Made by a program: the position numbers and the translations under genes
NCBI RefSeq assembly: GCF_000024905.1
Contig: NC_013522.1
Location: forward strand, 744,001 to 808,000
Direction: 5' to 3'
DNA length: 64,000 nt
From: Thermanaerovibrio acidaminovorans DSM 6589
GTDB lineage: Bacteria; Synergistota; Synergistia; Synergistales; Synergistaceae
Notes under the pieces: generated by a model
Told to the model about the DNA's origin: nothing
The model's input: only the letters and a program-made list of their open reading frames with translations
The model's database searches: none
In this document: piece after piece, positions 1 through 64,000 of the stretch
Numbering within the stretch: position 1 is the first letter of the stretch
Layout: each line of letters begins with the position of its first letter

Positions 1-247
1 CCTGCCCACGCATTCCCGATACCCCTAGGATTCGCCATATGTTAAGTTGTACCGCGATATCTATTAGAACCGAGGAAAGTATGGCAAACCCGAAAGCTGA
101 CTTAAGCTTTTCTGTGAATACTGCTGTTTGAGTTAGAAATCCTGGGCCTATAGCGGATGTGGCCATGAGGAAAGCTGCTCCTAATAACACGCTACCGCTA
201 AGCCCTAGGTAACCCCCTCTTACCTTGTTTGCTTCTTTTCCGCGCAT
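1..247 (-). CDS. NRAMP-family divalent metal transporter, N-terminal part (cut by window edge)
   Basis: The reverse strand reads 82 codons from an ATG at 247 to the window edge without a stop. Residues 15-45 form a hydrophobic segment with the motif GPGFLTQTAVFT (about residues 34-45), which resembles the first conserved helix of NRAMP-type Mn/Fe permeases. A second hydrophobic segment follows at about residues 52-68. A strong Shine-Dalgarno (AGGAGG, 258-263 on the plus strand as CCTCCT) lies 10 nt before the ATG, and a good sigma-70 promoter sits upstream. This gene looks intact, unlike its upstream neighbours. The likely role is proton-coupled import of divalent metal across the inner membrane; the substrate is inferred from the family only. 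Confidence 0.7.
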   Translation of the reverse strand, partial: MRGKEANKVRGGYLGLSGSVLLGAAFLMATSAIGPGFLTQTAVFTEKLKSAFGFAILSSVLIDIAVQLNIWRILGVSGMRGQ

Positions 248-285
248 TTCAGAACCACCTCCTGAGTTGGTATCTCTTGGAGTGT

Positions 286-314
286 ACTATATGCAGAAAT
301 GCCGTAGCGGTCAA
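286..314 (-). promoter_or_regulatory. Sigma-70 promoter of the NRAMP-type gene
   Basis: On the minus strand TTGACC (309-314) and TATAGT (286-291) are separated by exactly 17 nt. The start codon at 247 follows about 38 nt downstream. The promoter lies just beyond the degraded 3' end of the rpoN remnant, so this gene can be expressed alone. Confidence 0.6.
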
Positions 315-379
315 GCAAGAAGGTTATCAAATGTTACAAGGATTTCACTTTGGAGTTTTGCAAGGGCGCGAAGTATCGT

Positions 380-1560
380 GCGATATCCGCTCAGGGGGTG
401 CGGAAACTCATCGCCGCTTTCGATGGTGAGGCACGGTTCGACGAGGTGCTCCAATTCTTAATGAGATATGAAGGTCAGATTTGCCATCAGCTCTTTGATG
501 AGCTATTGTTATCTTTAGTTTATGAGCCGAAGTGCCACTCCTGGATCTGAGTGGTCTTGATAATAGATTTTAAGTCTAATGGTCTAATGGTCCCAATGCG
601 GGTTATTGTGTACGTGCTGTTAGTACATCTAGAGATGGTTGATGTGGCAAGTCCGATAACCTTGGCTATCTCGGAAGCGGTCTGGGGCTCTAAATATTCC
701 TGATCACCGCTAAGGAAGGCTATCTGTCTACTAGATATCAATAGTCCGATCAGGGCCAAGACCCGGCGTCGGCCTAAGAGCTTGCTTATAAGATCTTTTA
801 CCAACCCTTTGGGATTTTCAGGGTTGTTTAAACTTATGGATTGTATGTTTTCCTTGAATACCTTTAATGATACACCTGCTCCCATTGGCATCATTGACAA
901 TTCATGACTTAAGAGAGGGGCTTTTATGCCTAGAGGGCTTGGGTCTAGGTGCCTGAGTTGAGCTATGGCGAGTCTCACGCGATCTTCTCCCCACCCTGTT
1001 GCCCCGGTTAGTCGCCTCATGTCCATACTCTCCAGTTCATTGTGGAAACGTGTTAACAAAATGGCTCCATCTGATTCCTCCATGGAAAGCCGTCTAAGTT
1101 AGATAATTAGACAGTCCCTTAGTGCGAAGGTGCCTGGCGGATCCACCAGATCCTGTATCCTCACTCGATGAGTCCAGAAATGTGGGCAAATCCAGTCCCA
1201 TGTAGCTTGCGCAGACCTCCAGTGGGGAGTCAAGTTAGTCCCGTTGTCCAATTAGACTCAGCCATAACCTAGGCGATGTTCCTGCTGGGAGATCGGTCAT
1301 GATGCTAATCTGAAACTCCAAGTTGGAGAGCTCGTCAAGGTAACTCGGCATATCCTCAATATCGGCTTCTGTGCAAAGTATCCCAGATGGCTTGCGCATT
1401 GAAATGTTAGGCATCTTAGCAACGCTTCTTGAATTGCCTCCGCCAGTTGATCTGGGGAAATGGTTAGCCAGTTCCAGTTTCCTTGGGCCCATACGTAGGA
1501 CCTCAGTGCGAGCTCGTTTTTGTTGACTTCTTTTAGTAGGTTTATCTCAATAGATCTCAT
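380..1560 (-). pseudogene. rpoN: Degenerate rpoN (RNA polymerase sigma-54 factor)
   Basis: Fragments in different reverse frames line up in the order expected for sigma-54. From the ATG at 1560, residues 32-48 read LTISPDQLAEAIQEALL, like the glutamine-rich region I that contacts activators. Near 1107-1160 another frame reads IQDLVDPPGTFALRDCL, like the core-binding domain. The longest open piece (520-1083, 187 codons) holds an LDPSPLG segment near 930-990 and an HTH-like ASEIAKVIGLATSTISR near 628-678. IKELMAN appears near 479-500 in a third frame, and an RpoN-box-like RRTVPHHRK near 418-443. At least three frameshifts and internal stops break it. The total span fits a normal rpoN. It begins just inside the end of the sigma-54 activator remnant. 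Recognition rests on motif memory; no alignment was run. Confidence 0.72.
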
Positions 1561-1740
1561 GCCTTTGTAGTCTCCTTAGGAGAATGAATCTGGATATGCC
1601 CAGCATTTTTGCTGCTTGGATTTTGTTGCCTCCACAAGCCTCGAGGGCCTCCGCTATCCATTCCCTTTCTTTTATGGATAGCCTTTGAGCGAGGGATATT
1701 CCGCAGGTAGAGTCTTCCTTCGCGGATTACAACATATCTT
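1547..1740 (-). pseudogene. Remnant of a sigma-54-dependent activator: C-terminal Fis-type HTH
   Basis: A reverse-strand open stretch from just after a TAA at 1727-1729 to a TGA at 1547-1549 encodes a typical Fis/NtrC-type DNA-binding tail. Its core reads IAEALEACGGNKIQAAKMLG and continues ISRFILLRRLQRH. The conserved GNK, AAKMLGISR and terminal basic helix are clear. The upstream reading frame is broken by the stop, and no AAA+ domain with a GAFTGA motif can be followed upstream, so the rest has been lost or scrambled. The stop overlaps the presumed rpoN start, which suggests the two were once one operon. Confidence 0.7.
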
Positions 1741-1772
1741 CCGGAAGATCCTTCAAAAAAAGTTGGATAATG

Positions 1773-1790
1773 AATTCTCGGTCGAGAATT
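1773..1790. repeat. Perfect 18-bp palindrome
   Basis: AATTCTCG-GT-CGAGAATT has two perfect 8-bp arms around a 2-nt centre. It lies in the AT-rich stretch upstream of the activator remnant. It could be an old operator or a scar; nothing in the sequence decides between these. Confidence 0.45.
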
Positions 1791-2380
1791 TATGATGATT
1801 ACTGTTGTAACAAGTATTATAGCTAAATTGCATTAAAACCGGAGACTTATTGGTTGATATAATGTACTTTGGTAGCTTTTTTATATTAAAATGACAAATA
1901 TTTTCGGGATTGTGTTTGATAGAATGGAAATAGATAGTATAGATAGGGAAATATATATTATACTTATGAATGTGAGCGATATTGATAACATAAACATGGT
2001 ATCTTTCTATTTTATATAAGCCAGGAGTTTTGAAATGTACTGAGGGTTGGCAACTACACCAAGTCCCCAAGTTAGTTTAGATGTAATGCCGGATATGTAG
2101 TCGTTTGCGGAAGACCACGTAGTCAGCTTCGAAGGAGGGGTTACATATATCCGTTCTAAGTTTATGAGAATATAATATAGGTCACCGGAAGAATTCAGTT
2201 CTACAAATACGGTGCCAGATGTGATCGTAATAAGGTCGATCATGTAGCTCTTGGCGATTGAGCTCTGTTCGTCAAATTTAGTATACAAAACAAATAGATA
2301 AATCAGTAAATTTTAGGTCAGAACGTATTTAATCTCTAGCATTGTGGATGCTACAATGCGAAAGGCCTTAAATCGAATGG
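1791..2380. other. AT-rich intergenic stretch, no convincing gene
   Basis: This stretch is much more AT-rich than the rest of the window. It contains a 93-codon reverse frame (2007-2288, TTG start) and a 42-codon forward frame (about 1891-2019). Neither shows a recognisable motif, and neither has the codon use of neighbouring real genes (AGG and AUA with G/C-ending codons). I read it as decayed DNA, possibly the lost body of the sigma-54 activator. Confidence 0.4.
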
Positions 2381-2389
2381 CTATGTATG

Positions 2390-2410
2390 GGATATAGGAT
2401 ATAGGATATA
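2390..2410. repeat. Three tandem copies of GGATATA
   Basis: Three perfect, adjacent 7-bp copies of GGATATA lie at the degraded 3' end of the symporter remnant. This is a short tandem repeat of the kind that arises by slippage in non-coding DNA. Confidence 0.6.
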
Positions 2411-2792
2411 GAATACAACCATGACGCCCCCTAGAATCGGCTTTAACGGGGGATCGCCGTGTTCCTTGATGATCAGTTTCGGCGAGGTTATGCTCCTTTG
2501 CTTTCTTGGTCTCATCAAGATGAGCGGATGGGAGCTAAACCTAGGAGCCATCCATTGACCGATCCGGCAAATGCTATGGTGCCATCGTTTGCCATCCAGG
2601 TGATAAGGCCTATGATGGATGCAGGCTGAGCCAGGTGGCACAGAAGGTTGACACACTGAACGATAAACATAGTTTTCTTCTTCCCAGGTAGAAATCCTTT
2701 AGGCTGTCCTTCCATAGTAACGTGTCACCGGTTATAAGGATAGCCAGGGTGCACCCCCCAAGGGCGATCAGGTTCAATGCTAACGGTGGCAT
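2393..2792 (-). pseudogene. Remnant of a sodium:solute symporter (SSS family)
   Basis: From an ATG at 2792 the reverse strand encodes a hydrophobic helix and then LKDFYLGRRKLCLSFSVST, the pattern found at the N terminus of SSS permeases (first helix, then a DFxLxGR segment and the second helix). That frame stops at 2610. A second frame then continues with QPASIIGLITWMANDGTIAF and a GSVNGWLLGL helix, which matches the next part of the same family. The two pieces therefore belong to one gene broken by a frameshift near 2640-2690. The remaining family length of about 400 residues is missing. The substrate cannot be told. Confidence 0.5.
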
Positions 2793-2829
2793 CTATTGCT
2801 GTTCCTTTTCTTGCGTGCAACCGACATGC

Positions 2830-2858
2830 TTGCTATTCAAGGGAAATATATTTAATAT
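2830..2858 (+). promoter_or_regulatory. Possible promoter upstream of degP
   Basis: TTGCTA (2830-2835) and TAATAT (2853-2858) are 17 nt apart. The region is AT-rich, so a chance match is possible, and the implied 5' leader of about 140 nt is long. Confidence 0.3.
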
Positions 2859-3004
2859 TAATAAAAACCGATATCGATCGTTAGGCTCGGTAGTCAAACA
2901 GATCACCCTGTAAGCGTAAGTTCCTCTGTTAAGTAGAATTGACGATGTCAACATTCGTCAAACATAATAGCATTTGGGCCACGAGAGGAGAACTGCAAGG
3001 GGGG

Positions 3005-4513
3005 ATGATGATGAGGTTTCTAGACTCGATTTCAAAGAAGGGGGCCTACCGGCTGGTGGCCTTGCTGACGGGCTTGGCCATGTTGACCTTGGGGGGAATG
3101 GGGGGCGGCTATCTTTACTCCCGGTTGAACGACGAGTCCAAGCCCCCCGTGGGCGTTTCGGTGGCGTCCGCCGATGCCCCATCGGGGGACGTTTACACTG
3201 GTAACCCCATAGTGCCTCTGGTCAAGAAGGCATCCCCCTCGGTGGTCAACATAGACACCGAGAGGATGGTTCGCCAGTCCTTCAGCCCCTTCCCGGACGA
3301 ACTCATGAACGACCCGTTCTTCAACCAGTTCTTCGGCGAGCACTTCCGCCAGTTCACCCGGGTGGTGCCCATGAGGGGGAAGGGGTCCGGGTTCCTGGTG
3401 TCCACCGATGGCTACATCCTGACCAACAACCACGTGGTGGAGGGGGCGGACAAGATAACCGTCACCATGCTGGATGGACGCCAGCTGCAGGCCAAGCTGA
3501 TAGGCCGGGATCCCACCTTCGACCTGGCGGTCATAAAGGTGGAGGGGAAGAACCTTTCGGCCCTCAAGATGGGAGACTCCGATAAGGCGGAGGTGGGGGA
3601 GTGGGTTGTGGCCATAGGGAACCCCCTGGGCCTCGAGCACAGCGTCACCGTTGGGGTCATATCAGCCAAGAACCGAACGATCCAGGCGGAGAACGTTAAC
3701 TTCCAGGGGTTCATCCAGACCGACGCGGCCATAAACCCCGGCAACAGCGGAGGTCCCCTGATCAACCTCAAGGGGGAGGTCATAGGCATAAACACCGCCA
3801 TAGTCCCATACGCCCAGGGAATAGGCTTCGCGGTCCCGATAAACATGGCCAAGCAGGTCCTGGATGACCTCATAAGGCACGGGGAGGTCAAGCGGGGCTG
3901 GCTAGGTGTGTTTGCCCAGCCCAATAATCCCGCCTTCGCTAAGGCCTACGGGGTGCCCACCAGCGAGGGGGCCATCGTGGCCAGCGTTAGGGACGGATCC
4001 CCTGCCCAGGCGGCGGGGCTTCAGAGGGGAGATGTGATAGTGTCGGTGGGGGGCAAGAAGATCTCCGACGACAGGTCCCTCACCTTCGTGGTCCGGTCCT
4101 TCACCGCCGGTACCAAGGTCAAGGTGGAGTTCTACCGCAGGAACCGGAAGATGGAGACCGAGGTGGTACTTGGGGACACATCCCTAGCAAGGGCGGCCAA
4201 CCCAAGGCCTTCCGTCCCCGCTGCGGGGCTCAGGTCCATCAAGGTCTTGGGGGCCAAGGTGGAGCCCCTCTCCGATCAACTGAGATCCCAGATAAGGGCC
4301 CCGAAGGATCTGGATGGGGTGGTGGTCTCCTCCGTTGACCGCGGATCCGTGGCCCAGTCCATGGGGCTCCGGCGGTTCGACGTGATCATGGAATTCAACG
4401 GGCGAAAGGTTACCCGCCTGGAGGACCTGGCGGCGGTCGCCCGGGGAAAGCTGTCAACCGTGGCGGTATTTGTTTGGCGGGAGGGCAACACCGTCTACCT
4501 GTCCGCGGGTTAA
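3005..4513 (+). CDS. degP: DegP/HtrA-type serine protease
   Basis: A 502-residue envelope protease and chaperone. Residues about 12-37 form one hydrophobic signal anchor. The trypsin-like domain shows the triad H143 (TNNHVV), D173 (FDLAVIKV) and S248 (NPGNSGGP). Two PDZ domains follow, at about residues 310-395 and 415-500, as in DegP/DegQ. I chose the ATG at 3005, the first of three adjacent ATG codons, because the hydrophobic anchor starts a few residues later; an in-frame ATG at 2939 would add an atypical extension. The gene degrades damaged proteins outside the inner membrane. It converges on a two-component system that may respond to the same stress. Confidence 0.93.
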   Translation: MMMRFLDSISKKGAYRLVALLTGLAMLTLGGMGGGYLYSRLNDESKPPVGVSVASADAPSGDVYTGNPIVPLVKKASPSVVNIDTERMVRQSFSPFPDELMNDPFFNQFFGEHFRQFTRVVPMRGKGSGFLVSTDGYILTNNHVVEGADKITVTMLDGRQLQAKLIGRDPTFDLAVIKVEGKNLSALKMGDSDKAEVGEWVVAIGNPLGLEHSVTVGVISAKNRTIQAENVNFQGFIQTDAAINPGNSGGPLINLKGEVIGINTAIVPYAQGIGFAVPINMAKQVLDDLIRHGEVKRGWLGVFAQPNNPAFAKAYGVPTSEGAIVASVRDGSPAQAAGLQRGDVIVSVGGKKISDDRSLTFVVRSFTAGTKVKVEFYRRNRKMETEVVLGDTSLARAANPRPSVPAAGLRSIKVLGAKVEPLSDQLRSQIRAPKDLDGVVVSSVDRGSVAQSMGLRRFDVIMEFNGRKVTRLEDLAAVARGKLSTVAVFVWREGNTVYLSAG

Positions 4514-4520
4514 GCGAGAA

Positions 4521-4554
4521 GGGAGGCGAGGGATATCCCCTGCCTCCCCTTTTT
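4521..4554. terminator. Terminator between convergent degP and the sensor kinase
   Basis: GGGAGGCGAGGG pairs with CCCCTGCCTCCC across a short AT loop and is followed by TTTTT on the plus strand. It lies between the two convergent stop codons and probably serves the plus-strand gene. Confidence 0.75.
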
Positions 4555-4557
4555 CCC

Positions 4558-5661
4558 CTAGTCCCCCTCCTTGAGGGGCATGCTGAAGGTGAAGGTGCTT
4601 CCCATCCCATCGGTGGACCTCACCGATATGTGCCCCCCGTGAAGCCGTGCGATCCGCTGGGCCATGGAGAGCCCCAGGCCATAACCCTCGCTTGACCTGG
4701 AGGCCTCCTTCCTCCAGAAGGGCTGAAAACACTTGACTGCCGTCCCCGGGTCCATGCCCATCCCATAGTCCTTCACCGAGATGACCCCAAGCCCCCCCTT
4801 GTCATCCCGTCGGACGGTCATCTCGATCAGGGACCCGTTGGGGCTGTACTTGGACGCGTTGTCCAATATAGCCCGGCACATCTGAACCAGCATGTCCTCA
4901 TCCCCAAGGACCGGCGCCTCCTCGGTGACCAGCTTTACCCTCTGCCCCTTGGCCCGGATCTGATCCTTGAGGGATGACAGGGCCTCCTCAGCAACGATGG
5001 AGAGGTCCGTCATCCCCAGGTCCAGCTCCTTCATGCCCTCCAGCCGGGACAGCTCCAGGATCCCCTTGGTGAGCCGCTCCAGGGAGCAGACCTGCCTCAG
5101 CACGTCCTCCAGCTTCTCCTTGTAATAGGGGCCGCTTCGCTCCTTCATCAGGGCCAGCTCGATTCTCCCCTTGATTATGGAGAGGGGGGTTCGGATCTCG
5201 TGTCCCGCGTCGGACAGGAACTGGCTGTTGAGGTTTACCCCCTTGTCCCGGGCCAGGATGGAGTAGCTCCCAAGAAGCTCGGCTATCTGCTCCTCGTAGG
5301 TGCCGTCGAACCCCTCCGTGGGGGACCTCTTCCCCTCCCCAACGTCCTTCAGGGCCCAGAAGAGCCTCCTCAACCTGCGCTCGTAGGATAGCTCGTCAAG
5401 GATGGAGAGGATGAAGACGAAGGGTAGGGCCCCCATTAGCGCCACCAGGATGGACCTGGCTATGCCCGGCTGGGAGAAGCTGAAGACCACGACCCTGTCC
5501 AGCGATACCGACTCGGTCTCCCTCTGCCAGAGGATGGAGGCCAGTATCAGCAACATGAGGGAGAAACCCATGAGTAGCGCCTCGCCTATCAGGGTCTTCA
5601 GCAGGGCGGACCTAAGCTGTTTGGGTGACAGGATGCCGAACAAGGGATCCTTGATCTTCAT
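4558..5661 (-). CDS. Sensor histidine kinase (two-component system)
   Basis: A 367-residue membrane kinase. Two hydrophobic helices at about residues 22-45 and 68-88 flank a short extracytoplasmic loop of only about 25 residues, so it may sense the membrane itself or a partner. The phosphoacceptor H box is FLSDAGHEIRTPLS with H154. The N box is DNASKYS with N268. The G boxes (DYGMGM and a GYGLGLS motif) form the ATP lid. It is the second gene of an operon, 24 nt after its response regulator. The signal is unknown; the convergent htrA-type protease suggests envelope stress, as in CssRS of Bacillus, but that is inference. Confidence 0.9.
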   Translation of the reverse strand: MKIKDPLFGILSPKQLRSALLKTLIGEALLMGFSLMLLILASILWQRETESVSLDRVVVFSFSQPGIARSILVALMGALPFVFILSILDELSYERRLRRLFWALKDVGEGKRSPTEGFDGTYEEQIAELLGSYSILARDKGVNLNSQFLSDAGHEIRTPLSIIKGRIELALMKERSGPYYKEKLEDVLRQVCSLERLTKGILELSRLEGMKELDLGMTDLSIVAEEALSSLKDQIRAKGQRVKLVTEEAPVLGDEDMLVQMCRAILDNASKYSPNGSLIEMTVRRDDKGGLGVISVKDYGMGMDPGTAVKCFQPFWRKEASRSSEGYGLGLSMAQRIARLHGGHISVRSTDGMGSTFTFSMPLKEGD

Positions 5662-5685
5662 GGTCTGAAGGATCGACTTCCTCGC

Positions 5686-6366
5686 TTACTCCCCTTCGGG
5701 ATTCGCCACCTTGTAGCCCACTCCCCTGACGGTGACCACCATCATGTCCAGGTTGAATGGACGAAGCTTGTCCCTCAGGTACTTTATGTGGACGTCCACC
5801 ACGTTGCTGGTCCCGTCGTACTCCTTCTGCCACACCTGGGCTATTATCTTGTCCCGGCTGAACACCTGGTTCTCATAGCGCATGAGAAGCTCCAGGATGT
5901 CGAACTCCCGCCGCCTCAAGGGAACCTTGATGTCCCCAACCCGGCACTCCCGGGCCACCGGATCCAGGGTCAGGGGCCCGCACTTGAGGATGGACCTCCG
6001 CTGATCCCCGCTTCGCCTCATGAGGGCGTTGACCCGAGCCATCAGTTCCTTGAAGTCGAAGGGCTTGGTCAGGTAGTCGTCCGCCCCCTGCTCCAGCCCG
6101 TGAACCCGATCCTCCACCGAGTCCTTGGCGGTGAGCATGATGACCGGAACGTCGTGCCCCTCGTCCCTGACCTGATCCATCACCTCGAAGCCGTCCATCT
6201 CGGGGAGCATGATGTCCAGGATCACGCAGTCGTATTTCCCGGACCTTATGAGGTCAAGGCCGTTCCTGCCGTCGCCGGCGGTGTCAACCTCGTGCCCCAG
6301 CTCCTCAAAACCCTCCCGGAGCAGTTGACAGAGATCCTCGTTGTCCTCGATGATCAGAAGCCTCAT
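5686..6366 (-). CDS. OmpR/PhoB-family response regulator
   Basis: A 226-residue DNA-binding regulator. The receiver domain (about residues 1-115) has the acidic pair at E7-D8, the phosphorylated D51 in VILDIMLP, and the LTAKDS motif carrying the conserved Thr/Lys. The C-terminal winged helix (about 128-224) has the OmpR-type RRREFDILELL and DVHIKYLRDKL segments. It is transcribed first, with the partner kinase 24 nt downstream. A TATAAT sits 43 nt upstream of its start. Confidence 0.92.
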   Translation of the reverse strand: MRLLIIEDNEDLCQLLREGFEELGHEVDTAGDGRNGLDLIRSGKYDCVILDIMLPEMDGFEVMDQVRDEGHDVPVIMLTAKDSVEDRVHGLEQGADDYLTKPFDFKELMARVNALMRRSGDQRRSILKCGPLTLDPVARECRVGDIKVPLRRREFDILELLMRYENQVFSRDKIIAQVWQKEYDGTSNVVDVHIKYLRDKLRPFNLDMMVVTVRGVGYKVANPEGE

Positions 6367-6408
6367 CCTACGCTATACCTCCCGTTGGCCCTGAAGCCAC
6401 TAGGTTTA

Positions 6409-6414
6409 ATTATA
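6409..6414 (-). promoter_or_regulatory. Probable -10 element for the two-component operon
   Basis: A perfect TATAAT on the minus strand lies 43 nt upstream of the response-regulator start. No good -35 hexamer is visible at 16-18 nt, so activation by a regulator is possible. Confidence 0.4.
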
Positions 6415-6489
6415 CCTTGTTCATTAAGTTAACACATGGGTGCCGAGTTTGTCGAGCCCTCAAATTAACTTAGGTCCCAGGGGAAGCGG

Positions 6490-6518
6490 TTGATAAGTTG
6501 GGATTAGGTGTATATACT
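6490..6518 (+). promoter_or_regulatory. rpsO promoter
   Basis: TTGATA (6490-6495) and TATACT (6513-6518) are 17 nt apart, a near-consensus sigma-70 promoter. It gives a leader of about 67 nt before rpsO. Confidence 0.7.
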
Positions 6519-6591
6519 ACTGATGCCCTCTACGCGGACATGGGGTGCCCATGCCTGGGTTTAGGGACATCAAAGCAAGGAGAGGATAGGT

Positions 6592-6858
6592 TTGATATCC
6601 AAGGAGGCAAAGCAGCGTATCATCGAGGAGTTCAAGGTCCACGGGGCCGACACCGGATCCCCGGAGGTCCAGGTGGCCATACTGACCCACCGCATAAGGG
6701 AGCTCACAGAGCACATGAGGGAGCATCCGAAGGACTTCCACTCCCGGCGGGGCCTTCTCGCCATGGTGGGCAAGAGGCGCAAGCTCCTGGCCTACCTCAA
6801 GGAGAAGGACTTTGGCCGCTACAAGAACCTGGTCCAGCGTCTCGGGCTCCGGCACTGA
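6592..6858 (+). CDS. rpsO: 30S ribosomal protein S15
   Basis: An 88-residue protein, the normal length for S15, which binds the central domain of 16S rRNA early in small-subunit assembly. The family signature is plain: [16 protein letters not shown] near residues 20-35 and [15 protein letters not shown] in the C-terminal half. The start is a TTG preceded by AAGGAG 9 nt upstream, and no ATG gives the full N terminus. It is followed by a strong terminator and then pnp, the classic rpsO-pnp neighbourhood. Confidence 0.97.
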
Positions 6859-6872
6859 TCGGTTCTCTCATG

Positions 6873-6908
6873 GGGCGAGGCCACTCTGTGGCCTCGCCCT
6901 TTTTTTTG
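6873..6908 (+). terminator. rpsO terminator
   Basis: GGGCGAGGCCAC and GTGGCCTCGCCC form a 12-bp stem with a tight 3-nt loop, followed by a run of eight T. Confidence 0.9.
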
Positions 6909-6957
6909 TGCTATGCTTAACCGTCATAGATGAAAGGGAAGATAGGGAGGATTATGA

Positions 6958-9216
6958 ATGCACAAGGTTGTACAGTTGGAGTTAGGGGGCCGCGTCCTGT
7001 CCTTTGAGACCGGCAGGATGGCCAAGCAGGCCAACGGGGCGGTTTACGCCAGCTACGGGGAGACCGCCGTGCTGGTCACGTCGGTCATGTCCGAGAAGCC
7101 CAGGGAGGGGCTGGACTTCTTCCCCCTGCTGGTGGACTACGAAGAGAGGTTCTACTCCGCTGGCAAGATCCCCGGAGGGTTCATAAAGAGGGAGGGGAGA
7201 CCCTCTGAGACCGCCATCCTGAGCGGGCGGATGGTGGATCGGTCCATAAGGTCCCTCTTCCCGGAGCACATGAGGAACGATGTCCACGTGGTGGCCACGG
7301 TCCTGTCGGTGGATCAGCACAATCCGCCGAACGTCCTGGCCATAAACGCCGCGTCCGCCGCCCTGGCCATATCGGACATCCCATGGGATGGCCCCATAGG
7401 TGCGGTGCGGATAGGATGCATAGACGGTCAGCTGCTGGTGAACCCCACGGAGCCCCAGATGGCGGAGAGCACCCTGGACCTGCTGGTGGCCGGTCACGAC
7501 GGGGGAATAACCATGGTGGAGGCGGGGGCCAACGAGGTCTCCGAGGACCTGCTGGTGGACGCCATGGAGTTGGCCCACCAGGAGATAAGGCGCATAGTGG
7601 CCTTCATAAGGGACCTCCAGGCCCAGGTGGGGCTCAAGAAGGTGGAGATAGCCCCCCCCGCTCGGATCGATGAGATAGACGCCTGGATAGAGGCGGAGCT
7701 CAAGGAGGAGATATACAAGGCGGTCCAGATCCACCACAAGGTGGAGCGGAAGGACGCCCTGTCGGCCATAACCAAGAGGGCGGTGGAGCGCTTCGAGGAG
7801 TCCCACCCGGGTTGTGCCGGATACGTGGCCTCGGTGGTGGAGGAGTGGGTCAAGAAGGGGCTCCGCCGGCTCCTGCTGGACGAGGGCCGTAGGGCGGATG
7901 GCAGGGCCATGGACCAGTTGCGTCCCATCACCTGCGAGGTGGGAGTGCTCCCCAAGGTGCACGGCTCCGCCCTGTTCACCCGGGGTGAGACCCAGGCCCT
8001 GGCGGTCACCACCCTGGGCATGATGGGGGAGGATGATCAGATCCTGGACGGACTCAAGATAGACGAGCCAGCCAAGCGGTTCCTTCTGCACTACAACTTC
8101 CCCCCCTATTCGGTGGGGGAGGTGCGCCCCATGAGGGGGCCCGGCAGGAGGGAGATAGGCCATGGGGCCTTGGCGGAGAGGGCCCTTCGCCCCATGCTGC
8201 CCTCCGAGGATCAGTTCCCCTACGTGGTGAGGGTGGTGTCCGACATACTGGAGTCCAACGGATCCAGCTCCATGGCCAGCGTATGCGGCGGCAGCCTTTC
8301 CATGATGGATGCGGGAGTCCCCATAAAGAAGGCGGTGGCCGGGGTTGCCATGGGGCTCGTCACCGACGGATCCAGGGTTTGCATCCTCACCGATATCCAG
8401 GGTCTCGAGGACCACTACGGGGACATGGACTTCAAAGTGGCGGGCACCCGGGACGGGGTGACCGCCCTTCAGATGGACAACAAGGCGGGGGGCATCACCA
8501 GGGAGATCCTCAAGAGGGCCCTGGATCAGGCCCGGGATGGCCGGATGAGGATCCTGGACATAATGGACGGGGCCATAAGGTCCCCCAGGGATCAGATATC
8601 CCCCAACGCCCCCAGGATAATGACCATTACCATCGATCCGGATAAGATCCGGGACGTCATAGGCCCCGGTGGCAAGACCATAAGGTCCATAATCGCCCAG
8701 ACGGGGGCCAAGGTGGACGTCCAGGACGACGGTCGGGTCTGCGTGGCGGCCCAGACCGAGGAGGCGGCCAGCCAGGCCATAAAGATCATATCGGACCTCA
8801 CCCGGGAGGTTCAGGCTGGGGAGATCTTCGTGGGCCGCATCACCAGGATGCTGGGCTTCGGCTACTTCGTGGAGGTGCTGCCCGGCAAGGAGGGGTTGCT
8901 GCACGTGAGCGAGATAAGCTCCCACCACATACCCAAGATAGAGGACGCGTTCTCCATCGGTGACGAGGTCCTGGTGGTGGTCCGGGAGATCGACGACATG
9001 AACCGGATAAACCTCTCCCGCCGGCGCCTGATCGATCGCTACGACCAGCTGGCCAAGGACCCGGCGCTTGCTGCCCAGGTGGAGGTGGAGAGGGCCCGAG
9101 AGATCCGTTATGGGACCCTTAAGCCCGAAGGTGGATCCCCCAAGGGGCCCCAGGGGCGCAGGGACTCGGACAGGAGGCCCTCCGGCGGAGACAGGAGGGA
9201 CAAGCACCACCGATGA
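6958..9216 (+). CDS. pnp: Polyribonucleotide nucleotidyltransferase (PNPase)
   Basis: A 752-residue 3'-to-5' phosphorolytic exoribonuclease that degrades mRNA to nucleoside diphosphates. Two RNase PH-type domains (about residues 1-220 and 310-550) are joined by a helical linker. A KH domain follows with the GPGG loop at residues 569-572. An S1 domain starts near residue 621 (GEIFVGRITRM). The C terminus is a charged, Gly/Arg-rich tail. The ATG has AGGGAGG 7 nt upstream. Its stop codon overlaps the dut start (ATGA), so the two genes are cotranscribed. Confidence 0.97.
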   Translation: MHKVVQLELGGRVLSFETGRMAKQANGAVYASYGETAVLVTSVMSEKPREGLDFFPLLVDYEERFYSAGKIPGGFIKREGRPSETAILSGRMVDRSIRSLFPEHMRNDVHVVATVLSVDQHNPPNVLAINAASAALAISDIPWDGPIGAVRIGCIDGQLLVNPTEPQMAESTLDLLVAGHDGGITMVEAGANEVSEDLLVDAMELAHQEIRRIVAFIRDLQAQVGLKKVEIAPPARIDEIDAWIEAELKEEIYKAVQIHHKVERKDALSAITKRAVERFEESHPGCAGYVASVVEEWVKKGLRRLLLDEGRRADGRAMDQLRPITCEVGVLPKVHGSALFTRGETQALAVTTLGMMGEDDQILDGLKIDEPAKRFLLHYNFPPYSVGEVRPMRGPGRREIGHGALAERALRPMLPSEDQFPYVVRVVSDILESNGSSSMASVCGGSLSMMDAGVPIKKAVAGVAMGLVTDGSRVCILTDIQGLEDHYGDMDFKVAGTRDGVTALQMDNKAGGITREILKRALDQARDGRMRILDIMDGAIRSPRDQISPNAPRIMTITIDPDKIRDVIGPGGKTIRSIIAQTGAKVDVQDDGRVCVAAQTEEAASQAIKIISDLTREVQAGEIFVGRITRMLGFGYFVEVLPGKEGLLHVSEISSHHIPKIEDAFSIGDEVLVVVREIDDMNRINLSRRRLIDRYDQLAKDPALAAQVEVERAREIRYGTLKPEGGSPKGPQGRRDSDRRPSGGDRRDKHHR

Positions 9217-9674
9217 TCCGGATGGACATGACGGACGTTCTGGTCAAGATAAAGAGGGACCCCTCCGCCGCGGATCTGCCCCTGCCCAGCCATGGGACGG
9301 TCCACGCCTCCGGGGTGGACCTCAGATCCAACGAGGAGGGGGTCCTGCAGCCCGGCGAGGTGAGGGCCTTCGGCACGGGACTTTCGGTGGAGATACCCCC
9401 GGGCTACGAGTTCCAGGTCCGCAGCAGGAGCGGCCTGGCGCTTAAGAACCGGGTGATGGTGCTCAACTCCCCCGGCACCGTGGACGCGGACTACCGGGGA
9501 GAGGTGAGGGTGATCCTGTATAACGCGGGGGCCCAGCCCTTTCAGGTTAGGAGGGGAGATCGGATTGCCCAGATGGTCCTGTGTCCGGTGCTGAGGCCCG
9601 TCTTCGTGGAGGTGGACTCCCTTAGCGGCACCGAGAGGGACTCAGGGGGGTTCGGAAGTACCGGGGTCAGATAG
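9213..9674 (+). CDS. dut: Deoxyuridine 5'-triphosphate nucleotidohydrolase (dUTPase)
   Basis: A 153-residue trimeric dUTPase that converts dUTP to dUMP and pyrophosphate. This keeps uracil out of DNA and supplies the dTMP pathway. The five family motifs are visible: ASGVDLRS near residue 31, RSRSGLALKN near 69, the NSPGTVDADYRGE region near 84-96, RRGDRIAQMV near 113, and the C-terminal ERDSGGFGSTG that closes over the active site. The start ATG overlaps the pnp stop by 4 nt. Confidence 0.95.
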   Translation: MIRMDMTDVLVKIKRDPSAADLPLPSHGTVHASGVDLRSNEEGVLQPGEVRAFGTGLSVEIPPGYEFQVRSRSGLALKNRVMVLNSPGTVDADYRGEVRVILYNAGAQPFQVRRGDRIAQMVLCPVLRPVFVEVDSLSGTERDSGGFGSTGVR

Positions 9675-9695
9675 TGGCCCAGCCAGTTCCCGAAC

Positions 9696-9734
9696 AAAGG
9701 CTAAGGGGGAGGTCCCACCTCCCCCTTAGCCTTT
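9696..9734. terminator. Terminator between dut and the NSS transporter operon
   Basis: A perfect 18-bp stem (AAAGGCTAAGGGGGAGGT with its complement) surrounds a 3-nt loop and lies between convergent genes. It may work in both directions, although the flanking T runs are short. Confidence 0.75.
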
Positions 9735-9753
9735 CATGTGAGATCCGGATCCG

Positions 9754-9858
9754 CTAGGCGGACCGCTTCCTCTCCTCCGCCTTCATGGCGGTCCAAAGAC
9801 ACCAGATGAACCCGCCGAACACCAGACCCAAGATTACAACCATAGTGACCTGCCACAT
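9754..9858 (-). CDS. Small membrane protein, MetS-like partner of the NSS transporter
   Basis: A 34-codon gene. One hydrophobic helix (VTMVVILGLVFGGFIWCLW, residues 4-22) is followed by a charged tail (MKAEERKRSA). It starts 14 nt after the NSS transporter stop and has its own G-rich ribosome-binding site (GAGGGGGG about 7 nt upstream). Very short single-helix proteins in this position, such as MetS beside MetP in actinobacteria, are known accessory subunits of bacterial NSS transporters. Size, topology and position all fit. Function is inferred from context. Confidence 0.65.
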   Translation of the reverse strand: MWQVTMVVILGLVFGGFIWCLWTAMKAEERKRSA

Positions 9859-9872
9859 AGCCTATCCCCCCT

Positions 9873-11351
9873 CTAGTCCTTGGGCTGGAGCTTGTACTTC
9901 ATGGTGTCCGCAAGCCAGTTGTTGAGGAGGAAGAACACCGCGGCGGCGATGGCCCACTGGACGAACATGGTTCCGGGCGTGTAGGTGTACTTGGAGATGG
10001 GGAGGAACTTGTACCACTCACCCGGGTACCAGCTGATGGACTGCATGAGCCACCAGCCGAAGATTATCACGAACCACACGGGGAAGAGCTTGACCAGGCT
10101 CCACATCCACTCCGCCTTCACGTCCGAGCAGGGCTCGATCCACTCCACCCAGAGCTTCTTGACCCCCACCTTCATGGCGCCAATGGAGAAGAGGAGTCCC
10201 GATATGAGGAGCCCCACCCCCCAGACCCAGTCCTGGTTCTCGAAGAAGGTGTTGTCCATGGCAGAGGGGGCCCCGCACACAAGACAGGCGATGCCAATGG
10301 TCCAGGCGGCCTTCTTGCGGTCCCAGCCTGCGTCGGCCAGGATCCGGCACCCTAGTTCCATCATGGATATCTCGGAGCTCAGGGCCGCCATTATGAGAGC
10401 CAGGAAGAAGGCTATGGCCATTATCACGCCCCCCGGTATCTCGGCGAACAGCCTGGTCAGGTGGATGAAGGCTATGCCGTTGTTGCCAGACTTGACTGCC
10501 GCCATGGGATCCGGGGCGAAGGCGAATATGGTGGGGATAACGCATAGGGCTGCCAGGGATGCGGCGGTTGTGTCCGCAAAGGCGGTGGTAATGGAGTTGA
10601 GAAGTATGTCCTCCTTCTTGCTGGTGTAGACGTAGTAGGTCAGGAACAGCCCCCACCCGGCCCCGGTGGACCAGGCCACTTGGGTGAAGGCCTCCAGGTA
10701 GGTCTTTGCTCTGAAAACGTCATCGGCCCGCACGGTGAAGAGGTACTCCAGTCCCTTCCAGGAGTTGGGCAGGAAGTTTGCCCTGATGGCCAGGAAGATC
10801 AGGAGAATGAAGATGGAGGGGATCATTATCTTGTTGGCCCTCTCGAGGCCGTTCTGGACCCCCGCCAGACAGATGAAGAGCGACATACCAACCGCTATGG
10901 CGAAGAAGAGAAGCCCCGCCATTGGGTCGTTGATGAAGGCCTTCCAGAGGGCTTCGGTATCGACCCCCGGCTTTATCACTCCGCTTACGGCGTAGAGGAA
11001 GTATCTTATGCACCAACCTATGACGACCGCGTAGTAGAACGTGATTGCGAGACAGACCCAGGCAATGAAGCCACCCACCCAGGTCCACTTCCTGCCCAGC
11101 ATCTCCTTCCAGGAGCCGATGACCCCCATCCGGGCGGACTTGCCCCACACCGCCTCGGCGCAGAGGAGGGGTATGGCCCAAAGTATGAGGGCGAAGAAGT
11201 AGGCTATGTGGAACGCTCCGCCCCCGTTGGTGGCGGCCACCCGGGGGAAGCGCCAGATGTTGCCGGTCCCCACCGCCATGCCGATGGCGGCGAACACGAG
11301 TCCCCAACGACTAGACCATTGCTCATTCTGTCCCTTGATCTGTTCTGCCAT
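9873..11351 (-). CDS. Sodium-dependent amino-acid transporter, NSS (SNF) family
   Basis: A 492-residue integral membrane protein with about 12 hydrophobic helices, the usual size of the LeuT/MetP-like neurotransmitter:sodium symporters. The first helix carries the family signature GMAVGTGNIWRFPRVAATNG, where the unwound stretch binds sodium and substrate. It couples amino-acid uptake to the sodium gradient. The substrate is not predictable from sequence alone; amino-acid uptake suits an amino-acid fermenter. It is first in a two-gene unit with the small MetS-like protein, and an AAGGAGG motif precedes the ATG. Confidence 0.9.
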   Translation of the reverse strand: MAEQIKGQNEQWSSRWGLVFAAIGMAVGTGNIWRFPRVAATNGGGAFHIAYFFALILWAIPLLCAEAVWGKSARMGVIGSWKEMLGRKWTWVGGFIAWVCLAITFYYAVVIGWCIRYFLYAVSGVIKPGVDTEALWKAFINDPMAGLLFFAIAVGMSLFICLAGVQNGLERANKIMIPSIFILLIFLAIRANFLPNSWKGLEYLFTVRADDVFRAKTYLEAFTQVAWSTGAGWGLFLTYYVYTSKKEDILLNSITTAFADTTAASLAALCVIPTIFAFAPDPMAAVKSGNNGIAFIHLTRLFAEIPGGVIMAIAFFLALIMAALSSEISMMELGCRILADAGWDRKKAAWTIGIACLVCGAPSAMDNTFFENQDWVWGVGLLISGLLFSIGAMKVGVKKLWVEWIEPCSDVKAEWMWSLVKLFPVWFVIIFGWWLMQSISWYPGEWYKFLPISKYTYTPGTMFVQWAIAAAVFFLLNNWLADTMKYKLQPKD

Positions 11352-11662
11352 GCTCCTTGACCTCCTTTTGTTGTGGTATGTCTCTTAGGAGAAGAGCAGA
11401 TTAGCCCCCGTTTCACCCCCTCTCTCGATTTAAACAGGGATCTCTTGGACAGGATGACGCCCTGTCGGTTACGGAATACAGGATAATACATACCAACGTT
11501 CAGTGCAAGGCCAAAATTTGCGACTTTTATGCATTGATACGTATTACGTTACTTTTTGTTGCGAGCCTCATGGGGCCATGCCACTCGGGGCGTGATACAA
11601 TTCAAACGAACATAGTTCGCATGGAGGGGCGTCAAGCTCCACCTTGATACGGAGGGGATCGC
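11352..11662. other. Divergent intergenic region between the NSS transporter and thrS
   Basis: This 311-bp region holds the 5' leaders of two divergent genes. For the transporter, a TTGCAC/TATCCT pair 17 nt apart is visible on the minus strand near 11480-11508. A GACAGG-N7-CCTGTC inverted repeat (11448-11466) falls in its leader. For thrS, an extended -10 and an overlapping palindrome are listed separately. I see no T-box motif here. Confidence 0.4.
11593..11619 (+). promoter_or_regulatory. thrS extended -10 with downstream palindrome
   Basis: TGATACAAT (11593-11601) is an extended -10 element; no good -35 is seen. Five bases later comes a perfect inverted repeat, CGAAC-ATA-GTTCG (11607-11619), placed over the expected transcription start, where a bound repressor would block the promoter. 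Confidence 0.45.
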
Positions 11663-13558
11663 ATGGCGGTTTTCGTTAGCGCTTCTGGCGATAGGTATGA
11701 GTCTTCGGGGCCGATCTCGGTGGGGGAGGCCCTTAAGGCGCTTGGGGTTTCACTGGATGGGGTGGTGGCCGCCCGGGTGGATGGGGTTCTGGTGGATCTC
11801 GGCGCCAACGTGGAGGGGGGGCAGCTGGAGCCCGTCCTGGGTTCCAGCGAGGAGGGGCTCGATATCCTGAGGCACTCGGCCTCTCATCTGATGGCCCAGG
11901 CGGTGATGCGTCTCTTCCCTGGGGCCAAGCTGGGCATCGGGCCATCCATCAAGGACGGCTTCTACTATGACATCCTCTTCCCGTCCCAGGTCACCGACGA
12001 GGATCTGCCCAGGATAGAGGAGGAGATGATGCGGATAGTCCGGGATGACCTGCCGGTGGAGCGGTTGGTCATGGGCCGAGACGAGGCCCTGGAGCTTTTC
12101 CGCTCCCGGGGGGAGGACTTCAAGCTGGAGCTCATATCGGAGATCCAGGACGACACCGTTTCGCTCTACCGGCAGGGGGAGTTCGTGGACCTCTGCAGGG
12201 GGCCCCATGTTCCCCGCACCGGGATGCTCAAACACGTCAAGCTCCTGTCCCTGGCGGGGGCCTACTGGCGGGGGGACGAGAAGAACGTGATGCTCACCCG
12301 CATATACGGCACCGCCTTCATGGACGGGGAGTCCCTTGGGGCATACCTGAATAGGCTGGAGGAGGCCCGTCAGAGGGACCACCGCAAGATAGGCCGGGAG
12401 ATGGACCTCTTCAGCATTCAGCCCGAGGGGCCCGGGTTCCCCTTCTTCCACCCCAAGGGGATGGTGATCCTCAACGAGCTGGTGGACTTCTGGAAGAGGG
12501 AGCACAAACGGCGGGGGTACAACGAGATCCGGACCCCCCTCATCCTGGACAGGTCCCTGTGGGAGAGGTCTGGCCACTGGGATCACTACCGGGACAACAT
12601 GTACTTCACTTCCATTGACGACAGGCCCTTCGCCATCAAGCCCATGAACTGTCCCGGAGGCATTCTGGTCTTTAAGAGCTCCACCCGGAGCTATAGGGAC
12701 CTTCCCCTTCGCATGTCCGAGCTGGGGGTGGTCCATCGGCACGAGAGGTCCGGGGTGCTGCACGGCCTCATGCGGGTCCGGTGCTTCACCCAGGACGATG
12801 CCCACATCTACTGCACCCCCGATCAGGTGGGGGACGAGATAGCCGGGGTCATCGACCTCATGAAGTACGTCTACAGCCAGGTGTTCGGCTTTAACTATCG
12901 GGTGGAGCTGTCCACCCGGCCGGATAACTACATGGGCAGCCTGGAGCTGTGGAACCTGGCGGAGGAGAAGCTGAAGCAGACCCTGGAGGCCACCGGCACC
13001 GATTACAAGATCAACCCTGGGGACGGGGCTTTCTACGGGCCAAAGATCGACTTCCACCTGGAGGATTCCATAGGGAGGACCTGGCAGTGCGGCACCATAC
13101 AGCTGGACTTCCAGATGCCCGAGAAGTTTGACGTATCCTATGTGGGGGCCGATGGGGCGGACCACCGGCCGGTGATGATCCACCGGACCGTCTTCGGAAG
13201 CCTGGAGAGGTTCCTGGGGATCCTCATCGAGCATTATGCGGGTGCCTTCCCCTTCTGGTTGGCACCGGTTCAGGTGAGGGTGCTTCCCGTGAAGCCCGAG
13301 TTCGAGGACAGGTCCCGCCAGGTGGAGGCGGCCCTCAAGTCCTGGGGGGTTAGGGTGGAGGTGGATGTGAGGGACGAGAAGCTGGGCAAGAAGATCCGGG
13401 ACGCCCAGCTCTCCAAGGTTCCTTACATGATAGTCATAGGCGCCAAGGAAGCGGAGACCGGAGGCGTTTCGGTCCGCCACAGGTCCGACGGCGACCTGGG
13501 GACCATGTCCATGGACGTCCTGAGGGACAGGCTCCAGGGGGAGTTCAAGCCCAGCTGA
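11663..13558 (+). CDS. thrS: Threonyl-tRNA synthetase
   Basis: A 631-residue class II synthetase that charges tRNA-Thr. An N-terminal TGS domain (about residues 1-60) leads into the editing domain with the H71-x3-H75 motif (HSASH), which removes mischarged serine. The catalytic core (about 235-535) holds the zinc ligand C330 in MNCPGG, with class II motifs around it. The anticodon-binding domain fills the C terminus (about 540-631). The ATG has GGAGGGG about 7 nt upstream. In many bacteria thrS directly precedes infC-rpmI-rplT, as it does here. Confidence 0.97.
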   Translation: MAVFVSASGDRYESSGPISVGEALKALGVSLDGVVAARVDGVLVDLGANVEGGQLEPVLGSSEEGLDILRHSASHLMAQAVMRLFPGAKLGIGPSIKDGFYYDILFPSQVTDEDLPRIEEEMMRIVRDDLPVERLVMGRDEALELFRSRGEDFKLELISEIQDDTVSLYRQGEFVDLCRGPHVPRTGMLKHVKLLSLAGAYWRGDEKNVMLTRIYGTAFMDGESLGAYLNRLEEARQRDHRKIGREMDLFSIQPEGPGFPFFHPKGMVILNELVDFWKREHKRRGYNEIRTPLILDRSLWERSGHWDHYRDNMYFTSIDDRPFAIKPMNCPGGILVFKSSTRSYRDLPLRMSELGVVHRHERSGVLHGLMRVRCFTQDDAHIYCTPDQVGDEIAGVIDLMKYVYSQVFGFNYRVELSTRPDNYMGSLELWNLAEEKLKQTLEATGTDYKINPGDGAFYGPKIDFHLEDSIGRTWQCGTIQLDFQMPEKFDVSYVGADGADHRPVMIHRTVFGSLERFLGILIEHYAGAFPFWLAPVQVRVLPVKPEFEDRSRQVEAALKSWGVRVEVDVRDEKLGKKIRDAQLSKVPYMIVIGAKEAETGGVSVRHRSDGDLGTMSMDVLRDRLQGEFKPS

Positions 13559-13563
13559 TGCGC

Positions 13564-13592
13564 TTGAAATGTTCCATGGTCTGTGATATGCT
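13564..13592 (+). promoter_or_regulatory. infC operon promoter
   Basis: TTGAAA (13564-13569) and TATGCT (13587-13592) are 17 nt apart, with a TG at the extended -10 position. It lies just past the thrS stop and gives infC-rpmI-rplT their own transcript with a leader of about 160 nt. Confidence 0.6.
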
Positions 13593-13599
13593 CCATCAG

Positions 13600-13717
13600 T
13601 CGGTTTCACCGCAAGATAGCAAGCAGAGGAGTTGACGCCCTCTCACCTGCCGACTTGAGTTGTCAGGTTGCCGCGAAGAAGTCAGTCGAGGCTGGGCGTA
13701 CTCTGCCCAGCCTCTTT
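13600..13717 (+). promoter_or_regulatory. infC leader with attenuator-like hairpin (L20-leader candidate)
   Basis: The transcribed leader ends in a 10-bp stem, GAGGCTGGGC/GCCCAGCCTC (13688-13714), followed by TTTGCG just upstream of the infC ribosome-binding site. In Bacillus the infC-rpmI-rplT leader is attenuated by ribosomal protein L20. The position fits such control, but the T run is short and I did not match the L20-binding core. Confidence 0.45.
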
Positions 13718-13759
13718 GCGTTGGACCGCCAGCAAATTTCCATCGGGAGGTGGCGTGCT

Positions 13760-14377
13760 ATAAGCTTCAAGGATGATGAACCCCGCGTCAATTTGGAGAT
13801 CCGGGCGGCGGAGGTGCTTCTGATCGACGATCAGAACGTGAAGGTGGGGGTGGTGCCCATCCAGGAGGCCCTCAGGATGGCTGAGGAGAGGGAGCTGGAC
13901 CTGGTTGAGGTGGCCCCGCTGGCCAAGCCGCCGGTCTGCAAGATAATGGACTACGGCAAGTATCGGTTCCAGCAGCAGAAGAGGGACAAGGACGCCCGCA
14001 AGAAGCAGAAAAGCCAGGCCCTCAAGGAGATAAAGATGAGGCCCAAGATCGATGTCCACGACTACACCTTCAAGGTGAAGGCGGTAAGGTCCTTCCTGGA
14101 GGATGGGCATCGGGTGAAGGTCTCGGTCTTCTTCCGGGGACGTGAGATGGCCTTCTTGGATCGGGGGCGTGAGGTGCTTGACAGGGTCCGCAAGGACGTG
14201 GAGGACCTGGGCAAGGTTGAGATGGAGCCCAGGATGGAGGGGTCCTACATGAGGATGATGATAGCTCCGCTACTTCAGCAGGCCTCGAAGGACCAGGGGG
14301 GTTCTAAGTCCGCACGTCCGGTCTCGAAGGATAGCCGCAATTCCAATTCATTGGACCCTGGGTCCGACGAATCTTGA
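13760..14377 (+). CDS. infC: Translation initiation factor IF-3
   Basis: A 205-residue IF3, which keeps the ribosomal subunits apart and rejects non-canonical starts. The N domain begins DDEPRVNLEIRAAEVLLID. A lysine-rich linker (KRDKDARKKQKSQALKEIK) follows. The C domain contains RPKIDVHDYTFKVKAVRSFL and VKVSVFFRGREM. No ATG, GTG or TTG in this frame combines with a ribosome-binding site, but GGGAGGTGG (13745-13753) stands 9 nt before an in-frame ATA. An AUA start fits IF3 autoregulation, known from the AUU start of E. coli infC. The C terminus carries a polar extension of about 30 residues. Confidence 0.9.
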   Translation: MSFKDDEPRVNLEIRAAEVLLIDDQNVKVGVVPIQEALRMAEERELDLVEVAPLAKPPVCKIMDYGKYRFQQQKRDKDARKKQKSQALKEIKMRPKIDVHDYTFKVKAVRSFLEDGHRVKVSVFFRGREMAFLDRGREVLDRVRKDVEDLGKVEMEPRMEGSYMRMMIAPLLQQASKDQGGSKSARPVSKDSRNSNSLDPGSDES

Positions 14378-14390
14378 GGAGGGACTTAAA

Positions 14391-14588
14391 TTGCCAAAGG
14401 TAAAGACCCATTCCGGGGCGAAGAAGCGATTCTCTGTGACCGGATCCGGCAAGCTGGTTTTCAAGAAGAGCGGCAGGAGCCACCTTCTGGAGTGCAAGAA
14501 CGCCAAGCGGCGCCGCCGCCTCCGCAAGCAGGGGGTCCTCACCGGAACCATCGCAGAGAACATCAAGAAGATGATGCCCTACGCTTAA
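14391..14588 (+). CDS. rpmI: 50S ribosomal protein L35
   Basis: A 65-residue, very basic protein of normal L35 length, beginning MPKVKTHSGAKKRF, the family signature, and carrying the conserved RRRRLRKQ segment. It starts with TTG preceded by GAGGAGGG, 13 nt after infC. L35 joins the large subunit late in assembly. It belongs to the infC-rpmI-rplT unit. Confidence 0.96.
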   Translation: MPKVKTHSGAKKRFSVTGSGKLVFKKSGRSHLLECKNAKRRRRLRKQGVLTGTIAENIKKMMPYA

Positions 14589-14616
14589 GGGACTTTAAGG
14601 AAGAGGTGAACTCTAG

Positions 14617-14973
14617 ATGAGGGTAAAGGGCTCCAGCGCAAGCCGACGCAAGCAGAAGAAGCTCTACAACATAACTAAGGGCTTCTGGGGAAGGAAGAAG
14701 AACGTATACAGGAGGGCCAGGGAGGCGTACCTGCATGCCCTCTCCAAGGCCTACAGCGACCGCAGGGCCAAGAAGCGGGACTTCCGCAGGCTCTGGATAA
14801 TAAGGATCAACGCCGCCGCCAGGATGCACGGCATGAGCTACAACTCCCTCATATCGGGTCTCAAGAAGGGCGGCATCTCCGTCAACCGCAAGATGTTGGC
14901 GGATCTGGCGGTCAACGACTCCGCCGCCTTCGGTGCCATCGTCGCAAAGGCCAAGGAGGCCCTGAGCCGCTAG
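14617..14973 (+). CDS. rplT: 50S ribosomal protein L20
   Basis: A 118-residue basic protein of standard length. Conserved segments include KGFWGRKKNVYRRAREA and WIIRINAAARMHGMSYN. L20 binds 23S rRNA at an early assembly step. In Bacillus and E. coli it represses its own operon by binding the leader mRNA, so it is the likely controller of the leader upstream of infC. It has an ATG start with AAGGAAGAGG upstream. Confidence 0.97.
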   Translation: MRVKGSSASRRKQKKLYNITKGFWGRKKNVYRRAREAYLHALSKAYSDRRAKKRDFRRLWIIRINAAARMHGMSYNSLISGLKKGGISVNRKMLADLAVNDSAAFGAIVAKAKEALSR

Positions 14974-14987
14974 GTCTGGATAGGAGC

Positions 14988-16313
14988 ATGCGATCATATA
15001 GCTCGTTCAAGCCTGAGCTGTGGTTGGTCTACGGGTTCCTGTTGCTCATAGCGGCGGGAGCCCTTGCTCTTTGGGGGATCGGTGAGTTGGTGGGACGGCC
15101 TCTGGACCCCATAGACGCCCTCTTCACCGCCACCTCCGCGGTCTGCGTCACCGGCCTCTCGACCGTCGATGTGGGCACCGCCCTGCCCCTGCCGTCCCAA
15201 CTGGTACTGCTGCTCCTGATCCAGCTTGGGGGGCTTGGGGTCATGGCGGCCACCACATCCTTCTACCTAATGTTGGGTGCCAAGGTGGGCTTCAAGGAAC
15301 GCCTGGCTTGGGCGGAGAGCATGGGGCTTGACACCCCAAGGGGGGCCATCAGGCTCCTTCTACTGGTCATCCGGGTCTCCTTGATCGCCGAGACGGTCAT
15401 GGCGGTGCCCCTCTTCGTGGGTTTCGCCAGGAGGGAGGGAGCGGTTAGGGGTGCCTACATGGCCATCTTCCACTCGATCAGCGCCTTCTGCAATGCGGGC
15501 TTCTCTCCCTACTCGGACAGCCTGGTCTCCTTCGCCACCGAGCCCCTGGTGATGCTCCCCATAACGGTCCTCATCGTGGTGGGGGGGCTTGGTTTCCCGG
15601 TGCTGGATGACGTCCTAAAGAGCGTGAGATCCCGACGATGGCGACCATCCAGCTACACCCGGGTGGTGCTCACCTTCACCCCGGTCCTCATCCTCCTTGG
15701 CTCCGTGGTCTTCCTGCTTGGGGAGATAAACGGGGTGCTTAGGGACATGCCCTGGCCCCATAAGCTGATCAACGCCCTTTTCATGAGCGTTACCCCCCGA
15801 ACCGCTGGGTTCAACTCGGTTCCCCTGGGGAGGATGTCCGGGGTATCCCTCCTTTTCACCTCCTTTCTGATGTGGGTTGGGGCAAACCCCTCATCCACCG
15901 GTGGGGGAGTTAAGGTGACCACCTTTGCGGTGCTGTGGTCCTCTTGTACATCGGAGATAAGGGGCAGGTCGGACGTGTGCCTGGCCAGGCGACACGTGGA
16001 CTGGCGAACCCAGAGGAAGGCCATCACGGTGGCGGTGCTGTATACTCTTGCCGTGTTCGTTGCGGTGTTCATGCTGGCTGTCTTCGAGCCCGAGGTGGAC
16101 ATATCCAGCCTGGTCTTCGAGGCCATATCCGCCATGGGCACCGTGGGTCTCTCGTTGGGGGTTACCCCTCACCTCTCCCCGGATGGGAAGATGGTTTTGA
16201 TCTTCCTCATGTACTGGGGAAGGGTGGGGATAGTGACGTTCCTGTACTCCATATTCAGAAGGCATGAGCCGGGCAGGGTCTCCCTGCCCAACCTGGACAT
16301 GCCAATAGGCTGA
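14988..16313 (+). CDS. ktrB: TrkH/KtrB-family potassium channel subunit
   Basis: A 441-residue membrane protein built from four M1-P-M2 repeats. Each pore loop carries a filter glycine motif: TSAVCVTGLSTVD (first), ISAFCNAGFSPYS (second), VTPRTAGFNSVP (third) and ISAMGTVGLSLGV (fourth). It forms the ion-conducting part of a Ktr/Trk potassium uptake system gated by the ring-forming subunit encoded next. The length favours KtrB/TrkH over the longer Trk proteins. The start ATG is only 1-2 nt from AGGAG, so translation may begin slightly downstream; no better in-frame start is obvious. Confidence 0.92.
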   Translation: MRSYSSFKPELWLVYGFLLLIAAGALALWGIGELVGRPLDPIDALFTATSAVCVTGLSTVDVGTALPLPSQLVLLLLIQLGGLGVMAATTSFYLMLGAKVGFKERLAWAESMGLDTPRGAIRLLLLVIRVSLIAETVMAVPLFVGFARREGAVRGAYMAIFHSISAFCNAGFSPYSDSLVSFATEPLVMLPITVLIVVGGLGFPVLDDVLKSVRSRRWRPSSYTRVVLTFTPVLILLGSVVFLLGEINGVLRDMPWPHKLINALFMSVTPRTAGFNSVPLGRMSGVSLLFTSFLMWVGANPSSTGGGVKVTTFAVLWSSCTSEIRGRSDVCLARRHVDWRTQRKAITVAVLYTLAVFVAVFMLAVFEPEVDISSLVFEAISAMGTVGLSLGVTPHLSPDGKMVLIFLMYWGRVGIVTFLYSIFRRHEPGRVSLPNLDMPIG

Positions 16314-16324
16314 GGTGTTCATGG

Positions 16325-16990
16325 TTGAGCAAGAAGAAGACGGTCCTGGTAATAGGGCTTGGCAGGTTCGGACAGTCCTTGTGCCTTAGGCTGACCCAGA
16401 TGGGGCACCGGGTCATAGGAGTGGACCGGGTCAAGGCCAGGGTGGAGGAGTTGGCGGAGGAGGTGGACTTCGTCGCCCAGATGGACGCCAGCGACGAGGA
16501 GGCCCTCCTCAAGGTGGGAGCCAAGGAAGTGGACCTGGCGGTGGTGGCCATCGGCGAGGGCCTTGAGGCCAGCGTGCTCGCCACCGCAATACTTAACGGG
16601 CTGGGAGTTCCAGTCTGGGCCAGGGCCATAAGCGACATCCACGCCAAGGTCCTGTCCGCCGTGGGGGCCTCCAAGGTCTTCTTCCCCGAGAGGGACATGG
16701 GGGCGGTGATGGCGGAGCAGATAGTACATCCCTGGATGAGCTACTTTAGCCTTGGAGGGGATCCGGACATAACGATAACCTACGTGCTGGGCAAACGGCT
16801 GGCGGGGAAGTCGCTGAAGGATCTGGACCTTACCAAGAGACATGGGGTATTGGTATTATTTGCGGAGCGCCATGGCAAGAGATACGTCCCCCGGGGTGAT
16901 ACGGTCATCCTACAGGAGGACAAGCTCTGGATAGCGGGAGAGAACGATAACGTGACCAAGTTCATGGCTTGGTTGGGCATGGAAGGGTGA
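16325..16990 (+). CDS. ktrA: KtrA/TrkA regulatory subunit of potassium uptake
   Basis: A 221-residue cytoplasmic protein with an RCK_N Rossmann domain (VLVIGLGRFGQSLCLRL, residues 7-23, plus the acidic VIGVDR at the end of the second strand) that binds nucleotide. An RCK_C domain follows from about residue 140. The start is a TTG with GAGGTG 7 nt upstream. It follows the channel gene by 11 nt, and its stop overlaps the pheS start (TGATG). The pair mediates gated potassium uptake. Confidence 0.92.
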   Translation: MSKKKTVLVIGLGRFGQSLCLRLTQMGHRVIGVDRVKARVEELAEEVDFVAQMDASDEEALLKVGAKEVDLAVVAIGEGLEASVLATAILNGLGVPVWARAISDIHAKVLSAVGASKVFFPERDMGAVMAEQIVHPWMSYFSLGGDPDITITYVLGKRLAGKSLKDLDLTKRHGVLVLFAERHGKRYVPRGDTVILQEDKLWIAGENDNVTKFMAWLGMEG

Positions 16991-18036
16991 TGGAGTTGGC
17001 TAGCTTGGTTGAGGAGGCCCTGCGGCTCAAGGCGTCGCTGGAGGGGGAGCTGTCGTCCGCGGCGGACCTGGCGGCGGTGGAGGCCCTGATGGTCAAGTAC
17101 CTGGGGAGGAAGGGGCTCATCACCTCCCTGATGAGATCCCTCGGAGGGGTGCCCCAGGAGGAGCGGCCCCGGGTGGGCAAGGAGCTGAACCTGGTGAAGG
17201 AGGCCTGCGATCAGGCGGTCAGGGATCGCATGCGGGAGATGGAGGTCCTCCGTCAGCGCATGGAGGAGGAGAGGAACGTGGTGGACGTCTCCATCCCCCC
17301 ATGCGGCAGGCCCTATGGCCGGTTTCACCCGGTGGCCCAGACCATGGAGGAGATAATCAAGGTCTTCGTCTCCCTGGGCTTCTCGGTGGCCACCGGCCCG
17401 GAGATAGAGACCGACTTCTACAATTTCGAGGCCCTCAACTTCAAGGCCCATCACCCCGCCAGGGACATGCAGGATACCTTCTTCCTGGAGGATCAGCGGC
17501 TGCTGAGGACCCACACCTCCCCGGTGCAGGTGAGGTCAATGCTCTCCCTGGGGGCCCCCCTCAGGATAGTGATCCCCGGGAGGGTCTACAGGAGGGACAG
17601 CGATCCCACCCATTCCCCCATGTTCCATCAGGTGGAGGGACTGTTGCTGGACGAGGACGTGTCCGTGGCGGACCTGAAGGGCTGCCTCCAGGTCTTCGTG
17701 GACTCCATCTTCGGCCGCAAGCTCAAGTCCCGGTTTAGGGGGAGCTACTTCCCATTCACCGAGCCCTCCATGGAGATGGACGTGGAGTGCGTGGTCTGCA
17801 ACGGGCAGGATCCCTCCTGCCGGGTCTGCAAGGGGACCGGTTGGCTGGAGATCCTGGGGGCCGGCATGGTGCACCCCAACGTGCTGAAGAGCGGAGGGGT
17901 GGATCCGGAGCGCTTCGGAGGCTTCGCCTGGGGCATGGGGGTGGACCGGATAGCCATGCTTAAGTACGGCCTATCGGATCTTAGGCCCCTCTTCGAAGCG
18001 GACCTTTTCTACCTTACGGGAGGTAACGGACGATGA
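16990..18036 (+). CDS. pheS: Phenylalanyl-tRNA synthetase alpha subunit
   Basis: A 348-residue class II catalytic subunit. An N-terminal coiled coil (about residues 1-85) contacts tRNA. Motif 2 lies in RVYRRDSDPTHSPMFHQVEG, and motif 3 in GGFAWGMGVDRIAMLKYG near the C terminus. I took the ATG that overlaps the ktrA stop by one base (TGATG) rather than an ATG 21 nt upstream, because the family begins close to this point. The alpha2-beta2 enzyme charges tRNA-Phe. The stop overlaps pheT (ATGA). Confidence 0.96.
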   Translation: MELASLVEEALRLKASLEGELSSAADLAAVEALMVKYLGRKGLITSLMRSLGGVPQEERPRVGKELNLVKEACDQAVRDRMREMEVLRQRMEEERNVVDVSIPPCGRPYGRFHPVAQTMEEIIKVFVSLGFSVATGPEIETDFYNFEALNFKAHHPARDMQDTFFLEDQRLLRTHTSPVQVRSMLSLGAPLRIVIPGRVYRRDSDPTHSPMFHQVEGLLLDEDVSVADLKGCLQVFVDSIFGRKLKSRFRGSYFPFTEPSMEMDVECVVCNGQDPSCRVCKGTGWLEILGAGMVHPNVLKSGGVDPERFGGFAWGMGVDRIAMLKYGLSDLRPLFEADLFYLTGGNGR

Positions 18037-20402
18037 AGGTTCACCTTGGTTGGCTCAAGGAGCTCTTGAGCCTCGAAGTTTCGTTGGATAGGCTCATGGA
18101 TCGCCTCACCATGACCGGCACCGAGGTGGAGGAGGTCATATCCCCCGCCGGCGCCTCCGCCGGTATCCTGGTGGCCAAGGTGCTCTCGGTGGAGCCACAC
18201 CCCACCAGGGAGTCCCTCCGGATCGCCCGGGTGTTCGATGGCGAAAACCAGGCCCAGGTGGTCACCGGGGCCTCCAACGTGGAGGAGGGGCATCTCTATC
18301 CCTATGCACCCCCAGGAGCCAGGATATGGGACGGCACCCAGTTAGGGAGCAGGGCCTTCGATGGGGTAGAGAGCCAGGGCATGTTGCTCTCCTGCGAGGA
18401 GCTGGGACTGGAGGGGCTTGACTCCTCCGGGGGATTGCTTAAACTGCCGGAGGATGTGCCGGTCGGTGCCGACTTCATCTCCTGGGCGGGGCTTCACCTT
18501 CCGGTGCTGGACCTGTCCGTAACCCCCAACCGGGGTGACCTCTGCTCCATGCTCGGGGTCGCCAGGGAGGTCAAGGCCCTGCTCGGGGGAGAGCTTCTCC
18601 CCATAGAGATACCTTCCCCCACCGACGTGCTGGAGGATTGGAGTGACCGGTTCTCCCTGCGGGTGGATGATCCTGGTTGCTGGAAGTACCTGCTTGGGTA
18701 TGCGGAAGGGGTCCGGATATGCGAATCCCCCTTCCACTCCAGGCTCAGGCTCGTTTTGGCGGGCATGCGGCCGGTCAACAACGTGGTGGACGCCACCAAC
18801 CTGGCCATGCTCCTCTTCGGCCACCCCCTTCACGCCTTCGATGCGGACCGGCTCAACGCCCCTTCCATAGAGGTCCGGCCCGCCAGGGAGGGGGAGGTGA
18901 TCCGCACCTTGGATGGCAGGGACAGGGCACTTCAGCCCGAGGACCTTCTCATCTGCAGTGGAGGCGAACCGGTTGCCATCGCTGGTGTCATGGGAGGGGA
19001 GGACTCGGAGGTGCGGCCCGAGACGACCAGGATCCTCCTGGAGTCCGCGGTCTTCGATCCCGCCCGGGTAAGCCTCACCTCCCGGCGCCTTGGCATACCG
19101 AGCCAGGCGGCGTTCCGCTACAGCCGCGCCGTGGACTGGGCCGAGAGTAGGAGGGCCGCCCAGTACGCCCTGGCCCTGATGGCCTCCGATGGCGTCCGGG
19201 TGGGGGCGGGTTTCATATCCCACCGGGAGGACTTCTCCATCGATAGGGTTGTGAAACTCAGGACCTCCTCCCTTAGGCGGGTGCTTCTGATGGACTCCCT
19301 TGAGGAGGCCACGGAGGTCCTCGAGAGGCTGGGCTTCCAGGCCTGCTCGAACGAGGCGGGGGAGGCGGCCTTCAAGGTGCCCTCCTGGAGGAGCGACGTG
19401 GAGGCGGAGGAGGACCTGGTGGAGGAGGTGGGCCGGGTTAGGGGCTACGAGGTGGTGAAGCCCCGGATCCCCGGCGCCCTTAGGGGGAGGGGGATCATCC
19501 CCCAGGACCTGGAGAGGTGGCAGGAGATAAGGCGGGTGGCCATGTCGAGGGGCTACGTGGAGGTTATGACCTACAGCTTCACCTCCCCGGAGGAGTTGCA
19601 CCCCCTTGGTATGGACCCATCCCAGTGTCCCGCCATAGTGAACCCCATAAGCAAGGATCAGGTGATAATGCGGCCCCTGATCCTGCCGGGCCTCATCAGG
19701 GGTCTTCGTAGCAACCTTAACTTCGGATGGAAGAGGCCGGTCCGTCTCTTCGAGTGGGGGACCGTGTTTCCCGCTAAGGACCGGGAGGCCCAGCACATGG
19801 CTGGCCTGGTCTACGTGGGCAAGGACAGGCGGTCCGTACACGGCCCCAGGGCCGAGGAGGACTTCTTCACCCTGAAGGGCGACGTGGAGGCCCTGTTGTC
19901 CTCCTGCGGTTTCCAGGTCCGGTGGGAGAGGGGAGAGGAGCCTTTCGGCCACCGGGGGCAGACCGCCAGCGTGATGGTGGATGGGAGGAAGGTGGGCTTC
20001 CTTTGCCGACTCAAGCCCTCCATAGAGTCCCAGCTGGGGGTTGAGGAGGGGGCCTACGGGTTCGAGGTGGACCTATCCGCCCTGGAGGGGTGGCGTCTAC
20101 CCCGGTTCGGAGGATCCGTCCGCTTCCCGTCGGTTAGCCGGGATGTGGCCATCATGGTGGAGGCCCACGTCCAGTCCGACCAGGTCAGACGGGACATAGA
20201 GTCCCTGATGGACCGGTCCCTGGCGGAGGGGGTTGAGCTCTTCGACGTCTACGCCGGTAAGGGCATACCGGAGGGGCTCAAGAGCCTGGCTTTCTCGGTG
20301 GTCTACCGTAACCCGGATCGAACCCTCCGGGACGAGGAGGTGGACCATGTCCACAACGCCCTCAGGTCCGCCCTGGCGGAGAGGGGATACAAGCTTAGGT
20401 AG
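18033..20402 (+). CDS. pheT: Phenylalanyl-tRNA synthetase beta subunit
   Basis: A 789-residue partner of PheS. An EMAP/tRNA-binding domain lies near residues 40-150. The B3/B4 region that edits Tyr-tRNA-Phe is in the middle (about 210-380). A B5 domain follows (about 400-475). A catalytic-like core (about 480-680) precedes the C-terminal FDX-ACB anticodon-binding domain (about 695-789, with FPSVSRDVAIMVE). The length is typical. The ATG overlaps the pheS stop, so the subunits are translated together. Confidence 0.96.
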   Translation: MKVHLGWLKELLSLEVSLDRLMDRLTMTGTEVEEVISPAGASAGILVAKVLSVEPHPTRESLRIARVFDGENQAQVVTGASNVEEGHLYPYAPPGARIWDGTQLGSRAFDGVESQGMLLSCEELGLEGLDSSGGLLKLPEDVPVGADFISWAGLHLPVLDLSVTPNRGDLCSMLGVAREVKALLGGELLPIEIPSPTDVLEDWSDRFSLRVDDPGCWKYLLGYAEGVRICESPFHSRLRLVLAGMRPVNNVVDATNLAMLLFGHPLHAFDADRLNAPSIEVRPAREGEVIRTLDGRDRALQPEDLLICSGGEPVAIAGVMGGEDSEVRPETTRILLESAVFDPARVSLTSRRLGIPSQAAFRYSRAVDWAESRRAAQYALALMASDGVRVGAGFISHREDFSIDRVVKLRTSSLRRVLLMDSLEEATEVLERLGFQACSNEAGEAAFKVPSWRSDVEAEEDLVEEVGRVRGYEVVKPRIPGALRGRGIIPQDLERWQEIRRVAMSRGYVEVMTYSFTSPEELHPLGMDPSQCPAIVNPISKDQVIMRPLILPGLIRGLRSNLNFGWKRPVRLFEWGTVFPAKDREAQHMAGLVYVGKDRRSVHGPRAEEDFFTLKGDVEALLSSCGFQVRWERGEEPFGHRGQTASVMVDGRKVGFLCRLKPSIESQLGVEEGAYGFEVDLSALEGWRLPRFGGSVRFPSVSRDVAIMVEAHVQSDQVRRDIESLMDRSLAEGVELFDVYAGKGIPEGLKSLAFSVVYRNPDRTLRDEEVDHVHNALRSALAERGYKLR

Positions 20403-20414
20403 GGGGGAAGGAAT

Positions 20415-20714
20415 ATGCAGCAGTTCGATCAGATAGAGCGCATGTTGGACCGTCTGGGTGGGAGGCTCTCCACCCTTCAAAAGGAGCGTGACGCCGCCCA
20501 GGCGGAGTTGGCCAGCCTTAAGGGGCAGCTCCAGGAGAAGGAGCTGGAGCTCATAAGGGTTAAGAAGGACATGCAGAGGACCATAGAGCAGCTGGAGAGG
20601 GAGAAGGTGAACCTTCAGAAGGAGCTCCAGCAGCAGGAGCAGAGGGTCTCCGAGCTCTTCGGCAAGATTAGATCCCTCCTGCCGGAGGACGGGTCTCCGA
20701 GGCCGGGGGTATAG
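20415..20714 (+). CDS. Small coiled-coil protein of unknown function, next to zapA
   Basis: A 99-residue acidic/basic coiled coil. Heptad-rich sequence runs from about residue 15 to 85, with many Glu, Gln, Lys and Leu and no Cys or Trp, then a short PEDGSPRPGV tail. It lies 12 nt after pheT and 9 nt before zapA. In Bacillus the slot between pheT and zapA holds rnhC. A division-related ZapB-like partner for ZapA is an attractive idea, but long coiled coils resemble each other by composition, so I do not assign a name. Confidence 0.75.
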   Translation: MQQFDQIERMLDRLGGRLSTLQKERDAAQAELASLKGQLQEKELELIRVKKDMQRTIEQLEREKVNLQKELQQQEQRVSELFGKIRSLLPEDGSPRPGV

Positions 20715-20723
20715 CCTCAGCAG

Positions 20724-20957
20724 ATGACGTCCAAGCGCCTTGCGCTCCTGATAGGGAAGAGGTCCTATCCAATAGTCACTTCCAGGGAGGAGGAGGTCCA
20801 GAGGGCGGCGGACCTGTTGAGGTCCGTGGTGGAGTCCCTGGACTCCTCCCTTAGCCAGGACGAGATGCTCTTCCTGGCCGCCATGACCCTATCGGGGGAG
20901 CTCATCAGGGTTGAGGACCGGCTGAGGGAGCTGGCCGGCGGGGAGGAGATCCCGTGA
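20724..20957 (+). CDS. zapA: Cell-division protein ZapA
   Basis: A 77-residue ZapA-type protein that bundles FtsZ filaments at the division ring. It has the short family layout: an N-terminal beta region (RLALLIGKRSYPIVT), an amphipathic helix with EEEVQRAADLLRSVVE, and a C-terminal helical half with FLAAMTLSGELIRVED. The neighbourhood pheS-pheT-zapA-cvpA-mutS2 matches Bacillus and supports the call. The stop overlaps the GTG start of cvpA. Confidence 0.82.
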   Translation: MTSKRLALLIGKRSYPIVTSREEEVQRAADLLRSVVESLDSSLSQDEMLFLAAMTLSGELIRVEDRLRELAGGEEIP

Positions 20958-21457
20958 GTTTGGCCATGTCCGGGCTGGATTGGGGCATAGCCCTGGTGGG
21001 GCTCATATGGATAGCGAAGGGGTTCCTGAGGGGCTTCTCCCGGGAGGTGGCGTCCATGGCGGGTTGGGCCTTGGGGCTCTTCCTCTCGGTGGAGCTCTCG
21101 GATCATTTGGAGCCCCTGGTCATGAGCCTTGGGTTGGTGGAGAGCCCCTGGGCATGCAGGGCCCTGGCGGCGGTTGGGCTGTTGGTGTTCGCCCTTTTGG
21201 TGGCCCGCCTGGTCGGTGGGCTTTTGAGGGGCATCCTGGTGAAGGCCCACCTCTCCGCCTTCGATCGTTTGATGGGCGGGGCGGTTGGGTTGGCCAAGCT
21301 GGCCCTGCTGGTGGCGGTGTCCTTCGTGGTGGCCAACGCCCTCTCCCCGTTTCTCCCTCAGGGGTGGGAGGATAGGAGCCTGTTCATGAGGATGGCGGAT
21401 CGGCATCGGGAGCTGATCTTGGGGGCGGTCTACCACCCGGAAGGGGAGGGACGCTGA
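20954..21457 (+). CDS. cvpA: CvpA-family membrane protein
   Basis: A 167-residue inner-membrane protein with four hydrophobic helices at about residues 9-24, 32-46, 63-88 and 100-128. It has the CvpA pattern LDWGIALVGLIWIAKGFLRGFSRE at the N terminus and LSAFDRLMGGAVGLAKLALL in the second half. E. coli CvpA is needed for colicin V export and for resistance to bile salts; its molecular role is unknown. The GTG start overlaps the zapA stop by 4 nt. Order and family agree with the Bacillus gene between zapA and mutS2. Confidence 0.82.
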   Translation: MSLAMSGLDWGIALVGLIWIAKGFLRGFSREVASMAGWALGLFLSVELSDHLEPLVMSLGLVESPWACRALAAVGLLVFALLVARLVGGLLRGILVKAHLSAFDRLMGGAVGLAKLALLVAVSFVVANALSPFLPQGWEDRSLFMRMADRHRELILGAVYHPEGEGR

Positions 21458-21492
21458 TCTGTTAAGGGGCGAGAATGGGAGGTTTTTGACGC

Positions 21493-23835
21493 TTGAGGTG
21501 TGACCCTAATACGTACCGGGTCCTGGAGATAGAGAAGGCCCTAGCCATCGTGGCCGGGAGGTGCAGGAGCGAACTCGGGGTGGCTAGGGCCTTTCGGTCG
21601 TCACCCGCCAGGGACGTGGAGTCCTTGAGGAGGCGGTTTGACCTTCTGAGGGCCTACAGCTCCGCGGTGGCCAGGCGTGGCGACTATCCGTGGGATCAGC
21701 GGGTTACCCCCATGGAGGGGTTGGTGAGGGACGCCAAGACCTATGGGTGGCTCAACGGGCAGGAGCTGGTGAAGGTGAGGAACAGCCTGATCCTATCCTC
21801 CCGGATAAAGGTCCGTCTCAAGGAGGACTGCTCCGAGTTTGAGGCCCTAAGGGACCTCCTCCGTCACTTCCCCGACTGGGAAGAGGAGCTGGGGCGCCTT
21901 GAGGTGTTGGACGAGGACGGGGCCCTCTACGATGGTGCGTCGACCAAGCTGAAGGAGCTGAGGTTCAAGGGCCGGGAGCTCCGGTCCCTGGCGCGCCAGC
22001 GGTGGAACGAGATCCTTTCAAACGGGTCCCTGGCCTCCATGTTGCAGGACCGGGTGCTGACCCTTCGGAACGGGCGGTTCTGTGCCTTGGTGAGGCTTGA
22101 CATGGCGGGATCCTTCCCGGGGCTGGTGGTGGAGAGGTCCTCGTCGGGCAATAGCGTCTACGTGGAGCCCGCCCCCATTCTGCCCCTCAACAACCGGATG
22201 GCGGTTATAGCCGGGGAGGAGAGGGAGGAGGAGCAACGGATCCTCAGGGCCCTGACGGAGATGCTGCTCTCCCGGGAGGGGGCCCTTCTGGAGACCGACC
22301 GGGGGTTGGGCTACCTGGACCTATTGAACGCCCAGGTGGAGCTCCTGTCGGAGTCCTCATGGGTGGTGCCGGAGGTCTCCAACGACAGGTCCTTCAAGCT
22401 GAGGTCCGCAAGACACCCCCTGCTGGGGGAGAGGGCGGTGCCGCTGGACGTGTCCTGTGGGGAGCACGCCAGGATGATGGTCATAACCGGTCCCAACACG
22501 GGGGGCAAGACGGTGGCGCTGAAGACCGTTGGGGTCTGCGTCTACCTGTCGTGGCTCGGTTTCCCGGTGCCTTGTGCGGAGGGCACCGTGGTTGGGAACC
22601 TGGGGGAGCTGCTGGCGGACATAGGGGACGAGCAGAGCATCGAGCAGAACCTCTCCACCTTCAGCGGCCACATAAAGCAGCTCCGGTACATAATGGAGAG
22701 CGCCAAGGACCGGTCGCTGGTGCTTTTGGACGAGCTTGGGGCCGGCACGGACCCGGAGGAGGGATCCGCTCTCGGGGTGGCCATCCTGGAGTTCTTCCTC
22801 AGGAGGCGCTGTCTTCTCATGGCCACCACCCACTACAACAGGATAAAGCTCTTCGCCATGACCACCCCGGGGGTTGAGGCGGCCTCGATGGAGTTCGACT
22901 CCACCACCCTCCAGCCCACGTACAGGCTTCTGGTGGGCATACCTGGGAGCAGCAATGCCATACTCATAGCCGAGAGGCTTAAGCTGCCCCGGGAGGTGAT
23001 TCAGCGGGCACGGGAGGAGATGGAGACCCGGTCGGACGGTACCGAGGCGCTTCTCAAGGGGCTTGAGGCCCGGAGGGCTGAGCTGGAGGAGCGGCTCCGG
23101 GAGGTGGAGGCATTGCGAGCCCATCTCCAGGAGAGGGAGAGGCTTTACGAGGAGAAGTACGGCCGGATCCTGTCGGACTCGGAGGGCATCATACGGGAGA
23201 CCCGGGCCAAGGCCCAGGGGATAATAAAGCGAGCGGAGGAGGAGGCCAAGGCCCTTTTGAAGGAGCTTAGGGACAAGTCTCACGCGGAGGCCCAGAGGAC
23301 CTACCAGCGGGATAGGGACAGGCTGAGGAAGTTGGGGCAGGCTGTTGAGGATCTGGGCAGGGACGTTATGGAGGCCTCTCCGCTGCCCGGCCCCCAGAGC
23401 CTGTCGGTGGGGGATCCGGTGGAGATAAGGGGTAGCGCGGTCAAGGGGGAGCTGGCCCAGGTGGATGGGGATCACGGGGTGGTGGTCTCTGGGCCCATGA
23501 GGATAAGGGTCCCGTTGAAGAAGCTGGTGAGGTCCTCGTCCCCGTTGCCGGTTCCCCAATCGAGGGTTCTGGTGTCCAGCCCGGAGAAGGTGTCAAGCTC
23601 CATAATGGTCAGGGGTATGACCCTGGACGAGGCCATGCCCATAGTGGAGAGGTACCTGGACCAGGCCTACAGGGCCGGTTACGGGGAGGTGGAGATAATC
23701 CACGGCCGGGGGGAGGGTATCCTAAGGAGGGCGGTCCACGACCTCTGCAGGCGGCTCCCCTTCGTGGAGTCCTTCCGCCTCGGAGGCCCCGGCGAAGGGG
23801 GGCACGGGGTCACCATCGTCAGGTTTGCAAGGTAA
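21493..23835 (+). CDS. mutS2: MutS2 endonuclease/ATPase
   Basis: A 780-residue MutS2. There is no mismatch-binding N-terminal domain. The ATPase core has Walker A GPNTGGKT (starting at G333), Walker [12 protein letters not shown] and the ABC-type signature region just before it. A long coiled coil (about 515-640) follows. The C-terminal Smr domain (about 709-780) carries the conserved HGRGEG nuclease motif. MutS2 suppresses homologous recombination and also acts as a ribosome-splitting quality-control factor in Bacillus. It starts with TTG, 35 nt after cvpA. Confidence 0.95.
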
Positions 23836-23860
23836 ACATCGGAAGACGCCATTAAGGGTG

Positions 23861-23889
23861 TTGCACATTCCGGGGGATCATGGTAATAT
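23861..23889 (+). promoter_or_regulatory. tRNA-Arg promoter
   Basis: TTGCAC (23861-23866) and TAATAT (23884-23889) are 17 nt apart, with TG two bases before the -10 hexamer. The tRNA begins 15 nt further on. Confidence 0.65.
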
Positions 23890-23903
23890 ATGCATCGTAA
23901 AGC

Positions 23904-23980
23904 GTGTCCGTAGCTCAGCTGGATAGAGTGTTGGCCTCCGGAGCCAAAGGTCCCGGGTTCGAATCCCGGCGGGCACGCCA
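23904..23980 (+). tRNA. tRNA-Arg (anticodon CCG)
   Basis: A 77-nt cloverleaf with acceptor GTGTCCG/CGGGCAC, discriminator G and encoded CCA. The anticodon stem TTGGC/GCCAA closes the loop CTCCGGA, which shows CCG and reads CGG. The T arm CCGGG-TTCGAAT-CCCGG is regular. Confidence 0.95.
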
Positions 23981-23988
23981 TAGGACGC

Positions 23989-24010
23989 AAGGGGCCGCAA
24001 GGCCCCTTTT
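23989..24010 (+). terminator. tRNA-Arg terminator
   Basis: AAGGGGCC and GGCCCCTT pair around GCAA and are followed by TTTTCTC. Confidence 0.75.
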
Positions 24011-24041
24011 CTCTTTCCTTTTTCCACCGGCTTTCTGACCC

Positions 24042-24530
24042 CTAACCCCCCGACCGGTTCCTTTCAATCTGGAGCAGGAGCTCCTTCGTCTTGAGGCCTC
24101 CAGGAGCGGAGAAGCCGCCCAGGCTCCGCGCCCCCACCGCCCGGTGACAGGGGATCAGTATCAGTAGCGGGTTCCTTCCGCAGGCTCCCCCGACGGCCCT
24201 GGCCCCCCTTGGCATTCCCATGTCCCTGGCCAGCTCACCGTAGGTGGCGGTCCTCCCATAGGGGATCGAGATGAGACGCCTCCAGACCCGGACCTGGAAT
24301 GGGGTGCCCAGTAGCCTCAGGGGCAGTGAGAACTCCCGCCGTTCCCCCGCAAAGTACTGCTTCAGCTGTAGGGCCGCGGAGCCAAGCACGGAGCCCGTGG
24401 GGGGTAGCGCCTCCTCGCCGGGGAGGGGGTTCGCAAGTCTTACGGACGTGATGGATCCACCCGATTCGGTGATCTCCAGGGTCCCCAGTGGGGTTTCAAT
24501 GTGGCATTTTGACATCCTATCGGTGCTCAT
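24042..24530 (-). CDS. ogt: Methylated-DNA-protein-cysteine methyltransferase
   Basis: A 162-residue suicide repair protein that moves alkyl groups from O6-alkylguanine onto its own cysteine. The active site is LIPCHRAVG with C128. The helix-turn-helix arginine-finger segment YGRTATYGELARDMG precedes it. The first 70 residues form the usual RNase H-like cap. The length matches Ogt-type enzymes lacking the Ada sensor domain. It lies 15 nt downstream of the permease gene and is probably cotranscribed with it. Confidence 0.94.
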   Translation of the reverse strand: MSTDRMSKCHIETPLGTLEITESGGSITSVRLANPLPGEEALPPTGSVLGSAALQLKQYFAGERREFSLPLRLLGTPFQVRVWRRLISIPYGRTATYGELARDMGMPRGARAVGGACGRNPLLILIPCHRAVGARSLGGFSAPGGLKTKELLLQIERNRSGG

Positions 24531-24545
24531 GATGGTGGCCTCCAG

Positions 24546-25754
24546 TTAAAAAAATATGAGCCAAAGGGCGCCCAGGGAGATGCTGGCCAGGGTTATGGGA
24601 ATTCCGGATCGTAGATGTTCCAGGAAGGATATCCTGACCCGGCTGGAGGCCCCCTCCACCACTATGATGTTGGCGATGGAGCCCAGGATAGTCAGGTTGC
24701 CAGCGAAGGTGGAGCTCATGGCCAGGAGCAACCAGGCCCTCTCCCCTAGCCCCAGTCCCTGGATGAGGGGTTTGAAGAGCATGACCGCCGGCACGTTGCT
24801 GACCAGGTTGGAGAGGATCGTGGAGCTCCAGACGAGCCTCCAGCTTCCCCCCAACATCAGGGCCGCCTTGGACTCCAGCAGGGCGAAGGCGTTTGAGCGC
24901 TGAAAGGCCCCCATTATTATGAAGAGCCCCAGGAAGAGTAGCAGGAGCTTGAAGTCGATCATGGCGTAGACCTTGTCGGGCTTGACCCGCCGGGTGATGA
25001 GGAACGCGGAGGCCACCGCCATGGACACCACCTCTATGGGCATCCCCAGGAAGAAACCCCCAATGCACGCCAGGCTGAGGATGGAGAACTTGATGACCAT
25101 CCACCGGTGGTAGACGAAGCCCCCCTCCTGGTGTCCCCTGGGGCTCCATCGGGACAGCTCATCCCGGTAGTTCAGCCGTATCACCAGATAGGTGACCGTG
25201 AGGCCCATTATGGTGGGGGGCAGCATCTTGATGAAGAAGCGGCCGTAGGATATGCCGGATGAGAGGCCTATGATCAGGTTCTGGGGGTTGCCTGTTATGG
25301 TCATGACGCTTCCGATGTTGGCCGCCATGCAGAGGGCTATGAGGTGGGGTCTGGGATCGGTGCCCATGGAGTAGGTAAGGCTCAGCACCACCGGGGTCAA
25401 CATGAGGCAGATGGTGTCGTTTATGAACAGGGCGGAGAGTGCCCCCGCCACGGGGATCATCACCGCCAGCATGCCCTTTGGGGTGGTAACCAGCCGAAGC
25501 ATCCTGGAGCAGAGGATGTTCACCGCCCCGGAGAGCCTGAAGTGGGCCACCAGCACCATAAGGCCGAAGAGGGTGGCCAAGGTCTTGTAGTCGATGGCTC
25601 CGTAGGCCTCCTCGGGGGACAGGATCCCCAGGAAGACCATCAGGGAGGCGCCGATTATGACCGCCCCGGTCCGATCTATCCTGAGCACCGGTGTTCCGCC
25701 TATGGCCAGCACAGTGTAGGACAGGAGGAATATGATCACAGAGGGTTCCAGCAT
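24546..25754 (-). CDS. ArsB/NhaD-type ion transporter superfamily permease
   Basis: A 402-residue membrane protein with about 10-11 hydrophobic helices. It contains LFINDTICLMLTPVVL (about residues 109-124) and, symmetrically, LSNLVSNVPAVMLFKPL near residue 312. These paired Asn-containing re-entrant motifs are typical of ArsB, NhaD and related anion permeases. AANIGSVMTITGNPQNLIIG near 144-163 is another family hallmark. The substrate could be arsenite, sodium/proton exchange or an organic anion. No arsR or arsenate reductase gene is nearby, which argues weakly against arsenic resistance. Confidence 0.85.
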   Translation of the reverse strand: MLEPSVIIFLLSYTVLAIGGTPVLRIDRTGAVIIGASLMVFLGILSPEEAYGAIDYKTLATLFGLMVLVAHFRLSGAVNILCSRMLRLVTTPKGMLAVMIPVAGALSALFINDTICLMLTPVVLSLTYSMGTDPRPHLIALCMAANIGSVMTITGNPQNLIIGLSSGISYGRFFIKMLPPTIMGLTVTYLVIRLNYRDELSRWSPRGHQEGGFVYHRWMVIKFSILSLACIGGFFLGMPIEVVSMAVASAFLITRRVKPDKVYAMIDFKLLLLFLGLFIIMGAFQRSNAFALLESKAALMLGGSWRLVWSSTILSNLVSNVPAVMLFKPLIQGLGLGERAWLLLAMSSTFAGNLTILGSIANIIVVEGASSRVRISFLEHLRSGIPITLASISLGALWLIFF

Positions 25755-25802
25755 GGGGAGGGCTCCTTTTATATAGTATGTAAAAAAATTAAACTGCAGT
25801 CC

Positions 25803-25830
25803 TTGCGTCCCCGGTCCGTTGTGGTATCCT
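25803..25830 (+). promoter_or_regulatory. Probable speD promoter
   Basis: TTGCGT (25803-25808) and TATCCT (25825-25830) are 16 nt apart, with an extended -10 TG (TGGTATCCT). Confidence 0.45.
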
Positions 25831-25886
25831 TAGCTCCTGGATCTTAGCTTAGCAAGTAACATGCGGGACGGAAAGGGGATGGATCG

Positions 25887-26732
25887 TTGGAAATCAAGTC
25901 CATGAAGAAGGTAAAGAAGCTCAAAAAGCTAAAGCTTTACGGCTTCAACAACCTCACCAAGTCGTTGAGTTTCAACCTGTACGATATATGCTACGCCAAG
26001 ACTCCGGAGCACCGGAACGCCTACATTAACTACATTGATGAGGAGTACAACGCCACCCGACTGACCACCATCCTAACCGAGGTGGCCAACATAATCGGTG
26101 CCAACATCCTCAACGTGGCCTACCAGGACTACGATCCCCAGGGGGCCAGCGTGGCGCTCTTGATATCGGAGGAGAAGGTGGGGGAGAGCTCCATGGAGAG
26201 CTGCCCTGACCAGGACGGGGAGGAGAGCCCGGGCCCCCTTCCCCAGACCTACTTGGCCCACCTGGACAAGAGCCACATAACGGTTCACACCTACCCGGAG
26301 AGCCACCCGGACCGGGGGGTTTGCACCTTCCGGGCGGACATCGACGTGTCCACCTGCGGCAGGATATCGCCCTTGAAGGCCCTTAACTACCTGCTTCACA
26401 CCTTCTCGCCGGACATCGCGATCATAGACTACCGGGTCAGGGGCTTCACCCGGGACATATCGGGGGAGAAGTTCTTCCTGGACCACAAGATAAACTCTAT
26501 ACAGAACTTCATATCCAAGGATACCCGGGAGTTGTACCAGTTCATCGACGTCAACATATACCAGGAGAACATATTCAACACCAAGATGATAATAAAGGAT
26601 TTCGACCTGGACAACTACCTCTTCGGGACCGGTAAGAAATCCTTGCTCCCGGGGGAGAAGAAGCGCATAAAGCAGGAGATAAAGAAGGAGATGGCGGAGA
26701 TCTTCGCGGGCCGCAATCTCCCGTCCTTCTAG
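25887..26732 (+). CDS. speD: S-adenosylmethionine decarboxylase proenzyme, E. coli type
   Basis: A 281-residue pyruvoyl enzyme that decarboxylates S-adenosylmethionine to give the aminopropyl donor for spermidine. The self-cleavage site is [13 protein letters not shown], with the future pyruvoyl serine at about residue 129. The length and the long C-terminal half match the large E. coli class rather than the short SpeH type. The start is taken as TTG, with GGGGATGG about 7 nt upstream; an ATG 15 nt further in is the alternative. No spermidine synthase gene is adjacent. Confidence 0.93.
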
Positions 26733-26742
26733 GGGGTTCTCC

Positions 26743-27204
26743 GTGTCCTTCATGCGCGAGGCCCTGAGGGAGGCGGAGCTGGCCATGGAGGCCGGCGACG
26801 TGCCCGTGGGGGCCGTGGTGGTCATGAATGGTTTGGTGGTGGGCCGGGGGAGGAACGTTCGGGAGCTCACCGGTGATCCGCTGGGGCACGCGGAGATGGT
26901 GGCCATAAGGGACGCGTGCTCCGCCCTGGGCACCTGGCGCTTGGACGGGGCGTCCCTTTACGTTACGCTCGAGCCCTGCGTGATGTGCGCTGGGGCCATA
27001 CTCCAGTGCCGCATATCCGAGGTGCACTTTGCCCTCCGGGACCCCAAGGCCGGGGCGGTGGGCTCCCTTTACGACGTCCTGCGGGACCCAAGGCAGCCCT
27101 TTCGTTGCAGGGTCCACCAGGGGGAGATGCGGGATCGATCTGCGGCCCTGCTACGGGGCTTCTTTGAGGGATTGAGGGGCGCTGGACAAGCCGTTGGGGT
27201 TTGA
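26743..27204 (+). CDS. tadA: tRNA-specific adenosine deaminase
   Basis: A 153-residue zinc deaminase that converts A34 to inosine in tRNA-Arg(ACG). The zinc site is H49-A-E51 with the catalytic glutamate, plus C79 and C82 in PCVMC. The fold starts with the usual MREALREAELA helix and the GDVPVGAVVV strand. The start is GTG, 10 nt after speD. The promoter of the next tRNA-Ser lies inside the 3' end of this gene. Confidence 0.95.
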   Translation: MSFMREALREAELAMEAGDVPVGAVVVMNGLVVGRGRNVRELTGDPLGHAEMVAIRDACSALGTWRLDGASLYVTLEPCVMCAGAILQCRISEVHFALRDPKAGAVGSLYDVLRDPRQPFRCRVHQGEMRDRSAALLRGFFEGLRGAGQAVGV

Positions 27205-27211
27205 ATATAAT
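27183..27211 (+). promoter_or_regulatory. tRNA-Ser(CGA) promoter
   Basis: TGGACA (27183-27188) and a perfect TATAAT (27206-27211) are 17 nt apart, overlapping the 3' end of tadA. Confidence 0.65.
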
Positions 27212-27233
27212 CTTCAACGTTTCGTCCCGGAGC

Positions 27234-27326
27234 GGAGGGGTGGCCGAGTGGTCGAAGGCGGGCGACTCGAAATCGTCTAGGCGGTGATGAGCCGTCTCGT
27301 GGGTTCAAATCCCACCCTCTCCGCCA
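27234..27326 (+). tRNA. tRNA-Ser (anticodon CGA)
   Basis: A 93-nt class II tRNA with acceptor GGAGGGG/CCTCTCC, discriminator G and encoded CCA. The anticodon loop CTCGAAA shows CGA, which reads UCG. The long variable arm (GGCGGTGATGAGCCGTC region) is typical of serine tRNA. Confidence 0.95.
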
Positions 27327-27338
27327 TTGCTTTAGTTT

Positions 27339-27365
27339 CCCCACTTCGGTGGGGTTTTCTTTTTT
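27339..27365 (+). terminator. tRNA-Ser(CGA) terminator
   Basis: CCCCAC-TTCG-GTGGGG hairpin with a stable UUCG tetraloop, followed by TTTTCTTTTTT. Confidence 0.9.
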
Positions 27366-27533
27366 AAGCCTTTGAGGTTAAGCTTCATTTCCCATCCAAT
27401 GGATTTATTTTGACGGCACCTTGATTGAAGTTTCGCATCTTGGAACAAAGCTGAACGGCCCGATTTTTTGTTTTGCTCCCCTTTTCTGTCTGCCTGTATG
27501 CCAGTGGTTTTATTGTTTGATTCGATATTTGTG

Positions 27534-27562
27534 TTGACAGATTTTGTTGCTTGCCCTAATCT
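27534..27562 (+). promoter_or_regulatory. Promoter of the small basic protein gene
   Basis: A perfect TTGACA (27534-27539) and TAATCT (27557-27562) are separated by 17 nt, with the ribosome-binding site about 30 nt downstream. The 160 nt between the preceding terminator and this promoter are AT-rich and show no gene. Confidence 0.65.
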
Positions 27563-27602
27563 TCGGCTATATGGTTTCTAGAATGAAGGGGAGGTGTGTG
27601 AT

Positions 27603-27884
27603 TTGCCAGAGGAAGCATCCAAGATGGAGGATAAGGCCAAAAAGCCTAGGAGGCCCCGCAGGAGCCCTGAGGAGATGCTTCAGGAGCTGGAGAGGAGGAA
27701 GGCTAAGCTAGAGAAGCGCCTCATAAAGAAAAATCAGGAGGCCATACTCTCAATAGGGCACGCCTTTATTAAGGTGGTTGGGCTTGACCTGTCCGACCTG
27801 AGCCCCGCCGAGTCGGAGAGGATAGCCAAGGAGCCCGACTACGCCATGGTTTTCGTGAGGGATCGGATCAAGGGCGACGCCTAA
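27603..27884 (+). CDS. Small basic helical protein of unknown function
   Basis: A 93-residue protein. The first 50 residues are highly charged (KKPRRPRRSPEEMLQELERR and on to KLEKRLIKK) and probably form a helix that could bind nucleic acid. The second half (about 50-93) is a compact amphipathic stretch ending in AMVFVRDRIKGDA. The TTG at 27603 has GGAGG 8 nt upstream; an upstream in-frame GTG at 27594 lies inside that ribosome-binding site and is unlikely. It has its own strong promoter and stands between two tRNA-Ser genes. I do not recognise the family; the charged N-terminal layout loosely resembles plasmid mobilisation accessory proteins. Confidence 0.75.
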   Translation: MPEEASKMEDKAKKPRRPRRSPEEMLQELERRKAKLEKRLIKKNQEAILSIGHAFIKVVGLDLSDLSPAESERIAKEPDYAMVFVRDRIKGDA

Positions 27885-27913
27885 GGCCCTTGGGGGAAAA
27901 TATCATAGGGGAC

Positions 27914-27942
27914 TTGAAATTTCTCCGGTAATTAGGTATCAT
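27914..27942 (+). promoter_or_regulatory. tRNA-Ser(GGA) promoter
   Basis: TTGAAA (27914-27919) and TATCAT (27937-27942) are 17 nt apart, 25 nt before the tRNA. Confidence 0.6.
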
Positions 27943-27967
27943 CCCCTGCGTGATCGTTTCAGGGAGC

Positions 27968-28061
27968 GGAGAGGTGGCTGAGTGGTCGAAGGCGCTCGCC
28001 TGGAGAGCGAGTGGGCGGTATAAAAGCCGCCCCGAGGGTTCAAATCCCTCCCTCTCCGCCA
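27968..28061 (+). tRNA. tRNA-Ser (anticodon GGA)
   Basis: A 94-nt class II tRNA with acceptor GGAGAGG/CCTCTCC, discriminator G and encoded CCA. The anticodon stem CTCGC/GCGAG surrounds CTGGAGA, giving GGA, which reads UCC and UCU. A long variable arm is present. Confidence 0.95.
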
Positions 28062-28134
28062 GGAATTCACGGGGGCCTCGGGTCCCCGTTCTTCTTTACC
28101 TTGATCTAGAGATCCGCCCGCTTGGGGCCTCCAT

Positions 28135-28264
28135 CGGGGCCTCGGGCCGGAGGTCTAGCCCCGTGCGGCGAAGCCTCGCGAACCCCGCCAGGTCCGGAAG
28201 GAAGCAACGGTAAGCGATAAGCTTCGGGTGCCACGGCAAGCTGGGCCTCCCGCCCGGGGTCCCG
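28135..28264 (+). ncRNA. ffs: Signal recognition particle RNA (small bacterial type)
   Basis: The conserved apical core is present: CAGGTCCGGAAGGAAGCA with the following GGTAAGC (about 28189-28215). This is the GGAA tetraloop and the Ffh-binding symmetric loop. The flanks pair into a long rod: CGGGGCCTCGGGCCGGAGG at the 5' side against CCTCCCGCCCGGGGTCCCG at the 3' side. The ends are set from this pairing and are approximate by several bases. A length near 130 nt suggests the short 4.5S type without an Alu domain. Confidence 0.85.
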
Positions 28265-28343
28265 TTTCCCCTTTGTGGTGGCCCCCGTTCTCATCTTAGG
28301 ATGAGCCTTCAGGCTTAAGGATCTTACATGGAGGTGTGGATCG

Positions 28344-28826
28344 GTGAGGTACCACGTGCCGGCGGAGGTCAGAGACGTGGATGGCATCTTCGTCCCCTTC
28401 TACCTGGTGGAGGTGGAGTTCCTCTCCCGTCCCCTGTTGGGGAGGGCCAGCTATGTGAGGGCCCGGGGGCTGGTCCACGGAGTCTTCGGTAACGTGGTGC
28501 AGATGGATCCCCCGGATCTGGGCCTGTTGGACCCAGAGGAGCTGCCCGGCTGGGCTAGGGCCATGCCAGTCCTGGACTTCCGGGTGGATCCGGATCGGGC
28601 CGTTCGGGCGGTCTTGGACCGCATATCCCCCTCGTACAGCCTGATGGGACTGAAGTTGCCCACCGTCAGGGGTGGGCTAGAGGGCCGGGCCAACCCTTTC
28701 GAAGCCATGTACGTGGCCCGGGATAGGGTCCTGTGGGACCCATTCACCGGGGAGGCGTGCCAGGACCCGCTGATCCTGGGCGCCTTCAGTCTCGGCCGCC
28801 GGGTTCCAGGTCTATCAGGGTCTTGA
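28344..28826 (+). CDS. Conserved-looking protein of unknown function (160 residues)
   Basis: A soluble 160-residue protein with no signal peptide, membrane helix or cysteine pair. Beta-rich sequence opens the protein (RYHVPAEVRDVDGIFVPFYLVEVEF), followed by a middle helix and a LMGLKLPTVRGG segment. Codon use (AGG, ATA, G/C-ending codons) matches surrounding genes, so it is probably real. The start is GTG. Its last 41 nt overlap the 3' end of the convergent CsoR-family gene. I recognise no family. Confidence 0.65.
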   Translation: MRYHVPAEVRDVDGIFVPFYLVEVEFLSRPLLGRASYVRARGLVHGVFGNVVQMDPPDLGLLDPEELPGWARAMPVLDFRVDPDRAVRAVLDRISPSYSLMGLKLPTVRGGLEGRANPFEAMYVARDRVLWDPFTGEACQDPLILGAFSLGRRVPGLSGS

Positions 28827-29079
28827 TCAGCCTCTCCAGCTCCTCCATCCTGGCGGGAGGCACGTCCGACGCCGCCTGGGCCACGCAGGTGCTCAGGTAG
28901 TTCTTGAGGACCGCTATGGAGGCGTTCTGCATGGCCTTCCGGGCCGCGTTGAGCTGTATGAGGATCTCGCTGCAGGGCTTCTCCTCCTCGATCATCTTCT
29001 GTATGCCTCTTATCTGCCCCTCCAGCCTCTTCAGGCGATTTAGGACCTCCCTCTTGCCGGAACTCTTCCGATCTTCCAA
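28786..29079 (-). CDS. CsoR/CstR-family transcriptional repressor
   Basis: A 97-residue all-helical DUF156 repressor, beginning at a TTG with GAGGAGG 9 nt upstream. The family core REVLNRLKRLEGQIRGIQKMI is followed by C36 and C65. At the copper-ligand position occupied by His61 in Mycobacterium CsoR this protein has Tyr61 (LKNYLSTC). Loss of that His with both Cys kept is the pattern described for CstR, which senses sulfane sulfur, rather than copper-sensing CsoR. An operator-like repeat lies in its own promoter region, suggesting autorepression. No sulfur-oxidising or copper-export gene is next to it, so its targets are probably elsewhere. Confidence 0.85.
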   Translation of the reverse strand: MEDRKSSGKREVLNRLKRLEGQIRGIQKMIEEEKPCSEILIQLNAARKAMQNASIAVLKNYLSTCVAQAASDVPPARMEELERLIKTLIDLEPGGRD

Positions 29080-29113
29080 AACCCCGCGCCTCCTCGTGCT
29101 TTGATGCACTGAA

Positions 29114-29133
29114 GTATGCCCCGTATGGGTATA
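29114..29133. promoter_or_regulatory. CsoR/CstR-type operator candidate
   Basis: GTATGCCCCGTATGGGTATA is an imperfect inverted repeat of the TACCC-N4-GGGGTA kind bound by this repressor family. It lies 35-55 bp upstream of the repressor start, over a TATATA sequence that could serve as its -10 on the minus strand. Confidence 0.5.
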
Positions 29134-29152
29134 TATCCTAAGCCCCCTGGCC

Positions 29153-29181
29153 TTGAAGGTCAACCTCCCCCGTGATATACT
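29153..29181 (+). promoter_or_regulatory. rpsB-tsf promoter
   Basis: TTGAAG (29153-29158) and TATACT (29176-29181) are 17 nt apart with an extended TG. The leader is about 100 nt, long enough for S2 autocontrol as known in E. coli, although no specific structure was matched. Confidence 0.65.
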
Positions 29182-29287
29182 GCCCTCTGGCAATCCGCAC
29201 ACGGGCGGACCCCTTGGGTGTTGCCTTTTAGAAGGTTCCCGATGGGGATGATGTCCGTGGAGGTCAAAACGAGGAGGGAACGAGGAC

Positions 29288-30133
29288 ATGGCAGTGGTAA
29301 GCATGAAGCAGTTGCTGGAGTGCGGGGTGCACTTCGGCCACCAGACCAGGCGATGGAACCCGAAGATGAAGCCCTACATCTTCACCGAGAGGAACGGCAT
29401 CTACATCATCGACCTACAGAAGACGGTGAAGGGGCTTGAGAGGGCCTACAGCTTTGTCCGGGAGGTTGCCAAGGAGGGGGGCAGTATGCTCTTCGTGGGC
29501 ACCAAGAGGCAGGCTCAGGAGCCCATCCGGAACGAGGCCCTTCGTTGCGGGCAGTTCTACATCAACCAGCGCTGGCTGGGTGGTCTGCTCACCAACTTCG
29601 CCACCATACGCCGTCGGGTGAACCGCATGGTGGAGCTTCAGAAGATGGAGGCGGACGGCACCATCAACCGCTACCCCAAGAAGGAGATCATCCAGCTCCG
29701 CAAGGAGAGGGAGAAGCTGGAGAAGTACCTGTCGGGCATAAAGGACATGAGGGACGTGCCCGACGCGCTGTTCATCATCGATCCCCGGCGGGAGAACATA
29801 GCGATCCTGGAGGCCGCCAAGCTGGGTATCCCCGTGGTGGCCATCGTGGACACCAACTGTGACCCGGAGCTCATAACCTACCCCATACCCGGCAACGATG
29901 ACGCCATAAGGGCCATCGAGCTCATCACGGGCCTCATGGCCAGCGCCTTCATCGAGGGCCGCCAGGGGGTGGACGGGATGGCTACCCCTCAGGCGGACCA
30001 GGAGGAGGCCGTCTCCGGCGCGGCTGAGGACGTGATCGAGATCCGGGAGAAGCTCCACGACGAGTATTCCGAGGTGGCGGAGACCCTGGTGAACCAGGAG
30101 CTCGAGGAGCGCAAGGGCTGGAAGGAGGCCTAG
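29288..30133 (+). CDS. rpsB: 30S ribosomal protein S2
   Basis: A 281-residue protein starting [27 protein letters not shown], the invariant S2 N terminus. Other hallmarks are [13 protein letters not shown] near residue 97 and [18 protein letters not shown] near 158. It is slightly longer than E. coli S2 because of an acidic C-terminal tail. It binds at the neck of the small subunit and recruits S1 in many bacteria. It is cotranscribed with tsf, which begins 2 nt after the stop. Confidence 0.97.
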
Positions 30134-30135
30134 TG

Positions 30136-30729
30136 ATGTCTGTGGATATGGAAGCGGTTAAGGAGCTTAGGGCCCGCACCGGCGCGGGCGTTCTGGACTG
30201 CAGGAAGGCGCTGGCGGAGTGCGGCGGTGACCTGGAGAAGGCGGTGGACTACCTTCGGGAGAAGGGTCTGGCCAAGGCGGCCAAGAAGGTGGGGCGTACC
30301 GCCGCCGAGGGTCTGGTGTTCAGCTACATCCACACCAACGGCAAGATCGGCGTCCTCCTGGAGCTGAACTGCGAGACCGACTTCGTGGCCAGGACCGACG
30401 AGTTCAAGAAGCTGGGGCACGAGATCGCCATGCACATAGCCGCCACGAACCCCCAGTACATCTCTCCCGAGGACGTTCCCGCCGAGGACCTGGAGCGGGA
30501 GAAGGAGATCTACCGCAAGCAGGCCATGGAGGAGGGCAAGCCGGCCCACATCGTGGACAAGATAGCCGAGGGCAGGGTCAACAAGTTCTACGAGGAGTCC
30601 TGCCTCCTGGAGCAGCCCTACGTGAGGGACCCGGACAAGAAGATAAAGGACCTGGTGATGGAGAACATCGCCAAGATAGGCGAGAACATCGTGGTCCGTC
30701 GATTCACCCGTTACGCCATATCGGAGTAG
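30136..30729 (+). CDS. tsf: Elongation factor Ts
   Basis: A 197-residue guanine-nucleotide exchange factor for EF-Tu, of the short form found in Gram-positive bacteria. The UBA-like N terminus ([20 protein letters not shown]) is followed by the core motif [15 protein letters not shown] and one dimerisation half. The ATG at 30136 has GGAGG 7 nt upstream; the adjacent GTG at 30133 is less well placed. A strong terminator follows. Confidence 0.96.
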
Positions 30730-30743
30730 GGGAGACGGCTCAA

Positions 30744-30771
30744 GGGGCGAGGGGCGGACCCTCGCCTTTTT
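30744..30771 (+). terminator. tsf terminator
   Basis: GGCGAGGG and CCCTCGCC form an 8-bp stem with a GCGGA loop, followed by TTTTTG. Confidence 0.85.
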
Positions 30772-30772
30772 G

Positions 30773-30801
30773 TTGGGCTCAGGGGTTCTTGGGATTAGAT
30801 T
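30773..30801 (+). promoter_or_regulatory. Possible pyrH-frr promoter
   Basis: TTGGGC (30773-30778) and TAGATT (30796-30801) are 17 nt apart, directly after the tsf terminator and 26 nt before pyrH. Confidence 0.35.
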
Positions 30802-30826
30802 AAAGAGGTAGATCAGGAGGCTTGTC

Positions 30827-31555
30827 ATGGGGCGATATGAGCGAGTTCTTCTTAAGCTTTCGGGGGAGATACTGGCCGGTAGCGGAGGTTTCGGGTTGGA
30901 CTTGGAGGCGGTGACCAACATATGCTCCGAGATCGCTGAGGTGGCCCGGGAGGGCATCCAGGTGGCCATGGTGGTGGGCGGAGGCAACATAATGCGTGGT
31001 CAGCAGGCGGTCCAGAAGGGCATGGAGAGGTCCCAGGCGGACAACATGGGAATGTTGGCCACGGTCATAAACGCCTTGGCCCTCCAGGACTCCCTTGAGA
31101 GGATGGGCATAAGCACCCGGGTGCAGACCGCCATAGAGATGAGGCAGGTGGCGGAGCCCTTCATCCGTCGCAGGGCCATAAGGCACCTGGAGAAGGGCAG
31201 GATAGTCATCTTCGCTGCGGGTACCGGCTCCCCCTACTTCTCCACCGACACCGCCGCGGCGTTGAGGGCCTCCGAGATCGGTGCCTCCTGCCTCATGAAG
31301 GCCACCAAGGTGGACGGCATATATGACGACGACCCCCACAAGAATCCCAACGCCAAGCGCCTTCCGTTCGTCAGCTACCACGATGCCCTCACCATGGGGC
31401 TCAAGGTCATGGACGCCGCCGCCTTCGCCCTCTGCCAGGAGAACCAGATCCCCATCGTGGTCTTCGACGTCCTCAAGAAAGGGAACCTGAGGGCCCTCCT
31501 GGTGGATGGAAGCCCGGTGGGATCCCTGGTATCATCTGAGCCAATGGATGACTAA
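30827..31555 (+). CDS. pyrH: Uridylate kinase (UMP kinase)
   Basis: A 242-residue hexameric enzyme of the amino-acid kinase fold that phosphorylates UMP to UDP. Visible motifs are VLLKLSGEILAG at the N terminus, VVGGGNIMRG near residue 50, GTGSPYFSTDTAAALRA near 131-147 (UMP binding), and KVDGIYDDDP near 163. The order rpsB-tsf-pyrH-frr is the standard bacterial cluster. Confidence 0.97.
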   Translation: MGRYERVLLKLSGEILAGSGGFGLDLEAVTNICSEIAEVAREGIQVAMVVGGGNIMRGQQAVQKGMERSQADNMGMLATVINALALQDSLERMGISTRVQTAIEMRQVAEPFIRRRAIRHLEKGRIVIFAAGTGSPYFSTDTAAALRASEIGASCLMKATKVDGIYDDDPHKNPNAKRLPFVSYHDALTMGLKVMDAAAFALCQENQIPIVVFDVLKKGNLRALLVDGSPVGSLVSSEPMDD

Positions 31556-31585
31556 GCCTCGAAGCCAACGGAAGGAGTGAGTTCC

Positions 31586-32143
31586 ATGCCCCAGAACCAG
31601 ATCAAGGAGATGAAGCAGAAGACCGAGAAGACCATCGAGCACCTGAAGGGCACCCTTCTGGGGATACGTACCGGCAGGGCCCATCCCGCCTTGGTGGAGG
31701 AGATAAAGGTGGACTACTTCGGGACCATGACCCCCATAAAGCAGATGGGGACCGTCACCGTCCCGGAGCCCCGGCAGCTGGTGATAACCCCCTGGGACAA
31801 GTCCGCCCTTAAGGCCATAGAGAAGGCCATCCAGTCCTCCTCCCTGGGGGTCACCCCCAAGACCGACGGGGAGTCGGTTAGGGTGGTGCTCCCGGAGCTC
31901 ACCAAGGAGAGGCGCCAGGAGCTCTCGAAGCTGGTCAACAAGTACGCGGAGGAGGCCCGGGTGGCCATAAGGAACGTGCGCCGGGACGTGCTCGAGGCCT
32001 TCAAGAAGATGGAGAAGGCGGGAGAGATAAGCGAGGACGAGCACAAGAAGCTCCAGAAGGAGGTCCAGGATCACGTGGACGGGGCCATAAAGAAGGTAGA
32101 CGCCCTGGCCCAGGAGAAGGAGAAGGAGATCCTCAACGACTGA
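31586..32143 (+). CDS. frr: Ribosome recycling factor
   Basis: A 185-residue tRNA-shaped protein that splits post-termination ribosomes with EF-G. The length is exactly typical. The conserved hinge and tip segments include GRAHPALVEEIKVDYFG near residue 30, TPWDKSALKAIEKAI and RVVLPELTKERRQELSKL. The ATG is chosen because AAGGAG is 8 nt upstream; an in-frame GTG 9 nt earlier overlaps that site. Confidence 0.97.
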   Translation: MPQNQIKEMKQKTEKTIEHLKGTLLGIRTGRAHPALVEEIKVDYFGTMTPIKQMGTVTVPEPRQLVITPWDKSALKAIEKAIQSSSLGVTPKTDGESVRVVLPELTKERRQELSKLVNKYAEEARVAIRNVRRDVLEAFKKMEKAGEISEDEHKKLQKEVQDHVDGAIKKVDALAQEKEKEILND

Positions 32144-32174
32144 GGCCTTCGCCGGTTGTATGGTTCGACAGAAT

Positions 32175-32202
32175 GGAGGGGGGAGCTTCAGCTCCCCCCT
32201 CC
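32175..32202. terminator. Terminator-like hairpin between frr and the aminotransferase
   Basis: A perfect 12-bp stem, GGAGGGGGGAGC-TTCA-GCTCCCCCCTCC, lies between convergent stops. T runs are poor on both sides. Confidence 0.6.
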
Positions 32203-32209
32203 AAGTTCA

Positions 32210-33373
32210 CTATAGGGACGATAGGAAATCCTTGAGGCGGCTCATGCCCTCCTCGATCTCCTCCATGGAGTTGGAGTAGGAGAGCCTTATGTAACCCGGG
32301 GCGAAGAAGGACGAGCCGGGGACTGCAGCCACCCACTTCTCGTCCAGCAGCCTGGCGGAGAAGGCCTGATCGTCCGGCAGGGGGGACTTGGATATGTCAA
32401 GGAACACGTAGAAGGCCCCCTGGGGCACGTGGAAGGACACGTGGGGCATCCCATTGAGGAGCTCCACCATCCGGTCCCTCCTGGCCTCGAAGGCCCTACG
32501 CATGGACTCCACCGCCTCATCCCCGTCCCTTATGGCCCCCAGGGCGGCCCACTGGGCTATGGAGCTGGCGTTGGACAGCAGGTGCCCCTGGAGGGCGTTA
32601 ACGTCCCCTATCCACTGGGAGGGGCCCAGAGCGTAGCCTATCCGCCATCCGGTCATTGCGTAGGCCTTGCTGGCCCCGTTGACGATCAGGGTCCTGTCTG
32701 CCAGATCCGGGGCCACCTGGAGGATGTTGACGTGCTTTGCCCCCCGGTAGACGAGCCGCTCGTACATCTCGTCAAAGATGATCCACAGGTCCCTCTCCCG
32801 GGCCACCTGGGCCAGCATGGAGAGGACATCCTGGTCCCACACTGCACCGGTGGGGTTGCAGGGGGTGTTTATTATCATCCCCTTGGTGTTGGGGGTAAGG
32901 GCCCTCATCACCGACTCCCGGGTGGGGACCAGGTTGGTGGACATGGTGTCCACCAGCACCTCCTTGCCCTCCGCGAGCCTTATCTGCTCCACGTAGCTGA
33001 CCCAGGCAGGGGTGAAGAGAAGCACCTCGTCCCCAGGGTCCACCACCACCTGGATCGCCTCGTAGAGGAGGGGCTTCCCGCCGCTACCCACGGTTATCTG
33101 GGAGACCGGGTAGTCCAGTCCCATCCGGTTCCTGTAGTAGTCCCTGATGGCCTCCCTGAGCTCCGGGATCCCAGCAACCGGGGTGTAGTGGGTCTGCTGA
33201 GACTTTATGGCCTCCAGGGCGGCGTCGCAGGCCGCCTGGGGGCTCCCGAAGTCGGGCTCCCCGGCGGCGAAGGAGATGACCTTCTTGCCCTCCATCTTGA
33301 GGGCCTTTGCCTTGTTGACCAGGCTCAGCGTGGCGGACGGTTGCATCCTCTGTGCCCTCAGGGATCGCTTCAT
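32210..33373 (-). CDS. Class I/II pyridoxal-phosphate aminotransferase (aspartate aminotransferase type)
   Basis: A 387-residue fold-type I aminotransferase, probably interconverting aspartate and oxaloacetate with glutamate and 2-oxoglutarate. Family features are VISFAAGEPDFGSPQ near the N terminus, the NTPCNPTGAVWDQD loop, FDEMYERLVYRG, and the Schiff-base lysine in VNGASKAYAMTGWRIGY, followed by the substrate-binding arginine near the C terminus (GYIRLSYS). It fits the AspB/AspC-1b subgroup, but related enzymes act on other amino acids. The ATG has AAGGAG 10 nt upstream. Confidence 0.9.
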   Translation of the reverse strand: MKRSLRAQRMQPSATLSLVNKAKALKMEGKKVISFAAGEPDFGSPQAACDAALEAIKSQQTHYTPVAGIPELREAIRDYYRNRMGLDYPVSQITVGSGGKPLLYEAIQVVVDPGDEVLLFTPAWVSYVEQIRLAEGKEVLVDTMSTNLVPTRESVMRALTPNTKGMIINTPCNPTGAVWDQDVLSMLAQVARERDLWIIFDEMYERLVYRGAKHVNILQVAPDLADRTLIVNGASKAYAMTGWRIGYALGPSQWIGDVNALQGHLLSNASSIAQWAALGAIRDGDEAVESMRRAFEARRDRMVELLNGMPHVSFHVPQGAFYVFLDISKSPLPDDQAFSARLLDEKWVAAVPGSSFFAPGYIRLSYSNSMEEIEEGMSRLKDFLSSL

Positions 33374-33406
33374 CTTCACATCACTCCTTGGATATGTTGT
33401 CCCTGG

Positions 33407-33436
33407 ATCATAAACAAACCCACGGTGACTTAGCAA
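33407..33436 (-). promoter_or_regulatory. Aminotransferase promoter
   Basis: On the minus strand TTGCTA (33431-33436) and TATGAT (33407-33412) are 18 nt apart. Confidence 0.4.
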
Positions 33437-33523
33437 GCTGGCGGAAAAAGTTAAATATTTAGATGTTATGATCCGGGGGCCTGTGGTAAAATAGCGATAC
33501 CGAGCAGGATTGGAGGGATTGGG

Positions 33524-34066
33524 ATGGACGTACGCTTTGTGGCCCGCAACGTTGAACTGCAGAATTCCGTCAAAGATCTAATGGAGAAGAAGCTGGGCAA
33601 GCTGGAGCGGTTCTTCGATCGCATCCTGGACACCCAGGTGGCCGTTGACTTCAAGAGGGGTATGTACGTCGTTGAGATTACCTCCAACATCAACGGCATG
33701 GTCATGAGGGGGGAGGATTACGCGCCGGATCTCCGGAAGGCCTTCGAGAAGTCCCTTAAGAACATAGAGCGCCAGGTGAAGCGCCACAAGGACATGCTGG
33801 TTGATCGCCTGCAGCTTAAGACCAAGGACATATCCTTCGAGCTGGAGACCGAGCCATTCGTGGCGGAGGAGGAGAAGCAGGAGGGCGGTGTCAACATAGT
33901 CAAGGTCAAGCGGTTCCCCGTGAGGGTCATGACCCCCGAGGAGGCGGCGCTCCAGATGGACCTGCTGGGACACAGCTTCTTCCTCTTCCGGGACGGGGAC
34001 ACGGGGGATCTCAACGTGGTCTACCGCCGCAAGGAGGGGGGCTACGGGGTCCTGAAGCCCGAGTAG
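33524..34066 (+). CDS. hpf: Ribosome hibernation promoting factor, long form
   Basis: A 180-residue protein. The N-terminal S30AE domain (about residues 1-100, MDVRFVARNVELQNSVKDLM) blocks the mRNA and tRNA channel. A charged linker leads to the C-terminal dimerisation domain (about 122-180, VKRFPVRVMTPEEAALQMDL and LGHSFFLFRDGDTG), which pairs two ribosomes into 100S particles. This two-domain layout is the long HPF of Gram-positive bacteria. Confidence 0.95.
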   Translation: MDVRFVARNVELQNSVKDLMEKKLGKLERFFDRILDTQVAVDFKRGMYVVEITSNINGMVMRGEDYAPDLRKAFEKSLKNIERQVKRHKDMLVDRLQLKTKDISFELETEPFVAEEEKQEGGVNIVKVKRFPVRVMTPEEAALQMDLLGHSFFLFRDGDTGDLNVVYRRKEGGYGVLKPE

Positions 34067-34098
34067 CCTCGAAGTCACCCTTTTTGATGTAAGATTGC

Positions 34099-34124
34099 GG
34101 GGAGGGATCCGTTCCCTCCCCTTT
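34099..34124 (+). terminator. hpf terminator
   Basis: GGGGAGGGA and TCCCTCCCC form a 9-bp stem with a short loop, followed by TTTG. Confidence 0.65.
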
Positions 34125-34179
34125 GCGTTTGTTAATATAGGCTCGTTTATACCATAAAAGCTTTCATGGGGGAGTTAAA

Positions 34180-36141
34180 ATGGCATCACCAAAGGGTTTC
34201 AACGTCCTGGATGGCCTAAATCCGAAGCAGGTGGAGGCGGTCACCTACTGTGATGGCAACCAGCTGATCCTGGCGGGGGCCGGGAGTGGCAAGACCAGGG
34301 TGTTGACCAGGAAGATAGCTTACCTAATAAGCCACAAGGGGGTCTCGCCTTCCAAGATCCTGGCGGTGACCTTCACCAACAAGGCGGCGGGGGAGATGCG
34401 GCAACGGGTTGAGCGCCTCCTGGGGGGAAGCCTGCACGGCATAAGGATATGCACCTTCCACTCCTACGGGCTCAACTTCCTCAGGCGCAATGAGGAGATA
34501 ATGCGCCGGATGGGCTACGCCACCCCCCTGGTGGTGATCGATAGGTCCGATCAGAAGCGGCTCTTGAAATTGCTTCTCAAGGAGAACAACGTGGACGAGA
34601 GGCGGGTGGATCCCTCCTGGCTCATGGAGGCCTTCTCCGCCGCCAAGGGGGAGGGGAACGGCAGCGCCTACTTCCGGGGGGAGGCCCAGAGGCTCTTCGA
34701 GGCCTACGAGGCCAAGATGAGGTCCCAGGGGGCCCTGGACTTCGACGACCTCATCCACCTGCCGCTGAAGATACTCTCCACCCACCGGGAGGCCCTGGAG
34801 AGGGAGCTGGACTCCATAGAATGGGTCCTGGTGGACGAGTATCAGGACGTCAACCGCTCTCAGTACATGTTGCTCAAGAGGCTGTCATCCCGGGGGCAAC
34901 GGACCGTGGTGGTGGGGGATCCGGATCAGGCCATATACGGCTGGAGGGGGGCCGATGTGTCCATGATCCTCAACTTCGACAAGGACTTTCAGGGGGCCAA
35001 GGTTACGGTGCTGGAGCAGAACTACAGGTCCACGGGGCACATCCTGGAGGGGGCCAACTGCGTCATAGCCAGGAACTCCGATAGGCCCAAGAAGAACCTA
35101 TGGACCGCCGCCAGCAGGGGAGAGAAGATCCGGATCCTCAAGGCCAGGAATGACGAGGAGGACTCCCGTTGCCTGGTGGACTGGATACTGGAGCTTCAGG
35201 GGGAGGGGTATGCCCTCAAGGACATGGCGATTCTCTACCGGGTGAACGCCTTGAGCCGGCTGTACGAACAGAGGCTGATAGAGGCGGGCATCCCGTACAG
35301 GGTCATAAGGGGGTTGGGCTTCTACGATCGCAAGGAGATCAAGGACGTGCTGGCCCTCATGCGGCTGGCCATCCAGCCCCGGGACCTGGTCTCTTTCGAG
35401 AGGATGGTGAACGTGCCCCAGAGGGGCATAGGGGCCAAGTCCACGGAGGCCCTATGGGCCTGGATGGGCCAGCTGGAGGCCCAGGACCCGGGGGAGTTCT
35501 GGCGGTCCGTCCTGGAGGGAGATGCGCCCCTTAAGGGCCGGGCCCGGGAGGGGATAAGGGCCCTGGCCCGGGGGATGCTTGGAATCCTGTCCCTCCGGGG
35601 CAACATAAGGCTGGCGGTGCGCTACATACTGGAGGAATACGGCTACGGGGAGCACCTGGAGAGGGAGGACCAGTCCACCTTCGAGGAGAGGCTTCAGAAC
35701 GTGGAGGAGCTGATGTCGGTGTTGCCCGAGGGAAGCATAGATGACGTGCTATCCGAGGTGGCCCTGTTCTCCGATGCGGACGTGGCCTCCGGGGACGATC
35801 GGGTGAGCCTCCTCACCCTTCACGCCGCCAAGGGGCTTGAGTTCCCGGTGGTGTTCATGGTGGGGCTGGAGGAGGGGATCTTCCCCAACGCCAAGTGCAG
35901 GGAGGACAGGTCCCTTCTGGAGGAGGAGAGGCGGCTCTTCTACGTTGGGATGACCAGGGCCCAGGAGAGGCTCTTCCTATCTGGGGCCGCCAGGCGGGTC
36001 CTCTTCGGCAGCTTCATGATGAACCCCTTCTCCCGATTCCTATCGGAGATACCCTCCAGCTGCGTGGTGGAGGACGACAGGACCAAGGAGGTATCCGGCG
36101 TTGTTTACGGTGGCGCTAACAGGAGACGTTGGAGCTGGTAA
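34180..36141 (+). CDS. UvrD/PcrA/Rep-family DNA helicase
   Basis: A 653-residue superfamily 1A 3'-to-5' helicase. Motif Q and Walker A are LNPKQVEAV and AGAGSGKT (residues 32-39). Motif II is VDEYQD (218-223), motif III DPDQAIYGWRGAD, and motif IV EQNYRSTGHIL. Motifs V and VI appear as LLTLHAAKGLEFPVVF and YVGMTRAQERL. It probably unwinds DNA in repair or clears stalled replication forks. The length is closer to Rep than to PcrA, which carries a longer C-terminal tail. The stop is overlapped by 41 nt by the next gene. Confidence 0.93.
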   Translation: MASPKGFNVLDGLNPKQVEAVTYCDGNQLILAGAGSGKTRVLTRKIAYLISHKGVSPSKILAVTFTNKAAGEMRQRVERLLGGSLHGIRICTFHSYGLNFLRRNEEIMRRMGYATPLVVIDRSDQKRLLKLLLKENNVDERRVDPSWLMEAFSAAKGEGNGSAYFRGEAQRLFEAYEAKMRSQGALDFDDLIHLPLKILSTHREALERELDSIEWVLVDEYQDVNRSQYMLLKRLSSRGQRTVVVGDPDQAIYGWRGADVSMILNFDKDFQGAKVTVLEQNYRSTGHILEGANCVIARNSDRPKKNLWTAASRGEKIRILKARNDEEDSRCLVDWILELQGEGYALKDMAILYRVNALSRLYEQRLIEAGIPYRVIRGLGFYDRKEIKDVLALMRLAIQPRDLVSFERMVNVPQRGIGAKSTEALWAWMGQLEAQDPGEFWRSVLEGDAPLKGRAREGIRALARGMLGILSLRGNIRLAVRYILEEYGYGEHLEREDQSTFEERLQNVEELMSVLPEGSIDDVLSEVALFSDADVASGDDRVSLLTLHAAKGLEFPVVFMVGLEEGIFPNAKCREDRSLLEEERRLFYVGMTRAQERLFLSGAARRVLFGSFMMNPFSRFLSEIPSSCVVEDDRTKEVSGVVYGGANRRRWSW

Positions 36142-36985
36142 GTCCACCCTTTTGTCCATGTTCGCCCGACTGGGGGCCAGGACCGTATCGGCGGACCTGG
36201 TGGCCAAGGGGCTCTGGGAGGATCCCCGGGTCCGTGGGGCCTTCGCGGACCGATGGGGGGGCGTGCCAATCAACCCCGACGGTACCCTGGATGTGGGTAC
36301 GATATCCCGGCGGGTCTTCTCCGACGAGGGGGAGTACAGGTTCCTGTGCGCGGTCCTTCACCCCCTTACCTGGGAGGTGCTTCAGGGGATGGTGGGGCAG
36401 GACGGGATATGGGTCCTGGAGGTGCCCCTCCTCTTCGAGTCCGGCGTGCCCCATTGGATCGATGGGACCCTCTTCCTTGGATGCCCTCCCCAGGTGAGGC
36501 TCTCCCGGGTTATGGTCAGGGGCTGGGATCAGCGGGAGCTGGAGTCCCGGGAGAGGTGGCTGATGCGGTCGGAGGATAAGCGGCGGATGGCGGACTGGGT
36601 GATAGATAACCAGGGGTCCATGGAGGACCTGTGGGGCTCCGCGTTGAGGATCTACCAGGAGATGCGGCTCCTGAACTCTGTGGTGCTGGGCAACGTAACG
36701 TTCCCATCCGCCCATGAGGCCCTGGAATTCTCCCGCCGGATGGTGGAGTCGAAGCTTGCGGCTTGCTGCAGGGTGAGGGGGGTGGACAGCGTCTACCGAT
36801 GGGAGGGGGAGGTCTACTCCGAGCCGGAGGCGGAGTTGGCCTTCAAGACCGTGGAGGGGGCCATCCCCGCCATAAGGGATCTACTCGGGTCTCATCCCTA
36901 CGACATGCCCGCCCTGTACTTCGAGAGGCCCCACCGTATGGGGATCCAGCTCCGCCGCTGGGTTGTCCAGAGCTGTTCCTCATGA
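36101..36985 (+). CDS. coaE: Fused dephospho-CoA kinase and CutA1 domain protein
   Basis: A 294-residue two-domain protein. Residues 1 to about 190 are CoaE, which makes coenzyme A from dephospho-CoA and ATP: P-loop GDVGAGKST (8-16), VSADLVAK, and the lid and substrate helices with VLEVPLLFESG. From about residue 195 the sequence becomes CutA1: VTFPSAHEALEFSRRMVESK, then LAACC, SVYRWEGEVYSEPEAEL and HPYDMPALYF. Both domains look complete and in one frame without a stop. The start is TTG with AAGGAGG 9 nt upstream, inside the helicase gene. CutA1 is a stable trimer linked to metal tolerance; why it is fused to CoaE is unknown. Confidence 0.88.
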   Translation: MFTVALTGDVGAGKSTLLSMFARLGARTVSADLVAKGLWEDPRVRGAFADRWGGVPINPDGTLDVGTISRRVFSDEGEYRFLCAVLHPLTWEVLQGMVGQDGIWVLEVPLLFESGVPHWIDGTLFLGCPPQVRLSRVMVRGWDQRELESRERWLMRSEDKRRMADWVIDNQGSMEDLWGSALRIYQEMRLLNSVVLGNVTFPSAHEALEFSRRMVESKLAACCRVRGVDSVYRWEGEVYSEPEAELAFKTVEGAIPAIRDLLGSHPYDMPALYFERPHRMGIQLRRWVVQSCSS

Positions 36986-39585
36986 GGCTCATAACCACCC
37001 ACATAGGGGCCGACTTCGATTCCCTGGCCAGCATGTGGGCCGCCCTGAAGCTCTACGGCGACGGGGCCATGTGCTTCTCCGGCGCCGCATCCAGGAACGT
37101 AAGGGATTTCCTCAAGAGGAACCGATGGGCGCTGAACGTGCTGACGCCCAAGCAGGTGGACCCGGGGGCCATACGGAACCTGGTGGTGGTGGATGCCCGG
37201 TCCCTGGGCAGGATAGGTCCCTTCGCCCAGGTGGCCTTGGATCCGTCGGTGGAGGTCCACGTGTTCGACCATCATCCCCCGGTGGAGGACGAGATCCCCT
37301 CCAGCTTCAGCATCATAGAGAGGGCGGGCTCCACCACCACCATTCTGGCGGAGCGGCTCTTCGAGAGATCGGTGTTGCTGACCCCCTTCGATTGCACCCT
37401 TCTGGCCCTGGGCATATACGAGGACACCGGGGCCCTTACCTTTGGGGCCACCACCGAGCGGGAGTACGCGGTGGTGGCGGAGCTTCGTCGGCGGGGGGCG
37501 GATCTGGCGTCCATACCCACCTGGATAGAGCTCTCCTTCTCCGCCCTGGACCGGGAGCTGCTTGACCGGATGATAGAGGCCTGCCAGGACAGGTTCATCA
37601 AGGGATACCGGGTGGTCTCCTGCGCCATTGAGTTTCCCCGCTACGCGGAGGGGATAAGCCTCTTCGTCCATCGGATCATGGACTTCTTCGACGCGGACGT
37701 GGCCATAGCGGTGGTCACCATGGACCGTAGGACCTACGCGGTCATCCGAAGCAGAGAGGGCACTATCGACGCCAGATCCGCCATGGGGGACCTGCCAGCG
37801 GGAGGACACCCCCAGGCGGCAGCCGCGGCGGTTCCGAGGCAGGACCCGGAGGAGCTCCTGGGGCGCCTCATGAGGAACGTGGAGGGGATCCTTAGGCCCT
37901 CCATGTCGGTGGAGGACGCCATGTCCTCGCCGGTGATGGCGGTCCGGGAGGATCAGACGGTGGAGGAGGCCTACAGGCTGATGATCCGCTACGGGCACTC
38001 GGCGCTGCCGGTGGTCCTGGACGGGCATCTCCGGGGGATAATCACCCGGAAGGACCTGGACAAGGCCCAGCTTCACGGCCTTGGGGCCGTGCCGGTGCGG
38101 GAGTTCATGACCGAGAACGTCATATCCGTCAGTCCCAGGGCCCCCATATGGGAGGCCCACCGGCTCCTGGTGTCCCACAACGTGGGGCGCCTGCCGGTGG
38201 TGGATCGGGATGACCTGGTGGGCATAGTCACCAGGACGGACATGCTGAGGGCCCTCTACCCGTCCACCTCCGCGTCGGTGGGGCAGCCAGGTCCCCAGGT
38301 CCCCTGGGAGGAGGACGTATCGGCCCTCCTGGACCGGGTGCCCCAGGAGGTGGCCTCCAAGATAAGGCTGGTGACGGATGTAGGGGAGGGGATGGGGCTC
38401 AAGGTCTTCCTGGTGGGCGGCTTCGTCCGGGATCTCCTGCTAGGCAGGCCGAACGAGGACGTGGACATGGTATGCGAGGGTGACGCGGTGCCCCTGCTGG
38501 AGCGACTGTCCTCCATGGGGCTTCAGGTGTCGATCCATCGTCGCTACGGGACCGGAACGGTGCGGTTCCCGGACGGAAGGAAGCTGGATCTGGCCACCGC
38601 CAGGAGGGAGTTCTACGAGTACCCGGTGGCCCAGCCCAAGGTCCAGATGGACTCGCTGAAGCATGATCTGTACCGGCGGGACTTCTCCGTGAACGCCATG
38701 GCGGTATCCCTGAGTCCCCGGTGGGGGATGTTGGTGGACTACTTCGGCGGCCGGGGGGATCTGAACCGAGGACAGCTGAGGGTGCTTCACAACCTCAGCT
38801 TCGTGGAAGATCCCACCAGGATACTGCGGGGGGTTAGGCTCGAGGGCAGACTTGGCTTCCGGATGAGCCAGGACACGGAGCGTTTGGCGGCTAGCTGCGT
38901 AAAGGGTGGCATGCTGAGCCTCCTGTCGGGTCCCAAGCTGAGGAGCGAGCTGGAGCTCATATTCCGGGAGAGGAACCCTATCTGGGCGGTGGACAGGCTC
39001 TGTGGGCTGGGGGCTTGGGATGCCATGTTCCCCGGGGTCCCGCTGTCCATCGACGGCCTGAGGGCCCTGCGGAAGCTTGACGTGTTCGTTCGACGGCTGG
39101 GAAGGGACCTTCCACCCCTGGGGGAGGAGTCCTGGCTTGCCTTTTTGGGTGCCCTCTTGTATTTTGGAAACCCCTGGGGAGGCAGGAGCGCCATGGACAG
39201 GCTCTCCCTTTCCCAGAAGGAGCGGGGTGTCCTGGAGGCCATCTTGAACGGGCTCGGCACTCTGGAGACCGCCATAGGCGGCAAGGGGGACATCCGCTGG
39301 TCCTCCCTGTGCAGGGCCTTGGACGGCGTAAATCGGGTGGTCCTCTTCGCCTGGGCGGGCATAACCTCCCGTTGGAGGGTCAGGCGCCGGATCCTCTTGT
39401 ACCTCACCAGGCTATGCAAGGTGAGCCCAATGCTCAGCGGCAGGGATCTCATAGATCTGGGGGTTCCCAAGGGGCCTGCGGTGGGGGCCATGTTGAGCCG
39501 TCTTCGGTTCGCCCGGCTGGACGGGGAGGTGGACACCCTGGAGGATGAGCGGGCATGGGTGCTCAAGAGGCTTGGGGACCTTTGA
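36982..39585 (+). CDS. DHH-CBS-nucleotidyltransferase (tRNA CCA- or A-adding enzyme, multidomain type)
   Basis: An 867-residue fusion. The N-terminal DHH/DHHA1 phosphoesterase-like part (about residues 1-300) has GADFDSLA (9-16), VVVDARSL and FDHHPPVED. Two CBS domains follow (about 309-365 and 372-425), a regulatory pair that usually binds adenine nucleotides. The class II nucleotidyltransferase head starts near 472 with FLVGGFVRDLLLG and the metal-binding ED493VD495; RRDFSVNAMAV and the tRNA-binding helical body complete it. It repairs or completes tRNA 3' ends. The ATG overlaps the coaE-cutA stop (ATGA), so an upstream in-frame start at 36763 is rejected. Confidence 0.9.
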   Translation: MRLITTHIGADFDSLASMWAALKLYGDGAMCFSGAASRNVRDFLKRNRWALNVLTPKQVDPGAIRNLVVVDARSLGRIGPFAQVALDPSVEVHVFDHHPPVEDEIPSSFSIIERAGSTTTILAERLFERSVLLTPFDCTLLALGIYEDTGALTFGATTEREYAVVAELRRRGADLASIPTWIELSFSALDRELLDRMIEACQDRFIKGYRVVSCAIEFPRYAEGISLFVHRIMDFFDADVAIAVVTMDRRTYAVIRSREGTIDARSAMGDLPAGGHPQAAAAAVPRQDPEELLGRLMRNVEGILRPSMSVEDAMSSPVMAVREDQTVEEAYRLMIRYGHSALPVVLDGHLRGIITRKDLDKAQLHGLGAVPVREFMTENVISVSPRAPIWEAHRLLVSHNVGRLPVVDRDDLVGIVTRTDMLRALYPSTSASVGQPGPQVPWEEDVSALLDRVPQEVASKIRLVTDVGEGMGLKVFLVGGFVRDLLLGRPNEDVDMVCEGDAVPLLERLSSMGLQVSIHRRYGTGTVRFPDGRKLDLATARREFYEYPVAQPKVQMDSLKHDLYRRDFSVNAMAVSLSPRWGMLVDYFGGRGDLNRGQLRVLHNLSFVEDPTRILRGVRLEGRLGFRMSQDTERLAASCVKGGMLSLLSGPKLRSELELIFRERNPIWAVDRLCGLGAWDAMFPGVPLSIDGLRALRKLDVFVRRLGRDLPPLGEESWLAFLGALLYFGNPWGGRSAMDRLSLSQKERGVLEAILNGLGTLETAIGGKGDIRWSSLCRALDGVNRVVLFAWAGITSRWRVRRRILLYLTRLCKVSPMLSGRDLIDLGVPKGPAVGAMLSRLRFARLDGEVDTLEDERAWVLKRLGDL

Positions 39586-39623
39586 CCTTTGATGTGGTGG
39601 CCTTAAAATTGGAGGTAGATGAC

Positions 39624-40235
39624 TTGTACGGAGACTTGTCTTACCGGATAGCGGAGATCCTGTTGAGCGTGCCGGCGGTCCTATGGGCCATAACCTTTCA
39701 TGAGTTCTGCCACGGTTATGTGGCCCATCTCCTGGGGGATCCTACCCCCAAGAGGTCCGGCAGGCTATCCCTTAACCCCCTTCACCATCTGGACCCGGTG
39801 GGGGCTCTCATGCTCCTCATCTTCCGCTTCGGCTGGGCCAAGCCGGTGCCGGTGGACTCCCGGTACTTCAAGAACCCTTCCCGGGACATGGTGTTAGTAT
39901 CCATCGCGGGGGCGGCGGGGAACTTCCTCACCGCCTGCCTGGTTGGGCTGTTGATCAAGGCCTTCCCCGCCTTCTTCCTGGGGAACTTCGCCCTGAGGCA
40001 GCTGATGTTGCTCATGGTGTTCATAAACATCGGCTTGGGGGTCTTCAACCTGTTGCCCATACCCCCCCTGGACGGTTCCAAGGTGCTTTACGTTCTGTTG
40101 CCCCCTCGGTGGCTCAACTCCTACTTCTGGCTGGAGAGGTACGGGGTCCTGATCATCTTGGGGTTGGTTATCACCGGCCTCCTACCCAGGATAATGTCCC
40201 CCATGGTCATGTTCCTGGCCTCCCTGGTCCTTTGA
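39624..40235 (+). CDS. Site-2-protease-family membrane metalloprotease
   Basis: A 203-residue M50 (S2P-type) intramembrane protease with about five hydrophobic helices. The zinc motif HEFCH (HExxH) lies in the first helix at about residues 23-27. The second zinc-binding motif is LLPIPPLDGSKVL in a later helix. No PDZ domain is present, so it belongs to the small YwhC/Rip3-like group, not RseP. I chose the TTG at 39624, which has GGAGG 8 nt upstream; longer in-frame options reach back into the previous gene. The substrate is unknown. Confidence 0.87.
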   Translation: MYGDLSYRIAEILLSVPAVLWAITFHEFCHGYVAHLLGDPTPKRSGRLSLNPLHHLDPVGALMLLIFRFGWAKPVPVDSRYFKNPSRDMVLVSIAGAAGNFLTACLVGLLIKAFPAFFLGNFALRQLMLLMVFINIGLGVFNLLPIPPLDGSKVLYVLLPPRWLNSYFWLERYGVLIILGLVITGLLPRIMSPMVMFLASLVL

Positions 40236-40248
40236 GGCAAGGATGAAT

Positions 40249-40254
40249 TATAAT
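40249..40254 (+). promoter_or_regulatory. Possible -10 element upstream of surE
   Basis: A perfect TATAAT lies 51 nt before surE; a TGGTCC 18 nt upstream is only a weak -35 match. Confidence 0.35.
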
Positions 40255-40304
40255 AACATTACAAAACCAGGGGCTTTGGCCCCCTACGTTGAGGTGTTGT
40301 TCGT

Positions 40305-41093
40305 ATGAAGGTTCTCATGTCCAACGATGATGGGATACTGGCTCCGGGTATACAGATAATGGCCAAGGTGTTGGCGGACCGGGGTATCCCGTGTGCGGTG
40401 GTGGCCCCCGACAGGGAGCGCAGCAGCATAGGTCACGCCATAACCCTGAACAGGCCCCTTAGGGTCTGGCACCTGGAGCCCGGTGTCTTTCCCCCCATGA
40501 TGCCCGCCTACGCCTGCGATGGCACCCCCTCTGACTGCGTGGTCATAGGGGTTGAGGAGCTGGCCAAGGACGTGACCATGGTGATATCCGGCATAAACCG
40601 GGGTCCCAACCTGGGGGACGATCTCACCTACTCGGGCACGGTATCCGCCGCCATGGAGGGGCTCATCTTGGGTTACGATGCCATCGCGGTCTCCCTGGCC
40701 TGCAAGGGGACCGATCCGGCGGCCCATTACAGCACCGCCGCGGCGGTGGTGGTGGCCTTCCTGGACTGGTTCAAGCAAAACCACCGGCAGAAGGGGGTCC
40801 TCTACAACATAAACGTCCCCAACGTCCCCATAAGGAGCCTCAAGGGCATACTCCCCACCAAGAAGGGGACCCGCCTCTACCGGGACAAGGTCACCAAGTT
40901 CAGGGATCCCCAGGGCAGGGAGTGTTACTGGATGGGTGGAGTGCCTGAGGACCGGCTGGAGGAGGGAACCGATGTGTGGGCGGTGTCCAACGGCTACGCC
41001 TCGGTCACCCCGATTCACATGGACATGACCCATTACGACACGCTGAAGGAGATGAGCTCCGGGGGACTGGATCTCCTCTTCAATCGTGGTTGA
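40305..41093 (+). CDS. surE: 5'-nucleotidase SurE
   Basis: A 262-residue metal-dependent nucleotidase that dephosphorylates nucleoside 5'- and 3'-monophosphates. The N-terminal signature MSNDDGILAPG carries the metal ligands D8 and D9 (NDDG, residues 7-10). VAPDRERSSIGHAIT near residue 38 supplies the conserved Ser ligand, and VISGINRGPNLGDDLTYSGTVSAA near 94 is strongly diagnostic. The ATG start follows a GAGGTG motif. Confidence 0.96.
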   Translation: MKVLMSNDDGILAPGIQIMAKVLADRGIPCAVVAPDRERSSIGHAITLNRPLRVWHLEPGVFPPMMPAYACDGTPSDCVVIGVEELAKDVTMVISGINRGPNLGDDLTYSGTVSAAMEGLILGYDAIAVSLACKGTDPAAHYSTAAAVVVAFLDWFKQNHRQKGVLYNINVPNVPIRSLKGILPTKKGTRLYRDKVTKFRDPQGRECYWMGGVPEDRLEEGTDVWAVSNGYASVTPIHMDMTHYDTLKEMSSGGLDLLFNRG

Positions 41094-41103
41094 AGGACGG
41101 CCC

Positions 41104-41131
41104 TTGACAACCGCGAAAAGGAGGCTATAAT
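41104..41131 (+). promoter_or_regulatory. argG promoter
   Basis: A perfect TTGACA (41104-41109) and a perfect TATAAT (41126-41131) are separated by 16 nt. This is the strongest promoter match in the window. Confidence 0.8.
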
Positions 41132-41137
41132 TTCCCC

Positions 41138-41488
41138 AACAGGTTAGATTGACCTGGGGTTCAGGGAGGAGGTGCGACGGTGATGTCCAAGGTCCTGATG
41201 CGACGACGAGGGGGTCTTTCTGGTTCCTTCATCAGCTCGATACGGGCGATGAAGGGGATTGGTTCCTTTGCGTCCGACAGAGATGGGGCGTCACCGGCTG
41301 AGAGCGCCCCTCGGAATAGCTAGGAGTACCTCGTGCCCCTGAGCCTCCTCCCGAAGAAAGGCCCCGCCAGCGCGGCCAAGTAGGGGGGATCCCGATAACG
41401 ATCGGGGTAAAGGGGTCGTCACAGGACGGCAAATTGGGTGGCACCGCGGGCTAGGAGGCCCGTCCCAAAGGGGACGGGCCTCCTTTTT
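41138..41488 (+). promoter_or_regulatory. T-box riboswitch leader upstream of argG
   Basis: The T-box sequence GGGTGGCACCGCGG (41436-41449) sits just before a strong terminator, the normal antiterminator position. GGGAGGAGG (41164-41172) pairs with CCTCCTCCC (41344-41352) to close a stem I of about 190 nt, and a GAGC element adjoins the 3' strand as in other T-box stems. Transcription of argG should rise when the matching uncharged tRNA binds. The specifier could not be assigned with confidence; a CGU (Arg) triplet at 41332-41334 in the 3' arm is one candidate. Confidence 0.88.
41454..41488 (+). terminator. T-box-controlled terminator before argG
   Basis: A 13-bp stem, GGAGGCCCGTCCC/GGGACGGGCCTCC, with an AAAG loop is followed by TTTTT. 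The T-box bases upstream would pair in the competing antiterminator. Confidence 0.9.
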
Positions 41489-41539
41489 ATTAGGGAGTAA
41501 TTTTAATTTTATAAGAATAAAAGAAGGGGGAAGTTTAAG

Positions 41540-42772
41540 ATGACTTACAAGGGCAAGTTGGTGTTGGCGTACAGCGGCGGGCTGGATACCTCGGTGGCCA
41601 TACCCTGGCTCAAGGAGCAGGGGTACGAGGTTATAACCTTCACCGCCGACGTGGGGCAGCCCATAGACCTGGAGGGGACCAAGGCCAAGGCCATCAAGTC
41701 CGGGGCCAGCAAGGCCTACATAGCGGACCTGAGGGAGGAGTTCGTGGAGGAGTTCGTGTGGAGATCCCTTAAGGCCAACGCCATGTACCAGGGCACCTAC
41801 CCGCTCAACTCCGCTCTCTCCAGGCCCCTCATAGCCAGCCACCTGGTGAAGGTGGCGGAGGAGGAGGGGGCGGTGGCCATCGCCCACGGTTGCACCGGCA
41901 AGGGGCAGGATCAGGTGAGGATAGAGGTGTGCGCCAAGGCGCTCAACCCTGACATAGTGGTGGAGGCCCCGGTTAGGGACTGGCACTTCTCCAGGGACGA
42001 GGAGATAGAGTACGCGGAGAAGCACGGGATACCCATACCGGTCACCAAGTCCAGTCCCTACAGCATCGATGAGAACCTGTGGGGCAGGTCCATAGAGTGC
42101 GGGATCCTGGAAGACCCGTGGGAGGAGGCCCCCAGCGATGCCTTCAAGATGACCGTGGACCCCTGGGACGCGCCGGATGAGCCGGTGACAATCGAGATAG
42201 GCTTTGAGAAGGGGCTGCCGGTCTCCCTGAACGGAAAGCCCATGTCCGGCGTGGCCCTCATAGAGATGCTGAACCAAATAGCCGGCAAGGCCGGGGTGGG
42301 CAGGATCGACATGATAGAGGATCGTCTGGTGGGCTTCAAGAGCCGGGAGGTCTACGAGTGCCCCGGGGCGGTCACCCTGATAGGGGCCCATAAGGCGCTG
42401 GAGACCCTGACCTTGCCCAAGGAGGTCCTCAAGGCCAAGAGGGAACTGGAGGTCAAGTACGCGGAGCTAACCTACGAGGGCTACTGGTTCTCCCCCCTGA
42501 AGGACGCCATTGATGCCTTCATCGACAAGACCCAGGAGGTGGTTTCCGGGGTGGTCAAGGTCAGGCTCTTCAAGGGACAAGCCATGGTGGTGGGCATGAA
42601 GTCCCCCAACGCCCTCTACAGGGAGGACCTGGCCACCTACTCCCACGGCGACAAGTTCGACCACAAATCTGCGGTGGGCTTCATAACCGTCTGGGGGCTC
42701 CCCATAAAGACCTGGAGCCAGATGCACGGCAAGAAGTCCGATCAGGTTTCCAAGGCCATCGGGATGGAGTAG
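41540..42772 (+). CDS. argG: Argininosuccinate synthase
   Basis: A 410-residue enzyme that joins citrulline and aspartate with ATP to make argininosuccinate, the next-to-last step of arginine synthesis. The PP-loop AYSGGLDTSVA (about residues 9-19) binds ATP. HGCTGKGQDQVRIE near 115 and the SSPYSIDENLWGRSIECG segment near 172 are family signatures. The length is typical. Upstream lies a T-box leader. No argH or carbamoyl-transferase gene is next to it; a transcription terminator follows. Confidence 0.97.
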   Translation: MTYKGKLVLAYSGGLDTSVAIPWLKEQGYEVITFTADVGQPIDLEGTKAKAIKSGASKAYIADLREEFVEEFVWRSLKANAMYQGTYPLNSALSRPLIASHLVKVAEEEGAVAIAHGCTGKGQDQVRIEVCAKALNPDIVVEAPVRDWHFSRDEEIEYAEKHGIPIPVTKSSPYSIDENLWGRSIECGILEDPWEEAPSDAFKMTVDPWDAPDEPVTIEIGFEKGLPVSLNGKPMSGVALIEMLNQIAGKAGVGRIDMIEDRLVGFKSREVYECPGAVTLIGAHKALETLTLPKEVLKAKRELEVKYAELTYEGYWFSPLKDAIDAFIDKTQEVVSGVVKVRLFKGQAMVVGMKSPNALYREDLATYSHGDKFDHKSAVGFITVWGLPIKTWSQMHGKKSDQVSKAIGME

Positions 42773-42789
42773 GGGACCTGGGAAAACAA

Positions 42790-42824
42790 GGGGGACTTGG
42801 TGCTCCAAGCCCCCCGTATTTTTA
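42790..42824 (+). terminator. argG terminator
   Basis: GGGGG-A-CTTGG-TGCT-CCAAG-CCCCC hairpin with one bulged A, followed by GTATTTTTAT, between convergent genes. Confidence 0.75.
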
Positions 42825-42838
42825 TCTTAGGGACCTCA

Positions 42839-43798
42839 TCATTGGGGTCCCCATAGGTCCCCCTGCCGGAGGCCCATCTGGACCATCCTCCGCCTCAACC
42901 GGTCAATGAAGCCCCCCTTATCCAGGATCCAATCGGGGGCCACCAGCCGGTCCCTCGGGGCGTCGGCGGTGAGGCGCTGCACTATCCCATCTGGGGGCAT
43001 GTTCCTTAACGCCAATATCAGCTGTTCCATGTACTCCTCCTCCCCGACGGGGCTGAAGAGCCCCGCCCGGTACAGGCCATCCAGCTCGGATCCGGCCAGC
43101 ACGTGTAGCGGGTGGAACTTGACCGCCCGGCCCCCCAGGTTGAAGACCGCCCTGGCGTCGTCGGCCAGATCGGAGACCTCCCCCATGGGTATGCCGCCGA
43201 TCAGATGTGCACAAACCAGGACCCCGGGGATCGACGCCAGGGACGATACCGCCTCACGGGACGCATCACCATGGTGTCCCCGCTTGAGCCACTCCAGCTT
43301 GCGGTCTCCCATGGTCTGGACCCCCACCTCCGCCCAGGTCTCGAGCCCCCGATCCACCAGCCGGGAGAGCATGCGGCGGAACTCCATAGGAACCTGGTCG
43401 GGCCTGATGCCGAAGGAGACCCCCACCACCGAGATCCCCAACTTGGATGCGGTCCCAATGGCCAGCTCCACGTCCCTCTCTAGGTCAGGGATCGGAGCGT
43501 TGGTGAAGCTGTAGCTCTGGAAGTAGAGGATCACCATTCGGGTTCCGGACCTTAAGATCCGCTCCCCCTTGATCCTGATCTGCTCCTCAAGGCGGATCCC
43601 CATCATGTGGGACCCGTCTCCGCCGCCCAGGGGGTCACAGAAGATGCATCCCCCTTCGCCTAGGGACCTCCTGTTAGGGCAGCCGGATCCGGTGTCCAAC
43701 GTCAGCTTCCGGACCGGTCCTCCGTGCCGGCGGCGCAGGATCCCTGACCAGCCGTTCCAGAGGTCGTTCGGGTGGTTATTTATGGGGTTCACTCTCAT
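42839..43798 (-). CDS. Radical SAM protein, YtqA/YhcC type
   Basis: A 319-residue radical SAM enzyme. Three cluster-binding cysteines are C40, C51 and C54 (GCPNRRSLGEGGCIFC), with the wide first spacing typical of the TIGR01212 (YhcC/YtqA) family. The following YFQSYSFTNAP and GIRPDQ segments fit the barrel. The E. coli relative is poorly characterised. The start overlaps the purE stop by 23 nt, so it is the last gene of the purine transcript. Whether it works with purine synthesis is unknown. Confidence 0.88.
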   Translation of the reverse strand: MRVNPINNHPNDLWNGWSGILRRRHGGPVRKLTLDTGSGCPNRRSLGEGGCIFCDPLGGGDGSHMMGIRLEEQIRIKGERILRSGTRMVILYFQSYSFTNAPIPDLERDVELAIGTASKLGISVVGVSFGIRPDQVPMEFRRMLSRLVDRGLETWAEVGVQTMGDRKLEWLKRGHHGDASREAVSSLASIPGVLVCAHLIGGIPMGEVSDLADDARAVFNLGGRAVKFHPLHVLAGSELDGLYRAGLFSPVGEEEYMEQLILALRNMPPDGIVQRLTADAPRDRLVAPDWILDKGGFIDRLRRRMVQMGLRQGDLWGPQ

Positions 43799-44297
43799 CG
43801 AGGGTGGGGAGGCCCTCTTGGGCCAGCTCCAGGTTGGCCCTCCGGGTGTGCTCCCGGCTCTCCTCCCTCATCTCTTTGAGCCTATCCCGCACCGCATTGT
43901 CCTCCAGGGCGATGATCCTGGCGGCCAGGATGGCGGCGTTCTTGGCTCCGTCGACCCCCACCGACGCCACCGGAATCCCCGGTGGCATCTGGGATGTGGA
44001 GAGAAGGGCGTCGAGGCCCCCCATGACCCCTCCGCTCAAGGGGACCCCTATCACCGGAAGGTCCGTGTGGGCTGCCACCGCTCCGGGCAGGGCGGCGGAG
44101 AGCCCCGCCATGGCGATTATGACCTTGAATCCCCCCTCAATGGCCCCGTTGGCTATGGTGGACACCCTGTCAGGGTTCCTGTGGGCGGATGCCACGGTTA
44201 CCCGGAACGGGATGCCAAGGGAGGCCAACACCTCACCACAGGCCTTGGCGTGTTTGGCGTCCGACTTTGACCCCAGCATTATCAGAACCTTGGTCAT
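43776..44297 (-). CDS. purE: N5-carboxyaminoimidazole ribonucleotide mutase (PurE)
   Basis: A 173-residue flavodoxin-like octamer subunit. Signatures are MLGSKSDAKHAKAC at the N terminus, VASAHRNPDRV near residue 35 and the AGLSAALPGAVAAHTDLPVIG loop near 64-84. It moves the carboxyl group to give CAIR. No purK is seen in the window, so this could be a class II PurE using CO2 directly; the sequence alone does not settle this. It starts 3 nt after the purD stop. Confidence 0.93.
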   Translation of the reverse strand: MTKVLIMLGSKSDAKHAKACGEVLASLGIPFRVTVASAHRNPDRVSTIANGAIEGGFKVIIAMAGLSAALPGAVAAHTDLPVIGVPLSGGVMGGLDALLSTSQMPPGIPVASVGVDGAKNAAILAARIIALEDNAVRDRLKEMREESREHTRRANLELAQEGLPTLDESEPHK

Positions 44298-44300
44298 GTT

Positions 44301-45575
44301 TTAAACCTCCCCCATGGCCCTAAGGCCGATGTCACTCCTGTAAAAGCCCCCCTGAAGGTGGATCCGGCGGATCCGATCGTAGGCCCGCTCACGGGCCTCC
44401 TTCAGGTCCTCTCCGATCCCTACAACGGTGAGCACCCTACCCCCGGAGCTCACAAGGCCGCCGGATTCGAGCCGGGTGCCGGAGTGGAACACCAGGGAGG
44501 TGCCATCGTCAAAGGGGTCCGCCCCCTGGATGTGCCTTCCGGTGATCGGCCTGGCAGGGTAGCCCTCGGACGCCAGGACCACCCCAAGGGCCGTCTTGTG
44601 GTCCTCAACGACCCGGTCCACGTCCAGCCTGCCATCCGCCGCCTTCCAGCACAGGCTGAGCCATTGGTCCCCTATGACCGGGATGGTGACCTGGGTCTCC
44701 GGATCCCCCATCCGTACGTTGTACTCAAGGACCCATATGGACCCGTCGTCCCTCACCATGAGACCCATGTAAAGGATGCCCCTGTACCGGATCCCCATGG
44801 CCTTGAGGCCCCTAAGGGTGGGCTCCAGGACCTCCCCTCGGATCTTGGAGAGCAGTTCCTCCCTCTCCCAGGGGACCGGACAGTAGGCCCCCATGCCGCC
44901 GGTGTTGGGCCCCCGGTCCCCCTCGTAGGCCCTCTTGTGGTCCTGGCTGAGGGGGAGGATAATCCCCCTGTCTCCGTCCACCATGGCCAGGGCGGTGATC
45001 TCGAAGCCCCCTATGTGGTCCTCTATGACCACCTTGGAGCCCGCATCGCCCAGGATCCCGCGCTCTATCAGGTCCTCACAGTAACGGATCGCCTCATCTA
45101 GGTCCTGGGTTATCAGGACCCCCTTTCCCGCCGCCAGCCCGTCTGCCTTGATGACATAGGGGGGCCGTCGGATCGAGAGGGCCCTACGGCACTCCCTCAC
45201 ATTGGAACAGACGTCGAACTGGGCGGTCCTCACCGAGTTGTCCGTCATGAAGGCCTTGGCGAAGGCCTTGCTTCCCTCCAGCTGGGCCCCCTTGGAGCCC
45301 GGGCCAAGGACCCGGATCCCCGCATCCAGCAGAGGATCCGCCACCCCGGCCACAAGGGGGGCCTCGGGTCCCACTATGACCAGGTCCACCCCCAAGTCCT
45401 TCGCCGCCTTGAGCACCGCAGGGGGATCGCAGATGTCCAATGGGACGGACCTGCCCACGTTGGACGTTCCCCCGTTTCCGGGGGCCATGAAGACCTCCTG
45501 GACCTGTGGGGACCTGGAGACCCCCCAGCCCATGGCGTGTTCCCTTCCTCCGGATCCTAGGATCATAACCCTCAT
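44301..45575 (-). CDS. purD: Phosphoribosylamine-glycine ligase (GAR synthetase)
   Basis: A 424-residue ATP-grasp enzyme for the second step of purine synthesis. The N terminus MRVMILGSGGREHAMGWGVS is the family signature. VKADGLAAGKGVLI (ATP binding) and NTGGMGAYCPVP are clear, and RMGDPETQV closes the active site. The ATG at 45575 is used because the family begins there; a longer open frame upstream overlaps purH. The gap to purH is 19 nt. Confidence 0.96.
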   Translation of the reverse strand: MRVMILGSGGREHAMGWGVSRSPQVQEVFMAPGNGGTSNVGRSVPLDICDPPAVLKAAKDLGVDLVIVGPEAPLVAGVADPLLDAGIRVLGPGSKGAQLEGSKAFAKAFMTDNSVRTAQFDVCSNVRECRRALSIRRPPYVIKADGLAAGKGVLITQDLDEAIRYCEDLIERGILGDAGSKVVIEDHIGGFEITALAMVDGDRGIILPLSQDHKRAYEGDRGPNTGGMGAYCPVPWEREELLSKIRGEVLEPTLRGLKAMGIRYRGILYMGLMVRDDGSIWVLEYNVRMGDPETQVTIPVIGDQWLSLCWKAADGRLDVDRVVEDHKTALGVVLASEGYPARPITGRHIQGADPFDDGTSLVFHSGTRLESGGLVSSGGRVLTVVGIGEDLKEARERAYDRIRRIHLQGGFYRSDIGLRAMGEV

Positions 45576-45594
45576 GGGAAGATACCCCCCTCGG

Positions 45595-47124
45595 TCAGTG
45601 GCGGAAGGTTCTGGTGCCGCCCATGAACATGGACAACCCAAGCTCCAGGGCCCGATCTATCACGTCCCGGTCCCTCACGGAGCCCCCGGGCTGTATTATG
45701 GCCCCTACCCCTTTGGAGTGGGCCACCTCCACCGTGTCGGGGAAGGGGAGGAACGCGTCGGACGCCATGGCGGCCCCATGGGCCGCATCCCCGGCCTTGC
45801 CGAGGGCGAAGGCGGCGGCGTCCACCCGGTTGGTGAATCCGCAGCCCAGCCCCAGTAGCCGTCCCCCCTTGGCCACGGCGATGGCGTTGCTCTTCGCCAG
45901 GGCGGCGCACTTCCATGCGAAAACCAGGTCATCCCACAGGTCAGGCCGCCTCTTTCCGTGCCAGGTCCCGTCCTCCTCCCTTGGGGGGACCGGGATGGGG
46001 TCCTCCTGGACCAGGGTCCCCAGCAGCGTGTCCCTCAGCATCACCTCCATACGAGGGGAGGTTGCCTCCACAAGCCTCAAGGAGCCCCGCCGGGATCTCA
46101 GGAGCTCCAGTGCCTCCGGGTGGAAGGAGGGGGCCAGTACCACCTCGAAGAACCGGTCCGCCAGGATCTCCGCCGCCTGAAGGTCCACCGGCCTGGTCAA
46201 TCCCACTATGCCGCCGAAGGCGGAAACGGGGTCGCAGTCGATGGCGGACGCCAGCGCCTCCCCGATGGTGTCCCCCAGGGCCGCGCCGCAGGGGTTGGTG
46301 TGCTTGATTATCACCGCCGCGCAGGAGTCCCGGAAGAGAAGGATCCCCCGGAGCGCCGCGTCGCTGTCCAGGATGTTGTTGTAGGAGAGCTCCTTGCCCC
46401 CCAGGAGCCTGAAGGGGGGCTCCCCCAGCCTGTCCCATAGGCTGGCCTCCTGATAGGGATTCTCCCCGTAGCGAAGCCTCTGAACCCTCCATAGGGGAAT
46501 GGCGGTCCTGGCTATGGAGGCGTCTTTCATGGGGGATCCGGTGCCGATCCGATCCGACAGGACCGCGGAGATGGTCCCGTCATAGGCGGCGGTGACCGAG
46601 AAGGCCTTCACCGCCAGCCTCTCCCGGGTCTTGGGGGACACGGCCCCCAGGCTGTCAAGTTCCGAGGCCACCGACTCGTAGTCCGCCGGGTGGCACACCA
46701 CCGCCACCCGGCGGTGGTTCTTGGCGGCGGCCCTTATGAGGGTAACCCCCCCTATGTCTACCTTCTCTATGAGCTCCTCAATGGGGGCTTGGGCCCTGGC
46801 GGCCTCCTCGAATGGGTAGAGGGTGCAGACCACCAGGTCTATCCGGGGTACCTGGTGGGAGGCCGCCTCCTCCGAGTCCTCCGCCTCCCTGAAGAGGATG
46901 CCTCCCGCCACCTTGGGATGCAGGGTCTTCACCCTCCCGCCGAACAGGTGCGGGTAGCCGGTCACCTCCTCCACCTCGGTGACCTGGATGCCCAGGCTTC
47001 TTATGAACTTGGCGGTGCCGGAGCTGGATATTATGCGGTACCCCGCCCGGTCTATGGCCCTGACCAACCCCTCCAGGTTGGACTTGTCGTAGGCGGATAC
47101 TATCGCGTACCTGGTCTGATCCAT
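45595..47124 (-). CDS. purH: Bifunctional AICAR transformylase/IMP cyclohydrolase
   Basis: A 509-residue bifunctional enzyme for the last two steps to IMP. The N-terminal MGS-like cyclohydrolase (about residues 1-195) has SSSGTAKFIRSLG and GGRVKTLHPKVAGG. The C-terminal transformylase holds AVIIKHTNPCGAAL near residue 268 and ends with the typical MGGTRTFRH. The ATG at 47124 has GGAGG 9 nt upstream; the codon before it is GTG and is a less likely start. Confidence 0.96.
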   Translation of the reverse strand: MDQTRYAIVSAYDKSNLEGLVRAIDRAGYRIISSSGTAKFIRSLGIQVTEVEEVTGYPHLFGGRVKTLHPKVAGGILFREAEDSEEAASHQVPRIDLVVCTLYPFEEAARAQAPIEELIEKVDIGGVTLIRAAAKNHRRVAVVCHPADYESVASELDSLGAVSPKTRERLAVKAFSVTAAYDGTISAVLSDRIGTGSPMKDASIARTAIPLWRVQRLRYGENPYQEASLWDRLGEPPFRLLGGKELSYNNILDSDAALRGILLFRDSCAAVIIKHTNPCGAALGDTIGEALASAIDCDPVSAFGGIVGLTRPVDLQAAEILADRFFEVVLAPSFHPEALELLRSRRGSLRLVEATSPRMEVMLRDTLLGTLVQEDPIPVPPREEDGTWHGKRRPDLWDDLVFAWKCAALAKSNAIAVAKGGRLLGLGCGFTNRVDAAAFALGKAGDAAHGAAMASDAFLPFPDTVEVAHSKGVGAIIQPGGSVRDRDVIDRALELGLSMFMGGTRTFRH

Positions 47125-47140
47125 CACGATATACCTCCTG

Positions 47141-47743
47141 TCACCATGGGCGAAGTCTTAAGGATGCGAGGGAGAAGTCCCCCTCCTTTAGCCACCGGTC
47201 TATGGTGGCGGGGTAGAGCCGATGCTCCACCCGGTGGACCCTCTCCTCCAGGCTCTCCAGAGTGTCCCCCTCCAGGATCTCCACCGCCTCCTGGGCCAGG
47301 ATGGGACCGTGATCCACCTGCTCGTCCACCAGGTGGACCGTTACCCCCGTGATCCGGACCCCGTAGAGGAAGGCGTCCCTTATCCCGCTTCGCCCCGGGA
47401 AGGAGGGTAGCAGGGAGGGGTGCAGGTTTATCACCTGTCCCCGGTGGCGTCCCACGAAGGGGGCGGAGAGGATCCTCATGAAGCCCGCCAGCACCAGGTG
47501 GCGCACCCGGTGGAGTTCCATGGCCCGGTCTATCTGGCACTCCGCCGCCTCCCTTCCTTTGGAATAGTCAAGGAAGACCGTGTCGAGCCCCTGGCCTGAC
47601 GCCCAGACCATCCCGGGGCAGTCCGGCACGTCGGACCCGACGAAGCCGATCCGGGCGTTGAGGTCACCCCGGTCGATGGCCTCCTTGATGGCCATCAGGT
47701 TGGAACCCCTGCCGGATATGAGGACCCCTATGTTGGGCTTCAT
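47141..47743 (-). CDS. purN: Phosphoribosylglycinamide formyltransferase
   Basis: A 200-residue enzyme that formylates GAR using 10-formyltetrahydrofolate. The motif VLISGRGSNLMAIKEAI begins near residue 7. The catalytic segment is INLHPSLLPSFPG, with the NxH pair at the start, and GVTVHLVDEQVDHGPIL carries the conserved Asp. The ATG overlaps the purM stop by 4 nt (ATGA), which fixes the start. Confidence 0.96.
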   Translation of the reverse strand: MKPNIGVLISGRGSNLMAIKEAIDRGDLNARIGFVGSDVPDCPGMVWASGQGLDTVFLDYSKGREAAECQIDRAMELHRVRHLVLAGFMRILSAPFVGRHRGQVINLHPSLLPSFPGRSGIRDAFLYGVRITGVTVHLVDEQVDHGPILAQEAVEILEGDTLESLEERVHRVEHRLYPATIDRWLKEGDFSLASLRLRPW

Positions 47744-48735
47744 GTCCCGGAAACCCTCCCAATCACTATGAACTCCTCTCCGCACCGGGCAAGGGCATCC
47801 GCAACCTCTGGGAGGTGATCCGGCGACGCCACCAGGACGAAGCCGATGCCCAGGTTGAAGACCCGCCTCATCTCCTCCTCCTCTATGCCCAATTCTCGGA
47901 GGAGGCGGAAGATGAGGGGCCTGTCCCAGGAGGAGTAGTCCACCTGGGCCCTGAGTCCCCGGGGAATTATCCTGCTCACGTTGCCCTCGAGGCCGCCACC
48001 GGTTATGTGGGCCATCCCCTTCACCTTGCGGGTGGATAGGGCCTCCATGGCGGCCCTGACGTACAGCTTGGTGGGCCTTAAAAGCTCCTCCCCAAGGGGA
48101 AGCTGGAACCCCGGTTGGGGCTGTGTCAGGTCAAGCCGGGCCCGTTCCACCGCCAACCTAACCAGGCTGTACCCGTTGCTGTGGATCCCGGAGCTCCTTA
48201 GCCCCAGGAGCAGGTCCCCTTCCTCTATGTTCCCGCCGGTCACGATTTGGTCAATATCCACGATGCCAACCGCGAACCCCGCCAGGTCGAAGCCCTGAGG
48301 GGGGTATACCCAGGGCATCTCCGCAGTCTCCCCCCCCAGGAGGATGCACCCGGACTCCTCGCAGCTCTCCACGATGGACTCCAAGATGGGGGAGAGGGCC
48401 TCCACGTCCAGGGAACCGCACGCCACGTAGTCCAGGAAGAAGAGTGGTCGGGCTCCGCAGGTGACCAGGTCGTTTACGTTCATGGCCACCAGGTCCTGTC
48501 CGAGCCCCCTTAGGATCCCCAACCTCTTGGCCAGCTCCAGCTTGGTTCCTACCCCGTCGCAGCAGGCTGCGAGGGCCTTCCCGTTCCCGAGGTCATACAG
48601 GCCCGCGAAGCCCCCTATCCCGCTTATAACGTTCCTCCGCTGGGATGGGCGGCCCCCCAAAAGGCCCTTTATCCTCTCTACCCAGGCGTCCGCCGCCCAG
48701 AGGCTCACCCCAGCTCCCTCATAGGTCAATCCCAT
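47740..48735 (-). CDS. purM: Phosphoribosylformylglycinamidine cyclo-ligase (AIR synthetase)
   Basis: A 331-residue ATP-dependent enzyme that closes the imidazole ring. Family motifs are CCDGVGTKLELAKRLG, VAMNVNDLVTCGARPLFFLDY, LLGGETAEMP and AHITGGGLEGNVSRI. The start ATG at 48735 lies inside the end of purF and has GGAGG 9 nt upstream; two ATG codons further upstream belong to the spacing region. It shares the fold of PurL. Confidence 0.96.
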   Translation of the reverse strand: MGLTYEGAGVSLWAADAWVERIKGLLGGRPSQRRNVISGIGGFAGLYDLGNGKALAACCDGVGTKLELAKRLGILRGLGQDLVAMNVNDLVTCGARPLFFLDYVACGSLDVEALSPILESIVESCEESGCILLGGETAEMPWVYPPQGFDLAGFAVGIVDIDQIVTGGNIEEGDLLLGLRSSGIHSNGYSLVRLAVERARLDLTQPQPGFQLPLGEELLRPTKLYVRAAMEALSTRKVKGMAHITGGGLEGNVSRIIPRGLRAQVDYSSWDRPLIFRLLRELGIEEEEMRRVFNLGIGFVLVASPDHLPEVADALARCGEEFIVIGRVSGT

Positions 48736-50083
48736 TGGCATCATCCTCCATGTACTCTCCGCTGAAACAGGCGGTGCAGAGCCTGCCCTCGGGGGCCCCT
48801 ATGGCGTTCAAAAGGTCTTCCTGGGTTATGTAGGCCAGCGAGTCCGCTCCCACCTCTTCGGTCAGTTGGTCCAGGTCGAACCGGGCCGCCGCCAGCTCCT
48901 CCGACGAGGGGGTGTCGATGCCGTAGTAACATGGGAACCGGACCGGCGGGGACGCGATCCGAAGGTGCACCTTCGATGCCCCGGCGGATCTCATCAGGTT
49001 AACCACCCGGGAGGCGGTGGTGCCCCTCACTATGGAGTCGTCGATCACCACCACCTCCTTGCCGGATAGGACGCTGGGGTTGGGGTTGAGCTTCACCTTC
49101 ACTCCCGCCTCCCTGACCCTCTGGGTGGGCTGGATGAAGGTCCTCCCCACGTACCGATTCCTGACTATGGCCATCTCGAAGGGACACCGGGCCTCCTCCG
49201 CGTATCCCAGGGCCGCCACGGTGCCGCTATCAGGCATGCCCGCCACCAGGTCAGCCTTCACAGGGCACCGCTTGGCGAGGCGTCGCCCCAGGTTCTTCCT
49301 GGCGTCGTAGACCGATATGCCGTCGATCACGCTGTCGGGTCGGGCGAAGTAGACGAACTCGAAGGAACAGAGGAAGCCCCTCCGGGGCTTAACCGGTATC
49401 CTAAGGGAGGACACGGAGCTACGATCCACCACGATGACCTCCCCGGGCTCCACGTCCCTTACCGGCCTGGCCCCCACCATGTCCAGGGCACAGCTTTCGG
49501 AGGAGAAGTACACCACCCCGTCCCTCTCCCCCATGATCAGGGGCCTGAACCCCCAGGGGTCCCGGGCTGCGATGAGCCGGTCCTCAAGGAGCACCACCAG
49601 GCTGAACGCCCCCCTTATCCTCCTGAGGGCGTCCATTAGGGCGTCCAGGGGCATCTTGTGGGATTGATGGGCCATGAGGTGAAGGATAACCTCCGTGTCC
49701 GACGTGGACTGGAAGATGGCTCCCCGGTCCTCCAGGTACCTCATGATCCCCCCGGAATTGGTCAGGTTGCCGTTGTGGGCTATGGCCACGGGTCCCTTGG
49801 CATAGTTTATGGTCAGGGGCTGGGCGTTCTGAAGTATGGAGTCCCCGCAGGTGGAGTAGCGCACGTGACCTATGGCGGCCCGGGCTGGTATGGAGGACAC
49901 CATGCCCTGGGATATGGCGTTGTGGACCAGCCCCATGCCCTTTATGGACCTGGCAACCCCCCCCTCTATCCACGACAGGCCCGCGGACTCCTGCCCCCTG
50001 TGCTGCAGGGCGAAGAGCCCCAGGTATATGTCCTCCAGTACCGGCCTGCCATCCCTGGAGAAGGCGCCGAAGACCCCGCACAT
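48719..50083 (-). CDS. purF: Amidophosphoribosyltransferase
   Basis: A 454-residue first committed enzyme of purine synthesis, turning PRPP and glutamine into phosphoribosylamine. The protein starts MCGVFGAF, so the nucleophile Cys2 is at the N terminus without a long propeptide. ALQHRGQESAGLSW and the PRPP-binding VVVIDDSIVRGTTASRV are diagnostic. Four cysteines in the C-terminal half could hold the iron-sulfur cluster of the Bacillus-type enzyme. The start overlaps the purL stop by one base (TGATG). Confidence 0.96.
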   Translation of the reverse strand: MCGVFGAFSRDGRPVLEDIYLGLFALQHRGQESAGLSWIEGGVARSIKGMGLVHNAISQGMVSSIPARAAIGHVRYSTCGDSILQNAQPLTINYAKGPVAIAHNGNLTNSGGIMRYLEDRGAIFQSTSDTEVILHLMAHQSHKMPLDALMDALRRIRGAFSLVVLLEDRLIAARDPWGFRPLIMGERDGVVYFSSESCALDMVGARPVRDVEPGEVIVVDRSSVSSLRIPVKPRRGFLCSFEFVYFARPDSVIDGISVYDARKNLGRRLAKRCPVKADLVAGMPDSGTVAALGYAEEARCPFEMAIVRNRYVGRTFIQPTQRVREAGVKVKLNPNPSVLSGKEVVVIDDSIVRGTTASRVVNLMRSAGASKVHLRIASPPVRFPCYYGIDTPSSEELAAARFDLDQLTEEVGADSLAYITQEDLLNAIGAPEGRLCTACFSGEYMEDDANGIDL

Positions 50084-52212
50084 CAGCCCCTCACCCCCCG
50101 GAGGGATCCCAGGTCCGATAGGTTAAGCTGGCAACCCCCTAGATCCAGCGTGGCCCTTCCCGTTACCACCCCAATGGGCCGGAACTCGAAGCCGCTCCAT
50201 ATCCCGGCCAGCTCCCGTACCCTTTGGGGCTCCACGAAGTAGATGGCCATTGGCCCCCCTTCTCCGAAGAGGTAACCCTCGGGAGAGGGCCAGTCGATGT
50301 CTAAGCGGGCCCCCAGACTCAGGGGGGCCAGGGACTTGACCAGAGACGACAGCCACCCTCCCCGGGTGACCGGCCTCCCGGCCAGGCACAGGCCAGATCT
50401 GGCGGTCCTCATGGCGTTCCCGATGAAACGCCTCTCGAGATCGGGGGCGAATGCGATCTCGGAGCCCCCGGGGCCGAACAGGCTGCCGTAGAGGCTGCCC
50501 ACGGTGCCCGAGCTGGACCCCACAAGGCATATGGCTGCCCCCTCCGGGATCTCATTGGGCTTGAGCCACCCCTCACCCTGGGGGACCAGCCCAACGGATA
50601 CTATGAGCGGGGAGGGCATGATCCTGGAGGAGGGGCTCTCGTTGTAGAGGCTCACGTTGCCGGACACCACGGGGCAGTCCAGCTCCCGGGCGGCCCAGGC
50701 CAGGCCCTCCACGGATCTCTGAAGCTCCCAGTACTGATGAGACACCTCTGGGGAGGGGAAGTTCAGACAGTTGGTCATGCCCATGGCTTCCGCCCCCGCC
50801 ACCCCCAGAGCCCTAAGCGTGGAGGCCGCCACCAGGGCGGTGCCGTTGAACGGGTCCTCCTGGCACATCCATGGGTTGGCCTCCATGGAGCAGACCAGGG
50901 TCCCCACATCCCTCATCCAGAGGGCGCTTACCGGATTCCCGGGGCCCAGGACGGTCCTCAGCTGCACCATGGAGTCGTACTGCTCGTATATCCAGGAGTG
51001 GTCCATCAGGCTTCGCTGGGATAGGAGGGATCGTAGGCGGTCCGCCGCATCCTGGGAGGAGAGGAGTTCCTCATCCCTCCTCGGACGGGGTCGGGTTGGT
51101 GGGGCGGAGGGCCAGTCCTTGGCGGGAGAGTCGCCCCCCAGGATGCTCACCGGAAGCTGGGCGATAAGCCGCTGATCCCTGAACACCCGGTAAACCCCCG
51201 TGTCCGTGATCTCCCCCACGTCCGCCCACTCGAGGCCCCACTTCTCCGCCGTGGCGGAGAGCCTGGGCAGATCCTCGGGAAGGCAGATGATGAGCATCCT
51301 CTCCTGGGACTCGGATAGGAAGATCTCCCAGGGCTCCATTTCCTCCCGGAGGGGGATCCTGTCGCAGTGGATGTCTATGCCGTTGCCGCTCTTGTGGGCC
51401 ACCTCGCTGGAGGAGGACAGGAGCCCCGCGGCCCCCATATCCTGCATGGCCTGGATGACCCCCTGGTTCAGGAGCTCGAGGCAGGCCTCTATGAGTAGCT
51501 TTTCGTAGAACGGGTCCCCTATCTGGATCTGGGGCTTGTTGGAGGCCCCGTGGTCCTTGAGCTCCGTGGAGGCGAAGGAGGCGCCGGCGATGCCGTCCCT
51601 TCCCGTTCTGGCCCCCAACACTACCACCCTCATGCCGGGACGGGCGGTCTTGCTGCTGCAGAGCCTGTCCAGTTCCACCACCCCGGCGCAGAAGGCGTTA
51701 ACCAGCGGGTTGTCCTCGTAGCAGGGGTCGTATATGGTGAGACCCCCCACGGTGGGGACCCCCACCGCGTTCCCGTAGCCCCCTATGCCCTCCACCACCT
51801 TCTCCCGGATGTGCTTGGCCTTGGGCGAGTCGGAGTCCCCGAAGAATAGGCCGTCCATGGACATGATGGGCCTGGCCCCCATGGCCAGTATGTCCCTTAT
51901 TATGCCCCCCACACCGGTGGCGGCACCCTCGTAGGGGGACACCGCCGAGGGGTGGTTGTGGCTCTCCACCTTGAATGCGAGGCCCAGACGATCGGAGAGC
52001 CTTACTATCCCCGCGTTCTCCCCTTCGCCCCCCACCACGTGTCTTCCCTCTTTGGGCAACTTGGCCAGTAGCTTCCTGGTGGACTTGTAGCTGCAGTGCT
52101 CGGACCACATGACCCCCACCATTCGGAGTTCCAGCTCGTTGGGCTCCCGTCCCAGGACGCCCTTGAGGTGTTCCCATTCCTGCCTGTCCAGCCCCACCTG
52201 CTCTGGGTTCAT
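50083..52212 (-). CDS. purL: FGAM synthase subunit PurL (small type)
   Basis: A 709-residue subunit of the three-part (PurL-PurQ-PurS) enzyme that converts FGAR to FGAM. It has VMWSEHCSYKSTRKLL near residue 34, FKVESHNHPSAVSPYEGAAT near 80, and a second PurM-like half with AMGMTNCLNFPSPE. Length near 710 marks the Gram-positive small form. The start overlaps the purQ stop by 4 nt (ATGA). Confidence 0.96.
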   Translation of the reverse strand: MNPEQVGLDRQEWEHLKGVLGREPNELELRMVGVMWSEHCSYKSTRKLLAKLPKEGRHVVGGEGENAGIVRLSDRLGLAFKVESHNHPSAVSPYEGAATGVGGIIRDILAMGARPIMSMDGLFFGDSDSPKAKHIREKVVEGIGGYGNAVGVPTVGGLTIYDPCYEDNPLVNAFCAGVVELDRLCSSKTARPGMRVVVLGARTGRDGIAGASFASTELKDHGASNKPQIQIGDPFYEKLLIEACLELLNQGVIQAMQDMGAAGLLSSSSEVAHKSGNGIDIHCDRIPLREEMEPWEIFLSESQERMLIICLPEDLPRLSATAEKWGLEWADVGEITDTGVYRVFRDQRLIAQLPVSILGGDSPAKDWPSAPPTRPRPRRDEELLSSQDAADRLRSLLSQRSLMDHSWIYEQYDSMVQLRTVLGPGNPVSALWMRDVGTLVCSMEANPWMCQEDPFNGTALVAASTLRALGVAGAEAMGMTNCLNFPSPEVSHQYWELQRSVEGLAWAARELDCPVVSGNVSLYNESPSSRIMPSPLIVSVGLVPQGEGWLKPNEIPEGAAICLVGSSSGTVGSLYGSLFGPGGSEIAFAPDLERRFIGNAMRTARSGLCLAGRPVTRGGWLSSLVKSLAPLSLGARLDIDWPSPEGYLFGEGGPMAIYFVEPQRVRELAGIWSGFEFRPIGVVTGRATLDLGGCQLNLSDLGSLRGVRG

Positions 52213-52904
52213 ATCAAGCCCGCCTCCTCAATCCACCTTTCCACGGACCTCCAAAGGGTGGTCCCGAAGGAGTCCCCTATCTCCGCCAGGGTTGCCCTCT
52301 CCGGGTGGGGCATCATGCCAAGCACGTTCCCCTCCCGGCTGATTATCCCCGCGATCCGGTTTAGGGCCCCGTTAGGGGCCTCACAGGGGGTTCCATCCGG
52401 GGCACAGTAGCGGAACACCACCCGGTTGGATCCCTCCAACTCATCCAGGTCCTCCTGGGGGAGGAAGAACATCCCGTCCCGGTGGGCTATTGGGAACTGG
52501 ACCACCTGCCCTTCCACGAATAGGTTGGTGAAGGGGGTGTCGGTCCGCTCGACCCTCACGTGGCATCGCCGGCAGATGAACCGCTGATCCCGGTTGGTCA
52601 GCAGAGCTCCCTTGAGGAGCCCCGATTCGGTTAGGATCTGGAAGCCGTTGCATATGCCGAGCACCAGGCCGCCCTTGCGGGCGTGTTCCACCACCGCCCC
52701 CATGATGGGGCTCTTGGCGGCCATGGCGCCGGGCCTTAGGTAGTCTCCGTAGGAGAAGCCCCCGGGGAGGACCACCAGGTGACACTTGGGCAGGCTGCCC
52801 TCCCGGTGCCAAACCATCTGGACCTTGGCCCCCACGCTCTCCAGTGCCACCCTAACGTCCCCGTCGCAGTTGCTCCCCGGGAAGGTTACCACCGCCGCCA
52901 TCAT
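52209..52904 (-). CDS. purQ: FGAM synthase glutaminase subunit PurQ
   Basis: A 231-residue class I glutamine amidotransferase that feeds ammonia to PurL. The nucleophile Cys is in LVLGICNGFQIL (about residue 84). The His-Glu pair is in MMPHPERA near residue 207. VVTFPGSNCDGD near the start and GGFSYGDYLRPGA are PurQ signatures. The start overlaps the purS stop (ATGA). Confidence 0.96.
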   Translation of the reverse strand: MMAAVVTFPGSNCDGDVRVALESVGAKVQMVWHREGSLPKCHLVVLPGGFSYGDYLRPGAMAAKSPIMGAVVEHARKGGLVLGICNGFQILTESGLLKGALLTNRDQRFICRRCHVRVERTDTPFTNLFVEGQVVQFPIAHRDGMFFLPQEDLDELEGSNRVVFRYCAPDGTPCEAPNGALNRIAGIISREGNVLGMMPHPERATLAEIGDSFGTTLWRSVERWIEEAGLI

Positions 52905-53158
52905 AGGGATAGGTCACCCTCCTTCAGGGAGAAGTCCTCGATGAGCTCGTTGGCCAACAGCTCCTGACAGATCCGCCTGGCGGTGGAGAGGGCGGACGCC
53001 TGGTCCTCCGCCTCTATGCTTAGCCTTACGAAGCGTCCGACCGACACGTCCCTAACGGAGCGGAAGCCCATCTCCACCAGGGTGCCCATGACCGCCCTCC
53101 CCTGGGTGTCCAGGACCCCCCTCTTTGGGAAGATCAGGGCCGATATCTGATAGTTCAT
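52901..53158 (-). CDS. purS: FGAM synthase subunit PurS
   Basis: An 85-residue dimeric bridging subunit of the small-type FGAM synthase. Family features are KRGVLDTQGRAVMGTLVEMGF and the closing ELLANELIEDFSLKE. It begins 3 nt after purC ends and overlaps purQ. Confidence 0.95.
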   Translation of the reverse strand: MNYQISALIFPKRGVLDTQGRAVMGTLVEMGFRSVRDVSVGRFVRLSIEAEDQASALSTARRICQELLANELIEDFSLKEGDLSL

Positions 53159-53161
53159 CCC

Positions 53162-53881
53162 TCATGCCTCCTTTGGCTCCGAGAGCCTCTTCCATATCTC
53201 CTCGTAGGCCTCAAGGACCCTGCCAAGGTCGTTCCGGAAGCGGTCCTTGTCCAACCTGTCGTTGGTGGCCTTGTCCCACAGCCTGCAGGTGTCAGGGGAT
53301 ATCTCGTCCGCCAGGATGATCCGGCCATCCTTGGTCCTTCCGAACTCCAGCTTGAAGTCCACCAGGGTGACCCCCACCTGCTCGAACATCTCCCCCAGGA
53401 GCTGGTTAACCTTCAAGGCCATGGACTTGACCTGGTCTAGCTCCTCCTGTGTGGCCCATCCGAAGAGGACCGCGTGGTCCTCGGTTATGATGGGGTCCCC
53501 CAGGGCGTCGTCCTTGTAGTAGAGCTCCACCAGGGGCCTTGGCAGCGGGAGCCCCTCCTTGACGCCGAGCCTCTTGCATATGGAGCCCGCGGTGATGTTT
53601 CGCACCACCACCTCGATTGGTAGTATGGTAACCCTTAAGACCTCCTGGTGGGTATCGTCTATCACCCGGACGAAGTGGTTGTCGACCCCCCTGTCCTTGA
53701 GGTACTGGAAGATGACGGAGCTTATCACGTTGTTGAGCCGCCCCTTGCCCTCCATGGATGCCACTTTCTGGGCGTTGAAGGCGGTGAGGCTGTCCTTGTA
53801 CTCCACCACTAGCCTGCCCGGGTCGTCGGTGAGGAACATCCGCTTGGCCTTGCCCTCGTACACCATTTCTCCCTTGCTCAC
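53162..53881 (-). CDS. purC: SAICAR synthase
   Basis: A 239-residue enzyme that adds aspartate to CAIR. The N terminus GEMVYEGKAKRMF, the VVVRNITAGSICKRLG segment and the LVDFKLEFGRTKDGRIILADEI stretch are standard. The GTG giving MSKGEMVYEGKAK has G-rich AGGGGG 8 nt upstream; a GTG 9 nt earlier is a weaker option. It is the first gene of the purine transcript. Confidence 0.95.
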   Translation of the reverse strand: MSKGEMVYEGKAKRMFLTDDPGRLVVEYKDSLTAFNAQKVASMEGKGRLNNVISSVIFQYLKDRGVDNHFVRVIDDTHQEVLRVTILPIEVVVRNITAGSICKRLGVKEGLPLPRPLVELYYKDDALGDPIITEDHAVLFGWATQEELDQVKSMALKVNQLLGEMFEQVGVTLVDFKLEFGRTKDGRIILADEISPDTCRLWDKATNDRLDKDRFRNDLGRVLEAYEEIWKRLSEPKEA

Positions 53882-53906
53882 CTGTAACACCCCCTATATT
53901 GCTAAC

Positions 53907-53935
53907 ATTTAAGCTCAACAAGATATAAATGTCAA
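53907..53935 (-). promoter_or_regulatory. Purine operon promoter
   Basis: On the minus strand a perfect TTGACA (53930-53935) and TTAAAT (53907-53912) are 17 nt apart. The leader to purC is only about 20 nt, too short for a purine riboswitch. No pair of PurBox-like CGAAC repeats is visible nearby. Confidence 0.65.
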
Positions 53936-53984
53936 TGATAACCTCACCATATCCCCGGCGCCTCCGCTTGGGTAGGGGTTTCTC

Positions 53985-53993
53985 TGGTAAAAT
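53985..53993 (+). promoter_or_regulatory. lepA extended -10 promoter element
   Basis: TGGTAAAAT is an extended -10 element about 35 nt before the lepA start; the -35 region is weak. Confidence 0.4.
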
Positions 53994-54027
53994 CAGTTGG
54001 CATGTATAAAAGGTCGCGGAGGGGAGT

Positions 54028-55851
54028 TTGAAAGAGTTGGATCGGATGGAGCACATAAGGAACTTCAGCATCATAGCCCACGTGGACCACGGCAAGTCCA
54101 CCCTGGCGGACCGGCTTCTGGAGGCCACCGGAACGGTGGACAAGCGCTCCATGAAGGACCAGGTGCTGGATTCCCTGGAGCTGGAGAGGGAGAGGGGCAT
54201 AACCATAAAGCTGGTGCCCGTAAGGATGAACTACCGGGCCCAGGACGGGAACGAGTACGTGCTCAACCTGATCGACACCCCGGGACATGTGGACTTCAGC
54301 TACGAGGTGTCCAGGTCCCTGGCGGCATGCGAGGGGGCGGTGCTGGTGGTGGACGCCTCCCAGGGGGTGGAGGCCCAGACGGTGGCCAACGCATACCTGG
54401 CGGTGGACCAGGGGCTGGAGCTCCTGCCGGTGCTCAACAAGATAGACCTGCCGTCCGCCCAGCCCGACAGGGTAGCCAAGGAGATAGAGGAGATAGTGGG
54501 AATAGACACCTCGGATGTCATCCTGGCCAGCGCCAAGGAGGGCAAGGGGATCCAAGAGATCCTTGAGGCGGTGGTGAAGAAGATCCCATGCCCCAAGGGG
54601 GACCCGGATGTCCCCCTGCAGGCCCTGGTGTTCGACTCGGTGTACGACAACTATAGGGGCGTGGTCTGCTACGTCCGGGTGGTGAACGGGGTGATCCGTC
54701 CCGGCCAGAAGGTGATGCTCATGTCCACCTCCTCCACCTACGAGGTGGAGGAGGTGGGGGTGTTCAGGCCCGGCATGAGTCGGGTTGACCAGCTGGGCCC
54801 CGGAGAGGTGGGCTACTTCATCTGCGGCATAAAGAACATAGCGGAGGCCCGGGTGGGGGACACGGTGACCGACGCACTAAGGCCCTGCGAGGAGCCCCTG
54901 CCGGGCTACCGGAAGGTCAAGCCCGTGGTCTTCTGCGGCTTCTACCCCATCGAGAGGGATGAGATAAACCAGCTGCGAGAGGCGCTGGAGAAGCTCCAGC
55001 TGAACGACTCCGCAATCACCTTCGAGCCCGAGACCTCCACCGCCCTTGGGTTCGGCTTCCGTTGTGGCTTCCTGGGGCTGCTGCACATGGACATAGCCAA
55101 GGAGAGGCTGTTGAGGGAGTTTGGGGTGGAGCTGGTGGCCACCGCTCCCAACGTGGTCTATCAGATCGAGATGGCGGACGGGTCGGTGATCGAGGCCCAC
55201 AAGCCCTCGGACTTCCCCGATCAGTCCAAGATCAAGGAGATACGGGAGCCCTTCATAAGGTGCACCATATTCCTCCCCGAGGGGTTCGTGGGGCCTGCCA
55301 TGCAGCTCTGCCAGGAGCGCCGAGGGGTCTACGTGAGCCTGGAGTACCTGAGCCCCGAGAGGGTCAGGCTCATATACGATCTGCCCCTGGCGGAGTTCAT
55401 AATGGACTTCCACGATCGGCTTAAGTCCGTCACCAGGGGCTATGCATCCCTGGACTACGAGCACCTGGGCTTCAGGCCCTCACAGCTGGTGAAGGTGGAC
55501 ATCCTTATAAACGAGGAGCCCATCGACGCCTTCTCGTTCATATGTCACCAGGACGCGGCTTACCACCGGGGGCATGCGGTGGCCACCAAGCTGAAGGAGC
55601 TGATACCCAGGCAGCTCTTCGAGGTGCCCATCCAGGCCGCCATAGGGAAGAGGGTCATAGTGAGGACCAACATAAAGGCGGTGCGAAAGGATGTGCTGGC
55701 CAAGTGCTACGGCGGAGACGTAACCCGCAAGAGGAAGCTGCTGGAGAAGCAGAAGGAGGGCAAGAAGAGGATGAAGCAGATAGGCCGGGTATCCATTCCT
55801 CAGGAGGCCTTCCTGGCCTTCATGGACGTCTCGGGGGGCGACAAGGACTGA
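54028..55851 (+). CDS. lepA: Elongation factor 4 (LepA)
   Basis: A 607-residue translational GTPase that acts on initiating or stalled ribosomes. G1 is AHVDHGKST (residues 17-25), G3 DTPGHVDF, and G4 NKIDLPSA. The hallmark C-terminal domain is present, ending with [24 protein letters not shown]-type sequence (in pieces). The start is a TTG with GGAGGGG about 5 nt upstream; an in-frame ATG at 54046 is a possible alternative. Confidence 0.96.
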
Positions 55852-55883
55852 TAACCACGCCGGCCAACCCTGGGGCGGGCCCC

Positions 55884-56984
55884 ATGGGGGAGAGGGGGAT
55901 CTCCATCTACGTGCACGTGCCCTTCTGCACCAGGAAGTGCCTCTACTGCTCATTTCCCAGCGCCCCCATGGGGAAGGGGGACCAGGAGGCCTACCTGGAG
56001 GGGCTATCCAAGGAGATGGGATCCTGGTCCCGCCAGCTACGAAGGCCCCGGGTGCACACCATCTACTTCGGGGGTGGCACCCCATCCAAGCTCTCCCCCG
56101 GCGGCTGGGAGAGGCTTATGGGGGACCTGGGCCAGTCCTTCGATCTTTCTGGTGTGAGGGAGATCACCTTTGAGGCCAACCCGGAGAGCTTGGGGGTGGA
56201 CCTGCTTAAGTGCTGGACCGAAGTCTCCCCCGGCCCACTCCGGGTCAGCCTGGGGGTTCAGAGCTTCCTCGACCGGGAGCTCCGGCGGCTGGGCAGGGTG
56301 CACACCGCCTCCGACGCGGTCCGGGCCTCCGAGATGGTTCTCCGGGCGGGGATCCCCTTGAGCGTGGACCTCATGTTCAGGCTGCCGGGCCAGTCCCTAC
56401 GGGACTTCTCCTACAGCCTCAAGATGGCGGTGGGGCTGGGGGTGGATCACCTATCCGCCTACGAGCTTACGGTGGAGGAGGGCACCCCCTTTGGGGATAT
56501 GGATCTGGAGCTTCCCCCCGACGGCTACGGGTTCTATCGTTACCTTCAGTGGTACCTGGGCCGCAGGGGGTTCGTGCAGTACGAGGTGTCCAACTTCGCC
56601 CGTCCCGGCGCCTTCAGGGTTCACAACCTAAGGTACTGGCTCGGTGGGGACTTCCTGGGGTTGGGACCCGGGGCCTGGAGCTGCATTGGGGAGGCCAGAT
56701 ACGGGAACCACCCCTCCCTTGGGGGATGGCTTCGGTTGGTGGAGGCCTCAGGCAGGGGGACCTGCTGCGGTGAGATCCTGGAGGGGGCCCGCCGCAGGGC
56801 GGAGCGGGCCATACTGGCCCTGAGGACCTCTTTCGGATGGGCCCCGGAGGGGAGGGACGACCCATTGGCCTGCCGCCTCGAGCCACTGATGGGTGATCTG
56901 GTGGCCCTCCAGGGGGGGCGATACGTGCTTACCCCCAGGGGCTTTAGGGTCGCCAACTTGATATGGGAGATACTGCTGCCCTGA
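55884..56984 (+). CDS. hemW: Radical SAM heme chaperone HemW
   Basis: A 366-residue HemN-like protein. The cluster motif is C15-x3-C19-x2-C22 (FCTRKCLYCSF), with IYFGGGTPSKL and VSLGVQSFLDRELRRLGR following. HemW lacks the extra N-terminal residues of true coproporphyrinogen III oxidase HemN and delivers heme to acceptors; the short N terminus here fits HemW. I took the ATG at 55884, which starts just before the conserved ISIYVHVPF strand. Its ribosome-binding site is weak, so coupling to lepA, 32 nt upstream, is likely. Confidence 0.9.
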   Translation: MGERGISIYVHVPFCTRKCLYCSFPSAPMGKGDQEAYLEGLSKEMGSWSRQLRRPRVHTIYFGGGTPSKLSPGGWERLMGDLGQSFDLSGVREITFEANPESLGVDLLKCWTEVSPGPLRVSLGVQSFLDRELRRLGRVHTASDAVRASEMVLRAGIPLSVDLMFRLPGQSLRDFSYSLKMAVGLGVDHLSAYELTVEEGTPFGDMDLELPPDGYGFYRYLQWYLGRRGFVQYEVSNFARPGAFRVHNLRYWLGGDFLGLGPGAWSCIGEARYGNHPSLGGWLRLVEASGRGTCCGEILEGARRRAERAILALRTSFGWAPEGRDDPLACRLEPLMGDLVALQGGRYVLTPRGFRVANLIWEILLP

Positions 56985-56999
56985 GGACGGTGTTATTTC

Positions 57000-57551
57000 A
57001 TGCGCTATTTCTCGCTTCAGCTGGTTGACGACGAATCCCTGGAGGGGAGGCTTCATGGGTTACTTGAGCGGGTGGCCCGGAGGGGGGAGATCCCCGGTGG
57101 GATCCCGGTGGGATACGAGACCCACGTGGGCCCCTTCCTCATGGACACCCTCTCCTTCTTTGATGACCCAATCCCCAGCGCCTCCGGCTGGGTGAGGCTT
57201 TACGCCTCCTTCTCGGAGGAGCGGGGGACGGCGCTGATGGTGGGGGAGGGGTTGGATGGGCTGTCCCGGGACCTGCCTCCCGGGGAGTGGCACTCCTCCC
57301 CGCCGAGCCCGCCGGGTCTCTCCTGGGGACTCATCGGCATGGCGGACCGGGGCTGGATAGTCCTCTTCGATGACTCCATAGACGAGCCCGTGAAGGAACG
57401 GTTGGATGAGGACATTATGGTGGCCTACATGCCCTTGAGCGTCCTTGATGGGGTTCAGCTGGACCCCCAGGTGCCCCCGTCAAGGGTCCAGGACCTCATG
57501 GTCCGTTGGCTCCTCGCATACCTCCCCGATCGGGAGGATTACGACCTTTGA
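57000..57551 (+). CDS. Protein of unknown function between hemW and selA
   Basis: A 183-residue soluble, acidic protein without cysteine motifs, signal peptide or membrane helix. It opens MRYFSLQLVDDESLEGRLHG. A proline-rich stretch (SSPPSPPGLS, about residues 98-107) splits it into two parts. The C terminal half contains GWIVLFDDSIDEPVKERL and ends LPDREDYDL. Codon use is the same as in neighbours, and the spacing to hemW (15 nt) and selA (about 3-10 nt) indicates one operon. I recognise no family. Confidence 0.75.
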   Translation: MRYFSLQLVDDESLEGRLHGLLERVARRGEIPGGIPVGYETHVGPFLMDTLSFFDDPIPSASGWVRLYASFSEERGTALMVGEGLDGLSRDLPPGEWHSSPPSPPGLSWGLIGMADRGWIVLFDDSIDEPVKERLDEDIMVAYMPLSVLDGVQLDPQVPPSRVQDLMVRWLLAYLPDREDYDL

Positions 57552-57554
57552 GGA

Positions 57555-58979
57555 TTGGTGGTGGTTTCGGTGTCCTTTGATGTTAACGCGTTCATGAGGC
57601 AGATACCCCCCATGTCGGAGCTTCTCTCCCTCCCATGGGTGCCATCCATGGAGGCCTCCCTTGGGAGGAGGGCGGTCAAGGCGGTCTTCTCGGAGGTTAT
57701 AGGGGAGTTCCGGACCCTGTTCAGGGAGGGGAGGATATCCCAGATCAGCGCCGAGGAGATAGTCAGGGAGGCATTGGCCAGGCTGACCGCCAGGTCAGTT
57801 CCCAGCGTGAGGCGAGTGGTCAACGGCACCGGCGTGGTGGTTCACACCAACCTGGGCCGCTCTCCGCTCCCCAGGGAGGTTATGGAGTCCGTGGTGGACG
57901 TTTCGGTGGGGTACAGCAACCTGGAGTTCTCCCTGGACGAGGGGGTGAGGGGGCATCGGAACGATCACGTTGAGTGGCTCATATGCCAGCTGACCGGCGC
58001 CGACGGAGCGGTGGTGGTGAACAACAACGCTGCGGCGGTGCTGCTCAGCCTGGCGGCCCTCGCCTCCCACGGGGAGGTCATCGTGTCCCGGGGGGAACTG
58101 GTGGAGATAGGGGGATCCTTCCGGATCCCCGATATCCTGTCCTTCGCGGGGGCCAGGCTGGTGGAGGTGGGCACCACCAATAGGACCCACCTTTCGGACT
58201 ACGAGAGGGCCCTGGGAGAGGACACCGCCATGCTGCTCAAGGTCCACCCCTCCAACTTCAGGATAGAGGGCTTCCACTGTTCCGTGTCCCGGCAGGAGCT
58301 GGCGTCCCTGGCGGCCAGTCGGGGGCTCATCTTCCTGGAGGACCTGGGGAGCGGACTTCTGGAGGCCTTCGACGGGGACGCCCTCTCCGAGGAACCCACC
58401 GTCCGGGAGTGCCTGCAGCAGGGGGTTGACCTGGTCACCTTCTCGGGGGACAAGCTCCTGGGGGGACCCCAGATAGGGGTGGTGGCGGGCAGGTCCCAGC
58501 TCACCGAGCGGCTAAAGAAGCACCCCCTGATGAGGGCTTTCCGGGTGGATAAGATGACCCTGACCGCCTTCGAGGGGATACTCCGGATGATGCTCCGCGG
58601 TGAGGACCGGATGATCCCCACCAGGGAGATGATTTCCCTGTCGCCGGATGTCATGAAGAGGAGGGCCTCGTCCCTGGCCAGGCGGGTGAGGCGGGTCATC
58701 CGGGAGGCATCTGTTCCAGGAAACGCCTCCGTCCTGGAGGTGGAGGATGCGGTCGGCGGTGGAGCCTTCCCGGCGGTGGGGCTCGTGGGCTACGGGGTGG
58801 CGCTGGACCTGCCGTCCCTTGGGGGGGCTTCCAGGGTCCAGGGGCTCTTCCGGCGGTCGGATCCACCGGTGGTCCTGGGGGTCGACCGAGGCTTGCCATG
58901 CATCCACGTCAGGACCTTGCTCGATGGGGACGACGAGAGGTTCCTCCGGTCCCTCAAGCGGGTGCTGGGGGTGAGGTGA
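57555..58979 (+). CDS. selA: L-seryl-tRNA(Sec) selenium transferase
   Basis: A 474-residue PLP enzyme that converts Ser-tRNA(Sec) to Sec-tRNA(Sec) with selenophosphate. VNGTGVVVHTNLGRSPLP near residue 92 and the lysine in TFSGDKLLGGPQIG (about K300, equivalent to E. coli K295) are diagnostic. The exact start is uncertain: TTG at 57555 and GTG codons at 57558, 57561 and 57570 are all in frame. It overlaps selB by one base. The pair shows that this organism inserts selenocysteine; selC and selD are not in the window. Confidence 0.95.
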   Translation: MVVVSVSFDVNAFMRQIPPMSELLSLPWVPSMEASLGRRAVKAVFSEVIGEFRTLFREGRISQISAEEIVREALARLTARSVPSVRRVVNGTGVVVHTNLGRSPLPREVMESVVDVSVGYSNLEFSLDEGVRGHRNDHVEWLICQLTGADGAVVVNNNAAAVLLSLAALASHGEVIVSRGELVEIGGSFRIPDILSFAGARLVEVGTTNRTHLSDYERALGEDTAMLLKVHPSNFRIEGFHCSVSRQELASLAASRGLIFLEDLGSGLLEAFDGDALSEEPTVRECLQQGVDLVTFSGDKLLGGPQIGVVAGRSQLTERLKKHPLMRAFRVDKMTLTAFEGILRMMLRGEDRMIPTREMISLSPDVMKRRASSLARRVRRVIREASVPGNASVLEVEDAVGGGAFPAVGLVGYGVALDLPSLGGASRVQGLFRRSDPPVVLGVDRGLPCIHVRTLLDGDDERFLRSLKRVLGVR

Positions 58980-60868
58980 TGGAGTATCCCTTCGTCCTCG
59001 GAACCGGGGGGCACATAGACCACGGGAAGACCACCCTGGTGAAGGCCCTCACGGGGGTGGATTGCGACCGCCTGCTTGAGGAGAAGCGGCGGGGGATAAC
59101 CATAGAGCTGGGCTTTGCCCCCCTGAGGCTCGGGGACCGGGTGGTCAGCATAGTGGACGTGCCCGGGCACGAGCGATTCATCCGCCAGATGGTGGCCGGG
59201 GCCGCCGGGGTCGACGCGGTTATGATGGTGGTGGCCGCCGACGAGGGGGTGATGCCCCAGACCAGGGAACACCTGGAGATACTGGAGCTCTTGGGGGTCC
59301 GTAGGGGCATAGTGGTGATAACCAAGTGCGATGCGGTGGAACCCGACCTGGTGGCCTTGGCCCAGGAGGACGTGAGAGAGGCCTTCCGGGGAACGTTCCT
59401 CCAGGATGCGCCGGTGATCCCCGTGAGCGCCGTTACCGGCCAGGGGTTGGAGGAGTTGAAGGGGGCCATAGGGGACCTGATCGACCGGCTATCCCCCAGG
59501 GACAGGGAGGGGGATCTCTTTCTCCCCATAGATAGGGCCTTCTCCATATCCGGCTTCGGCACGGTGGTCACCGGCACCGTATACCACGGATCGGTTACAG
59601 AGGGGCAGGAGCTGGAGGTGCTGCCCTCCGGGCTCAGGTCCAAGGTTAGATCCCTCCAGGTCCACGGTGAGAGGGTTCATCGGGCGGTGGCGGGCCAGCG
59701 GGTGGCGGTCAACGTCCCCTCTGTGGACCTGGACTCGATTCGGAGGGGGGACGTGTTGGTGGCCCAGGGGGCCTGCCGTCCCACCGATAGGCTCGACGTG
59801 TGGTTGTACCTCCTCCCGTCCTCCGCGGACCCGCTGAAACATTGGCAGAGGGTTAGGCTTCTCATGGGGACCTCGGAGGTCATGGCCCGGATCATGTTGC
59901 TCGATAGGCCGAGGCTGGATCCCGGCCTGGAGGCCCCAGCCCAGCTGATGCTGGAGGAGCCGGTGGCGGCGGTGGCCTCCCAGCGGTTCATCATCCGCTT
60001 CTATAGCCCCTTAAGGACCATAGGAGGGGGCCAGGTGTTGCTCCCCTACCCCGACAGGGTAAGGGGTAGGGCCGACAGGCTCTTGAGGGCCAAGGGGCTA
60101 GAGGCCATGCGGGGGGCCTCCTCCCGGGAGGAGAGGGTCAAGGCCTACCTCCAGTTGGTTCCCATGGCCCCCCTGGATCGGGTAAAGATGGATCTGGGGC
60201 TCGGTGACGTGTCCGCTCTTCTGGACCGCCAGGGCCCCCACTGGGTGATAATTCAGTCCAAGCCCAATCCATGGATCTTCGGCGCTGGTCACCATGGGCA
60301 CATGATCGAGACCGCGAGCCGACTGGTTGGGGATTTCCACCGCAGGAATCCATCGGAGCGGGGCATGCCATTGGAGGAACTGGCCAGGGCTTGCGGGATG
60401 GAACAGGGGTTGCTCAGATCCTGGCTCGGCCACGAGTCCCTAGCGGGGCTCCTTGAGCTGGACGAAGGGAGGGTGAAGGATCCATCGTTCGCCCGGGACC
60501 TGGAGGGGCTCGATAGGCTTCTGCAGCGTCTTGAGGCCCACCTGGATGAGAGGGGCTTCCTGCTCCCAGAACTTTGGGAGATGAGGGCCCACCTGGGGGT
60601 TGACGACGAGACCTTCAAACGGGTGGTGGCCTTGGCCAAGGAGAGGGGGCTGGGGGTCATCCTTCCCGGTGACCTCTTCCTGTCCTCCAAGCTAAGGGAC
60701 GCCCTCTGGAGGACCCTGGCGGAGATGGGGGAGATAACCGTGGCCACCGTGAGGGACAGGTTGGGGTTGAGCAGGAAGTATGTGATGCCCATGCTGGAAC
60801 ATCTGGACTCCCTGGGCATAACCCGGCGAGTCCAGGACAAGCGGGTGCTCCTCAAAAAGCCCGGATGA
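58979..60868 (+). CDS. selB: Selenocysteine-specific elongation factor
   Basis: A 629-residue GTPase that carries Sec-tRNA(Sec) to UGA codons. The EF-Tu-like part has G1 GHIDHGKT (11-18), the switch RRGITIELGFAPL, G3 DVPGHERF and G4 TKCD. Four winged helices at the C terminus (about residues 400-629) bind the SECIS hairpin in the mRNA. The ATG overlaps the selA stop (TGATG). Confidence 0.96.
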   Translation: MEYPFVLGTGGHIDHGKTTLVKALTGVDCDRLLEEKRRGITIELGFAPLRLGDRVVSIVDVPGHERFIRQMVAGAAGVDAVMMVVAADEGVMPQTREHLEILELLGVRRGIVVITKCDAVEPDLVALAQEDVREAFRGTFLQDAPVIPVSAVTGQGLEELKGAIGDLIDRLSPRDREGDLFLPIDRAFSISGFGTVVTGTVYHGSVTEGQELEVLPSGLRSKVRSLQVHGERVHRAVAGQRVAVNVPSVDLDSIRRGDVLVAQGACRPTDRLDVWLYLLPSSADPLKHWQRVRLLMGTSEVMARIMLLDRPRLDPGLEAPAQLMLEEPVAAVASQRFIIRFYSPLRTIGGGQVLLPYPDRVRGRADRLLRAKGLEAMRGASSREERVKAYLQLVPMAPLDRVKMDLGLGDVSALLDRQGPHWVIIQSKPNPWIFGAGHHGHMIETASRLVGDFHRRNPSERGMPLEELARACGMEQGLLRSWLGHESLAGLLELDEGRVKDPSFARDLEGLDRLLQRLEAHLDERGFLLPELWEMRAHLGVDDETFKRVVALAKERGLGVILPGDLFLSSKLRDALWRTLAEMGEITVATVRDRLGLSRKYVMPMLEHLDSLGITRRVQDKRVLLKKPG

Positions 60869-60942
60869 AAGATGAAATGATGCCCCCTGACATCGCCATG
60901 GGACCGTAACCCCCGTGATAGGCTTACGTTGCTTAAAAGGGC

Positions 60943-60971
60943 TTGAAAAATATTAGGTTAGGGTGTACTAT
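60943..60971 (+). promoter_or_regulatory. veg promoter
   Basis: TTGAAA (60943-60948) and TACTAT (60966-60971) are 17 nt apart with TG directly before the -10. It separates veg from the selAB unit. Confidence 0.65.
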
Positions 60972-61002
60972 TCGGAAAATCTGACAAACGGGAGTGGGGC
61001 CC

Positions 61003-61248
61003 ATGGCGAGATCTCTTGATCAGATCAGGGAAATGGTCAGGCAGCACAGGGGGTCAAGGGTTTCCTACCGGTCGATAAATGGCCGTCGGAAGGTGGAGCA
61101 GAAGGAGGGCATCATAACCGAGGTCTATCCCTCCCTCTTCACCCTTTACGTGGAGTCCCAGTGTAGCACCGTCTCCTTCAGCTATGCGGACGTGCTGACC
61201 CGGGAAGTGGTCCTGGAGTTGCTTCCGGGGCATGAGCGCTTGGCTTGA
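61003..61248 (+). CDS. veg: Veg family protein
   Basis: An 81-residue SH3-like protein of the Bacillus Veg family (DUF1021). The pattern IREMVRQHRGSRVSYRSING, then GRRKVEQKEGIITEVYPSLF and FTLYVESQCSTVSFSYADVLT, is diagnostic. In Bacillus Veg promotes biofilm matrix gene expression by an unclear route. The ATG has GGGAG 8 nt upstream. As in Bacillus, it lies just before ispE and purR. Confidence 0.87.
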   Translation: MARSLDQIREMVRQHRGSRVSYRSINGRRKVEQKEGIITEVYPSLFTLYVESQCSTVSFSYADVLTREVVLELLPGHERLA

Positions 61249-61266
61249 CCGTTAACCGCAATCCAG

Positions 61267-61296
61267 CGCTCCACCGCACAGGTGGGGCGTTTTTTA
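61267..61296 (+). terminator. veg terminator
   Basis: CGCTCCACC-GCACA-GGTGGGGCG stem with one G-T pair, followed by six T. Confidence 0.8.
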
Positions 61297-61328
61297 ATTT
61301 TTTATGCCAATGCGGGGTGGTGATTTCC

Positions 61329-62192
61329 TTGGAGTTCATTGTGCCCTGTCACATAAAGATCAACCTATGCCTTTGGGTTGGGGCACCTGGGGTGGATGGT
61401 TATCACCCCATCAGGACCTTCTTCCTCAAGCTGAGGTCCCCGGAGTTCCTCCGGATAAGGACGGGTTCTGTGAGGACCGTGGTCTACCATCGGGGGGATC
61501 CGTTCTACGGGGAGCACCTGGTCTTACGGGCACAGGCCCTGCTCCGGGGCCGGATCCAGCTCCCCCCGGTTGAGGTTGAGTGTGAGAAGGCGTTGCCGGC
61601 GGGCGGCGGGGTCGGCGGTGGGAGTGGCAACGCCGGGGCCTTCATCCGTTGGGCCTACGCCCAGGCGGGGATGGATACGGACCTTTCGGTGGCCGCCCAG
61701 TTGGGCAGCGACGTGGCCTTCCTGGCCTCTCGTATGTGGGCCGCCTGGGGGGAGGGGAGGGGGGAGCTGTTGACCCCCCCTGAGGGAGACCTTGATGGGT
61801 TGAGGGAGCTGAGGGGGATAATCGGCTTCCCTCGCTGGGCGATCGGGACCGCCTGGGCCTATCGGATGCTGGACCAGCTCAGGGGATCATCCTCTGATGC
61901 GCGTCTGCCGGAGGGTGGGGAGGTGGAGCCCCTGCTGGAGGGGCTGGTTCGGGGGCGTGTGGTGGGCCTAATGTCGAACGATTTCATCCCCGTGGCGGAG
62001 AAAGTCAGGCCAGAGTACGTTAAAATATGGCGGGACTGCGAGTCCTTGGGGGCCCTCGCCTGGGGGCTGTGTGGCAGCGGCAGCGGCTTCTTCGCCCTGT
62101 TCTCCCACCAGGAGGGGGTGGAGAGGGCGTTTGCGGAGCTTGGCAAGCAGGATTACGTAAGGAGTCTTATCCCATTGGAGGTCTGTAGATGA
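61329..62192 (+). CDS. ispE: 4-diphosphocytidyl-2-C-methyl-D-erythritol kinase
   Basis: A 287-residue GHMP kinase of the non-mevalonate isoprenoid pathway. The N terminal HIKINLCLW with the catalytic lysine and DGYHPIRT identify IspE. The P-loop-like LPAGGGVGGGSGNAGA binds ATP, and LGSDVAFL holds the catalytic Asp (the usual Pro after Val is Ala). LCGSGSGFFALF is the third motif. Starts at GTG 61320, TTG 61329 and GTG 61341 are possible; I prefer TTG because GGGGTGG is 8 nt upstream and the first beta strand is kept. Confidence 0.9.
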   Translation: MEFIVPCHIKINLCLWVGAPGVDGYHPIRTFFLKLRSPEFLRIRTGSVRTVVYHRGDPFYGEHLVLRAQALLRGRIQLPPVEVECEKALPAGGGVGGGSGNAGAFIRWAYAQAGMDTDLSVAAQLGSDVAFLASRMWAAWGEGRGELLTPPEGDLDGLRELRGIIGFPRWAIGTAWAYRMLDQLRGSSSDARLPEGGEVEPLLEGLVRGRVVGLMSNDFIPVAEKVRPEYVKIWRDCESLGALAWGLCGSGSGFFALFSHQEGVERAFAELGKQDYVRSLIPLEVCR

Positions 62193-62983
62193 AGGGACAG
62201 AGGACCGAGAGGTTGGTCAGGATAGCTTCCCGTTTCATGCTGGGTCCATCGAGGCATCTCTCGCTCACTGACCTGGCTCAGGATTTCGAGGTGTCCAAGA
62301 CCGTCATAAGCGACGACATGGAGATAATCGATAAGGCCTTTTCCGACGAGATGTTGGGCGGCATAGAGGTTGATAGGGGGAGGAGCGGCGGCGCCTACTT
62401 CGTCCCCCGGGTCGGGGAGGAGCTCCGTCGTCGGTGGCTTGAGCAGATCGCCCAGGTCCTGTCCAGCCCGGAGAGGTCCCTGCCCGGCGGGTTCGTTTAC
62501 TACACGGACCTGATCTTCGATCCTAGGGTGGCCTCCATGTTGGGGCTCATAATGGCCTCCCGGTTCTCCAGCCTGAGGCCCGATACCATTATGACCTCGG
62601 AGGTGAAGGGCATACCCATCGCCATGTTCGCCGCCCATGCGCTTGGGGTCCCCCTGTCCATATGCAGGTTCCGGAACAGGCCCAGCGATGGCCCCGCCGT
62701 GGCGGTCCACTTCCCCACCGGGGCGGGGGATGTGAGGACCATGTACATGGGCACCCGGCAGATGGGCAGTAGCAAGCGGGTCCTGGTGGTTGACGACTTC
62801 ATGAGGGGGGGCAGTACCGTGTCGGGTATGCTCCAGATGGCAAAGGAGTTCGGATCCCAGGTGGTGGGGGTCGGGATCTTCATCGCCGCCCAGGATCCCC
62901 CAAGGAAGAGCATCCCGGAGTACAACGCCCTTCTCACCATATCGGGCATCGGGGACTCCCTCAAGATAAGGGTGAACGACTGA
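62189..62983 (+). CDS. purR: PurR-type purine repressor (Gram-positive family)
   Basis: A 264-residue regulator with an N-terminal winged helix (about residues 1-75, RTERLVRIASRFMLGPSRHL and FEVSKTVISDDMEII). A phosphoribosyltransferase-like domain follows, with the PRPP loop RVLVVDDFMRGGSTVSGM (about 195-212). In Bacillus PurR represses purine genes unless PRPP is bound. The ispE-purR order is conserved with Bacillus, and the start overlaps the ispE stop. Its likely target, the purine operon, is in the same window, about 8 kb away. Confidence 0.93.
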   Translation: MKGQRTERLVRIASRFMLGPSRHLSLTDLAQDFEVSKTVISDDMEIIDKAFSDEMLGGIEVDRGRSGGAYFVPRVGEELRRRWLEQIAQVLSSPERSLPGGFVYYTDLIFDPRVASMLGLIMASRFSSLRPDTIMTSEVKGIPIAMFAAHALGVPLSICRFRNRPSDGPAVAVHFPTGAGDVRTMYMGTRQMGSSKRVLVVDDFMRGGSTVSGMLQMAKEFGSQVVGVGIFIAAQDPPRKSIPEYNALLTISGIGDSLKIRVND

Positions 62984-63008
62984 ATGCAACTTTTTGTGTG
63001 AAAATGGC

Positions 63009-63034
63009 GATCCCCCTTTGACGGATCGGGGATC
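63009..63034. repeat. Inverted repeat around the ferredoxin promoter -35
   Basis: GATCCCC (63009-63015) and GGGGATC (63028-63034) form 7-bp perfect arms that flank the -35 hexamer. It may be an operator or the weak end of the purR transcript. Confidence 0.4.
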
Positions 63035-63046
63035 ATGGGGTAGAAT
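63018..63046 (+). promoter_or_regulatory. Ferredoxin promoter
   Basis: TTGACG (63018-63023) and TAGAAT (63041-63046) are 17 nt apart. Confidence 0.65.
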
Positions 63047-63072
63047 GCTTCCTCGGGAGGAGGTGGCCCCTC

Positions 63073-63252
63073 ATGATCGTCCGGATCGAGGAGGATGAGT
63101 GCATAGGCTGTGGCGTTTGCGCTCAGATCTGCCCGGAGGTCTTCGCCCTGGACGAGGAGCTTGGCAAGGCCAAGGTTCTCAATCGGGAAGGAGCGCCCTG
63201 CGTCCAGGAGGCGGCCGATAGCTGTCCGGTCAGTTGCATCAAGGTTGATTAG
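63073..63252 (+). CDS. Small [4Fe-4S] ferredoxin
   Basis: A 59-residue ferredoxin. The cluster motif is CIGCGVCAQIC near residues 10-20, with the fourth ligand in SCPVSC at the end. One complete cluster site is clear. A second site is lost, so this is the monocluster type seen in thermophiles (as in Thermotoga). It is an electron carrier for fermentative oxidoreductases. GGAGGAGGTGG precedes the ATG. Confidence 0.9.
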   Translation: MIVRIEEDECIGCGVCAQICPEVFALDEELGKAKVLNREGAPCVQEAADSCPVSCIKVD

Positions 63253-63276
63253 GGGTTGAGCCTCTCCGCATAGGAA

Positions 63277-63353
63277 GGGCCCATAGCTCAACGGGTTAGA
63301 GCCACCGGCTCATAACCGGAAGGTTCCTGGTTCGAGTCCAGGTGGGCCCACCA
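63277..63353 (+). tRNA. tRNA with CAU anticodon (elongator Met, or Ile2)
   Basis: A 77-nt cloverleaf with acceptor GGGCCCA/TGGGCCC, discriminator A and encoded CCA. The anticodon loop CTCATAA shows CAU. The paired G1-C72 excludes an initiator. Elongator tRNA-Met and lysidine-modified tRNA-Ile2 look alike here, and sequence alone does not decide. Confidence 0.92.
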
Positions 63354-63361
63354 GCAAAGCC

Positions 63362-63385
63362 AAGCCGCCCTCGTGGCGGCTTTTT
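63362..63385 (+). terminator. Terminator after the CAU tRNA
   Basis: AAGCCGCC-CTCGT-GGCGGCTT stem, followed by TTT. Confidence 0.8.
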
Positions 63386-63406
63386 CAGTATCTTGGGGGT
63401 GTTGGG

Positions 63407-64000
63407 TTGCGCCTATCTCAGGTGGTATCGTCCATAGAGGCCCGCATCCCCCCCAGCTGGGCCTACGAGTGGGATAACTGCGGCCTCCTGGTGGGGGAGA
63501 TGGGTTCCCCGGTGGAGCGGATAGGGGTGTGTCTCGATGTGGATTCCCAATCAGTTGAGTGGGCCTTGGAGAACGGATGTCAGCTTTTGGTGGCCCACCA
63601 TCCGGCCATATTCAGGCCCCTGCGGCGTATCGTGGACGACGGGGCTGGATGTCCCCTTCTCAAGGCCATAAGGGGTGGGCTCGCCGTATACGGGGCCCAC
63701 ACCAGCTGGGACGTGGCCCCCTTCGGGGCCAGCGTGGTTCTCGGGAGGTCCCTGGGTCTATCCGACATGTCCCCCATGGAGCCCCGGGGGGAGTGGGGGT
63801 TGGGAGTTGTGGGCCACTTGGAGATGGTGGACCCCGAGGTCCTTATGGTGAGGGCCAGATCCATGTGGGGTCTATCCTGGGCCTTCGTGTCCGGGGCCCA
63901 GGACATCCAGGTCTCCCGGGTGTCCATCTGTGCCGGGTCCGGTGGGGAGCTTTGGCGGCTGGCCCTCTCCCTGGGGGCCCAAATGCTCATAACCGCCGAC
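63407..64000 (+). CDS. NIF3/DUF34-family metal-binding protein (cut by window edge)
   Basis: The first 198 codons are in the window, with no stop. The start is TTG with GGGGGTG about 6 nt upstream. The N terminus shows PPSWAYEWDNCGLLVGE and LLVAHHPAIF, whose paired histidines bind two metals in NIF3-like proteins. GAHTSWDVAP and the later ICAGSGGELW and LITAD motifs complete the pattern. The family is widespread and sometimes annotated as GTP cyclohydrolase I type 2, but its true role is disputed. Confidence 0.88.
   Translation, partial: MRLSQVVSSIEARIPPSWAYEWDNCGLLVGEMGSPVERIGVCLDVDSQSVEWALENGCQLLVAHHPAIFRPLRRIVDDGAGCPLLKAIRGGLAVYGAHTSWDVAPFGASVVLGRSLGLSDMSPMEPRGEWGLGVVGHLEMVDPEVLMVRARSMWGLSWAFVSGAQDIQVSRVSICAGSGGELWRLALSLGAQMLITAD

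Follow-up and report, generated by a model that had tools for sequence, protein, structure and literature searches.

Dephospho-CoA kinase (CoaE) is an essential enzyme that performs the last step of coenzyme A synthesis, and CutA1 is normally a very stable trimeric protein. CoaE depends on a P-loop lysine (K14), a catalytic aspartate (D32) and a lid arginine (R140, in M. tuberculosis/E. coli numbering; PMC3019153). E. coli CoaE has been crystallised as a trimer, reported to be sulphate-dependent in the crystal, while the M. tuberculosis enzyme switches its oligomeric state in a ligand-dependent way, being active as a monomer and less so as a trimer (PMC3123319). The closest analogue of the protein described here is the mycobacterial CoaE-UPF0157/GrpB protein (Rv1631; PDB 6n39; PRK03333), whose accessory domain is attached to the same end of CoaE but is unrelated by sequence to CutA1; both trimer and monomer have been reported (PMC2765170, PMC3123319), and the C-terminal domain is needed for folding (PMC2765170). 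CutA1 is found from bacteria to humans and its function is unclear; its trimers are intertwined through β strands and locked by Tyr45, Trp47, Tyr81, Tyr98 and Trp101 (PMC3004244).

A CoaE-CutA1 fusion in Thermanaerovibrio acidaminovorans

We analysed a window of 64,000 nucleotides from the closed, single-contig genome (1,848,474 bp) of Thermanaerovibrio acidaminovorans. An initial annotation had proposed that a complete CoaE runs here, without a stop, into a complete CutA1 domain, in a gene lying between a helicase and a tRNA-end enzyme. The features of this region are as follows (window positions):

34180..36141, + strand: UvrD/PcrA-type helicase gene, upstream, overlapping the fused gene by 41 nt; a conserved neighbour
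36085..36092, + strand: Shine-Dalgarno sequence AAGGAGGT, 8 nt 5' of the coaE-cutA1 TTG (from the sequence)
36101..36985, + strand: coaE-cutA1 fused gene, TTG start at 36101, TGA stop at 36983-36985, 294 aa (open reading frame and translation; fused frame in 35 other genomes)
36101..36676, + strand: dephospho-CoA kinase domain, residues 1-192 (PF01121, structure match 4i1u, alignment to E. coli CoaE)
36620..36676, + strand: junction helix, residues 174-192, where the last CoaE helix enters CutA1 strand 1 (194-201) (AlphaFold2)
36677..36982, + strand: CutA1 domain, residues 193-294 (PF03091, structure match 1p1l)
36794..36802, + strand: Tyr232 and Trp234, CutA1 trimer-interface aromatics (Tyr45/Trp47 of SIB1 CutA1; alignment, role from PMC3004244)
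36893..36910, + strand: H-x-Y-x-x-P motif with His265, Tyr267 (interface Tyr81) and Pro270 (alignment, PMC3004244)
36959..36961, + strand: Trp287, CutA1 interface (Trp101 of SIB1 CutA1; alignment, PMC3004244)
36982..39585, + strand: DHH-CBS-CBS-polyA polymerase gene (A-adding tRNA nucleotidyltransferase), downstream, with an ATGA overlap at 36982

The proposed architecture and position both hold: each Pfam match exceeds its cut-off, a single helix joins the two domains, and the gene stands between a UvrD/PcrA-type helicase gene on its 5' side, within whose final 41 nt the TTG start sits, and an A-adding tRNA nucleotidyltransferase gene on its 3' side. PF01121 (CoaE) covers residues 3-175 (E = 9e-30; 104.1 bits against a curated cut-off of 27), TIGR00152 (CoaE) scores 78.5 bits, above its cut-off of 65.55, and the kinase part matches the fold of 4i1u with a Z of 22.6. 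K14, D32 and R136 are all present, R136 aligning to R140 of the E. coli and M. tuberculosis enzymes, and this part of the protein is a predicted dephospho-CoA kinase with its catalytic residues complete. PF03091 (CutA1) covers residues 199-289 (profile positions 5-97 of 99; E = 2e-17; 63.2 bits against a curated cut-off of 22.4), and the fold of this part matches that of CutA 1p1l (Z 17.3, rmsd 1.1 over 101 residues). The NCBIfam equivalog dival_cat_tol_CutA, which has a full-protein cut-off for standalone CutA, gives 53.7 against 120 bits; therefore we speak of a CutA1 domain and not of a CutA tolerance protein. The AlphaFold2 monomer model of the fused protein has a mean pLDDT of 92, and its junction is one helix with no loop. 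Regarding separate copies of either gene, which the initial annotation had suggested looking for, the closed genome has no second coaE or cutA: each family gives one match, and both lie inside the 36101-36985 reading frame.

Distribution of the fusion in Synergistota

The Synergistales are an order of anaerobic bacteria. Whether the fusion is conserved in the phylum, a question raised with the initial annotation, was answered by a survey of 188 Synergistota genomes (the T. acidaminovorans window included): a CutA1 match lies in the CoaE frame in 36 of them, from 12 genera and 5 families, with three of the 36 cut by contig ends. Standalone full-length CutA1 is present in the phylum only in G002 (family f11, which belongs to another order) and G098, where CoaE is separate and tail-free. 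Neither has the fusion, so that relatives with two separate genes, which the initial annotation had named as grounds for giving up its reading, are found only outside the carriers. In an alignment of 36 proteins, the intact ones together with a few that are eroded, the CoaE Asn170 column and CutA1 column 207 lie exactly 37 residues apart in every sequence. Because the junction length is the same and the gene order largely the same across carriers, a single fusion event followed by vertical descent is likely, as the simplest account of the sequences. When the genome contigs were searched with the fused protein, the only relatives of CoaE or CutA that came up were distant ones.

In the gene-order comparison across Synergistota the helicase gene lies 5' of coaE throughout, and the DHH-CBS-polyA polymerase gene lies 3' of it in most families in which CoaE bears a tail; the latter gene is absent from this spot in genera g3 and g11-g14 of family f1 and in f7g50. 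At L141:2691-4034 (- strand) of one draft genome (G107; f6, g48), a CoaE without CutA1 is in frame with a polyA-polymerase head domain (PF01743, E = 3e-20), an apparent CoaE-tRNA nucleotidyltransferase fusion that lacks the DHH and CBS domains normally present in the neighbouring gene.

Two further sets of sequences deserve mention. In L075 (G152), unlike in its close relative L070, the fused CutA1 seems to leave the frame after the H-S-Y-E motif, either through a recent frameshift or through a fault in the assembly. A set of small proteins, roughly 105-140 aa long (L169-L174, from G050, G084, G071, G025, G043 and G087), matches the CutA1 profile of Pfam in its second half only, barely above the cut-off; they resemble NIF3/YqfO-type PII-like proteins, and therefore Pfam may mislabel them as CutA1. 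The weak matches of family f6 (profile positions ~42-85) were considered as genuine standalone CutA1 genes and rejected on reading the open reading frames, which match no more than the second half of the profile.

Eroded and lost tails

Beyond what the initial annotation had proposed, CutA1-derived tails, probably eroded or lost repeatedly, are found across much of Synergistales. CoaE proteins taken from 112 of the Synergistota genomes fall into three states: with intact CutA1, with a tail of similar length (~90-118 aa) that stays below the Pfam cut-off, or with no tail (28 residues or fewer, except for the odd fusion L141). Profile-profile comparison linked most of the tails that Pfam does not recognise to CutA1, while reversed and shuffled controls stayed at baseline. 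Since the tails as first cut included a few CoaE and linker residues, the comparison was rerun with these removed. The trimmed tails of f4g26 (E = 9e-11), f10g57 (7e-8), the f6g29 group (4e-7) and f7g49 (1e-6) matched CutA1, those of f8g52 (2e-4) and f5g28 (3e-4) did so more weakly, and those of f6g34, f6g30, the f10g55 group, f8g53 and f7g50 gave weak or non-significant matches. For f6g30, f6g34 and the f10g55 group homology is argued from the position and length of the tail together with the longer, untrimmed comparison; f8g53 and f7g50 are not assigned. Judged by these profiles, most of the unrecognised Synergistales CoaE tails are eroded CutA1.

On a maximum-likelihood tree built from the kinase domain alone, the three tail states require seven changes, and the well supported branches force at least three changes for each state. 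Two tail-free families, f2 and f11 (the latter from outside the order), form a weakly supported group, close to which the tail-free members of f6 are placed. Because these lineages lie near one another, the tail was likely gained inside Synergistales and later eroded or lost, on a weakly placed root. CutA1 was probably ancestral in most of the order and repeatedly eroded or lost, which argues against a general need for it in CoaE catalysis in Synergistales.

The residues that lock the trimer differ sharply between intact and eroded tails. Trp47, Tyr81, Trp101, a conserved Glu, His79 and Pro84 (CutA1 numbering) are invariant in the 31 intact fused copies; at the Tyr45 position, 30 of the 31 have Tyr or Phe. 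From the 35 eroded tails nearly all interface and cleft residues are gone. This contrast is partly built in, because the groups were sorted largely by Pfam match, and its completeness is notable. Glu243, His265, Tyr267 and Pro270, which line the cleft between subunits, are present without exception in the 31 intact copies, whereas most eroded tails have lost them. The T. acidaminovorans domain holds four of the five interface aromatics, the Tyr98 position being Leu284; Tyr98 is replaced in every intact fused copy (31/31), whereas the standalone CutA1 sequences examined have Tyr or Phe there.

An eroded member modelled with AlphaFold2 from an alignment of seven rows reached a pLDDT of 83, with two of the five models under 65. 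The order of strands and helices is the same in this model and in the T. acidaminovorans protein, but strands β2 and β3, of 13 and 15 residues in the intact domain, are shortened to 7 and 7. A fold search with the eroded model gave CoaE and other kinases only among the matches listed.

Selection was compared between tail and kinase as a ratio of dN/dS values, which we read as a trend and not as a test, given the small counts and the saturation of several dS values. Among intact pairs the ratio was 0.8-1.0 in seven of nine measurable pairs and about twofold in the other two, and eroded tails were mostly relaxed (ratio ~2-5 in f10g58, f6g29, f5g28, f6g30 and one f10g55 pair). The exception is f7g49, where the tail is as constrained as the kinase in close pairs. 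The f7g49 tails (L143-L147, L180) lack the CutA1 signature residues and yet are constrained among close relatives, which hints at a new role for the tail.

Possible roles of the fused domain

We favour, at about even probability and from sequences and models, the explanation that CutA1 would serve as a scaffold at the C-terminus, bringing the kinase into trimers and stabilising it, fused once and later eroded or lost. The initial annotation had likewise thought of a forced CoaE trimer, or else of a ligand sensor. The CutA1 domains of three chains would interlock, and the unbroken, loop-free helix of the junction would keep the three CoaE domains fixed in a three-fold arrangement, which would stabilise the kinase and may set its activity. 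The fusion would have arisen once within Synergistales; in several lineages the tail would then have been worn down, without its trimer-locking residues, and in others removed. The data show the fusion, its presence in single copy, its conservation, the interface residues that are kept and purifying selection on the CutA1 part; trimerisation of the whole protein, its stabilisation and any effect on activity are what we infer from them. We prefer the scaffold because of the loop-free junction, the tolerance of CoaE for three-fold arrangements and the mycobacterial C-terminal domain that aids folding, and the tails that outlast their CutA1 residues fit a role in the kinase itself. Mycobacterial CoaE is less active when trimeric, so that forcing the enzyme into threes would not necessarily activate it; this counts against the scaffold, as do the replacement of Tyr98, one of the five interface aromatics, in all fused copies, and the many Synergistales that live with an eroded or absent tail. 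T. acidaminovorans Su883 grows optimally at 55 °C (PMC3035242). If growth temperature were the explanation, intact CutA1 would occur mainly in thermophiles; yet lineages with intact, eroded and absent tails were not told apart by charge bias and IVYWREL content of the helicase and the CoaE core, a weak proxy for thermophily, and this missing link also speaks against the scaffold.

An error of sequencing or assembly hiding a stop between two genes, which the initial annotation had kept in mind, has a negligible probability: the genome is closed, and merged genes were ruled out by the independent genomes, 35 besides this one and 12 genera in all, that have the same fused frame and a constant junction. 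A passive fusion, in which CutA1 would keep its own job after loss of a stop codon in the operon and leave the kinase unaffected, would agree with CutA1 being usually a separate protein, as in G002 and G098, and with standalone CutA1 being stable and trimeric by itself (PMC3004244). We consider it unlikely, because CutA1-derived tails keep a similar length even where the CutA1 features have disappeared, with kinase-like constraint in the close f7g49 pairs; the loop-free junction of constant length and the Tyr98 replacement common to the fused copies also speak against it. Somewhat less likely still is an allosteric sensor, in which a PII-type CutA1 trimer would bind a small molecule in the inter-subunit cleft and signal through the junction helix to CoaE. 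The conservation of the cleft residues in intact copies and their loss from most eroded ones agree with it, as do a CutA crystal structure with bound bis-Tris (6gdw) and the regulation of M. tuberculosis CoaE through ligand-dependent oligomerisation (PMC3123319). Many relatives, however, make CoA without the cleft site, and cleft conservation cannot separate sensor from scaffold because the same residues also hold the trimer together. That a PII-like CutA1 trimer senses a metabolite in its cleft and so controls three tethered kinases at the last step of CoA synthesis seems to us improbable, more so than signalling in general.

Comparison with known systems

A CoaE with a C-terminal accessory domain is already known from mycobacteria; CutA1 as that domain is not described in the literature searched. 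No paper in it mentions CutA or CutA1 alongside CoaE or dephospho-CoA kinase, in line with the remark in the initial annotation that the fusion is not commonly described, and among solved structures we found no chain with both. Whatever its role, CutA1 is here locked to an essential enzyme of known chemistry, therefore its effect could be measured by a plain kinase assay, and intact, eroded and tail-free natural variants can be compared. The locus would be a case of an oligomerisation domain captured, probably once, and then repeatedly worn down on an essential gene. If the sensor explanation were true, CutA1 would gain a concrete partner and job, with the eroded relatives as natural controls.

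The mycobacterial model PRK03333 gives the T. acidaminovorans protein 80 bits, under its cut-off of 215, and the match is confined to CoaE, the UPF0157/GrpB domain being absent. Standalone CoaE, including the trimeric crystal form from E. coli (1n3b), has the same kinase domain and catalytic residues, but the E. coli enzyme carries no CutA1. Throughout its length the fused domain has the fold of standalone CutA1 from E. coli (1naq), T. maritima (1kr4) and P. horikoshii (1uku), with Z 16-17 and rmsd 1.1-1.4. It also has most of the conserved residues in common with them, but differs in being linked to an enzyme and in the replacement of the aromatic at position 98. Finally, designed T33 cages are built on CutA1-type trimers (PDB 4zk7, 7l85), a scaffold that in 7l85 presents the trimers of another protein (entry titles); these cages are man-made, whereas the CoaE-CutA1 fusion is natural and carries an enzyme.
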